A stretch of DNA of 37,894 bases. It comes from Clostridiales bacterium. Lineage in GTDB: Bacteria > Bacillota > Clostridia > Clostridiales > Caloramatoraceae. Positions 1 to 37,894 of this stretch are shown piece by piece. The stretch lies in contig JARDZI010000002.1 of NCBI GenBank assembly GCA_029240935.1, positions 1 to 37,894 on the forward strand, given 5' to 3'. Numbering within the stretch: the first letter of the stretch is position 1; every line of letters begins with the position of its first letter. Made by a program: the position numbers and the translations under genes. The notes beneath the pieces are model-generated. The model saw only the letters and a program-made list of their open reading frames with translations. It was not told where the DNA came from and did no database searches.

Positions 1-179
1 CTGGAGAAGAAATTACCTCCTTTACCGCTAAAAAGGGTATAAATGAAATAGAGTTTAATCCTGGGAAAACCGGTGGCTTTGGAATAGTTTCAGGAGATTA
101 TATACTTGGAATAATTGAAGTTGTTGATAATTTAGAAACTGCAGATTTAGAAGAACTACGAGAAAAATACCTTCCCTAA
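1..179 (+). CDS. C-terminal tail of a probable cupredoxin-like metal protein (partial)
   Basis: An open frame enters from the left edge (first whole codon at position 3) and stops at TAA 177-179, giving about 58 residues. The run EIEFNPGKTGGFGI followed by GDYILGIIEVVD is the kind of beta-strand ending seen in cupredoxin-like domains attached to clostridial metal-transport membrane proteins (TauE/SafE with HMA). The tail then ends in a charged helix (EELREKYLP). The start, the metal ligands and any membrane part lie outside the window, so family assignment is tentative. The gene is convergent with the two-component pair to its right and shares a terminator with it. Confidence 0.45.
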   Translation, partial: GEEITSFTAKKGINEIEFNPGKTGGFGIVSGDYILGIIEVVDNLETADLEELREKYLP

Positions 180-195
180 AAATCCATGTATAAAT

Positions 196-232
196 AAAGG
201 GCTTTGATAAATTAAATTTATCAAAGCCCTTT
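196..232. terminator. Bidirectional terminator
   Basis: An 18-bp perfect inverted repeat (196-213 against 215-232) begins with AAAGGGCTTT and ends with AAAGCCCTTT. A/T tracts lie on both sides. It lies between two convergent genes and can serve both. Confidence 0.8.
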
Positions 233-268
233 ATTATACATCATGTTCTGATAATCCTCAACCCATAT

Positions 269-291
269 GGGCGAACAGTGTTCGCTCCTAT
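269..291. repeat. GGGCGAACAGTGTTCGC palindromic intergenic repeat, copy 1
   Basis: The core GGGCGAACAGTGTTCGC is palindromic and is followed by TCCTA. Further copies occur near 28730, 28800, 30712, 35148 and 35219. This copy sits in the spacer after the histidine kinase gene and has a degenerate left arm. Confidence 0.75.
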
Positions 292-308
292 AGCGGTAGT
301 TGAAACAA

Positions 309-1685
309 TTAATTATTTTCATCTTTATCAAAACAAATTTTAAAAGTAGTTCCTTCCCCTTCTTTACTTATCACATTTATACTTGCATAATGAAGCTGTA
401 ATATATTCTTCACAATTGTTAACCCAATCCCATTTCCCTCAATTTGGTGCCTACTCCTATCTCCTCTATAGAGCCTCTCAAATATAAAGGGTAAATCCTC
501 CTCCCTGATTCCAATACCATTATCCTTAACTTCCACCATTATGTTTTTATTATTGGTATATAGCTTAATTATTACCCTTCCATCTATTTTAGTAAACTTC
601 AAAGCATTAGAAATTAAATTAATAAATACCTGTATTAATTTATCCCTATCCCCATTAATACTATAATCCTTATCTGGTTCAATTTCATAATCCAGCTTAA
701 TATTCTTGCTTTCTGCAGTTAAATAGAAATCTTTATATATAGATGTGATCAACTCATCTAAAAATATTCTCTCAAAATTAAGCTTTATTCCTTCAGATTC
801 GAACTCCTTTAATTGATTTAAATTGTTTAACAGCCTGCCAAATCTCACTACCTCTTCATTAAGATAATTCAATCTCTCTTGGGTAACAGGGAAGATCCCA
901 TCTATCATAGCCTCTAAATTGTTCTGAAGAACATTTAATGGAGTTCTGATTTCATGTGATATATCCGATACTAATCGTTTTCTAAGCATATCCTGCTGCT
1001 TTAGTTTTTCAGCTAGTATATTAATACTCTTTCTCAGGTTTTCCAGTTCTTCAATATTGCTTTCTGAATTGGATTTTGTATCAAAATTTCCTTTTGATAG
1101 ATTTACTGACATATTAGCTACATCCTTAATTGGACGAGAAAACTGTTTTGAGAAATAGAGACTTACAAGAATAATAATTAGGAGAGCTAAAATTCCACTA
1201 ACAACAATACTTTTATTTATTGAAGATATAAAATTCACATCTTCCTCAGACATCAATATAGATGAATACTGTCCAATATCTACATACCCAACTATAATTT
1301 CACCTGATTTGATTTCAAATGTCTTGGAATTATAAACACCATTATCCAATACTGGCATTGTACTTAGGTGCTGTCCAATTTTTATATCATTCGGATCCAT
1401 TCCCCAAATAGTCTTATTGTTGTTATTCCTTAATGTTAAACAATAATTTCCCATATAGGCCTCATGCATTAATTCTGCCCCAGAATCTTCCGACCATTTA
1501 CCTTCTCTTTTATATACCTCTTCAAAATAGGAAACTATTCTTTCATACCTGTTGTTTTGAATATCTATCATATACTGATTAAATTTACTATTTACTGTTA
1601 CATTTACGAACAGTGTGATCAGCAATATTGCTATAATTGAGCATATAACAAATAAAATACTTAATCTTCGACCTATGGTCTGCAT
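309..1685 (-). CDS. Membrane sensor histidine kinase
   Basis: This is a 458-residue kinase. Residues 8-28 and 160-178 are membrane helices that bracket an extracytoplasmic sensor domain of about 130 residues. HAMP follows at about 179-232, then HisKA with the phospho-acceptor His244 in DISHEIRTPL. The ATPase domain shows the N box (N360), DNGIG (388-392) and GNGIGL (417-422). The start ATG directly abuts the stop of the upstream response regulator, and its GGTGGTGAT-like ribosome site lies inside that gene, so translation is probably coupled. The ligand is unknown. The neighbouring cupredoxin-like tail makes a metal or envelope signal possible, but that is only inference. Confidence 0.93.
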   Translation of the reverse strand: MQTIGRRLSILFVICSIIAILLITLFVNVTVNSKFNQYMIDIQNNRYERIVSYFEEVYKREGKWSEDSGAELMHEAYMGNYCLTLRNNNNKTIWGMDPNDIKIGQHLSTMPVLDNGVYNSKTFEIKSGEIIVGYVDIGQYSSILMSEEDVNFISSINKSIVVSGILALLIIILVSLYFSKQFSRPIKDVANMSVNLSKGNFDTKSNSESNIEELENLRKSINILAEKLKQQDMLRKRLVSDISHEIRTPLNVLQNNLEAMIDGIFPVTQERLNYLNEEVVRFGRLLNNLNQLKEFESEGIKLNFERIFLDELITSIYKDFYLTAESKNIKLDYEIEPDKDYSINGDRDKLIQVFINLISNALKFTKIDGRVIIKLYTNNKNIMVEVKDNGIGIREEDLPFIFERLYRGDRSRHQIEGNGIGLTIVKNILQLHYASINVISKEGEGTTFKICFDKDENN

Positions 1686-2372
1686 TTAATTATCACCACC
1701 AAATTTATAACCTACCTTCATTACTGTAACAATATATTTAGGATTTTTTGTATCTTCTTCTATCTTCTTTCGAATATTTTTTACATGCACATCAACAGTT
1801 CTATCATATCCATCAAAATCCACTCCGAAAATCTTGTCTATTAGCTGTTCCCTAGATAAAACCTTTCCCTTATTCACTACTAAGGTATATAATATATCAA
1901 ATTCACTTGGTGTAAAAGCTACCTCGTACCCTCTTACCTTCACAACCCTTTTATCATAGTCAATACTCAGCTTTCCATCATCAAAAATTAAGTTTGAACT
2001 AGTATTATCAGCACTTATTCTTCTAAAAAGAGCATTTACTCTTGCTGTAAGCTCCCTGGGACTGAAAGGCTTAATCAAATACTCATCAGCACCTATATTT
2101 AATCCCTCTATCCTTTCGTCTAATCCTGCCTTCGCAGTAAGCATGAAAATATGAACCTCGGAGATTTGCCTGATTATTTTACATACTTCCTCTCCACTTA
2201 TATCTGGAAGCATTAAATCAAGAATTATCAGTTTAATATTCATTCTTTTAAATATTTCAATACCTTCAAACCCTTTAGTAGTGCAGTAAACATTATATCC
2301 TTCCTTAACCAGGTATGCTTTCAAAACTTCGGAAACCTTCTCTTCATCCTCTATTATTAAAATATTGTCCAT
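1686..2372 (-). CDS. OmpR-family response regulator
   Basis: The protein has 228 residues. The receiver domain (about 1-118) has acidic residues EDE at 8-10, phospho-acceptor Asp52 in LDLMLPD, Thr79 and Lys101 in the IKPF motif. A winged-helix DNA-binding domain of the OmpR/PhoB type fills about 130-225 (ending in TVMKVGYKF). It is the first gene of a two-gene operon with the adjoining histidine kinase, with no bases between stop and next start. Its targets are not visible in the sequence. It could act on the convergent cupredoxin-like gene, on itself, or elsewhere. Confidence 0.94.
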   Translation of the reverse strand: MDNILIIEDEEKVSEVLKAYLVKEGYNVYCTTKGFEGIEIFKRMNIKLIILDLMLPDISGEEVCKIIRQISEVHIFMLTAKAGLDERIEGLNIGADEYLIKPFSPRELTARVNALFRRISADNTSSNLIFDDGKLSIDYDKRVVKVRGYEVAFTPSEFDILYTLVVNKGKVLSREQLIDKIFGVDFDGYDRTVDVHVKNIRKKIEEDTKNPKYIVTVMKVGYKFGGDN

Positions 2373-2605
2373 CTATTCCACCTTCCACTCTATAAAATAA
2401 AGTAGGATATAATTTTTCTATATAAAAACATTATAGCAAATTATTTTAAAGATATTATGAAGAAGTAACAAAAATATATTTCAGTTAGAACTGTATTTAC
2501 TAGATTCATAAGCACAAATTAATGAGGGAAGACATAATTAAATTTCAAATATTTTACTTAAAAATATAAAATAATATGGAGTTTTCTCTTAATCAAAAAA
2601 AGTTA

Positions 2606-2634
2606 TTGACATAATTGTATTTATTTATTATAAT
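2606..2634 (+). promoter_or_regulatory. Sigma-A-type promoter of the methionine operon
   Basis: TTGACA at 2606-2611 and TATAAT at 2629-2634 are both exact consensus with a 17-base spacer. It lies about 25 bases before the first S-box aptamer. I see no comparably good promoter between the two riboswitches. Confidence 0.85.
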
Positions 2635-2656
2635 TCTTTTTATACAATTTAATAAG

Positions 2657-2766
2657 GTCTTATCAAGAGTGGTGGAGGGATAGGCCCTGTGAAGCCCAGC
2701 AACCAATATGCTTTATTTGCATATACGGTGCTAAGTCCTGCGGCATATGCCGAAAGATAAGGAGAA
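2657..2766 (+). ncRNA. SAM riboswitch (S-box), first of two
   Basis: The S-box core is plain: CTTATCAAGAG, then GGTGGAGGGATAGGCCC, GAAGCCCAGCAACC, a P3 hairpin (ATATG...CATAT), GGTGCTAAGTCCTGC and a P4 hairpin (CGGCATATGCCG). GATAAGG closes P1. When SAM binds, S-box RNAs stabilise P1 and let the downstream terminator form. This aptamer lies directly behind the strong promoter and has its own terminator. Confidence 0.95.
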
Positions 2767-2778
2767 GGATTTTTGTGA

Positions 2779-2810
2779 CCTCTTCTAGTAAGAGGCATTT
2801 TTATTATTAT
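2779..2810 (+). terminator. Intrinsic terminator of the first S-box
   Basis: The stem CCTCTT (2779-2784) / AAGAGG (2790-2795) has a 5-base loop and is followed by CATTTTTATTATTATTTT. The stem is only 6 bp, so it may be leaky, which could explain a second switch downstream. Confidence 0.7.
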
Positions 2811-2888
2811 TTTACATGTGTACAATGAAGTGGTAACGTATTAAATCAATATTTGATTTATAAGCAAACAAGATTTAAAACTAAATAA

Positions 2889-3013
2889 TAAGACTCTTAT
2901 CAAGAGAGGTAGAGGGACAGGCCCTATGAAACCTCAGCAACCCTCAGGCTCATTTGCCTGAAAAGGTGCCAATTCCTGCTTTGGATTTGTATTTCCAGAG
3001 GAAGATGAGGGAG
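2889..3013 (+). ncRNA. SAM riboswitch (S-box), second of two
   Basis: A second complete S-box follows about 120 bases after the first: CTCTTATCAAGAG, GGTAGAGGGACAGGCCC, ATGAAACCTCAGCAACC, a P3 hairpin (TCAGGC...GCCTGA), GGTGCCAATTCCTGC and P4. P1 pairs CTCTTATC (2893-2900) with GATGAGGG (3004-3011). AAGATGA (3002-3008) is complementary to TCATCTT (3044-3050), which overlaps the 5' arm of the terminator, so an antiterminator can be seen directly. Confidence 0.95.
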
Positions 3014-3035
3014 AGAATTTTTGGCTATATGTATA

Positions 3036-3078
3036 GTCCTCTTTCATCTTAATTTTTTATGAAAGAGGACTTTTTTTT
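3036..3078 (+). terminator. Intrinsic terminator of the second S-box
   Basis: A 12-bp perfect stem, GTCCTCTTTCAT (3036-3047) / ATGAAAGAGGAC (3059-3070), is followed by eight T. It is stronger than the first terminator. The upstream ATG of the following reading frame (3059) lies in its 3' arm. Confidence 0.93.
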
Positions 3079-3088
3079 AAGATGGGAG

Positions 3089-4456
3089 ATGTTAAAATTG
3101 TTACTCGAATTAGAGAAGTTAAAATACCGTATAATAGGCGTGCTAAAGGGAGATAAATATCGATATTCACAACCGGTTCAGGGAGATTTTAACGATTTGC
3201 AGCCTGGAGAATTTGATTGGTGGAAGTATAAATATTATATACGTCAGATTGAACAGGCAGAAAAAGGAAAGCACATTGAAGAGTTCTTTGCAAAGCAAAA
3301 CCTGGACTTTTCACTGCCCGAGGGATTTGTAGCTAAAGGAACATTTAAAATGACAGCAGGTGGTGATTTGCTTTCAGGTGATCAAATCACTACTGAGACT
3401 ACAAAGCATTTATGGGATGATATTGCTCATTTTTACTTTGAAAATACAGACAGGGTTTATGCCAATTTAGAAACCCCAATAGCTGCTTCACAGCCTGTTA
3501 AAAATGCTCCTCGAAGTGTAAATGAAACGCCACAACTCAATGGCACCGAAGGAATGCTTGACCGCTACCTTAACAATGGAAGAGGAATCAACTTTTTTTC
3601 AACTGCTAATAATCATTGCTTCAACCAGGGAGAAAAGGGGTTGATTGAAACGCTGGAACTGCTAGATAAAAAAGGAGCGCTCCAGGTTGGTACTGCCCGA
3701 ACCTCAGAGGAGCAGGACAACATTCCAATAATTGAGAAAAACGGTTTGCGTATTGCATATATTGCCTACACCTTTACACTCAATGGCGACAAGGTGCCTG
3801 AGGGCAAGGAATATATGGTTAACCATGTACACCTTAACAACCCTAATGAGGATCTTACACTTATAAAAAGGCATGTAGCTATTGCCCGGGAAGGTAAAGC
3901 AGATATGGTTATTGCCTTCCTCCACTGGAGTTTGGAATTTGAATCCTATCCCATTGAGAATATTATCAAAATGGGCCATCGCATACTTGAAGAGTGCGGC
4001 GTGGATATAATTATCGGAAATCATGCCCATGTCATTCAGCCATTGGAAGGATATAATTTTACCGATCCATTCAGCGGAGAGAAAAAAAGCGGGCTGATTG
4101 CCTATTCATTAGGCAATCTAGTGGCAGATTTTAATACCGACAACTCACTGTTGAGTATTTTACTCCGCATCCAAATGACCAAAGGTACTCTGAATGGTCT
4201 TGAGAAAACTGTTATAAGTGGATTGGAGGTTCTCCCTTTCTATACTTTCAAAGAATGCAGAGATGGTGTGTTTAAAGAAATCCGTTTACTTGACTTTTTG
4301 AATCTGCTTGAACAGCTTCAAAAAGGTGTAACTCCTTATGCTTTTACTAAAGAGCAGATAAAGGAACTTTACAGACTTAAAAAATTGTTTTATAAGCTAA
4401 TGCCAAATTCAATTGAGCAGGTTGTACAAACAAAACATAGGCTATCGAAGAAATAG
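3089..4456 (+). CDS. CapA/PgsA-type metallophosphatase
   Basis: The product is a soluble protein of about 455 residues. The CapA (PGA_cap) calcineurin-like fold begins with the metal-binding run FKMTAGGDLLSGD, continues with VYANLETPIA, FFSTANNHCFNQG and FLHWSLEFES, and closes with DIIIGNHAHVIQPLE and YSLGNLVADF. These supply the Asp, Asn and His ligands expected of the family. No signal peptide is seen. The frame is open from an ATG at 3059, but that codon is inside the riboswitch terminator stem. I take the ATG at 3089; a TTG at 3098, better spaced from GGGAG, is possible. It is the first gene after the S-box leader and lies 10 bases before metN. The substrate is unknown and a role in methionine supply is inferred from context. 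Confidence 0.85.
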   Translation: MLKLLLELEKLKYRIIGVLKGDKYRYSQPVQGDFNDLQPGEFDWWKYKYYIRQIEQAEKGKHIEEFFAKQNLDFSLPEGFVAKGTFKMTAGGDLLSGDQITTETTKHLWDDIAHFYFENTDRVYANLETPIAASQPVKNAPRSVNETPQLNGTEGMLDRYLNNGRGINFFSTANNHCFNQGEKGLIETLELLDKKGALQVGTARTSEEQDNIPIIEKNGLRIAYIAYTFTLNGDKVPEGKEYMVNHVHLNNPNEDLTLIKRHVAIAREGKADMVIAFLHWSLEFESYPIENIIKMGHRILEECGVDIIIGNHAHVIQPLEGYNFTDPFSGEKKSGLIAYSLGNLVADFNTDNSLLSILLRIQMTKGTLNGLEKTVISGLEVLPFYTFKECRDGVFKEIRLLDFLNLLEQLQKGVTPYAFTKEQIKELYRLKKLFYKLMPNSIEQVVQTKHRLSKK

Positions 4457-4466
4457 GAGGTTATTT

Positions 4467-5492
4467 ATGATTGAGTTAAAGGGAATATACAAAACCTTTC
4501 ATACAAGGGATAAAGAGGTACAAGCTTTAAAAAATGTTAACCTTACTATTAATAAGGGGGATATTTTTGGGGTTATTGGTTATAGCGGTGCTGGAAAAAG
4601 TACACTGATACGCATCATAAATCTATTAGAGGAACCTGACAAAGGTGAGGTTGTGGTGGATGGAACATCCCTCCTTGACATCAGTAAAAAACAGTTGCGC
4701 AGTGTACGTACTAATATTGGCATGATCTTTCAGGGCTTTAACTTAATGGACAGTATTGACGTTTATAACAACATTGCAGCTCCGCTAAAAAACCTCAAAT
4801 GGGAAAAGATCAATATTCAGGAGAAGGTAAATAACCTTCTCAAACTTGTAGGATTGGAGGATAAAAAGCATGCCTATCCCAACCAGCTTAGTGGTGGTCA
4901 AAAGCAGCGTGTTGCAATTGCCAGAGCACTAAGCAGTGATCCTAAAATTCTGCTATGCGATGAAGCGACATCAGCACTTGATCCTAATACCACCCAGTCC
5001 ATTCTTGAACTGCTTAAACAGATTCACGATCAGCTTGGAATTACCATTGTAATAATTACCCACCAGATGGAGGTCGTGAAAAGCATATGTAATCGTATTG
5101 CAATTATGGATTATGGCGAAGTAAAGGAACAGGGAGATATAGTAGATATTTTTACCAACCCAAAGAGCCATATTGCAAAGGATTTTGTTTATCATTCACT
5201 TAATATTAAAATTGACCCTGAGGATTTTGCAGAATATAAGGGCAAAATATGCAAGTTTAATTTCTATGGTATTATTGCACAGGAGCCTGTACTATCACGT
5301 TTGGAGCATAAATATGAGATAACAGTCAATATTCTCTTCGGAAATATTGAAAAGCTCCACAACAATATAGTTGGTAGTCTTATTGTGGAATTGACCGGAG
5401 AAAGTTCAAATATAGAAAAGGCACTTACCTACTATAAAACACTTGATACAAAGGTGGAGGTGATCAGAGATGCTTCAGCAGCTAATTCCTAA
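4467..5492 (+). CDS. metN: Methionine ABC transporter ATP-binding protein MetN
   Basis: The protein has 341 residues, counted from the ATG at 4467, which AGGAGG precedes; an in-frame upstream start at 4413 is rejected because it lies within the previous gene. It has Walker A GYSGAGKS (38-45), Q-loop Gln89, the signature LSGGQ (141-145), Walker B ILLCDE (161-166) and an ACT-like NIL domain at about 260-335. The NIL domain is the methionine-sensing part of MetN, which gives feedback by intracellular methionine. The stop of the CapA gene overlaps the ribosome site, and metI begins 23 bases before this gene ends, so the operon is tight and SAM-controlled. Confidence 0.96.
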   Translation: MIELKGIYKTFHTRDKEVQALKNVNLTINKGDIFGVIGYSGAGKSTLIRIINLLEEPDKGEVVVDGTSLLDISKKQLRSVRTNIGMIFQGFNLMDSIDVYNNIAAPLKNLKWEKINIQEKVNNLLKLVGLEDKKHAYPNQLSGGQKQRVAIARALSSDPKILLCDEATSALDPNTTQSILELLKQIHDQLGITIVIITHQMEVVKSICNRIAIMDYGEVKEQGDIVDIFTNPKSHIAKDFVYHSLNIKIDPEDFAEYKGKICKFNFYGIIAQEPVLSRLEHKYEITVNILFGNIEKLHNNIVGSLIVELTGESSNIEKALTYYKTLDTKVEVIRDASAANS

Positions 5493-6141
5493 TGTAATCG
5501 AATATTCTCCCGAACTCCTGAAGGCCCTTAAAGAAACCTTGATTATGGTTTCAATTTCAGGATTATTCGCAGCTCTGATTGGAATTCCAGTAGGGGTTAT
5601 TTTACTTGTTACTTCAGAAGGACATATTTTGAAAAACAGGATGATTTATTCGATTATTTCAAAGATAGTAAATTCCCTGCGTTCTATTCCATTTGTTATT
5701 TTAATCGCTGCCATTCCAGGCATTACAAGGATGCTGGCGGGCACCACCATCGGCATAAAGGGAGCGATTGTTCCACTTGTTATAGCTAGTTTTCCATTTG
5801 TAGCAAGGCAGATTGAGGTGGCACTTTTAAAGGTTGATATGGGTGTAATTGAAGCATATCAAGCTATGGGTTTTTCACCATTTGGAATTATCTTTAAAGT
5901 AATTCTTGTTGAGGGACTAAAGAATATTGTTTTGGCACTTACCATTTCACTTATCAGCTTAATCGGTTTCTCAGCAATTACCGGTACTGTTGGCGGGGGA
6001 GGGCTTGGAGATTTTGCTATAAGATATGGATATCAATATTTCAAAACAGATATTATGGTGGTTACTATTATTATTATTCTGCTAATTGTCTATGTTATTC
6101 AGGGAGTTGGCGATTTTATATATAAAAAGCTAAGTCATTAG
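5470..6141 (+). CDS. metI: Methionine ABC transporter permease MetI
   Basis: The 223-residue length is normal for MetI. It has about five membrane helices and the binding-protein-dependent permease loop around VIEAYQAMGFSPFGIIFKVIL, which couples to the ATPase. The start ATG at 5470 overlaps the end of metN by 23 bases and has GGAGGTGAT just upstream, so translation is coupled. It forms the membrane channel with MetN and receives substrate from MetQ, whose gene follows. Confidence 0.95.
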   Translation: MLQQLIPNVIEYSPELLKALKETLIMVSISGLFAALIGIPVGVILLVTSEGHILKNRMIYSIISKIVNSLRSIPFVILIAAIPGITRMLAGTTIGIKGAIVPLVIASFPFVARQIEVALLKVDMGVIEAYQAMGFSPFGIIFKVILVEGLKNIVLALTISLISLIGFSAITGTVGGGGLGDFAIRYGYQYFKTDIMVVTIIIILLIVYVIQGVGDFIYKKLSH

Positions 6142-6163
6142 AAAATTGAAAAGGAGAGTTAAA

Positions 6164-7015
6164 ATGAAAAATTTAAAAAAATTATTAAGTCTTTTAATTG
6201 TGGCAACTATTGTTCTAGGTATCACTGCATGCTCATCAAATGCTTCCAAGCCTTCTGAAAAGGCAGCATTAGGAACAAAGGATGGTGACGTTACTGTTCT
6301 AAAGATCGGAATAAACGGCACCGACTTCCGTCTATGGGATAATTTAAACAAAAGATTAGCAGAAAAGAAAATCAGGCTTGAGCCAGTAAGCTTTTCTGAT
6401 TATGTAAAGCCAAACATCGCCTTATCTGATGGTGAAATCGATCTTAATGCATTCCAGCACATGTTATATTTCAATAATTTCATTAAGGAACGTAATCTTG
6501 ATTTAAGCTCAGTTGGTTATACCTTTATTGCGCCACTTGGATTATATTCCAACAAGATTAAAAACTTAGATGAAGTTAAGGAGGGAGCAAAGGTTGCAAT
6601 CCCTAACGATGCAACCAATGGAGGACGTGCTCTGCTGCTCCTTGAATCTGCTGGATTAATAAAGCTAGATGGAACAAATAAGGTTACTCCAAATACTAAG
6701 AATATTGCCCAGAATCCTAAGAATCTGGAATTTGTCTCAATGGAGTCAGTACAGATTCCGCGTTCACTTAATGATGTTGACTTTGGCGCAATCAACGGTG
6801 GTGCGGCTACAGATGCAGGCCTCTTTGATTACATCTTCCGTGAAGACCCAAATCAGGAAAATGCCGAACAATACTTTAATGTAATTGCTGTAAGGACTGA
6901 TGACAAGGACAACGAAATCTTCAAGCAGATCATGGAGGTTTACTACACAGAAGAAACTGCAAAAGCTATTACTGAAATCTACAAGGGAGCTTACATCCCA
7001 GTATTTGAATATTAG
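6164..7015 (+). CDS. metQ: Methionine-binding lipoprotein MetQ
   Basis: This is a 283-residue NlpA/MetQ-family protein. The lipoprotein signal ends in the lipobox LGITAC with Cys23. The mature part shows LKIGINGTDFRLWD and the NlpA core NAFQHMLYFNNF, with a typical C-terminus. The ATG at 6164 is chosen because AAGGAGAG lies 8 bases upstream; a TTG at 6146 in the same frame overlaps the ribosome site. It captures D/L-methionine outside the membrane for MetNI. Repeat and hairpin sequences follow, so it may end the main transcript. Confidence 0.95.
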   Translation: MKNLKKLLSLLIVATIVLGITACSSNASKPSEKAALGTKDGDVTVLKIGINGTDFRLWDNLNKRLAEKKIRLEPVSFSDYVKPNIALSDGEIDLNAFQHMLYFNNFIKERNLDLSSVGYTFIAPLGLYSNKIKNLDEVKEGAKVAIPNDATNGGRALLLLESAGLIKLDGTNKVTPNTKNIAQNPKNLEFVSMESVQIPRSLNDVDFGAINGGAATDAGLFDYIFREDPNQENAEQYFNVIAVRTDDKDNEIFKQIMEVYYTEETAKAITEIYKGAYIPVFEY

Positions 7016-7040
7016 AGAATAATATCGCTATTAAAACTCT

Positions 7041-7156
7041 TGTAGCGTCAGCCGCCCACGGCTGACCTGGGCTTAACCAGCCAGGGAGAACCCATATTTA
7101 AAGCAGGGTAACCTTGCACTCGTGAGAGCTGTCAGCTGTAGGCAGCTGACGCTACA
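7041..7156. repeat. Intergenic inverted-repeat element with TGTAGCGTCAGC ends
   Basis: The 12-base end TGTAGCGTCAGC (7041-7052) is perfectly inverted at 7145-7156. The interior holds smaller palindromes (GTCAGCCG...CGGCTGAC) and is much more GC-rich than its surroundings. There is no open frame. It is about 116 bases long and resembles a small non-autonomous element. It sits between metQ and the amidohydrolase gene. Confidence 0.75.
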
Positions 7157-7202
7157 ATAAAATTAAGATTAATGAATTTCAACTAAGGTATATAATATTA
7201 AT

Positions 7203-7239
7203 GCCCACATTGCTGACTAAGTTTATTATCAATGTGGGC
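7203..7239 (+). terminator. Hairpin before the M20 gene, possible terminator or attenuator
   Basis: The perfect 10-bp stem GCCCACATTG (7203-7212) / CAATGTGGGC (7230-7239) is followed only by AGTTTCTTATGG. The T tract is weak, and the hairpin ends 27 bases before the M20 start codon. It could trim the met transcript while allowing read-through. Confidence 0.45.
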
Positions 7240-7265
7240 AGTTTCTTATGGAGAGGAGCTTGCTT

Positions 7266-8438
7266 ATGAACACACAAAAAAATATCCTGCTTAAGTACAT
7301 TGATGATAACCAAGACCAATATATTAATATAGCTCGTCAGATTTTTGCTAATCCTGAAACCTCCAATCACGAATATTTTGCATGTAAAATGCTCTCGGAT
7401 CAGCTGGAGTCCCATGGATTTTCAATAACTCGTGATGTAGCTAGTCACCCCACCGGATTTACTGCTGTAAAAAAATCATCCCGGAGTGGTCCAAGGATTA
7501 CATTTTTAGCAGAATATGATGCCCTGGAGGGCTTGGGACATGGCTGTGGCCACAATCTGATTGGGACAATTTCAACCTACGCTGCAATCGCCCTGTCTAA
7601 GCAATTGGATAAGTTTGGCGGAGAGCTTCGGGTGTATGGTACCCCCGGTGAGGAGGGAGGAGAAAATGGCAGTGCAAAGGAGGATTTTGTAACCAAGGGA
7701 TATTTTGATGATGTAGATATTGCTATGGAAATCCACCCTTCCAATGAAAACTCTGTTACCCCCGCGTCCCTTGCAGTTGACCCTGTGGATATAGAATTCT
7801 GGGGCAGATCAGCCCATGCTGGACTATCCCCGGAGCTTGGAATAAATGCCTTAGATGCACTGATACTTACCTATAATGGTATAAACGCATTGCGCCAGCA
7901 TTTGACTACTGATGTTAAAATACATGGAATCATACTGAATGGAGGTTCTGCCCCAAATATTGTTCCCGATTATGCAAGAGGACGTTTTTACCTCCGTGCT
8001 AAAACCCGTCCAACACTTAATAAGGTCTTTGAAAAGGTGGAACATATTGTTCAAGGAGCTGCAATGGCTACAGGCGCAACTTGTAAAATTGCCAGGTTCC
8101 AAAACAAGGTTGATGATATTGTTAGAAATGAAATACTGGATGATCTGTACCGAGAAACCATGTCTGATATGGGGGTGACCTGGAGTGAGAATGTGGCCTT
8201 TTCCTCAACTGATGCTGGTAATGTGTCACATGTTATTCCCCTCCTTCATCCCATGCTAAAAACCACCTCCTGTGGTTCGCCACTGCATTCTATGGAATTC
8301 CGTGAATCCTGCATTGCCTCTGAGGCACTCAGTTCTATTGCCACTGGTGCAAAGCTTTTAGCACTTACGGCTATGAAGCTGTTCAATCAGCCTGATTTAG
8401 TGGAGGAGATTAAGTTATTTCATAAAGATTTAATTTAA
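7266..8438 (+). CDS. M20-family amidohydrolase (AbgB/aminoacylase-like)
   Basis: The protein has 390 residues. It shows the M20 metal-site motifs FLAEYDALEGLGHGCGHN and GTPGEEGGENG, then a dimerisation domain beginning near the HPSNE and WGRSAHAG motifs, and a late metal His in the SCGSPLHSMEFRE region. Family members cleave amide bonds of N-acyl amino acids or short dipeptides in the cytoplasm. The ATG at 7266 follows GAGAGGAG. It lies downstream of metQ on the same strand, behind a repeat and a hairpin, so co-expression under the S-box is plausible but unproven. A role in releasing methionine from an acylated or dipeptide form is inference from context. Confidence 0.88.
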   Translation: MNTQKNILLKYIDDNQDQYINIARQIFANPETSNHEYFACKMLSDQLESHGFSITRDVASHPTGFTAVKKSSRSGPRITFLAEYDALEGLGHGCGHNLIGTISTYAAIALSKQLDKFGGELRVYGTPGEEGGENGSAKEDFVTKGYFDDVDIAMEIHPSNENSVTPASLAVDPVDIEFWGRSAHAGLSPELGINALDALILTYNGINALRQHLTTDVKIHGIILNGGSAPNIVPDYARGRFYLRAKTRPTLNKVFEKVEHIVQGAAMATGATCKIARFQNKVDDIVRNEILDDLYRETMSDMGVTWSENVAFSSTDAGNVSHVIPLLHPMLKTTSCGSPLHSMEFRESCIASEALSSIATGAKLLALTAMKLFNQPDLVEEIKLFHKDLI

Positions 8439-8442
8439 AAAA

Positions 8443-8490
8443 GAGGCTGTGCACTAAGGATTTTTAATCATTAGTGCACAGCCCCTTTCT
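8443..8490. terminator. Terminator between M20 and copA genes
   Basis: The 13-bp perfect stem GGCTGTGCACTAA (8445-8457) / TTAGTGCACAGCC (8471-8483) is flanked by an A tract on the left and CCTTTCT on the right. It lies between two convergent genes and probably works both ways. Confidence 0.8.
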
Positions 8491-8583
8491 ATAGCTTTAA
8501 ATTTCAGGAATTTCATCTCTATTCTGCTTTTCAGATATGTTTTTATACTCAACCTCCTCAAATTATATATTTTAATTTTCTAC

Positions 8584-11028
8584 TTATCTTACTGGCTTAA
8601 ATCTCTTTAATCTTAAAGCATTAGTTAATACTGATACTGAGCTTAAACTCATTGCTGCTGCAGCTAGCATAGGACTTAATAGTGGGCCACCAAATATGTG
8701 TAACAAACCCATTGCTACTGGAATTCCCAATGTATTGTATCCAAATGCCCAGAAAAGATTTTGCTTAATATTTCTTATTGTACTCTTACTTAACTGTATT
8801 GCTGTTGGCACATCCATTAGATCACTTCTCATGAGAACTATATCTGCTGATTCCATTGCAACGTCTGTTCCGGAACCTATTGCAATCCCTATATCTGCTT
8901 GTGCAAGAGCTGGAGCATCATTAATACCATCACCAACCATTGCAACCTTTTTACCTTCAGCTTGTAGTTTTTTAACTTCATTAGCCTTATCCTGAGGTAG
9001 AACCTCTGCCAAAATTCTATCTATCCCTACCTGCTTAGCTATAGCTTCAGCAGTTCTCCTATTATCTCCTGTAATCATAGCAACTACAATTCCCATTCCA
9101 TGAAGCTTTTCTATTGCTTTTTTGCTATTTTCCTTTACTGTATCAGCAACAGCAATAATTCCTGCTAGCTTTTCATCAATTGCTATATACATTGGAGTTT
9201 TGCCTTCGCTAGCCAGTTTATCAGAAGTTTCCTCTAGTTTTTCTAATGATATATTTCTTTCAACCATAAGTTTTCTATTTCCAAGTAGTATGTCTTTCCC
9301 ATCTATTTTAACCTCTATTCCAAGACCTGGTATGGCCTTAAAGAAATCTAATTTTTTAAAATCTAATCCCTTCTCCTCTGCACCCTTTACAATTGCTTCA
9401 CCAAGTGGATGTTCTGAACCCTTTTCTGCCGATGCAGCTAATTGGAGTAAATCTTTTTCTGTTATTCCATTAGTAACAACCACATCAGTAACCTTTGGCT
9501 TGCCTTCTGTAATAGTACCTGTTTTATCAAATACAATTGTTTCTATCTTGTGGGCAGTTTCCAGTGCAACACCGCTCTTTATTAAAACGCCATGCTCTGC
9601 TCCCTTGCCTGTACCAACCATTATAGCAGTTGGAGTTGCAAGTCCCAGTGCACATGGGCAAGCAATTACAAGTACAGAGATAAATATTGTAAGTGCAAAT
9701 ATTCCATTTTCGCCTGCAATATACCAGCCTAATCCAGCAATAATCGCCAAAGCAATAACTATAGGAACAAAGTAGCCAGAAATAACGTCTGCGAGCTTTG
9801 CGATTGGTGCTTTTGAGCCTTGAGCATCTTCAACAAGCTTTATAATTTGTGCTAATGTAGTGTCCTTGCCAACCTTGGTAGCCCTATATTTTATAGTACC
9901 GTTTTTATTTATACTTGCACCAATAATACCGTCTCCAGCATTTTTTTCAACTGGTATACTTTCACCTGTTAGCATTGACTCATCTACGGAAGTAGTACCA
10001 GAGGCTACCTCCCCATCCACAGGCATCTTTTCACCTGGCTTAACCAAGATTAAATCTCCAACTTCTACTTCTTCAATAGGAATTTCAACTTCCTTTCCAT
10101 CCTTAATAATTATTGCAGTTTTAGGAGCAAGTCCCATGAGTTTCTTAATAGCTTCAGAGGTCTTCCCCTTTGAAACTGCTTCTAAATATTTACCAAGTGT
10201 TATTAACGTAATAATTACCGCTGCTGATTCAAAATATAGGTCCATAGTATAGCTTGTATCTCCACCTATAATTTTAATTGTTCCAAATATTCCATATAGC
10301 ACCGCTGCTGATGTACCTATTGCAATAAGTGAATCCATATTAGGACTTCTTTTAATCAATGTTTTAAATCCAATTCTGTAGTACCTATTACCAGCAATTA
10401 CAACAGGTATAGTTAGTATTAATTGAGATAGTGCAAAAGCTGTTGGATGCATCATTGGATCAACAAAACCAGGAAGTGGAAGTCCTATCATATGACCCAT
10501 GGATATATATAATAGGGGTACTGTAAATATTGCAGAAACTATAAATTTTATCCATAAGAGCTTTATTTCTTTTTCTTTTCTTTCCCTATCAGTATCTACT
10601 GTTGTCTCTTCCTCTATAGCCTTGTATCCAGCTTTTTCTACTGCTTTCTTTATATCTACAACTCTTACTTTTGAGGCTTCATAGCTTATAGTTAATTTTT
10701 CAGTAGCTAAATTAACACTTGCCTCTGTTACTCCATCGAGTTTTTTAGTTGCCCTTTCTACTGCCTTTACACAGGAGGCACAAGTCATTCCTTCTATTTT
10801 CATAGTTTTATTTACAGAATCACTAATAGCCTTATATCCTGCTTTTTCAACAGCTGTTTGAATGTCTCCAACAGAAACCTTGCCTTCATCAAAGCTTATA
10901 CTTAACTTTTCAGTAGCTAAATTAACATTTGCCTCTGTTACTCCTTCAAGCTTTTTAGTAGCTCTCTCTACTGCCTTTGCACAGGATGCACAGGTCATTC
11001 CTTCTATTTTTAGTGCTTTAGTAGCCAT
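8584..11028 (-). CDS. copA: Copper(I)-exporting P1B-type ATPase CopA, copy 1
   Basis: The pump has 814 residues and exports Cu(I) from the cytoplasm using ATP. Two N-terminal HMA domains carry GMTCASC (Cys13/Cys16 and Cys83/Cys86). There are eight expected membrane helices, actuator TGES at 354-357, the transport motif CPC at 457-459, phosphorylated Asp501 in DKTGT, SEHPLGE and GDGINDAPA. The last helices carry YN (GYNTLG) and MSLSS, the Cu(I) class signature. The start ATG has AAAGGAGTGAAAAGT before it. A promoter with a G/C-tract operator lies upstream. A second, closely similar pump gene lies at 16651-19107. No substrate other than Cu(I)/Ag(I) is suggested by the motifs. Confidence 0.96.
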
Positions 11029-11098
11029 TACTTTTCACTCCTTTGATTTTATCTAACATTTTATTCTTGAACCATCTTTGGCAAAATTTTATTCTCAT

Positions 11099-11156
11099 AC
11101 ACTCCCCCGGGGTGGGGGTATACTTTTATAATAATATCCTTTGCTCAATTTGTCAA
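11099..11156 (-). promoter_or_regulatory. copA copy 1 promoter with CsoR-like operator
   Basis: Reading the - strand, TTGACA (complement of 11151-11156) and TATTAT (11128-11133) are 17 bases apart. Immediately downstream, at 11099-11122, is TATACCCCCACCCCGGGGG followed by AGTGTA, an inverted repeat of C and G tracts. This resembles CsoR-type copper operators. No csoR gene is in the window, so the regulator must be elsewhere. The rest of the 11029-11444 gap holds this site, a terminator and AT-rich DNA with no gene I can support. Confidence 0.65.
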
Positions 11157-11364
11157 TATTTTTTTGCACTTTATCCATTATTACATCTTACTCATATTTA
11201 ACCTTAGCATTTTTTCATTGAATGTATGTTTTGCTTCACATGTTATAATTATTCTTTAGCATTTACTTTACTCTAAGCAGAAAGATGTTTTGCATTGTTT
11301 AAATTATAGAAAAATTCCCATGGGTTTTGACTCACAGTTCTCAATCACCAGTAAAAAGCAAAGT

Positions 11365-11393
11365 AAAAAGGCCAGCATTTGCTGACCTTTTTT
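11365..11393 (-). terminator. Terminator after the DUF2318 gene
   Basis: On the - strand, AAAAAAGGTCAGC pairs with GCTGGCCTTTTT around a 4-base loop, with one A-C mismatch. ACTTTGCTTTTT follows. It lies about 50 bases after the stop of the gene at 11445-11993. Confidence 0.75.
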
Positions 11394-11444
11394 ATGAACT
11401 ATAAACTCTTTGTGATTCATTTTTCATTACAGATCCTTTGTTAT

Positions 11445-11993
11445 CTATTCAGATTTCCAATTCTTAAATAAATCCCTGTTTTCATCTAAAAAAGCATTAT
11501 CAATTATTATATCAGTTCCATCATCAGTTTTATTTTCATCCAATACAGGTACTGGGTTACAGCCACCCTTAATTACTTCTATCATATCCAATTGAAATCT
11601 ATTACCACAGTTCTGGCATTCTAATTCATCACCATCCTGGATATAGTAACCCCTACCTGATGGGTAACAAACCTGGCAAGTATTAAGTGCAGTTCTTATT
11701 GTGCCATCATTAGCCTTTACGGCTAGAACCTCCATTTTTATACCATCTGATTCATATGGATAAAATTTTGCTGTTGAAGAAATTTCTTCTTTTTTAATTT
11801 TTATAGAATTCTCTGTATTTGATGTTTTTACACCATTATCTTTATTAGCTTTATTTCCCAAAAGGAGGTATCCTGTTATAAATATTACTACTATAACCAA
11901 TCCTAATGCTATAAATTTTCTATAATTATTACCCTTTCTTATTTGCTTTTTTACTGAACTTTTTGCAGATGTTGTCGGTTTCTTCTTTCCCAT
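11445..11993 (-). CDS. DUF2318 Cys-motif membrane-anchored protein
   Basis: The protein has 182 residues. A basic cytoplasmic start (residues 1-26) is followed by one membrane helix (about 27-46), so the rest faces outward. The C-terminal part matches the DUF2318 pattern: Cys106-x2-Cys109 in CQVCYPSGRGYY, Cys126-x2-Cys129 in CQNCGNRF, and Cys145 in GGCNPVPV. Family members are often annotated as Fe-S-containing and some occur in iron-uptake loci such as the Campylobacter p19 region; the function is not firmly established. The two CxxC pairs suggest metal binding. It stands alone, between copA copy 1 and the cystine-type symporter. Its own terminator follows. Confidence 0.82.
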   Translation of the reverse strand: MGKKKPTTSAKSSVKKQIRKGNNYRKFIALGLVIVVIFITGYLLLGNKANKDNGVKTSNTENSIKIKKEEISSTAKFYPYESDGIKMEVLAVKANDGTIRTALNTCQVCYPSGRGYYIQDGDELECQNCGNRFQLDMIEVIKGGCNPVPVLDENKTDDGTDIIIDNAFLDENRDLFKNWKSE

Positions 11994-12120
11994 TCTTAGT
12001 CCTCCAAATCAATATTTATTTTTTATTTTACATATAAGTTATGTGAATTATATGAAGGTGAAAGTTATATATTTCAAAATGGGAAAGCAGTATGGCTTAT
12101 AAAAATTGTTGCTGTCATTT

Positions 12121-13440
12121 CTACGAAAAGCCCTCATTGTCATCCTTTGAATCATTTTCAAAGGCAGCCCTGTCGAATTCACCCTCTGAGCTTGCAACTA
12201 ATAATGCTGTTACAGCTGCACCGGTTACATTAGTTGCAGTTCTTGCCATGTCAATTACGACATCTATACCAAGAAGCATTGCAATTCCTTCAATAGGAAG
12301 TCCAAGAGTTGACAGCACAACTGTTGCGGCAATGGACGCAGTACCAGGAACACCTGCTATTCCTATTGATGCAAAGGTAGTTGTAGCAACTAGCAGAGCA
12401 TAATCTCCCATGGACATCTCTATATTAAATATCCTTGCAACAAATACTGCTGCAATAGCTGGGTAAAGTCCTCCGCAGGCATTCATACCAACTGTTGAAC
12501 CTATTGGTGCCACAAAGCTTGCTATCTTTTCTGATATTTTTACTCTGTTTGTCAAAGACTTGATTGTTACAGGCAGCGTACCATAGCTGCTCTGAGTCGT
12601 AAATGCAACCACCTGTGCTGGATAAATCTTTTTAAAGAATTTAATTGGATTAACCTTTGCAACTAATGCCACAAGTCCTGAATATACAAATCCTACCTGT
12701 ATTATGCATCCAATATAAACAGCTATTATTACCTTTCCAAGTGGAATTAATGTTGCTAATCCATATTTCCCAGATATATTTGCCATTAATCCAAAGACAC
12801 CATATGGGGCTAGACCTATTACCAGCTTGGTTATCCTGAACATTATCTTTGAAAAAGAATTTATAAAGTCCTTAACGGGTTTTACTGTTTCAGGTTTTCT
12901 TCCTCCCTCAATTATAATTGCAACTGCAATAAACACTGAAAACACAATTACAGGTATTATATTTCCAGCAGCCATTGAAGCTACAGGATTTGAGGGTATC
13001 ATATCGGTTAATACCTTGGCAAATGTAGGTATTTCTCTTGCTTGAAATGAAGCATCCTTAGCAAATTGGATTCCTGCACCTAGGTCCATAACATTTCCAA
13101 TTATAATACCAATTATCGTTGCTATAGCAGTAGTTCCAAGTAATAATCCTATAGTCTTGAAACCTATTTTCTTTAATTGAGCAGGGCTTTCAAGTGAAGT
13201 AATACTTGAGATTATTGCAGTCATAACTAATGGTATAACTACCATCTTAATGAGGCCTACAAATATTTTCCCAACAGGTGCAATAACCTGGGCACTCTCC
13301 TTAAATATTACACCTGCTGCTATCCCAAGAATCATTGCAGTTAAAACTCTAGCTCCAAAACTAACCTTTTTTGTTTTTAAAAAAAATAAAAATACTAATA
13401 CGATTGCTGATGCTAATAAACTTATATACGTTGTATTCAT
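12121..13440 (-). CDS. Dicarboxylate/amino acid:cation symporter, probably L-cystine (TcyP-like)
   Basis: The protein has 439 residues and belongs to the DAACS/GltP family. It has multiple membrane helices, the GLIKMVVIPLVMTAIISSI region, the serine-rich hairpin around TTQSSYGTLPVT and the conserved GSTVGMNACG segment near helix 7. The N-terminus (one helix, then KKVSFGARVLTAMILGI) resembles TcyP/YdjN cystine carriers more than glutamate carriers. The leader carries a T-box with a cysteine specifier, which independently supports cystine as substrate. GAGGA precedes the ATG. cysK lies upstream on the same strand. Serine or dicarboxylate transport is the alternative. Confidence 0.88.
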   Translation of the reverse strand: MNTTYISLLASAIVLVFLFFLKTKKVSFGARVLTAMILGIAAGVIFKESAQVIAPVGKIFVGLIKMVVIPLVMTAIISSITSLESPAQLKKIGFKTIGLLLGTTAIATIIGIIIGNVMDLGAGIQFAKDASFQAREIPTFAKVLTDMIPSNPVASMAAGNIIPVIVFSVFIAVAIIIEGGRKPETVKPVKDFINSFSKIMFRITKLVIGLAPYGVFGLMANISGKYGLATLIPLGKVIIAVYIGCIIQVGFVYSGLVALVAKVNPIKFFKKIYPAQVVAFTTQSSYGTLPVTIKSLTNRVKISEKIASFVAPIGSTVGMNACGGLYPAIAAVFVARIFNIEMSMGDYALLVATTTFASIGIAGVPGTASIAATVVLSTLGLPIEGIAMLLGIDVVIDMARTATNVTGAAVTALLVASSEGEFDRAAFENDSKDDNEGFS

Positions 13441-13489
13441 TTTCTATTCCTCATAATTTGTTTTATTTACTTGATTTATCGCCCTGGCC

Positions 13490-13755
13490 CCTAGTGCAAT
13501 AAAAAAGCCTTCTACCTCTGTATATTACAGAGGCAGAAGGTTAACTTCCGCGGTTCCACTCTGATTAGACATTTCTGCCCATCTTTAATCAGGTACGATT
13601 ATACCATATCTCTATAACGGGAGATACCGTAGCAGCCTACTGATATTCGGCTTAATGCTCAAAGGTGCACTTCACTCATAATTCACATAAAACTCTCTCA
13701 GCCTTGGAGTTTCTCTCTGGATGCTTCATAGGATTTACTTTTCCTTATCATCGCA
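13490..13755 (-). ncRNA. T-box riboswitch, specifier TGC (cysteine)
   Basis: On the - strand the leader contains the T-box sequence GAGTGGAACCGCGG (complement near 13544-13560), an AGAGA-type stem I, and GAAGTGCACCTTTGAGC. That last piece aligns with GAAAGGCATTCTTGAGC, the specifier region of the glycine T-box as I recall it from Bacillus glyQS. This places TGC (complement of 13667-13669) in the specifier. Uncharged tRNA-Cys should therefore turn on the symporter gene 50 bases downstream. Confidence 0.93.
13501..13540 (-). terminator. T-box terminator
   Basis: On the - strand, CCTTCTGCCTCTGTA (13526-13540) pairs with TACAGAGGTAGAAGG (13508-13522) around a 3-base loop. GC then six T follow. 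The upstream arm directly follows the T-box sequence, so the antiterminator can compete with it. Confidence 0.9.
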
Positions 13756-13833
13756 TTTTATATTCATAGTTAATTTTGGAGTGTTTTAATATATATTTGC
13801 TGCAAATTGCTTGCATTCTTATAAATAATTAGA

Positions 13834-14763
13834 TTATGCAAATAATACAGTAGAAAGATATCTTTCACCTGTATCAGGCAATAGTACTACAATTGTCTTC
13901 CCTTCATTTTCAGGTCTTTTTGCAAGTTCTGTTGCTGCAAAAATAGCTGCCCCTGATGAAATTCCACCCAGCAATCCCTCTATTTTTGAAATTTCTCTAC
14001 CTGCTTTAAAGGCATCTTCATTTTGTACCTTAATAATTTCATCATAAATTTTTGTATTTAGAACCTCTGGCACAAATCCTGCACCAATGCCTTGAATTTT
14101 ATGTGAACCAGATTTTCCTTCAGATAAAACTGGACTGTCAAAAGGCTCAACAGCTATGATCTTGATATTAGGATTTTTTTCTTTTAGATACTCACCTACT
14201 CCAGTAATAGTTCCTCCTGTTCCAATACCTGAAACGAAAATATCTACTAACCCATCAGTATCCTCCCAAATTTCCGGTCCTGTTGTTGCCTTATGAACTG
14301 CTGGATTTGCTGGGTTATCAAACTGACCAGGAATAAATGAGTTTGGTATTTCCTTTGAAAGCGACCTAGCTTTTTCAATTGCACCTTTCATACCCTTAGC
14401 TCCTTCAGTTAGTACAAGCTCTGCTCCATATGCTTTAAGAAGATTTCTTCTTTCAATACTCATAGTTTCAGGCATTGTTAGTATTAATTTATATCCTCTT
14501 TCCGCTGCAACTGATGCTAGGCCAATTCCTGTATTACCGCTTGTTGGTTCAATAATAACAGAATCAGCATTTAATAACCCCTTCACCTCAGCATCATCAA
14601 TCATAGCCTTAGCAATTCTGTCTTTAACACTTCCTGCAGGATTAAAATATTCAAGCTTTCCAATTATTTTAGCCTTTAAAGTATTTTTCTTTTCATAATT
14701 ATTTAGCTCTAAAAGTGGTGTCCTTCCAATTAAGTCTGATAAACTATTATAAATTTTTGACAT
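13834..14763 (-). CDS. cysK: Cysteine synthase (O-acetylserine sulfhydrylase)
   Basis: The protein has 309 residues and joins O-acetylserine and sulfide to make cysteine. It is a PLP fold-type II enzyme with Lys47 in [10 protein letters not shown], the substrate loop TSGNTG at 74-79 and the phosphate loop [10 protein letters not shown]. The ATG at 14763 follows TTGGAGGAA; an upstream in-frame TTG at 14778 is part of that ribosome site. It is divergent from a CymR-like regulator gene. In Bacillus subtilis CysK also binds CymR to control cysteine genes, so the pairing here is suggestive. Confidence 0.96.
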
Positions 14764-14803
14764 AATATATTCCTCCAATTAATTATTTTCATTTATCATT
14801 TAT

Positions 14804-14858
14804 ATAACATATATGTTTAGTATGTTATTAATATAATCCATCCTAATTTGTTTGTCAA
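14804..14858 (-). promoter_or_regulatory. cysK promoter with inverted repeat
   Basis: On the - strand, TTGACA (14853-14858) and TATATT (14830-14835) are separated by 17 bases. Just downstream, ATAACATA (14804-14811) is inverted at TATGTTAT (14821-14828), and AACATATATGTT (14806-14817) is itself a perfect palindrome. The site is where a repressor would block initiation. The adjacent Rrf2 regulator is the obvious candidate. Confidence 0.7.
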
Positions 14859-14895
14859 TAGTATTATGAAATTTTCTTTAAAAAATTCATTAACA

Positions 14896-14950
14896 TTGAC
14901 TTTCACTTATTTATACCCTACAATGTAACCAAACTTATATGGTTTGTATG
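14896..14950 (+). promoter_or_regulatory. Promoter and possible operator of the Rrf2-family gene
   Basis: TTGACT (14896-14901) and TACAAT (14919-14924) have a 17-base spacer. Directly after it AACCA (14928-14932) is inverted as TGGTT (14941-14945). This could allow autoregulation. The gene starts 40 bases after the -10 box. Confidence 0.65.
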
Positions 14951-14964
14951 ATATGGAGGTAATT

Positions 14965-15411
14965 ATGAAAATATCAGCAAAAACAAGATATGGTATAGCT
15001 GCCATGATAAATATTGCACAGAATTACAGCAGGGATGAATATGTACCTATTGTAAGTATTTCAGAGCAGTTATCAATTTCCAAAATTTATTTGGAACAGG
15101 TTTTTTCGTTGCTGAAAAGAGCTAACCTAGTTATATCAACAAAGGGAGCACAGGGTGGTTATCAATTATCAAGACCAGCTAGTGAAATCTCTGTTCTCGA
15201 TATATTTAAAGCTATTGAACAAAATTTTTTTGAAAAACCAGAAGCTACAGTACCAAATACAGCCCAGGATATTGAGAAAGCTATGCAAAACATAGTTTTT
15301 TATAAAATTGACAATGTTTTAGAAATAGCTTTGAAAAACATAACAATACTTGATTTAGTAAATGAAGCAGAAAAAAATAAATCCGATGATAATTATATGT
15401 TTTATATATAG
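14965..15411 (+). CDS. Rrf2-family regulator, CymR-like
   Basis: The protein has 148 residues. It has an N-terminal winged helix beginning MKISAKTRYGIAAMINIA, with recognition around SISKIYLEQVFSLLKRANLV and the wing GAQGGYQLSRP. There are no cysteines, so it is not an Fe-S IscR or NsrR type and fits the cluster-free CymR class. CymR represses cysteine synthesis and sulfur uptake genes. The ATG at 14965 follows GGAGGT; an upstream ATG at 14944 lacks a ribosome site. It is divergent from cysK with two facing promoters. The C-terminus is unusually rich in Asn and Tyr (DDNYMFYI). Confidence 0.87.
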   Translation: MKISAKTRYGIAAMINIAQNYSRDEYVPIVSISEQLSISKIYLEQVFSLLKRANLVISTKGAQGGYQLSRPASEISVLDIFKAIEQNFFEKPEATVPNTAQDIEKAMQNIVFYKIDNVLEIALKNITILDLVNEAEKNKSDDNYMFYI

Positions 15412-15427
15412 TAAAAGTGCTAGCCTT

Positions 15428-15440
15428 GTGACAAGTGACA
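15428..15440. repeat. GTGACAAGTGACA short repeat
   Basis: The 13-mer recurs in inverse orientation at 25900-25912, also near ATGGTGC in both places. It is probably the remains of a dispersed intergenic repeat. Both copies lie in non-coding spacers. Confidence 0.4.
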
Positions 15441-15482
15441 GATAAATGGTGCTTTCCACATAACCTAGAAATTAAGAGGAGT

Positions 15483-15537
15483 AATTACAAAAGGGAGAGA
15501 CTCTTTGACATAAATTGAGTCTCTCCCTTTTGTAATT
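15483..15537. terminator. Long bidirectional terminator
   Basis: A 21-bp perfect stem (15483-15503 / 15517-15537) contains AAAAGGGAGAGACTC and GAGTCTCTCCCTTTT around a 13-base loop. It lies between the convergent Rrf2 gene and a small membrane protein gene. Confidence 0.8.
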
Positions 15538-15574
15538 CTATATAAATAATACTTCAGCATTTTATTGTATTCTA

Positions 15575-15883
15575 CTATTCCATAGGTTTATTTATCTTAG
15601 GTAATTTCATATTAGTATGGTTATTATTTTTATCATCACAGCAACTCCCTCTTTTGTTGCCACCAAGCATCATTGGTATCATTCCAATCATCATCAATGG
15701 GCATAAAAATGGTACTATCTTTAAAATTGTACTACCAGCACTTGGACTAAACTTTGATATAAGTGGCAAAACTGCTAGAATTACTAGTGGTAATCCACAG
15801 CAAAGAACCATATGCAGCATATGCTTTAATGGACTATGATTGTGATTACCTTTCTTTTCCATGTTATCTCCATGAAAATTCAT
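15575..15883 (-). CDS. Small membrane protein with His- and Cys-rich ends
   Basis: The protein has 102 residues and I do not recognise a family. The N-terminus is His-rich (KGNHNHSPLKHMLHMVLCC), two hydrophobic segments follow (about 22-44 and 55-74), and the tail has SCCDDKNNNH. GGAGGG precedes the start by 8 bases, and a second ATG lies eight codons in. It follows copA2, copZ and the CC-motif gene on the same strand. The His/Met/Cys content and the neighbours suggest metal handling, but this is inference. It could equally be a small DUF2933-like protein. Confidence 0.6.
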   Translation of the reverse strand: MNFHGDNMEKKGNHNHSPLKHMLHMVLCCGLPLVILAVLPLISKFSPSAGSTILKIVPFLCPLMMIGMIPMMLGGNKRGSCCDDKNNNHTNMKLPKINKPME

Positions 15884-15920
15884 AATTAGCCCTCCAATAT
15901 TATTATTTTAATAGAAACGT

Positions 15921-16205
15921 CTAAAGCATTTTTACTCCTGAAACTGATATACTTTTAATGCCTAAAAATTTATTTAAATGTAATGTCAATCCATCATCTC
16001 TAGGTTGAATAAATCTGTTTACATATATTTTTATATCATCTATAAAGTACACATCGAACTGATGTATCAATTTAGGATCCCCAAATTTTACTATAGGCTC
16101 TGTTATGCCTGCACAGCAGGACTTTGAAGTATATAAATCTATGTTTATAACCCTTCCTTTTCCTTTTACATAATCTATAGTAGCCTTATCCACCACTAAT
16201 TTCAT
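15921..16205 (-). CDS. CC-motif small protein (HesB-like / CC-Se family)
   Basis: The protein has 94 residues. The ATG at 16205 has AAAAGGGGAGG upstream; the longer frame from 16268 has no ribosome site. The pattern KGRVINIDLYTSKSCCAG followed by EPIVKFGDP matches small proteins called CC/Se motif (seleno)proteins, distantly like HesB/IscA folds. Here both positions are cysteine (no in-frame TGA). Function is unknown. A vicinal Cys pair fits thiol redox chemistry or soft-metal binding. It lies downstream of copZ, past a possible terminator. Confidence 0.65.
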   Translation of the reverse strand: MKLVVDKATIDYVKGKGRVINIDLYTSKSCCAGITEPIVKFGDPKLIHQFDVYFIDDIKIYVNRFIQPRDDGLTLHLNKFLGIKSISVSGVKML

Positions 16206-16360
16206 ATATACCTCCCCTTTTCTTCTACTCAATAGCGAACCATTCGGATTATTGACATTATCCTCCACTGTGCATCGCCCTCACAGCAGCATTATTTTAT
16301 GAAACTCAGACACTATTTTTATATTATTGAGAGTATAAGAGGTAAGTTGCTGATTTCTAT

Positions 16361-16396
16361 AAAGAGCTTTAGCAAGTTTAATTACCAAAGCTCTTT
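16361..16396 (-). terminator. Possible terminator after copZ
   Basis: The stem AAAGAGCTTT (16361-16370) / AAAGCTCTTT (16387-16396) lies just past the copZ stop. The T tract on the - strand is weak, so read-through into the CC-motif gene is possible. Confidence 0.5.
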
Positions 16397-16402
16397 CTTT
16401 TA

Positions 16403-16618
16403 TTATAAAACTTCTATTCCTACTACTTCATAACCTGCATCATCAATAGCAAATTTGATCTCTTCATCTTTCACATCCTTCTTTGCATCAAGGATAGCAT
16501 ATTTCCCATCTAAGTTTACATCTACACTAGTTACTCCATTAAGTTCGCTTAATGCCTCTTTAACATGGTTAACACAGTGTCCACAGCTCATACCCTCTAT
16601 TAATATTTTCTTTTTCAT
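16403..16618 (-). CDS. copZ: Copper chaperone CopZ
   Basis: The protein is a single 71-residue HMA domain with GMSCGHC (Cys12, Cys15) and the usual alternating beta-alpha pattern ending in DDAGYEV. CopZ carries Cu(I) in the cytoplasm and hands it to CopA. GGAGGAATGTAAA precedes the start. It follows copA copy 2 by 32 bases, so the two are co-transcribed. The GHC rather than ASC/AAC motif sets it apart from the HMA domains of both pumps. Confidence 0.93.
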   Translation of the reverse strand: MKKKILIEGMSCGHCVNHVKEALSELNGVTSVDVNLDGKYAILDAKKDVKDEEIKFAIDDAGYEVVGIEVL

Positions 16619-16650
16619 TTTACATTCCTCCTAAATTATATATTTAATAT

Positions 16651-19107
16651 TTACTTAGCTGGCTTAAATCCCTTTAATCTTAATGCATTAAGTAATACTG
16701 ATACTGAGCTAAAGCTCATTGCTGCCGCTGCTATTATCGGATTTAGTAGTGGTCCTCCAAAGAGGTACAGAATTCCCATTGCAACAGGTATTCCTAATGT
16801 GTTATACCCAAATGCCCAGAATAGGTTTTGTTTGATATTCCTTATAGTCTTTTTACTTAACTGTATTGCAGTAGGAACATCCATTAAATCACTTCTCATA
16901 AGAACTATATCTGCTGATTCCATAGCAACGTCTGTACCTGAACCTATTGCTATACCTATGTCTGCTTGTGCTAAAGCTGGAGCATCGTTTATACCATCAC
17001 CGACCATTGCAACTTTCTTACCTTCTGCCTGAAGCGACCTAACCTCATTTGCTTTGTCTTGAGGAAGTACTTCTGCCAGGATTCTGTCTATTCCAACCTG
17101 CTTAGCTATAGCTTCAGCAGTCCTTTTATTATCCCCTGTAATCATTGCTACTTCTATTCCCATTTTATGAAGCTTTTCAATTGCTTTTTTACTATTTTCC
17201 TTTACAGTATCTGCAACTGCTATAATACCTGCCATTTTACTATCAATTGCTATATACATTGGAGTTTTACCTTCACTAGCAAGCTTATCAGAAGTTTCCT
17301 CTAGCTTTTCTAGGGATATATTTCTTTCAACCATAAGCTTTCTGTTTCCAAGCAATATATTTTTATCATCAATTTTAACTTCTATACCAAGGCCAGGTAT
17401 CGCCTTAAATAAATCAAGCTTTTTAAATTCTAATTCCTTTTCCTCAGCACCCTTTACAATTGACTCTCCAAGTGGATGCTCTGAACCCTTTTCTGCTGAA
17501 GCAGCTAATTGTAACAACTCATTTGGTGCAATGCCATTTGTAACAACTACATCTGTAACCTTTGGCTTACCCTCTGTAATAGTGCCTGTTTTATCAAATA
17601 CTATTGTTTTTATTTTATGTGCTGTTTCTAATGCAACACCACTTTTTATTAAAACACCATATTCTGCACCCTTTCCTGTACCAACCATTATTGCAGTTGG
17701 AGTTGCTAAGCCTAAAGCACAAGGACATGCTATAACAAGCACAGAAATAAATATTGTTAAAGCGAATACTGCTGTTTCTCCTCCAAAGAAGTACCATGCC
17801 AATGCTGAAGCAATTGCTATTCCTATAACTACTGGAACAAAGTAGCCTGAAATTATATCTGCCATCTTGGCAATTGGGGCTTTAGAGCCCTGCGCATCCT
17901 CTACTAGCTTTATAATCTGAGCTAATGCTGTATCTTTACCAACTTTAGTAGCCTTGTACCTTATTCTTCCATTTTTATTAATACTTGCACCTATTATCTT
18001 ATCTCCAATATTCTTTTCTACTGGTATACTTTCTCCTGTCAACATGGATTCATCTACAGAGGTCAAACCTTCTATTACTTCTCCATCTACTGGCATTTTT
18101 TCTCCTGGCCTAACTATAATTACATCTCCTACTTCAACTTCTTCTAAAGGAGTTTCTACCTCTTTCTCATCCCTAATAACAATAGCTGTTTTAGGAGCAA
18201 GTCCCATAAGCTTCTTTATAGCCTCAGAGGTTTTTCCCTTTGTAACTGCTTCTAAGTATTTGCCAAGTGTAATAAGGGTTATTATAACTGCCGCTGATTC
18301 GAAATATAAATCATAAGCATAATCTACATTCCCTCTAAAAATTTGCACTATAGCAAATATTCCATATAAGAATGCTGCTGAGGTACCCATAGCAATTAGT
18401 GAGTCCATATTAGGGCCTCTTCTAAATAGTGATTTAAAGCCTACTGTAAAGAACTTATAACCTGCAATCATAACAGGTAGCACCAAAATCAATTGAGCTA
18501 TACCAAAAGCTCTTGGATTGATCATAGGGTCTATAAACTGTGGAAGCTTAAATCCAATTGGTTCACCAAACATATGTCCCATGGTTATAATTAATAGAGG
18601 TATTGAGAATATTAATGAAATAATAAATTTCTTCCAAATTAATTTAATTTCCTTTTCTTTTCTTATTTTATCTTCATCTACAGAAGTTTCCTCTTCAATT
18701 GCCTTATATCCAGCTTTTTCTATGGCCTTCTTAATATCTGAAACTCTAACCTTTGAAGCATCATAGCTTATACTTAATTTTTCAGTTGCAAAGTTTACAT
18801 TAGAATCTATAACCCCATCTAGTTTTTTTGTTACCTTCTCAATTGTTTTTGCGCAAGCTGCACAGGTCATACCTTCTACTTTTAATGACTTTTTACTTGA
18901 CTCAGTAACAGCCCTGTATCCTGCCTTTTCAATAGCTGCTCGAATATCTGGGATTGAGACTTTTGTTTCATCAAAACTAATCTTTAGTTTTTCTGTAGCA
19001 AAGTTTACATTTGCTTCGATAACACCATCTAGCTTTTTTGATACTCTTTCAACAGTTTTTGCACAAGCTGCGCAGGTCATTCCTTCTATTTTAAGATTTT
19101 TTTCCAA
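16651..19107 (-). CDS. copA: Copper(I)-exporting P1B-type ATPase CopA, copy 2
   Basis: The protein has 818 residues and is a close paralogue of copy 1. Two HMA domains carry GMTCAAC (Cys12/Cys15 and Cys82/Cys85). It has TGES, CPC (461-463), Asp505 in [21 protein letters not shown], and the Cu(I) markers GYNTLG and MSFSS. The ATP-binding and C-terminal regions are almost identical to copy 1, while helices 1-2 and HMA domains differ. Translation appears to start at TTG (19105-19107), as no in-frame ATG precedes the first HMA motif. copZ is 32 bases downstream. A GC-rich operator lies just upstream, after the lipoprotein gene. Confidence 0.95.
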
Positions 19108-19139
19108 AACCTACACCCCATTTTCATTAAATAATTTGT

Positions 19140-19172
19140 TACAATCACCCCACCGGTCCGGGGTGATTGTAT
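19140..19172 (-). promoter_or_regulatory. CsoR-like inverted repeat before copA copy 2
   Basis: ACAATCACCCC (19140-19150) is inverted as GGGGTGATTGT with a GC-rich centre of about eight bases. There is no T tract after it on the - strand, so it is less likely a terminator than an operator. Its C4...G4 design resembles the site before copA copy 1 and CsoR targets. I found no clear -35/-10 pair next to it. Confidence 0.55.
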
Positions 19173-19182
19173 GATAAAAAAA

Positions 19183-19902
19183 TTATTTCTTTATATCATG
19201 TATTTTCACTATTTGATCTGGGCTTGCTCCCATTCCCATATCATCATTACTTGCTGGTTTAAATACCCATCCACTGCCCTCTAGTTTACTTACATCTAAT
19301 CCTGCTTTTACAAGTGGCTCAGCCTTTAGAACAAATATCATATCTGCATCATTTAGTCCCAATTCTTCTGTCCATTGAACCTCATTACCTTCACCAAGTT
19401 TTAGTCCATAATGTTGTTGTTTTTCATGATACTTTATAATGCTAGTATCTGCTTTCAATATTCTTCTCATGGAATCCTCTGATCCATTTGAAGTTTGTTT
19501 TTTATCACTTACGTTGTAAGGTTTTATTAATCTATTAGGTAGATCAACTCCCATATCATCTTTGCTTGCTGGCTCATATATCCATTCATTTTGATCAAGC
19601 TTAGTAACATCTAAACCAGCCTTAACAAGTGGATCTGCTAACACAACCATTGCCAAGTCTGCCTTATTTGCTGACATATCCTTGCTCCATTCAAACTTTT
19701 CCCCAGTAGCAAGTTCAAACCCCCAATGCTGTAAAGCACTATGGAAGCCTTTACTTTCAGGATAAGTCTTGACTATTTCATTAAAAGCATTAAGAGCATT
19801 ATCTGCTTCTTTGTTACCCGTAACTGTTCTGCTGCATCCCGCAACGGATACCATTAAAGCCGTAAAGACAAGTGCAATTGCTACCTTCCTTCTTTTCTTC
19901 AT
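19183..19902 (-). CDS. Lipoprotein with two tandem 80-residue repeats, unknown function
   Basis: The protein has 239 residues with a lipobox VAGC (Cys23), so it should be exported and lipid-anchored. Two homologous units follow, at about 53-131 and 158-237. Both share the frame HxG-x-L...W...ADxxxVLxAxPLVKAGLDV, KL, W, PAS, DDMG. PLVKAGLDV is identical in both. I do not recognise a family. The conserved His, Trp, Asp and Met could bind a ligand or metal, but nothing proves it. AAGGAG precedes the ATG. It lies directly before copA copy 2 and its operator, and behind the arsA terminator, so it may form its own unit. Confidence 0.8.
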   Translation of the reverse strand: MKKRRKVAIALVFTALMVSVAGCSRTVTGNKEADNALNAFNEIVKTYPESKGFHSALQHWGFELATGEKFEWSKDMSANKADLAMVVLADPLVKAGLDVTKLDQNEWIYEPASKDDMGVDLPNRLIKPYNVSDKKQTSNGSEDSMRRILKADTSIIKYHEKQQHYGLKLGEGNEVQWTEELGLNDADMIFVLKAEPLVKAGLDVSKLEGSGWVFKPASNDDMGMGASPDQIVKIHDIKK

Positions 19903-20005
19903 ATACTTACAACTCCTTATTATTTGTTTATACCTTTTCTATTAACAAGGATATATTAACTAATTTTTATGAAGACTATATGAAGAAAAATAAAATTCCA
20001 AATTA

Positions 20006-20054
20006 AAGTGCACCTCCAAATGTTAGTTTTTTGTCTAACATTTGGGGTGCACTT
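20006..20054 (-). terminator. Terminator after arsA
   Basis: A stem of about 20 bp pairs 20006-20026 with 20035-20054, with one bulge at CCTCC/GGGG. On the - strand TTTAATTTGG follows. It lies about 70 bases after the arsA stop and separates the ars operon from the lipoprotein gene. Confidence 0.75.
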
Positions 20055-20124
20055 CAGAAATCTGTCTCTTTTTTTCACCTTACTCATTTACAAAGCTTTT
20101 ATACTGCTTTGTAGTGAATCTACT

Positions 20125-21870
20125 CTATTTTATCAAATTCTTAAGTATTTCACCCTTAACTTCCTCTGGTATCCATTCTATAACTGCAAAGTTTCCATTG
20201 GATATTTCATTTACCTTGTTTATCCACTTAACTTCATTGTTTGCCTTTACCTTTAAAATAGAATTGGTTGTATTTGCGGCATATAAGCTTGAATTAATAA
20301 CCCACCATTTACTGCTAATACCCGCTCTATTTAAGTCCATTTGTAATCTCATTGCTTCATAAACTGGAGTAGTTTCAGCTAATGTCACAACTATAACTTC
20401 TGTTTCTTTTTTATTTTTTAACCTAGGCAATAACTTTTTTGCTGACTCTGGTATATCCCCCTGAGAACGCTCAATTTCTTTATTATAGCTTTGGGTGGAC
20501 TCTAAAAGTAAAAGTGTGTGCCCTGTTGGTGCAGTATCAATAACCACAACCTCATTTTCTGATCTTTCAACTATTTCAGCAAATGCTCTAAACACCGCTA
20601 TTTCCTGAGTACAAGGAGACCTTAAATCTTCCTCAATATAAGCAATGTCATCCTCACTCATTGTTTCCCTTGCTTTGCTTAATACTTCCTCTTTATACCT
20701 TTCAAGTTCCTTCTTTTCATCAATATTGCTTATGGTAATTCCATAGCTTTCATCTAGCACAAACCCTAAATGACCTGCTGGATCTGTTGTTGTCAGGTGC
20801 ACCTTCTTACCCATATTTGCTAAACCTAATGCAATAGCAGCTGCAATTGTAGTTTTACCTACTCCACCCTTACCCATTGTAAATATTACTCTTTTCCCAC
20901 TGTTATATAGGTCTTCTATTACATTTTTCAGTTTTGGGATATTGTTTATATTCAATGTTTCACTATTGAATTTGACATTATTATTGTTTAAAAGTGCTCT
21001 TACATTTTCTAATCCTGTTACATTATATGGTCTTAATGGTATTTTAAAAGTTTCAATGCTTTTTAGCGGGACCGGAATATCCCTTAATGCATTTTGCTGT
21101 TTTTCATAAATAGCATTAGAGAGATAATCATCATGTTCTTCTAACACACCATTAATTATTAAAACCTGATTATTTACCCCTATGTCCTGAAGCTCCATTG
21201 AAGCTCTTTCAGCTTCCTTTAGTGGAGAAGGCTCAGGACGAGATACTAGAATTAGTGTTGTCTTTTCCTTATCAGCCAGGTTTTGAACTGCCTTTTTATA
21301 AACTTCTTTTTTACTTTCCAGTCCGGAAAGCTGTCCCAGGCATGATGCTCCATGGGTGCTTTCACTAATAAAGTTGCTCCAAGCTGAAGGAAGTTGAAGC
21401 ATTCTTAATGTGTGACCTGTTGGTGCTGTATCAAATATAATATGGTCGTATTCAACTGAAGCTTTTTCATCAGTTATGAAATTTGAAAACTCATTAAATG
21501 CTGCAATTTCAACGGTACATGAACCTGAGAGCTGTTCCTCCATATTTTTCAAAACTGCTTCTGGTAATTTACCACGGTAGGGAGCTATCACACTTTCTCT
21601 ATACTCCGCAGCTGCTGCCTCTGGTTCAAAGTTTCCAACTACTAAATTAGGAACCTCGGAAATTGCAACTCCCTTATTATCTAACTCTGTATTAAAAACA
21701 TCCTGAAGATTAGATGCTGGGTCAGTACTAATTAGCATTATTTTCTTACCAGCATCAGCTAGGGTAACTGCAGTAGCACATGCTGCTGAGGTTTTCCCAA
21801 CTCCACCCTTGCCTGTGAAAAATAAATATTTAGTAAGATTTATATTTGCTATATTAAAGCTTTTAAACAT
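20125..21870 (-). CDS. arsA: Arsenite efflux ATPase ArsA
   Basis: The protein has 581 residues in two homologous halves, each with a P-loop (GKGGVGKT at 20-27 and 333-340) and DTAPTGHT (about 147-154 in the first half). Cys118, Cys177 and Cys420 sit where Escherichia coli ArsA has its As(III)-binding Cys113, Cys172 and Cys422. ArsA is the soluble motor that drives a membrane arsenite pump. The ATG at 21870 is preceded by GAGGGA; the longer frame to 21921 overlaps the end of arsD and is rejected. arsD ends 20 bases upstream. No intact arsB or acr3 is found in the window. Confidence 0.95.
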   Translation of the reverse strand: MFKSFNIANINLTKYLFFTGKGGVGKTSAACATAVTLADAGKKIMLISTDPASNLQDVFNTELDNKGVAISEVPNLVVGNFEPEAAAAEYRESVIAPYRGKLPEAVLKNMEEQLSGSCTVEIAAFNEFSNFITDEKASVEYDHIIFDTAPTGHTLRMLQLPSAWSNFISESTHGASCLGQLSGLESKKEVYKKAVQNLADKEKTTLILVSRPEPSPLKEAERASMELQDIGVNNQVLIINGVLEEHDDYLSNAIYEKQQNALRDIPVPLKSIETFKIPLRPYNVTGLENVRALLNNNNVKFNSETLNINNIPKLKNVIEDLYNSGKRVIFTMGKGGVGKTTIAAAIALGLANMGKKVHLTTTDPAGHLGFVLDESYGITISNIDEKKELERYKEEVLSKARETMSEDDIAYIEEDLRSPCTQEIAVFRAFAEIVERSENEVVVIDTAPTGHTLLLLESTQSYNKEIERSQGDIPESAKKLLPRLKNKKETEVIVVTLAETTPVYEAMRLQMDLNRAGISSKWWVINSSLYAANTTNSILKVKANNEVKWINKVNEISNGNFAVIEWIPEEVKGEILKNLIK

Positions 21871-21889
21871 AATATCCCTCTTTTCAGTT

Positions 21890-22258
21890 TTAGCAGCATC
21901 CGCCCTTACAACAACATCCACCTGATGATTCTTTTTCAGCTCTTAAATATTCTGCTGGCACATCTAATAGACTGCAGAACTCACCATTTGTTGGATAAGC
22001 TTTGGTTTTCACAACAACTCCATCAACCATGGTAACTGGTAGAACCTCTACCCCATCCTTGTTTAATATTTCATTTATTGTTTTGTTATCAACAAATATT
22101 TGGGGATTACTATTTAGATTATATCTTTCAACTAATACTCCCTTATTTTTTAGGTTGTTTAAAACTGTAGATATCCTAAGAAGTTCCTTATCAACTGATG
22201 GACCGCACACTCCTGTTGAACAGCACATTGCAGGCTCAAATATTACCATTTTTTTCAT
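21890..22258 (-). CDS. arsD: Arsenite metallochaperone ArsD
   Basis: The protein has 122 residues. Cys12, Cys13 and Cys18 (MCCSTGVC) are at the same positions as in the plasmid R773 ArsD, and the tail has the vicinal pairs CCCKGGCC. ArsD passes As(III) to ArsA and raises its affinity. Two ATGs compete: the one at 22264 is only 3 bases from AAGGAG, while that at 22258 is 9 bases away, so I chose the latter. It lies between arsR and arsA in a normal R-D-A order. Confidence 0.95.
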   Translation of the reverse strand: MKKMVIFEPAMCCSTGVCGPSVDKELLRISTVLNNLKNKGVLVERYNLNSNPQIFVDNKTINEILNKDGVEVLPVTMVDGVVVKTKAYPTNGEFCSLLDVPAEYLRAEKESSGGCCCKGGCC

Positions 22259-22277
22259 AATCATACACTCCTTTTAT

Positions 22278-22598
22278 TTAGTATTCACATTTTGATTTAT
22301 CTTTACAGATACATTCTTGAGTATCTGTAACAAGATTCATAAGAAATAAAATTAACCTATTACAATTTATACTATTTAGAGAATAGTGACTCCATAAACC
22401 TTCTTTTTTGCAATTAACTAAATCGCAATCCATTAACACCTTCATATGATGTGAAAGTGTTGGCTGAGAAAAATCAAAGTATTCTAATATATCACAAGCA
22501 CACCTTTCCCCACAGGACAAAATGTCAATAATTTTAAGCCTATTTGGATCCGAAAGTGCTTTAATAACTTTTGCATTATCATCATAATTCATATTCAC
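22278..22598 (-). CDS. arsR: ArsR/SmtB-family repressor (ars operon)
   Basis: The protein has 106 residues with a winged helix; the helix 3 motif ERCACDIL holds the Cys-x-Cys As(III) site, and FSQPTLSHHMKVL is the recognition helix. Extra cysteines at the tail (ECICKDKSKC) could add ligands. Translation probably starts at GTG 22598, six bases from GAGAGG; an ATG two codons in is 12 bases away. It heads the arsR-arsD-arsA transcript and should release its operator when arsenite binds. Confidence 0.93.
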   Translation of the reverse strand: MNMNYDDNAKVIKALSDPNRLKIIDILSCGERCACDILEYFDFSQPTLSHHMKVLMDCDLVNCKKEGLWSHYSLNSINCNRLILFLMNLVTDTQECICKDKSKCEY

Positions 22599-22612
22599 AT
22601 CATACCTCTCTA

Positions 22613-22662
22613 TATAGACATGTATCTATACATAATATATGCCATAGCAAATATATTGTCAA
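22613..22662 (-). promoter_or_regulatory. arsR-arsD-arsA promoter and operator
   Basis: On the - strand, TTGACA (22657-22662) and TATATT (22634-22639) are 17 bases apart. The inverted repeat TATAGA-6-TCTATA (22613-22630) begins 3 bases after the -10 box, over the expected start of transcription. The remaining 22664-22834 stretch holds no feature I can support. Confidence 0.8.
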
Positions 22663-22835
22663 TACACTTGGTGTGAATAAAGAAAATTTATCCTTATATT
22701 TATTATTCTCTATGTAAACTCCAATGAGTTACTTGCATAATGGCTCCAAAGTCATGTGTCAAGGCTACCCTTCAAGCAATTTTTATTCTCCATTATAACC
22801 ACTTGTTTACCTTTCTGTGTTGCACTATTAAATAA

Positions 22836-22878
22836 GAATAGGGTTAAAAGGTTCGAAACTTACCCTTTAACCCTATTC
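22836..22878 (-). terminator. Terminator after the thioredoxin-like gene
   Basis: GAATAGGGTTAAAAGG (22836-22851) pairs with CCCTTTAACCCTATTC (22863-22878), with one mismatch. TTATTTAATA follows on the - strand. It closes the arsR2-permease-thioredoxin unit. Confidence 0.8.
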
Positions 22879-22906
22879 CTATTACTCATTATTAACCTAA
22901 TTATTG

Positions 22907-23134
22907 TTATAAATATTTTTTAATTTCCTCTGAAGTGGGAACCCTTCCCATAACCTTTACTTTTTCATCTACAACAAGTGCTGGGGTTTTCATAACTCCA
23001 TAGCCAAGAATAGCTTTTAACTCTTCTACTTTTTCAATTTGTGCATCTATTCCCAACTCTTCTACTGCCTTTTTTGTGTTCTCTTCTAACTTTTTGCAGT
23101 TTGCACAACCAGTACCTAAAACTTTAATAATCAT
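22907..23134 (-). CDS. Thioredoxin-like small redox protein (redox-active disulfide protein 2 type)
   Basis: The protein has 75 residues of thioredoxin-like fold with CANC (Cys10, Cys13) after the first strand and the cis-Pro segment VMKTPALVV. Such proteins commonly sit beside ArsP_1-type permeases in bacteria and archaea. It could reduce or deliver the metalloid or a disulfide for the permease encoded just upstream, but the substrate is unknown. GGAGGG precedes the ATG. It is the last gene of its unit. Confidence 0.88.
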   Translation of the reverse strand: MIIKVLGTGCANCKKLEENTKKAVEELGIDAQIEKVEELKAILGYGVMKTPALVVDEKVKVMGRVPTSEEIKKYL

Positions 23135-23239
23135 ATAAAACCCTCCTGTTTAATTATATTTTTTAAATTATTGAACTTCATATAAGTTTAATATTATAAA
23201 CATACAAAGACCTGTTATTGAATTATATAACCTTATTCG

Positions 23240-24256
23240 CTAAATCAGCAAATAAGAAAATGCATTAAACAGATAACCAATAATCATTATTCCAATTGAT
23301 ACAATTGTTACAAATATTGCTAGTAGCTTTGGTTTTACCACCTTGCTTAGCATAACAATTGAAGGAAGTGATAATGCTGTTACAGCCATCATAAAAGAAA
23401 GTACTGTTCCAATCTGAACTCCCTTTCCAAATAAGGCTTCTGCAATTGGCAAGGTTCCAAATATATCTGCATACATTGGTATCCCAACTATTGTAGCAAG
23501 TATAACAGCAAATGGGTTATTGCTTCCTATTATTTTTTCTATAAGGGATTGTGGTATCCAGTTGTGTATAGCTGCACCAATTCCTACCCCTATTAAAACA
23601 TATAACCATACTTTGTGAATTATCTCTGCTACCTGACTCCTAGAATATGAAATTCTTTCTTCACGATTCATTTCTACTAATTCAGTATCAGTATTTCCTA
23701 TTTCTAGAACATATTCTTGTATATACTTCTCCATGCCAAGTTTATCAATTAAAGTTCCCCCAATGACTGCAAGTATCAAGCCTACCACTACATATGCTAT
23801 GGCAATCTTGACTCCAAAGAAAGACATTAATAAAAGTAAGGATGCTAGATCCACAAGGGGTGATGATATTAAGAAGGAAAATGTAACTCCAAGTGGAAGT
23901 CCAGCTGATGTAAAACCTATAAATATTGGAATACTTGAACAACTACAAAATGGAGTTATAGTTCCAAGCAAAGCCCCAAGAATATTCCCCTTTATTCCTT
24001 TTATCCTACCAAGTATTTTCTTAGTTCTTTCAGGTGGAAAATAGCTCTGGATATATGAAATTATAAATATAAGTATTGATAATAATATAAAGATTTTTAT
24101 AGTATCATAAATAAAGAAGTGAATACTCCCGCCTAATCTTTCCTTAATAGATAAGCCAAATACCTTTTCCACAAGTAATCGAGTCAATTCAGAAAGCCAT
24201 GTCATTTTTAGCAATTGATCACTCAAAAATCCAAATATTTGTGCCATGATGCTCAT
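23240..24256 (-). CDS. ArsP_1/DUF318-family permease
   Basis: The protein has 338 residues with about eight to ten membrane helices. The signature TPFCSCSSIPIFIGF followed by PLGVTFSFLISSPLVD defines the permease family that includes ArsP, an exporter of trivalent organoarsenicals. A hydrophilic loop of about 40 residues lies near the middle. The ATG at 24256 follows GGGGGAT. It lies 28 bases after an ArsR repressor gene and before the thioredoxin-like gene. Export of organoarsenicals or another thiophilic ion is likely; which one is not shown. Confidence 0.88.
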   Translation of the reverse strand: MSIMAQIFGFLSDQLLKMTWLSELTRLLVEKVFGLSIKERLGGSIHFFIYDTIKIFILLSILIFIISYIQSYFPPERTKKILGRIKGIKGNILGALLGTITPFCSCSSIPIFIGFTSAGLPLGVTFSFLISSPLVDLASLLLLMSFFGVKIAIAYVVVGLILAVIGGTLIDKLGMEKYIQEYVLEIGNTDTELVEMNREERISYSRSQVAEIIHKVWLYVLIGVGIGAAIHNWIPQSLIEKIIGSNNPFAVILATIVGIPMYADIFGTLPIAEALFGKGVQIGTVLSFMMAVTALSLPSIVMLSKVVKPKLLAIFVTIVSIGIMIIGYLFNAFSYLLI

Positions 24257-24283
24257 AAATATCCCCCTAAATCTTCATTTAAT

Positions 24284-24631
24284 TTAAATCTTATTTTTGC
24301 ATGATTCAAGAAACAATTTGGTATTACCGGATTTCTCCAGATCTTCTTTAATAGTTGCATAATCATTAATATTGTTGATTATTTCCTGCAAAATGTTCAT
24401 ATATAACCCTTCTGTTATATTTAGTTTGTAGTAAATAAATTGTTCCTGTCTCTCATCCTTTACAAATCCCATATCTCTTAATTTTCCAAGATGCTTTGAA
24501 ATCTTTGGTTGAGCTTCCCCCATTATGCCACATAACTCACAAACACAAAATTTTTTATGAAAAAGCAGTATCAAAATTCTCAACCTAGTTTCATCTGATA
24601 ATAATTTAAAAAAGTCTGTTAACTTATCCAT
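24284..24631 (-). CDS. ArsR/SmtB-family repressor of the permease unit
   Basis: The protein has 115 residues with a winged helix and FCVCELCG, a Cys-x-Cys plus third Cys in helix 3, matching the ArsR metalloid site. The recognition helix is EAQPKISKHLGKL. GAGGAAGTGATGAT precedes the ATG. It differs considerably from the other ArsR (22278-22598), so it is not a recent duplicate. Together with a perfect palindrome at its promoter it probably regulates the permease and itself. Confidence 0.93.
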   Translation of the reverse strand: MDKLTDFFKLLSDETRLRILILLFHKKFCVCELCGIMGEAQPKISKHLGKLRDMGFVKDERQEQFIYYKLNITEGLYMNILQEIINNINDYATIKEDLEKSGNTKLFLESCKNKI

Positions 24632-24675
24632 ATCATCACTTCCTCTTATCTTATATCTAGTTCAACAGAATGCCT

Positions 24676-24728
24676 ATATACCCATATGGGTATATTAACA
24701 TATTATAATTATTCTTTCTATTTGTCAA
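24676..24728 (-). promoter_or_regulatory. Promoter and perfect palindromic operator of arsR2-permease
   Basis: The 20-base palindrome ATATACCCATATGGGTATAT spans 24676-24695. On the - strand TTGACA lies at 24723-24728, with TAATAT 17 bases on (or TATAAT at 15). The palindrome covers the expected start site. The rest of 24632-24930 holds one terminator and AT-rich DNA. Confidence 0.82.
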
Positions 24729-24755
24729 TTTTCCCTTGTAATGAAAACAAAGCAA

Positions 24756-24778
24756 AAAGGCCAGCAAAGCTGCCCTTT
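24756..24778 (-). terminator. Terminator after the ACR3 remnant
   Basis: On the - strand, AAAGGGCAGC pairs with GCTGGCCTTT around TTT, with one C-C mismatch, and TTGCTTTG follows. It is very like the one at 11365-11393. Confidence 0.65.
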
Positions 24779-24930
24779 ATTCTATTTACTTTAAATATTT
24801 AGTTTTTTCTCCTATTTTCATCAGTAAACCTTTTTATTGTTTTGTGTGTAACTTTAATAAACATTAGTATTAAGAGTACCTCATCTAATACTCGGTCTTG
24901 TATATTTGGTAAATTTCTATGTTCCTAATA

Positions 24931-25200
24931 CTAAATGTTCTTTTCAAAACTAGGCTGTGGAAACCAATGTTTCGTTTTATTTACAATTTTAACAAGCATC
25001 AGCATAACAGGTACTTCTGTAAGAACTCCAACAGTAGTAACAAGTACTACAGGTGAGTTTGGACCAAAAAGTGAAATTACTACTGCAACGGACAATTCAA
25101 AAAAGTCAGAGACACCAATAAGAGCAGCTGGTACTGCTATATTATGAGACTGCTTTGTCCATTTACACATTAAATATGCAAATGCAGAAATTTCTCTCTG
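24931..25200 (-). pseudogene. C-terminal remnant of an ACR3 arsenite efflux pump
   Basis: Ninety codons from 25200 to the stop at 24931 match the last quarter of ACR3. AAPAALIG-like VPAALIGVSDFFELSVAVVISLFG, then VGVLTEVPVMLMLVKIVNKTKHWFP, are the final helices. Homology begins before the only ATG (25170) and is cut by an in-frame TGA at 25201-25203. The first three quarters, including the catalytic Cys of ACR3, are absent, and the next gene starts 44 bases away on the other strand. It cannot be a working pump. It has kept its terminator. The three nearest ars genes (arsR, arsD, arsA) are intact. Confidence 0.82.
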
Positions 25201-25244
25201 TCAATTAAAAACATATGATATAGTTAATGGTAGGAGGTGGAAAA

Positions 25245-25805
25245 ATGAAAAGTGCATTAATATTAGTTGATATTCAAAATGACTATTTTAAAGGTGGAAG
25301 GTCTGAGTTAAACCACCATGAAGAAGCTGCAAAAAACGCAAAGACCCTGCTTAACTTTTTTAGAGAACATAATTTATCAGTTTATCATGTTCAGCATATA
25401 AACACTAACAGTAAAGCTTCCTTCTTTTTATCAGGAAGTACTGGAGCAAAAATTCATACTCTTGTCACACCAAATGAAGATGAAAAAATTTTTATAAAGC
25501 ACACTCCTAACAGTTTTTATAATACTGGATTAGCTGAGGTACTTTTTAATAGTGGAATTAAACATATTGTTGTGTGTGGAATGATGACTCATATGTGTAT
25601 TGATACCACTGTAAGAGCTGCAAAGGACTTAGGTTTTTCAGTTACCTTGATTGAAGACGCCTGTACTACAAAGAACCTGATTTGGAATGAGCAAATTATT
25701 CCTGCAGAGGTTGTACATGTGTCCTACATGGCTTCACTGAATGGAATGTTTGCAGAGATTACTACAGCTGCGAAATTTTTAGAGGGTGCAGATACTAATG
25801 GTTAA
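25245..25805 (+). CDS. Isochorismatase-like cysteine hydrolase
   Basis: The protein has 187 residues with the catalytic triad of the family: Asp9 in LVDIQNDYF, Lys85 in FIKHTPNSF, and nucleophile Cys118 in VCGMMTHMCID. The family includes nicotinamidases, isochorismatases and amide hydrolases; the sequence has no clear nicotinamidase metal motif (a DxHxxH run is not evident), so the substrate is open. The ATG at 25245 follows TAGGAGG; an upstream in-frame start at 25227 overlaps that site. It stands alone on the + strand between the ars remnant and upp, and marks the edge of the accessory region. Confidence 0.88.
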   Translation: MKSALILVDIQNDYFKGGRSELNHHEEAAKNAKTLLNFFREHNLSVYHVQHINTNSKASFFLSGSTGAKIHTLVTPNEDEKIFIKHTPNSFYNTGLAEVLFNSGIKHIVVCGMMTHMCIDTTVRAAKDLGFSVTLIEDACTTKNLIWNEQIIPAEVVHVSYMASLNGMFAEITTAAKFLEGADTNG

Positions 25806-25839
25806 AAAGGGTTCTGGTGAATACCACCAGAACCCTTTT
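25805..25839. terminator. Bidirectional terminator
   Basis: The 15-bp perfect stem AAAAGGGTTCTGGTG / CACCAGAACCCTTTT is flanked by A and T tracts. It ends the + strand hydrolase gene and may also serve upp. Confidence 0.88.
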
Positions 25840-25899
25840 CTTCTTCAAAAGTTATACTTGATCTTTATAAAGCCAAGATTTAGGAACAATGTTGCATGT

Positions 25900-25912
25900 T
25901 GTCACTTGTCAC
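25900..25912. repeat. TGTCACTTGTCAC short repeat
   Basis: This is the inverse of the 13-mer at 15428-15440, followed by GTGCCTGGCACCAT, itself containing GTGCC...GGCAC. It lies in the short spacer after upp. Confidence 0.4.
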
Positions 25913-25929
25913 GTGCCTGGCACCATTCC

Positions 25930-26562
25930 CTACTTTGTACCAAATATTCTATCCCCTGCATCTCCTAGACCTGGTACTATATATCCATGGTCATTAAGCA
26001 TTTTATCAACATGGGCAATATATATGTTTATGTCCTTGTGTGCTTCTAGTACTGCTTCTACTCCCTCTGGAGCTGCTATTAGACACATAAGCCTGATATT
26101 CTTTGCTCCCTTGTCCTTAAGTATTTGTATTGCGCCTATTGCAGAACCACCTGTTGCAAGCATTGGGTCAACTACAATAAACTCTCTCTCAGTAATATCT
26201 GATGGAAGCTTGCAGTAATATTCAACTGGTTTTAGTGTTGCAGGATCCCTGTATAGGCCAATATGTCCAACCTTTGCTGCGGGAATAATCTTCATCATTC
26301 CATCAACCATTCCAAGTCCTGCTCTTAGTATTGGAACAATTCCAACCTTTTTACCAGTAAGCATTCTCGCGGTCATCTTACATATAGGAGTTTCAATTTC
26401 TATGTCCTCAAGCTGAAAATCTCTAGTAACTTCATAGGTCATAAGCATTGCAATTTCCCCAAGAAGTTCTCTAAAATCCTTTGAGCCTGTATTTATGTCC
26501 CTCATAATAGATAATTTGTGTTGAATTAAAGGATGACTAATTACTGTTACTCTCTCGTTCAT
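25930..26562 (-). CDS. upp: Uracil phosphoribosyltransferase
   Basis: The protein has 210 residues, normal for the family, and converts uracil and PRPP to UMP in pyrimidine salvage. The PRPP loop [11 protein letters not shown] lies at about 131-141, PILRAGLGM near 77-85, and the uracil-binding segment [12 protein letters not shown] near 194-205. GAGGAGGAG precedes the ATG. It follows rpiB by 16 bases, so the two are one transcript, as is common in Clostridia. Confidence 0.97.
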
Positions 26563-26578
26563 TTAAACTCCTCCTCGT

Positions 26579-27028
26579 CTATTTATTATATTTTTTTTCA
26601 ATTTCACTTATTTTATTTATTCTTCCTTCGTGCCGGCCTCCCTGAAACTTTGAGTTTAAATAAGCATCAACTATATCTATTGCAAGTCCAGGACCTGTTA
26701 TTCTCTCCCCAAGGGCAATTATATTGGCATTATTATGTTCTCCTGCTGCATTTGCGCTGAAGGTATCGGTGCAATGTGCTGCTCTTATTCCAGGTACTTT
26801 ATTTGCAGCAATAGATATTCCTATTCCTGTACCACATATAAGAATTCCCTTGTCATATTCTCCTGAAGCCACAGCCTCAGCTACTGCAAGGCCATAATCA
26901 GGATAATCTACAGAACTAGTATCAAAGGTTCCAAAATCCTTAAACTGAATATTTTTGTTTTTTAAGTGTTCTATTATAACCTGTTTTAAACTGAATCCTC
27001 CATGGTCACATCCAACTGCGATTTTCAT
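26579..27028 (-). CDS. rpiB: Ribose-5-phosphate isomerase B
   Basis: The 149-residue protein interconverts ribose 5-phosphate and ribulose 5-phosphate in the pentose phosphate pathway. It begins MKIAVGCDHGGF and has the catalytic Cys65 in CGTGIGISIAANK, with the phosphate-binding HNNANI segment later. GGAGGGATAAAA precedes the ATG. It lies just before upp, which fits supply of ribose phosphate for PRPP. The 194-base gap upstream ends in the terminator of the phosphatase gene. Confidence 0.97.
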   Translation of the reverse strand: MKIAVGCDHGGFSLKQVIIEHLKNKNIQFKDFGTFDTSSVDYPDYGLAVAEAVASGEYDKGILICGTGIGISIAANKVPGIRAAHCTDTFSANAAGEHNNANIIALGERITGPGLAIDIVDAYLNSKFQGGRHEGRINKISEIEKKYNK

Positions 27029-27195
27029 TTTTATCCCTCCTTAAAAATCTATATAATCATAAGTTATTTAAAATGCTAAAACAAACCTAAAATAGTATAA
27101 CAAAGATTTATAATTCTATCAATAAAATCTACAATTAGTCTTGAGATTTATTTTAGCACTAACCACAAAATTTATACTTCCACTCTAATCAACAA

Positions 27196-27237
27196 AAAAG
27201 GAAAGTCTTGGCCTAATAGGCCCTAACCTTCCTTTAT
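27196..27237 (-). terminator. Terminator overlapping the stop of the phosphatase gene
   Basis: On the - strand, AAAGGAAGGTTAGGGCC pairs with GGCCAAGACTTTCCTTT with small mismatches, and TTT follows. The 5' arm contains the stop codon at 27223-27225, so termination and the end of translation coincide. Confidence 0.75.
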
Positions 27238-27669
27238 TTTATATAATACCTTTTCTATAACATTTTTAAGTTGAGCTGCAGTTTTTCTATAAGTAGCAAT
27301 GTCCCCTCCAAATGGATCTGATACTTCCCCATTCTCCTTAATATATTCAAAAAGAGTAAAAACCTTTTCCCTAAGGGATGGGTATGATGAAAGAATAGAA
27401 GACTTATGACCATTAGTCATTGTTAGAATAAGGTCACTAGAATTTAACAGCTCATATGTAAGTGCCTGAGAAATATGACTGGATAAATCCAAGTTCATCT
27501 CCCTCATAGCTTGTATTGCATTATCTGATGCTCTATCCCCAGGATTGGCATATATGCCAGCAGATTTTATTTCAACATTAATATTCATATTTTGTGCTGT
27601 ACTCTTTGCTATGGCTTCAGCCATACAGCTTCTGCATGTATTCCCTGTACATACGAATAAAAGCTTCAT
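27223..27669 (-). CDS. Low-molecular-weight protein arginine phosphatase (YwlE-like)
   Basis: The protein has 148 residues with the P-loop CTGNTCRS beginning at Cys7 and the general-acid segment SDPFGGD. Thr11 in the loop is the residue that favours phospho-arginine over phospho-tyrosine in Bacillus YwlE, so arginine phosphatase is the better call. It would counter an McsB-type kinase, which is not in the window. The ATG at 27669 follows GGAGGGATTTT; the longer frame from 27690 overlaps the preceding gene. It lies 10 bases after the Sua5 gene. Confidence 0.9.
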   Translation of the reverse strand: MKLLFVCTGNTCRSCMAEAIAKSTAQNMNINVEIKSAGIYANPGDRASDNAIQAMREMNLDLSSHISQALTYELLNSSDLILTMTNGHKSSILSSYPSLREKVFTLFEYIKENGEVSDPFGGDIATYRKTAAQLKNVIEKVLYKIKEG

Positions 27670-27679
27670 AAAATCCCTC

Positions 27680-28714
27680 CTAAACCTCAATTATTTTATA
27701 GCCTGCTGCTTTTTTTAGCCTGTTCATTATGGCCATTCCTAATCCTTCCTCAGGAAATCCTTCTGAGTATATTAGACCTATATCTATTTTATCAAATTCT
27801 CTTAAGGAGTCAAATAAATTTGCTGCAATTTTCCCAGGATTTTTTCCACTTCCTATGGAAATAACATGCTCAACATTATACATGTGACATGTTTCATCAG
27901 TTGCCATTACTCCAATTTTTTCTGTACTTTCTTTAACCTTATTATTAATATACTCCACAACCCTGTTTTTATCTCCCTTTACTATAACTAATGGCGCTTT
28001 TGGAGCATAGTGTCTATATTTCATTCCAGGAGCCCTTGGGACTACATTTTTATCTGTAATACCATTAATAGCAGGATCAATAAACACCTCTCCAACTACT
28101 TCCTCTAGCATTTCCAAGGTTATTGCTCCAGGTCTCAGTATTGTTATTTTATCCTCAGAAGTGTCAACAACTGTTGACTCAAGACCTACTTCAGATCTAT
28201 CTCCACCTATTATCATATCAACCTTTCCAGTGAGGTCCTCAATACAATGTTCAATTGTAGTAGGACTTGGCTTTCCTGATAAATTTGCACTTGGTGCTGC
28301 AATAGGCACTCTAGAGGCTTCAATCAATTTCCTAGCCACCCTATTCTCTGGCATTCTAATTCCTACACTGTCAAGTCCTGCTGTTACAGTATCAGGTATA
28401 ATATCAGATTTTTTCATAATGATAGTAATTGGTCCAGGCCAGAAGGCTTCCATTAATAGCATTGCTTTATGTGGTATGTTTTTAACATACCTTGAAACAT
28501 CAAAATCAGCTACATGAACAATAAGAGGGTTGTCCTGAGGTCTTCCCTTTGCAGCAAATATTTTTTTACTTGCTTTGGCATCAAGTGCGTTCCCTCCTAG
28601 TCCATATACTGTCTCTGTAGGAAAGGCAACAATTCCACCTCTTCTTATTACTGCTGCGGCTTTATCAATTATATCAATATCTTTTTCATTAATCCTGTAA
28701 ACCTTTGTATCCAT
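27680..28714 (-). CDS. L-threonylcarbamoyladenylate synthase (Sua5/TsaC)
   Basis: The protein has 344 residues. The YrdC domain (about 10-200) has FPTETVYGLGGNA, KGRPQDNPL and a later SANLSGKPSPT. A C-terminal Sua5 domain (about 235-344) is linked by PRAPGMKYRHYAPKAP. It makes threonylcarbamoyl-AMP for the t6A37 base of ANN-decoding tRNAs. GGAGGAATTTTA precedes the ATG. It begins a two-gene unit with the arginine phosphatase. prfA and prmC, also translation genes, lie close by. Confidence 0.96.
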   Translation of the reverse strand: MDTKVYRINEKDIDIIDKAAAVIRRGGIVAFPTETVYGLGGNALDAKASKKIFAAKGRPQDNPLIVHVADFDVSRYVKNIPHKAMLLMEAFWPGPITIIMKKSDIIPDTVTAGLDSVGIRMPENRVARKLIEASRVPIAAPSANLSGKPSPTTIEHCIEDLTGKVDMIIGGDRSEVGLESTVVDTSEDKITILRPGAITLEMLEEVVGEVFIDPAINGITDKNVVPRAPGMKYRHYAPKAPLVIVKGDKNRVVEYINNKVKESTEKIGVMATDETCHMYNVEHVISIGSGKNPGKIAANLFDSLREFDKIDIGLIYSEGFPEEGLGMAIMNRLKKAAGYKIIEV

Positions 28715-28729
28715 TAAAATTCCTCCAAT

Positions 28730-28822
28730 GTAGGGGCGAACAGTGTTCGCCCGTGGCGTATCGACAATTCAGGTCAACCTTTAATTGATTATGTCAAATG
28801 GGCGAACACTGTTCGCCCCTAC
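28730..28822. repeat. Paired GGGCGAACAGTGTTCGCCC repeats, copies 2 and 3
   Basis: GTAGGGGCGAACAGTGTTCG (28730-28749) continues CCC, and the reverse form ending CGCCCCTAC occurs at 28800-28822. Each copy is a palindrome, and the pair is also inverted, so the 93-base block can fold as two small or one large hairpin. It occupies the spacer between the ZIP and Sua5 genes. Confidence 0.85.
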
Positions 28823-28865
28823 TGGTAGGCTGACCGCTGTGAGTTTCATATTAAAATAAATAAGC

Positions 28866-29597
28866 TTATATTGCTGAAGTTATTAAAAGTCCCAATACAA
28901 TTCCAATAATTATAGATATGGTTGAAAATATGCCTTTAAATAAATCCTTGCTCTCTGGAATCAACTCTCCACATACAATATAGAGCATGGTACCTCCTGC
29001 AAAGCTTAGGCATAAAGTAATAAAAGTCGTAGAAATATCACCTAAAATAGCTCCTATGTATGCACCTATAGCAGTTGGCATCGCTGTTAGTGCAGTTAAT
29101 AGTATTATTTTAAACCTTGAAAGCTTGCTCTGCATCAATGGAGATGCAACTGCTGCTCCCTCAGGTATATCATGCATTCCAATTACTAGGGCTAGCTTAA
29201 AGCCCAATGTTCTTCCCCCTATAAATCCTGAACCTATTGCAAGCCCCTCAGGAAAATTATGAGCAGCAAGTCCAATACCAAGTATAATCGCTGTTTTAAT
29301 ATGTTTACCATACTTTTTTAACAGTGCTGTTGTTGGTAGAAATATATCCAATAGGCTTACAAATACCACACCAATAAAAATACCTATTAATGTTAATCCA
29401 AGTCCTCCCATTAAAATGGCTTCAGGAATTAAATCAAAGGTTACAACAGACAGCATTAGTCCACCTGCAATAGCCATAATACTTGACATAACAATATTAT
29501 TTGACTTTCTAAAGCTTGTGGCTATTACTGCTCCAAGTGCAGTACCTGTACCACACACAAGAGTTCCTATTGCTGTTATAAGTAATATTTTATTCAA
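28866..29597 (-). CDS. ZIP-family metal transporter
   Basis: The protein has 243 residues with about eight membrane helices. HNFPEG (113-118) and HDIPEG (142-147) in helices 4 and 5 are the binuclear metal site of ZIP proteins, which take up Zn, Fe or Mn. There is no long His-rich loop between helices 3 and 4. Translation starts at TTG 29597, as GGAGATG lies 6 bases upstream and no suitable ATG exists. The metal cannot be told from sequence. It is transcribed alone, between the two PH-like genes and the repeat. Confidence 0.93.
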   Translation of the reverse strand: MNKILLITAIGTLVCGTGTALGAVIATSFRKSNNIVMSSIMAIAGGLMLSVVTFDLIPEAILMGGLGLTLIGIFIGVVFVSLLDIFLPTTALLKKYGKHIKTAIILGIGLAAHNFPEGLAIGSGFIGGRTLGFKLALVIGMHDIPEGAAVASPLMQSKLSRFKIILLTALTAMPTAIGAYIGAILGDISTTFITLCLSFAGGTMLYIVCGELIPESKDLFKGIFSTISIIIGIVLGLLITSAI

Positions 29598-29657
29598 AAT
29601 TACATCTCCTATAAATTTTCCTCTATATAAAATCTATTTAAAGGAGATGTATTATAT

Positions 29658-30272
29658 TCATGATAGATTATATTCTTCCATAAAACTTTTTATAAGATTC
29701 ACAGCACTTTTAGCAAATCTAGAATGGTATGCATTCTTATATAGGAGATAAAGATAGTAATATTTTTTTGAACCTGATTTTCTTATAATATATGTATAAA
29801 ATTCATTATCAGGAAATTCATTTAAAAGTTCATCATATACATTTTTATATTGCAAATGGGTCTTTATAAAATCTTCATCAAAGTTTAATAAATTCTTAGT
29901 TCTTTTACCCTTTTCTATTGCTATGAGTATTTCAAAATCCTCCCTGGCTCTTTCTGATATATCAACATACCTAACCTTATCAGCTTGTATTATTAGAGGT
30001 TTCCTAATAATACTGTCCTTTATTCTTATTCTTTGATATGCTACTTGTAATTCAAAGAAGCTATCAGATAAAATTCTTATAATATTTAATAATAGTAATA
30101 AGTCAACTAATGCTACAAAAGAAAAGGAAAAATAGGCTTCCCATCCTTTAAAAATACTCTGGTCATTTAAAACAATTATAAGGTAGGGTATAAGCACCAT
30201 AACTATTATTGAAAATGTAATAATATTTTTTCTCCTTGCCTTTTCCTTTTTTATCTGCTTCTTTATTTTCAA
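29658..30272 (-). CDS. Membrane protein with two helices and a PH-like domain, unknown
   Basis: The protein has 204 residues and no recognised family. A very basic start (KIKKQIKKEKARRK) is followed by two membrane helices (about 18-34 and 45-65) and a soluble part with alternating strands (FELQVAYQRIRIKDSIIRKPLIIQADKVRYVDIS). That pattern is like a bacterial PH domain behind a helical hairpin. The tail is rich in Tyr (KKYYYLYLLYKNAYHS). It lies 18 bases after another small protein of similar plan, so the two are probably co-expressed. Confidence 0.6.
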   Translation of the reverse strand: MKIKKQIKKEKARRKNIITFSIIVMVLIPYLIIVLNDQSIFKGWEAYFSFSFVALVDLLLLLNIIRILSDSFFELQVAYQRIRIKDSIIRKPLIIQADKVRYVDISERAREDFEILIAIEKGKRTKNLLNFDEDFIKTHLQYKNVYDELLNEFPDNEFYTYIIRKSGSKKYYYLYLLYKNAYHSRFAKSAVNLIKSFMEEYNLS

Positions 30273-30290
30273 AATACCACCCCACCTTTG

Positions 30291-30662
30291 TTATTTCTTT
30301 ATGTCCTTAAACATGTTATAAAGTATATATCGTCCATTAAGGGTAGTTAATACGTAAAAGCTTCTCTTTTTTGTCTCAATTTTTGTTAAAAAGGATGCCT
30401 GCCTAATCTCTTGAATGTCTAGTAGCTTCTCTCTATATTTTCTAAATAGAGTATAAAAGTTTATACCCTCATTGTCTATACTAGCCTCGTATGGAAATTT
30501 GGTCAAATAAATCACTAATATTAAGACATCTAACATAAGATTAGCAATATTTATCCATGTATAGCTCTTTTTATAAAGTACAAACAAATATACAGCTATT
30601 ATAAGTACCATAATTATAGGAAGTAATAAATACAATCCCCTATTTACCTTGAACCGTTTCAT
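30291..30662 (-). CDS. Small membrane protein with PH-like tail, unknown
   Basis: The protein has 123 residues. Two membrane helices (about 10-28 and 36-53) are followed by EASIDNEGINFYTLFRKYREKLLDIQEIRQ and SFYVLTTLNGRYILYN, alternating strands like those in membrane PH domains. It has the same plan as the next gene but little clear sequence identity. AGAGGTGG precedes the ATG. No function is known. Its neighbours (prfA, ZIP) do not explain it. Confidence 0.6.
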   Translation of the reverse strand: MKRFKVNRGLYLLLPIIMVLIIAVYLFVLYKKSYTWINIANLMLDVLILVIYLTKFPYEASIDNEGINFYTLFRKYREKLLDIQEIRQASFLTKIETKKRSFYVLTTLNGRYILYNMFKDIKK

Positions 30663-30711
30663 ATTCCACCTCTTTTAAAGACAATATATTAAAATATTGT
30701 TTATTTCCCAC

Positions 30712-30740
30712 TGTAGGGGCGAACACTGTTCTCCCCTACA
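30712..30740. repeat. TGTAGGGGCGAACACTGTTC palindromic repeat, copy 4
   Basis: The 29-base inverted repeat is bounded by TGTAGGGG and CCCCTACA. One base breaks the palindrome (CTCCCC instead of CGCCCC). It lies between prfA and the PH-like pair. Confidence 0.8.
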
Positions 30741-30786
30741 TTTGATGGGTATCCGTTATAAGCATAATTATATGTCATTTTTAAAA

Positions 30787-30810
30787 AACACCACAGATTT
30801 CTGTGGTGTT
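30787..30810 (-). terminator. prfA terminator
   Basis: The perfect stem AACACCACAG (30787-30796) / CTGTGGTGTT (30801-30810) is followed on the - strand by TTTTAAAAATG. It starts 6 bases after the prfA stop. Confidence 0.9.
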
Positions 30811-30815
30811 AATTG

Positions 30816-31889
30816 CTATTCTCCTGTTGCCTGAAGTTTTTCAGCCTGATCAGCAGTTATTAATGCATCAAGCATATCATCCAGATCACCATCAAGGAAT
30901 GCTTCAAATTTATACGCTGTGTAACCTATTCTGTGATCTGTAATTCTGCTCTGAGGATAATTATAGGTTCTTATTCTCTCACTTCTATCCCCTGTGCCAA
31001 CCTGGCTCTTTCTTTCTTCAGCTATTTCACTCTTTTGCTTTTGCTGTTCCATTTCATAAAGTCTTGCCCTTAATATTTTCATTGCCTTATCCTTGTTTTT
31101 AAGCTGTGATTTTTCATCCTGACAGGCAATTACAATTCCAGTAGGAATATGGGTTACTCTTACAGCTGAGTCTGTTGTATTTACTGACTGTCCACCATGT
31201 CCAGAGGATCTATACACATCAATTCTTAAATCAATCTGATTTATCTGTACCTCATTCACATCGTCCACCTCAGGAAGCACTGCAACTGTCGCTGTTGAAG
31301 TATGGATTCTTCCACTTGATTCAGTTTCAGGCACCCTTTGAACCCTGTGAACTCCACTCTCAAATTTTAGCTTGCTATATGCACCCTGACCCTTTATAAG
31401 AAATATAACTTCCTTAAAGCCACCAATATCAGTAGGACTTGATGACATAATCTCAGTTTTCCAGTTATGTCTTTCTGCATATCTTGTATACATTCTAAAT
31501 AGATTACCAGCAAATAATGCAGCCTCGTCTCCACCAGCACCACCTCTGATTTCAACAAACACATTCCTATCATCATTTGGATCCTTAGGAATAAGTAATA
31601 GCTTTAACTCATTTTCTATCTTGGACTTTTCTTCCTCAAGCTCCCTTAGTTCCTCTTGAATAAGTTCTTCCATTTCCTTATCCAGCTTATCGTTTAACAT
31701 TTCCTTATCATCATTTATTCTTTTCATATTCTCTTTATATTCTCTGTATTTAGTTACAATATCTTCAAGAGAATTATGTTCCTTACAAAGCTTCTGAAAA
31801 AGATTAACATCTGATATTACTTCAGGATCACTAACCTTTCTAGAAAGCTCTTCATATTTTTCTTCAATAAATTCAAGCTTATTTAGCAT
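30816..31889 (-). CDS. prfA: Peptide chain release factor 1
   Basis: The protein has 357 residues, normal for RF1, which reads UAA and UAG. GGQ at 232-234 lies in [16 protein letters not shown] and triggers peptide release. The codon-recognition tripeptide is PET ([14 protein letters not shown]). A long charged coiled coil fills the first 100 residues. The ATG at 31889 is chosen because GGAG lies 9 bases upstream; an in-frame TTG at 31904 has no site. prmC, which methylates the GGQ glutamine, is encoded upstream on the same strand behind the chromate transporter genes. Confidence 0.97.
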
Positions 31890-32013
31890 AGCTCCACACT
31901 CCAAATTAGTTTTTACATCTGTATATTATATCATATAATAAAATTATTAAACAATATATCTTTATCAAGATATGAAATTATATATATTATTATGAAGAAG
32001 TCCTATTTTCTAG

Positions 32014-32088
32014 TGTAGTGGCAGGCTTCCATGCCTGCCTTATGCAATACACAGGTTAGCTGCAGAAGCAGGTCAGCCTGCCTCTACA
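32014..32088. repeat. TGTAG...CTACA inverted repeat with CCTGC palindromes
   Basis: TGTAGTGGCAGGC (32014-32026) matches the inverse of GCCTGCCTCTACA (32076-32088) in 12 of 13 positions. Within it, GGCAGGCTTCCATGCCTGCC is another palindrome. It lies between prfA and the chromate transporter pair. Confidence 0.75.
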
Positions 32089-32124
32089 ATTTTAAATGCT
32101 AAATCTATATTATGCAATATACAA

Positions 32125-32646
32125 TTAATACAATATTACTCCCAGAATAGCCGCTCCTAAAATTACAAGTATGGGGTCAACCTTCTTTATAAACAAAACT
32201 CCAAAGCATAAAACAAATAGAATCCCCCCTTTAATATCAGGAACACTTGTTATAGTCACAGTATATGCTGCTGCAGCAAGCAGTCCTAAAACTCCAGGTC
32301 TAATTCCTTTAAAAACAGCCTTAACAGATCTTTTTTCGTATAATTTTATAAAAAAGCTAGCAATAATTATTATCATTATAAAGGAAGGAAGTACCACCCC
32401 AAGGGTTGCTGCGACGCTTCCTAAAACACCTGCTTGGGTGTACCCAACATAGGTTGCAGAATTTACAGCAACAGGACCAGGTGTCATCTGGGATATGGCC
32501 AATATATCTGAGAACTCCTGCATACTCATCCAGTTGTTTCTTTCAATTACCTCCTTTTGAATAAATGGAAGCATTGCATATCCTCCACCAATGGAGAAGG
32601 TTCCAATCTTTGCAAAGGTTAGAAACAGCTTAATTAGAATTTCCAT
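32125..32646 (-). CDS. Chromate transporter family half-protein (second of pair)
   Basis: The protein has 173 residues forming one CHR domain: FAKIGTFSIGGGYAMLPFIQKEV, then ILAISQMTPGPVAVNSATYVGY, then further helices. Full-length ChrA has two such domains; here each is a separate gene. The ATG at 32646 has GGGGAGG 9 bases upstream and overlaps the end of its partner by 17 bases, so translation is coupled. Family members move chromate or related anions, but many short-chain pairs have no tested substrate. Confidence 0.9.
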   Translation of the reverse strand: MEILIKLFLTFAKIGTFSIGGGYAMLPFIQKEVIERNNWMSMQEFSDILAISQMTPGPVAVNSATYVGYTQAGVLGSVAATLGVVLPSFIMIIIIASFFIKLYEKRSVKAVFKGIRPGVLGLLAAAAYTVTITSVPDIKGGILFVLCFGVLFIKKVDPILVILGAAILGVILY

Positions 32647-33220
32647 TTTCGCCATCCTCCCCTCTTGCAATTACTGGCCTTTCCTGATCAGGAAACTTCT
32701 TTTCTCTACCAAATAGGAAGCCTACTAATCCGGATGAAACAATAATCAATATGGGATCCTGATTTAAGAATAGATTTGATACAAATGCTAATACTGTTAC
32801 AGTGTACCACCACAATTTGATTTTACTAGTCTTTCCAATCTTATATACAGAAAAGGTTATTAATGCTGCAACAGCAGGCCTTATTCCCATAAATGCTTGC
32901 TGTACAATGTTTTCGCCCATTATTCTGGTAAAGAACATGGCTATAAGTAATATACTAACAAAGGAAGGTAATATACAGCCTAGAGTTGCTGCAGCCGACC
33001 CCAATATTCCCTTTAATCTAAAGCCTACAAAAGTAGACATATTTACTGCAAGTGCCCCGGGAGTTGACTGGGATACTGCAAGTATGTCAATAAACTCATC
33101 CTTGTCTATCCACTTTTTTTTATCCACAACCTCAGATTGGATTATAGGCACCATTGCATATCCTCCACCTAATGTGAATGCTCCAATTTTAGCAAAAACT
33201 AAAAATAACTGAAATAACAT
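32630..33220 (-). CDS. Chromate transporter family half-protein (first of pair)
   Basis: The protein has 196 residues with one CHR domain: FAKIGAFTLGGGYAMVPIIQSEVV, then ILAVSQSTPGALAVNMSTFVGF. A hydrophilic tail (EKKFPDQERPVIARGEDGENG) is absent from its partner. The similar domains suggest an old duplication, and the proteins probably form a heterodimer with opposite topology, as reported for other short CHR pairs. It starts 5 bases after prmC ends, so it may be part of the prmC transcript. Confidence 0.9.
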   Translation of the reverse strand: MLFQLFLVFAKIGAFTLGGGYAMVPIIQSEVVDKKKWIDKDEFIDILAVSQSTPGALAVNMSTFVGFRLKGILGSAAATLGCILPSFVSILLIAMFFTRIMGENIVQQAFMGIRPAVAALITFSVYKIGKTSKIKLWWYTVTVLAFVSNLFLNQDPILIIVSSGLVGFLFGREKKFPDQERPVIARGEDGENGNSN

Positions 33221-33224
33221 CTCA

Positions 33225-34070
33225 TTACCTCCATCCTGTTACAACTCTATCATTCCCTGCCAGGTCCTTTTTACAATATACATTGCTAAATCCATTTTCT
33301 ATAAGTATATTTTTTACATCCTCCCCTTGATCATATCCAATTTCAAATGCAATAAATCCACCTGGTTTTATAAACTTCAGTGATTGATTTGTTATCTCTC
33401 TATAAAAGTATAACCCATCCAATCCACCAGACAATGCTACAAATGGTTCATAATCCTTAACCTCTCTCATAAGTGTTGGGATAACATCCTCTCTTATATA
33501 GGGAGGGTTTGATATTAATACATCTATTGCATTATACAAGCTTTTATCCAGGGATGAAAGCAAATCAGATTTTATTCCCTGAACCCTATCTAAAACTCCA
33601 TTCTTTTCTGCATTAATCCCTGTAACCTCCAGAGGTGTATCCATTTTATCTATTCCATAAACCAATGCATCAGACCTATACTTTGCAATAGACACAGATA
33701 TGGCTCCACTTCCACAGCCAACATCAACTATGGTCGGGTTTTTCATTTCATTCATATTTTTTAGTGTTTCCTCAACTAATATTTCAGTATCTCCCCTGGG
33801 TATTAATACACCAGGCTTTACTATGAATACCAGAGACATAAACTCCTGTTTACCAACTATATACTGTACAGGCTCTCCATTTTTTCTTCTTTCAATCATT
33901 TTAAAAAATTCTTCAAGGATGCCATTCTCAAGCTCCATATCCCTGTTGATGTATAGATATATTTTATCTCTATTTAAAGCATGACTTAAAATAACCTCAG
34001 CATCAAGCTGAGGTGAATCAAAACCATTTAGTTTATTACAGGCTTCTTTAATTGCCTCAAAAATCTTCAC
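33225..34070 (-). CDS. prmC: Release factor glutamine methyltransferase
   Basis: The protein has 281 residues with an N-terminal helical domain, the SAM-binding motif VDVGCGSGAIS (115-125) and the catalytic NPPY at 188-191. It methylates the GGQ glutamine of RF1 and RF2. The start is GTG (34068-34070), which overlaps the TGA of the DUF1385 gene as GTGA, so the genes are translationally coupled. prfA, encoding its substrate, lies two genes downstream. Confidence 0.96.
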   Translation of the reverse strand: MKIFEAIKEACNKLNGFDSPQLDAEVILSHALNRDKIYLYINRDMELENGILEEFFKMIERRKNGEPVQYIVGKQEFMSLVFIVKPGVLIPRGDTEILVEETLKNMNEMKNPTIVDVGCGSGAISVSIAKYRSDALVYGIDKMDTPLEVTGINAEKNGVLDRVQGIKSDLLSSLDKSLYNAIDVLISNPPYIREDVIPTLMREVKDYEPFVALSGGLDGLYFYREITNQSLKFIKPGGFIAFEIGYDQGEDVKNILIENGFSNVYCKKDLAGNDRVVTGWR

Positions 34071-34984
34071 CAGTTATCATCCTCTCCCTCAGGTAAAACT
34101 GCCTTAAGGGCTGCTATTGCAACCTCTAGCTGTTTTTCATCAGGTTCTCTTGTTGTTAGATTCTGCAGCATTAGTCCTGGATATGCTAATATCTTTGCTA
34201 AACCACTTTCAGACTTTCCAAGCCATTTTATAAGCTCATAGGATAATCCAGCAACCACAGGAAGAAATACTATTCTAGATATTATTCTCATTAACACGCC
34301 TGGCCATCCAAGAAAGCTGAAAAAAAGTATACTTATAAACATTACAATAAGAAGAAAATTGGTTCCACATCTTGGATGGAGTCTTTTATACTTCTTTGCA
34401 TTTTCAGGAGTAAGCTCCTCTCCTGCCTCATAGCAGAATATACTTTTATGCTCTGCACCATGGTACTCAAACACCCTCTGAATGTCCTTCAGCTTGCTAA
34501 TTAGATAAATATATATAACAAAAATAACAAGTCTAACTAACCCCTCAAACAGGTTTTTTAGTATTGAGTTTTGTGTTATCTTGTCTATTAAGCTTGCTGA
34601 ATAGGTTGGAATTCCAACAAATATAGCTATTGCAATTATAAATGATAGTGCGACAGAAAAGCCCATTATCACATTTTCAGCCTTGTCCCCAAGTTTTTCC
34701 TTTAAAAATTTATCAAACTTACTTTCACTCTCTTCTTCCTCAAAAAATGAGGCAGAGTAGGTTAAACTTTTCATACCTGTGCCAAGAGAATCAATTAAAG
34801 ATGCACTTCCCCTTATTATCGGTACTGAAAGTATTTTACTCCTCTTCGTTAGTGGAAGACTATCCTTAACATCAACCTCTATTTCTCCATCAGGCCTTCT
34901 CACTGCTATAGCAATCTTTTTAGGCCCTCGCATCATAACTCCCTCAATAACTGCCTGTCCTCCAATACTAGTCTTCTTTCCCAT
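34067..34984 (-). CDS. DUF1385 membrane protein (YqhQ-like)
   Basis: The protein has 305 residues. It begins with the family mark GGQAVIEGVMMRGP and has HGAEHKSIFCYEAGEELT and RLHPRCGTNFL around the middle membrane helices. Two long hydrophobic stretches flank these. The family is found beside prmC and prfA in many Firmicutes; its function is not established. The ATG at 34984 follows GAGGTG; a TTG one codon earlier lacks spacing. It overlaps prmC by 4 bases. Confidence 0.92.
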   Translation of the reverse strand: MGKKTSIGGQAVIEGVMMRGPKKIAIAVRRPDGEIEVDVKDSLPLTKRSKILSVPIIRGSASLIDSLGTGMKSLTYSASFFEEEESESKFDKFLKEKLGDKAENVIMGFSVALSFIIAIAIFVGIPTYSASLIDKITQNSILKNLFEGLVRLVIFVIYIYLISKLKDIQRVFEYHGAEHKSIFCYEAGEELTPENAKKYKRLHPRCGTNFLLIVMFISILFFSFLGWPGVLMRIISRIVFLPVVAGLSYELIKWLGKSESGLAKILAYPGLMLQNLTTREPDEKQLEVAIAALKAVLPEGEDDNW

Positions 34985-35147
34985 CAAATCACCTCTTTAT
35001 CATTGATTAATTATATCATATTATATGTTTTCTATGTGACTAAGTTATTATATAAATTGTTATATTTTTATGAAGCCTATAGGTAATTTATGTTTGGGTG
35101 GTTTAGGGCATAATTGTGGAGGTGATGCATCGTAAATTACAAGCCAC

Positions 35148-35180
35148 ACCGTAGGGGCGAACAGTGTTCGCCCCTACGGT
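35148..35180. repeat. Perfect 33-base palindromic repeat, copy 5
   Basis: ACCGTAGGGGCGAACA (35148-35163) is exactly inverted as TGTTCGCCCCTACGGT with one central G. It is the most perfect copy of the family. The 397-base gap 34985-35381 holds this, the next copy and one more hairpin, and no gene. Confidence 0.88.
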
Positions 35181-35218
35181 ACCAGAGTTTTGAATTATGT
35201 CTGTATCATAATGGGCAA

Positions 35219-35247
35219 TTGCGGGCGAACACTGTTCGCACCTACAA
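35219..35247. repeat. GGGCGAACACTGTTCGC repeat, copy 6
   Basis: The core GCGGGCGAACACTGTTCGCA is followed by CCTACAA. The arms are less perfect than in copy 5, which lies 39 bases away in the other orientation. Confidence 0.75.
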
Positions 35248-35256
35248 CACATAGTT

Positions 35257-35284
35257 GTCTATATGTTTCGGTTAACATATAGAC
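35257..35284. other. Perfect 11-bp hairpin after the repeat
   Basis: GTCTATATGTT (35257-35267) pairs with AACATATAGAC (35274-35284) around a 6-base loop. There is no T tract. It follows tdk on the - strand by about 100 bases. It might be the end of a repeat or a structure in the tdk 3' region. Confidence 0.45.
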
Positions 35285-35381
35285 GACCTGGGACCCATCC
35301 TTCCTATTATATTCAATATTACTCACAAAATAAAAAAAGAATCGAATACCTACAAATATCCAATTCTCAAAATATTCACCA

Positions 35382-35999
35382 TTATTTACTTTCAAGGGCA
35401 GCTTTCTTACTTTCATATTTTTCCTTAAGCTCATAGTAGCATTTGGGGCAAAGAGCTTCATATACTATGTTGTCCCCATTATCGATTGCTACCTGTTCAC
35501 CTTCAAAAACAAAGTTTCCATTTATCTTTCTTCCATTTAGTAATGCCTTCTTGCCACATTGACATATGGTTTTCAACTCTTCAAGGCTGTGGGCAATCAA
35601 TAGGAGTCTTGTGCTTCCCTCAAACCCATTCATTTGAAAATCAGTTCTAAGTCCATAACATATAACAGGGATGTTCATTTTTACTGCTATTTCAAAAAAA
35701 TGATCTATTTGTTCCTTCTTAAAGAACTGAGCCTCGTCCACAAGTATACAATCAATAACTCCATTTTCCTTAATCCAGTTTTCAACCTCATAATATACGT
35801 TTTTGTTCCCAGGTAAATACATATCTGCTTCTCTAGTAACACCCAGTCTTGAAACCACCTTGTTACCACCCTTTGTATCTGTCATTGGTTTAACAATTAC
35901 TGCATTCATACCTCTTTCTTCATAATTGTATGCCACCTGCAATAGATTTGTAGATTTTCCACAATTCATAGCTCCATACCTAAAATATAGCTTGCTCAT
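35382..35999 (-). CDS. tdk: Thymidine kinase
   Basis: The protein has 205 residues of the type II kinase family and phosphorylates thymidine to dTMP. P-loop GAMNCGKST lies at 9-17, the catalytic VDEAQFF near 87-93 (Glu89), and zinc is held by Cys146, Cys148, Cys184 and Cys187. The ATG at 35999 has GGAGG 10 bases upstream; an in-frame start at 36044 is rejected as it lacks a site. rpmE lies upstream behind two terminators, so tdk has its own promoter. Confidence 0.96.
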   Translation of the reverse strand: MSKLYFRYGAMNCGKSTNLLQVAYNYEERGMNAVIVKPMTDTKGGNKVVSRLGVTREADMYLPGNKNVYYEVENWIKENGVIDCILVDEAQFFKKEQIDHFFEIAVKMNIPVICYGLRTDFQMNGFEGSTRLLLIAHSLEELKTICQCGKKALLNGRKINGNFVFEGEQVAIDNGDNIVYEALCPKCYYELKEKYESKKAALESK

Positions 36000-36149
36000 C
36001 TTAGTGCAACCTCCAAATATATATTTTTTTGATATAAATAACACAATAATACCCTGGATACGTTTTTATAACCTATTTAATTATATATAATATCGCCTCT
36101 CATAACAATTACTAAATTAAATTTATCTATACTTTTACCAAAAAACAAA

Positions 36150-36169
36150 AAGACCGATTATCCGGTCTT
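36150..36169 (-). terminator. rpmE terminator, second hairpin
   Basis: AAGACCG (36150-36156) pairs with CGGTCTT (36163-36169). On the - strand TTTGTTTTTTGG follows. It lies 40 bases after an almost identical hairpin. Confidence 0.88.
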
Positions 36170-36189
36170 AAAAAAACTACAAAGATTAA

Positions 36190-36209
36190 AAGACCGAAAA
36201 ATCGGTCTT
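36190..36209 (-). terminator. rpmE terminator, first hairpin
   Basis: AAGACCG (36190-36196) pairs with CGGTCTT (36203-36209). On the - strand TTAATCTTTG follows. Its stem is identical to the second hairpin; only the loops differ. Confidence 0.85.
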
Positions 36210-36238
36210 AAAATTACAAAATAAGTACAAAGTCTATC

Positions 36239-36469
36239 TTAGACTTCCTTTTCTTCTTCTGACTCTGATTTCATGTTGTATTTCTTCATGAACTTATCAA
36301 TTCTTCCGCCAGCGTCCATAAACTTTTGCTTTCCAGTATAGAATGGATGGCACTTTGAGCAAACTTCAACCTTTAATTCATTCTTAACTGAGCCAGTTGT
36401 AAAAGTATTGCCACAAGCACACTTAACAACAGCTTCATGTGAATAATTTGGATGAACTTTTTCTTTCAT
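36239..36469 (-). CDS. rpmE: Ribosomal protein L31 (zinc form)
   Basis: The protein has 76 residues. Cys17, Cys19, Cys37 and Cys40 (KCACG and [14 protein letters not shown]) are the zinc ligands of the C+ type of L31, used when zinc is plentiful. The C-terminal tail is acidic (SESEEEKEV), longer than in many homologues. AAAGAGGTG precedes the ATG. It lies 211 bases after rho on the same strand, an order common in Clostridia. Confidence 0.97.
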
Positions 36470-36680
36470 CTATTTCACCTCTTTCTGCAAAACTTTTAAT
36501 CCAATAACAAATTAGCATCTTTTAATACCTGTACTATAAACAGGTTATATTACTTTTTAAGTGTAAAACACTGTAAAAAGACACATTTATCACTAACTTT
36601 TAATATTATATCATAGTGATTATGTTTAATCAACTATTTATAGCAAAGATTTTGTATAATCTTTTGCTATATTTTTGATA

Positions 36681-37894
36681 TTAAACCTGTTTTGGGAATG
36701 ACTGAACAAATTCTTTATTATTCTTAGTTCTTACTAGTGCAGTTAAAAGATGTTCAGTTGCTTCCTGAGTTGATTCACTGGAAAGCATCTTTCTTATTGC
36801 AGCAATTGCCATACCCTCATCAGGGGTTAATAATAGATCTTCTCTTCTTGTTCCAGATTTATTTATGTCTATTGCTGGGAATACTCTTCTTTCTTGAAGC
36901 CTTCTATCTAGATGAACCTCCATGTTCCCGGTTCCCTTAAACTCTTCAAAAATCATATCATCCATACGGCTTCCTGTTTCTATTAGCGCAGTTGATAGAA
37001 TAGTTAAGCTTCCACCCTCTTCAATATTTCTAGCTGCTCCAAAGAATTTTTTAGGTTGGATTAAAGCACCTGGGTCAAGACCTCCAGAAAGTGTCCTTCC
37101 TGTAGGAGAAATTGTTAGATTGTATGCCCTTGAAAGTCTTGTTATACTGTCCATAAGTATTACAACATCCATTTTCATCTCAACAAGTCTTTTAGCACGC
37201 TCAAGAACTAACTCAGTAACTCTTGTATGATTGTTTGGTTCCTCATCAAAGGTTGAATATACAACTTCACCATTAATGGACCTTTTCATATCTGTAACCT
37301 CTTCAGGTCTTTCATCTATTAAAAGAACAATTAATTTAACATCCGGATGGTTTATTGAAATTGCGTTGGCAATTTTTTTAAGTAAAACTGTTTTTCCTGC
37401 CTTTGGAGGTGCTACTATTAATCCTCTTTGACCTCTACCAAGTGGAGCAATCAAATCTATTATTCTTGTAGCCAAATCATTACTGGTAGTTTCAAGACTT
37501 AACCTGCTATCAGGAAAAATTGGTGTGAGATTTTCAAATGCCTTTCTCCCATAAACCCTCTCTGGAGGGGCTCCATTTATCTCCTGAAGATAAATCAATG
37601 CCTTATATTTCTCTGTTTCCCTTGGGAACCTTGCCTTACCTTTTATTTTATCCCCAGTCCTAAGATTAAACTTTCTAATTTGGGATGGTGAAACATATAT
37701 ATCTCTTGGACCCTGTTGATAGTTATCTAATCTTAAAAAACCATAGGATTGATTTTCAATTAACTCAAATATTCCCTCAACAGTATCAGAATCCTGTATC
37801 AGTTCCTTCATTCTTTCTCTTTTTTCTTCATTAATGTCATTTAGTTTTATTTTTTCAACTGCCTTTGGTTCCTCTTCTGGAATATCCTCTTGAA
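36681..37894 (-). CDS. rho: Transcription termination factor Rho (N-terminus cut by the edge)
   Basis: The frame is open from the stop at 36681 to the right edge. An ATG at 37811 lies inside it, but codons upstream continue as an acidic, Lys-rich stretch ([16 protein letters not shown]), so the true start lies outside the window. The cold-shock-like RNA domain has SYGFLRL. The ATPase domain has Walker [13 protein letters not shown], Walker [17 protein letters not shown] and the R-loop/Q-loop segments ([22 protein letters not shown]). Rho is a hexameric RNA helicase that ends transcription. The next gene downstream is rpmE. Confidence 0.97.

Follow-up and report, generated by a model that had tools for sequence, protein, structure and literature searches.

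Two complete S-box riboswitches of unlike sequence in the leader of a predicted methionine uptake operon

When two riboswitches of the same class precede one operon, do both of them act, and are they copies of each other? The question arises in a stretch of 37,894 nucleotides from a Clostridiales bacterium (GenBank assembly GCA_029240935.1, contig JARDZI010000002.1, positions 1 to 37,894), which we call the window. A first-pass annotation, made from the letters, had described a single consensus promoter with two SAM switches lined up behind it, both equipped with a terminator. The sequence supports this arrangement (Table 1).

Table 1. Features of the tandem S-box leader and of the genes behind it (positions in the window)
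Feature	Position	Strand	Evidence
Sigma-A-type promoter TTGACA-17-TATAAT, whole leader	2606-2634	+	12/12 match
S-box (SAM-I) aptamer 1	2657-2763	+	RF00162 85.4 bits, E 5e-19
Possible antiterminator 1	2760-2786	+	2760-2768 with 2779-2786, 8 pairs and bulge, duplex -8.5 kcal/mol
Intrinsic terminator 1 (T1, weak)	2775-2798	+	9 pairs, one-base bulge, -7.7 to -8.2 kcal/mol
S-box (SAM-I) aptamer 2	2894-3011	+	RF00162 87.5 bits, E 1.3e-19
Antiterminator 2, predicted	3002-3050	+	3002-3013 with 3039-3050, 12 pairs, -16.7 kcal/mol (forced fold, duplex)
Intrinsic terminator 2 (T2, strong)	3035-3071	+	13 pairs, -16.9 to -17.4 kcal/mol, then T run
CapA/PGA_cap-family gene, first in operon	3089-4456	+	PF09587 E 3e-48
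metN, methionine ABC transporter ATPase with NIL domain	4458-5492	+	PF00005, PF09383
metI, permease	5470-6141	+	PF00528; PRK10782 E 6e-58
metQ/NlpA lipoprotein	6164-7015	+	PF03180 E 2e-75
M20-family amidohydrolase, amhX-like	7266-8438	+	TIGR01891 above cut-off

An Rfam scan of the whole window returns exactly two matches to the SAM family (RF00162, cut-off 44.4 bits), both on the forward strand. Both E-values are below 1e-18, which rules out chance as an explanation. The two aptamers are complete, as had been claimed, and the spacing of about 230 bases from start to start measures 237 bases. To judge intactness column by column, we aligned 24 S-boxes, drawn from the window, the rest of its genome and related genomes. 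In this alignment both aptamers retain every invariant column, so that a degenerate first aptamer is ruled out. Two near-invariant positions are altered in aptamer 1: A16 is T (one relative has the same change) and A35 is G. The genome itself contains an S-box that has decayed: on another contig (C31; L062:1880-1995), upstream of a metY-like gene, a degenerate copy without its 3' half scores 38.6 bits, below the cut-off. Decay is therefore visible in this genome when it is present, and neither unit in the window shows it. We predict that both aptamers bind SAM.

Each aptamer is followed by its own terminator, in agreement with the annotation. The first stem had been called a weak one of 6 base pairs. 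It is weak (about -8 kcal/mol); six of its pairs are perfect, and across the bulge it has nine, followed by a broken U-rich run, TTTTATTATTATTTT. The second, described as a strong 12-bp stem, is indeed strong (about -17 kcal/mol) but has one pair more. In unit 2 the predicted antiterminator would join the 3' strand of P1 and the bases next to it to the 5' arm of the terminator. Duplex energies are no proof of antiterminators, because shuffled terminator arms often match them: 333 of 2000 shuffles equal or exceed the duplex of unit 1, and 133 of 2000 that of unit 2. We infer antiterminators in both units from the standard layout of the class, which recurs in relatives. For example, in three related genomes (G002, G008 and G011) the terminator arm CCTCTTTCATC is, by eye, complementary to GATGAGAGAGG of P1. 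At minimum energy both units prefer the terminated form. This is common in switches that act during transcription.

The genes behind the leader include a sulphur-amino-acid set, metN, metI and metQ, identified by domain matches; for metN the TIGR02314 match (E 9e-115) lies under that model's curated cut-off. The capA-like gene may start at ATG 3089 or at TTG 3098, a choice considered from the sequence and from the homologue in a Ruminococcaceae UBA5413 locus (L046). The GGGAG at 3084-3088 fits the TTG better. Between metQ and the M20 amidohydrolase gene lies a gap of 250 bases that contains a repeated element, and the amidohydrolase gene is likely part of the same transcript. The element itself (7040-7162) is 123 bases long, has inverted ends (TTGTAGCGTCAGC/GCTGACGCTACAA) and a folding z-score of -6.9. 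It is MITE-like: about a dozen near-full copies occur in its own genome and none in 29 relatives.

How unusual is such a leader? Tandem S-boxes had been called uncommon. For the class as a whole this holds: the tally in a 2022 review is 164 SAM-I doubles and one triple (PMC9481103), and for TPP and AdoCbl riboswitches fewer than 1% of leaders carry several aptamers (PMC2258182). For metNIQ operons it does not hold. As far as the accessible part of a 2025 survey goes, SAM-SAM tandems in Bacillota are enriched on metN, metI, metQ and amhX, a COG1473 amidohydrolase gene that frequently accompanies the metNIQ tandems (PMC12452182). We searched 40 genomes, the window's own and 39 relatives. S-boxes are present in 39 of them, and at least 11 other pairs lie on the same strand less than 500 bases apart. 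Among the matches listed, the hosts are G001, G002, G007, G008, G011, G025, G030, G033, G037 and, with two pairs, G032. Downstream of seven of these pairs (those of G002, G007, G008, G011, G025, G030 and G037) we find metN, and in all ten pairs checked (every pair except that of G033) each aptamer is followed by a terminator-like hairpin. In one of the two pairs of G032, on C16, a separate promoter precedes the second S-box. Hence some neighbouring pairs are not strictly in series.

The locus is a member of the published SAM-SAM metNIQ arrangement, with which it shares riboswitch class, operon and M20/COG1473 amidohydrolase. It differs in the capA-like gene at the front, of which we found no mention in the consulted parts of the survey or, ahead of a metNIQ tandem, in those of the review. 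The survey, where we could consult it, takes metNIQ as a metal-ion transporter and bases its view of SAM-SAM tandems on this. Judging by the gene families, methionine uptake is the simpler reading. Like the tandem SAM-I riboswitches of the review, the window leader has two complete S-boxes for the same ligand, and each unit is expected to act alone. The review, in the portion available, regards such doubles as probably "pseudo-cooperative". Other known series resemble the leader in part, as far as the citing articles describe them. The tandem TPP riboswitches of Bacillus anthracis (Welz and Breaker 2007, cited in PMC2258182) are likewise a same-class series with separate expression platforms, but differ in ligand and class. 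The metE leader of Bacillus clausii (Sudarsan 2006, cited in PMC2258182 and PMC9481103) also terminates independently in series and includes one SAM-I unit; unlike the window leader, it senses two different ligands and forms a NOR gate. In the window, two complete units, alike in ligand but each with a platform of its own, stand behind a promoter whose match to consensus points to one transcript.

We consider it highly probable that the tandem SAM-I leader controls the capA-metN-metI-metQ(-M20) uptake operon as two independent OFF switches that act by transcription termination. Within the leader, the Rfam matches, the invariant core, the two terminators, the predicted 12-pair antiterminator 2 and the 12/12 promoter support the tandem reading. 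Around it, metNIQ downstream, the seven related metN loci with the same architecture and the published SAM-SAM tandems do so too. A transcript begun at the 2606-2634 promoter would pass both units. At low SAM, P1 would be open in each unit, the antiterminator would form and RNA polymerase would read through. At high SAM, the aptamer would hold P1, the terminator would form and the transcript would stop at about 2800 or about 3075. With one transcript crossing both units, total read-through would equal that of unit 1 times that of unit 2. The weak T1 would then trim the leak, and the strong T2 would carry most of the switching. The independence of the units and the shape of the SAM response are predictions of this scheme.

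Two other readings would leave the operon under unit 2 alone, either wholly or for some of the transcripts. Because T1 is weak and antiterminator 1 is matched by many shuffles, unit 1 may be a near-inert switch. Only unit 2 would matter, and unit 1 would be a leftover S-box whose terminator is too weak, so that the leader acts as a single switch. The gap in stability between T1 and T2 fits this reading, yet we think it unlikely: it would be surprising for a decayed unit to retain every invariant column, the truly degenerate S-box before metY in the same genome scores far lower than aptamer 1, and S-boxes of relatives, too, can be followed by terminators as weak as about -8 kcal/mol. The second reading places another promoter between the units, whose transcripts would be exposed to unit 2 alone. 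The annotation had seen no good promoter there. Indeed, the forward strand between the units has no site that matches at 9 or more of 12 positions, and 9/12 sites are about equally frequent in shuffled sequence. Below that threshold the claim needs qualifying, since TTTACA-17-TAACGT at 2811-2839, which matches at 8 of 12 positions and carries a TGn extension, is a possible promoter, and the C16 pair of G032 (L059) provides a precedent for a promoter before a second S-box. Against it stands the site at 2606, the one consensus promoter that had been proposed upstream, which is the sole 12/12 site in 2300-3300 and the top-scoring one in 2560-3090. Moreover, a promoter directly precedes the S-boxes closest to unit 2, but the 60 bases ahead of unit 2 itself contain no good one. 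A second start between the units thus appears unlikely from the promoter matches, and a leader divided into two transcription units very improbable. We retain the reading of two OFF switches on one transcript, with a single start site as the promoter match suggests.

What would a second switch add? It had been suggested that serial switches give a steeper or wider response to SAM. In a simple model of the series response with illustrative parameters, going from one to two ideal equal switches narrows the 10-90% span from 81-fold to 40-fold. If the first unit is leaky and has equal affinity, then the span shrinks only to about 64-fold and fold repression rises about 2.2 times (from 18 to 40.5). 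With a unit 1 that reacts to tenfold lower SAM, the span widens to about 200-fold. Hence both a steeper and a wider response are possible in the model, but the steepening would be small and the main gain would be a lower leak. Since steepness and width depend on the affinities of the units, the safest expectation for two OFF switches in series is that the leak falls and the response becomes modestly steeper, if at all.

The two units are far less alike than the units of the related pairs that we examined. Their identity is 66.7%, compared to 83-100% in the other eleven pairs, and is lower than the average over every S-box pair in the comparison (74.1%, sd 5.7). In the accessible part of the 2022 review we found no discussion of the likeness between units of one pair. 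We built a tree of 55 S-boxes over about 110 columns, in which the bootstrap had not settled. Unit 2 groups, with support 99/94, among S-boxes before metY-like, other PLP-enzyme and hom genes (G005, G018); with the metY/hom S-boxes it has in common an inserted base ahead of the GCAACC motif, a long P4 and a P3 loop. Unit 1 lies loosely amid metF and metN S-boxes, in a position without support. Forcing the two units to be sisters is rejected (p-AU 0.009). Identity and tree rule out a recent duplication, although trees from some 110 bases are weak. On their sequences, then, the two units are no recent copies of each other. This suggests either that the pair was assembled from two different S-box lineages or that it goes back to a very ancient duplication. 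The comparison does not support shared descent of unit 2 with the decayed metY S-box on C31, as the latter lacks the base insertion of the unit 2 group. The source assembly is fragmented, a bin of 493 contigs with 6.3% contamination, but an assembly artefact is unlikely, because a repeat error would not double units that are only 67% alike.

Alternatively, the pair arose by local duplication, as the other tandems did, and its units diverged afterwards, which would concern their origin and not their function. The high identity within the other eleven pairs fits such a history, and short sequences change fast in their variable stems. However, an identity below the mean of all S-boxes, the rejected sisterhood and the metY/hom-type features of unit 2 all speak against it, and we regard it as somewhat doubtful. 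Equally tentative is our own proposal that the leader was joined from a transport/metF-like and a metY/hom-like unit with different SAM thresholds. Such a leader would turn the operon down in two steps, over a wider range of SAM than a duplicated tandem. Neighbouring S-boxes in the relatives examined appear to be local duplicates, and we found no report of an S-box pair with separate S-box relatives in the consulted parts of the review and the survey. A pair with separate kin would allow a natural test of which benefit maintains S-boxes in series: reduced leak, a steeper response or a broader range. In other respects, the window pair is one more case of the documented metNIQ arrangement.

The tandem is not conserved along with its operon. 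L046 has the identical gene order capA-metN-metI-metQ-M20 (identities to the window of 57% for CapA, 68% for MetN, 78% for MetI, 65% for MetQ and 58% for M20), and this sole close relative of the operon has no S-box. CapA homologues of other relatives are distant, and none has metN beside it in the stretches fetched. The L046 leader (L046:5705-5900, DHNP01000047.1) encodes a Met/Cys-rich peptide of 43 residues (MMCSMCIMCCGMPKM) with 8 Met and 4 Cys, followed by a hairpin of 16 pairs and a T run. From its sequence it looks like a Met/Cys leader-peptide attenuator that replaces the riboswitch. A CapA/PGA_cap protein (L046:5983-7332 and its counterpart in the window) thus heads a methionine transporter operon in two lineages. 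The protein has weak similarity to the lasso-peptide epimerase MslH.

Elsewhere in the window, the Rfam scan finds a single T-box leader (13526-13760, minus strand, 103 bits), flanked by cysK-like and symporter genes and with an Rrf2-type regulator gene nearby. Reading the translations, we also note two similar heavy-metal (copper-type) P-ATPase genes on the minus strand (8584-11028 and 16651-19107), within 11 kb and followed by arsA/arsD-like genes.
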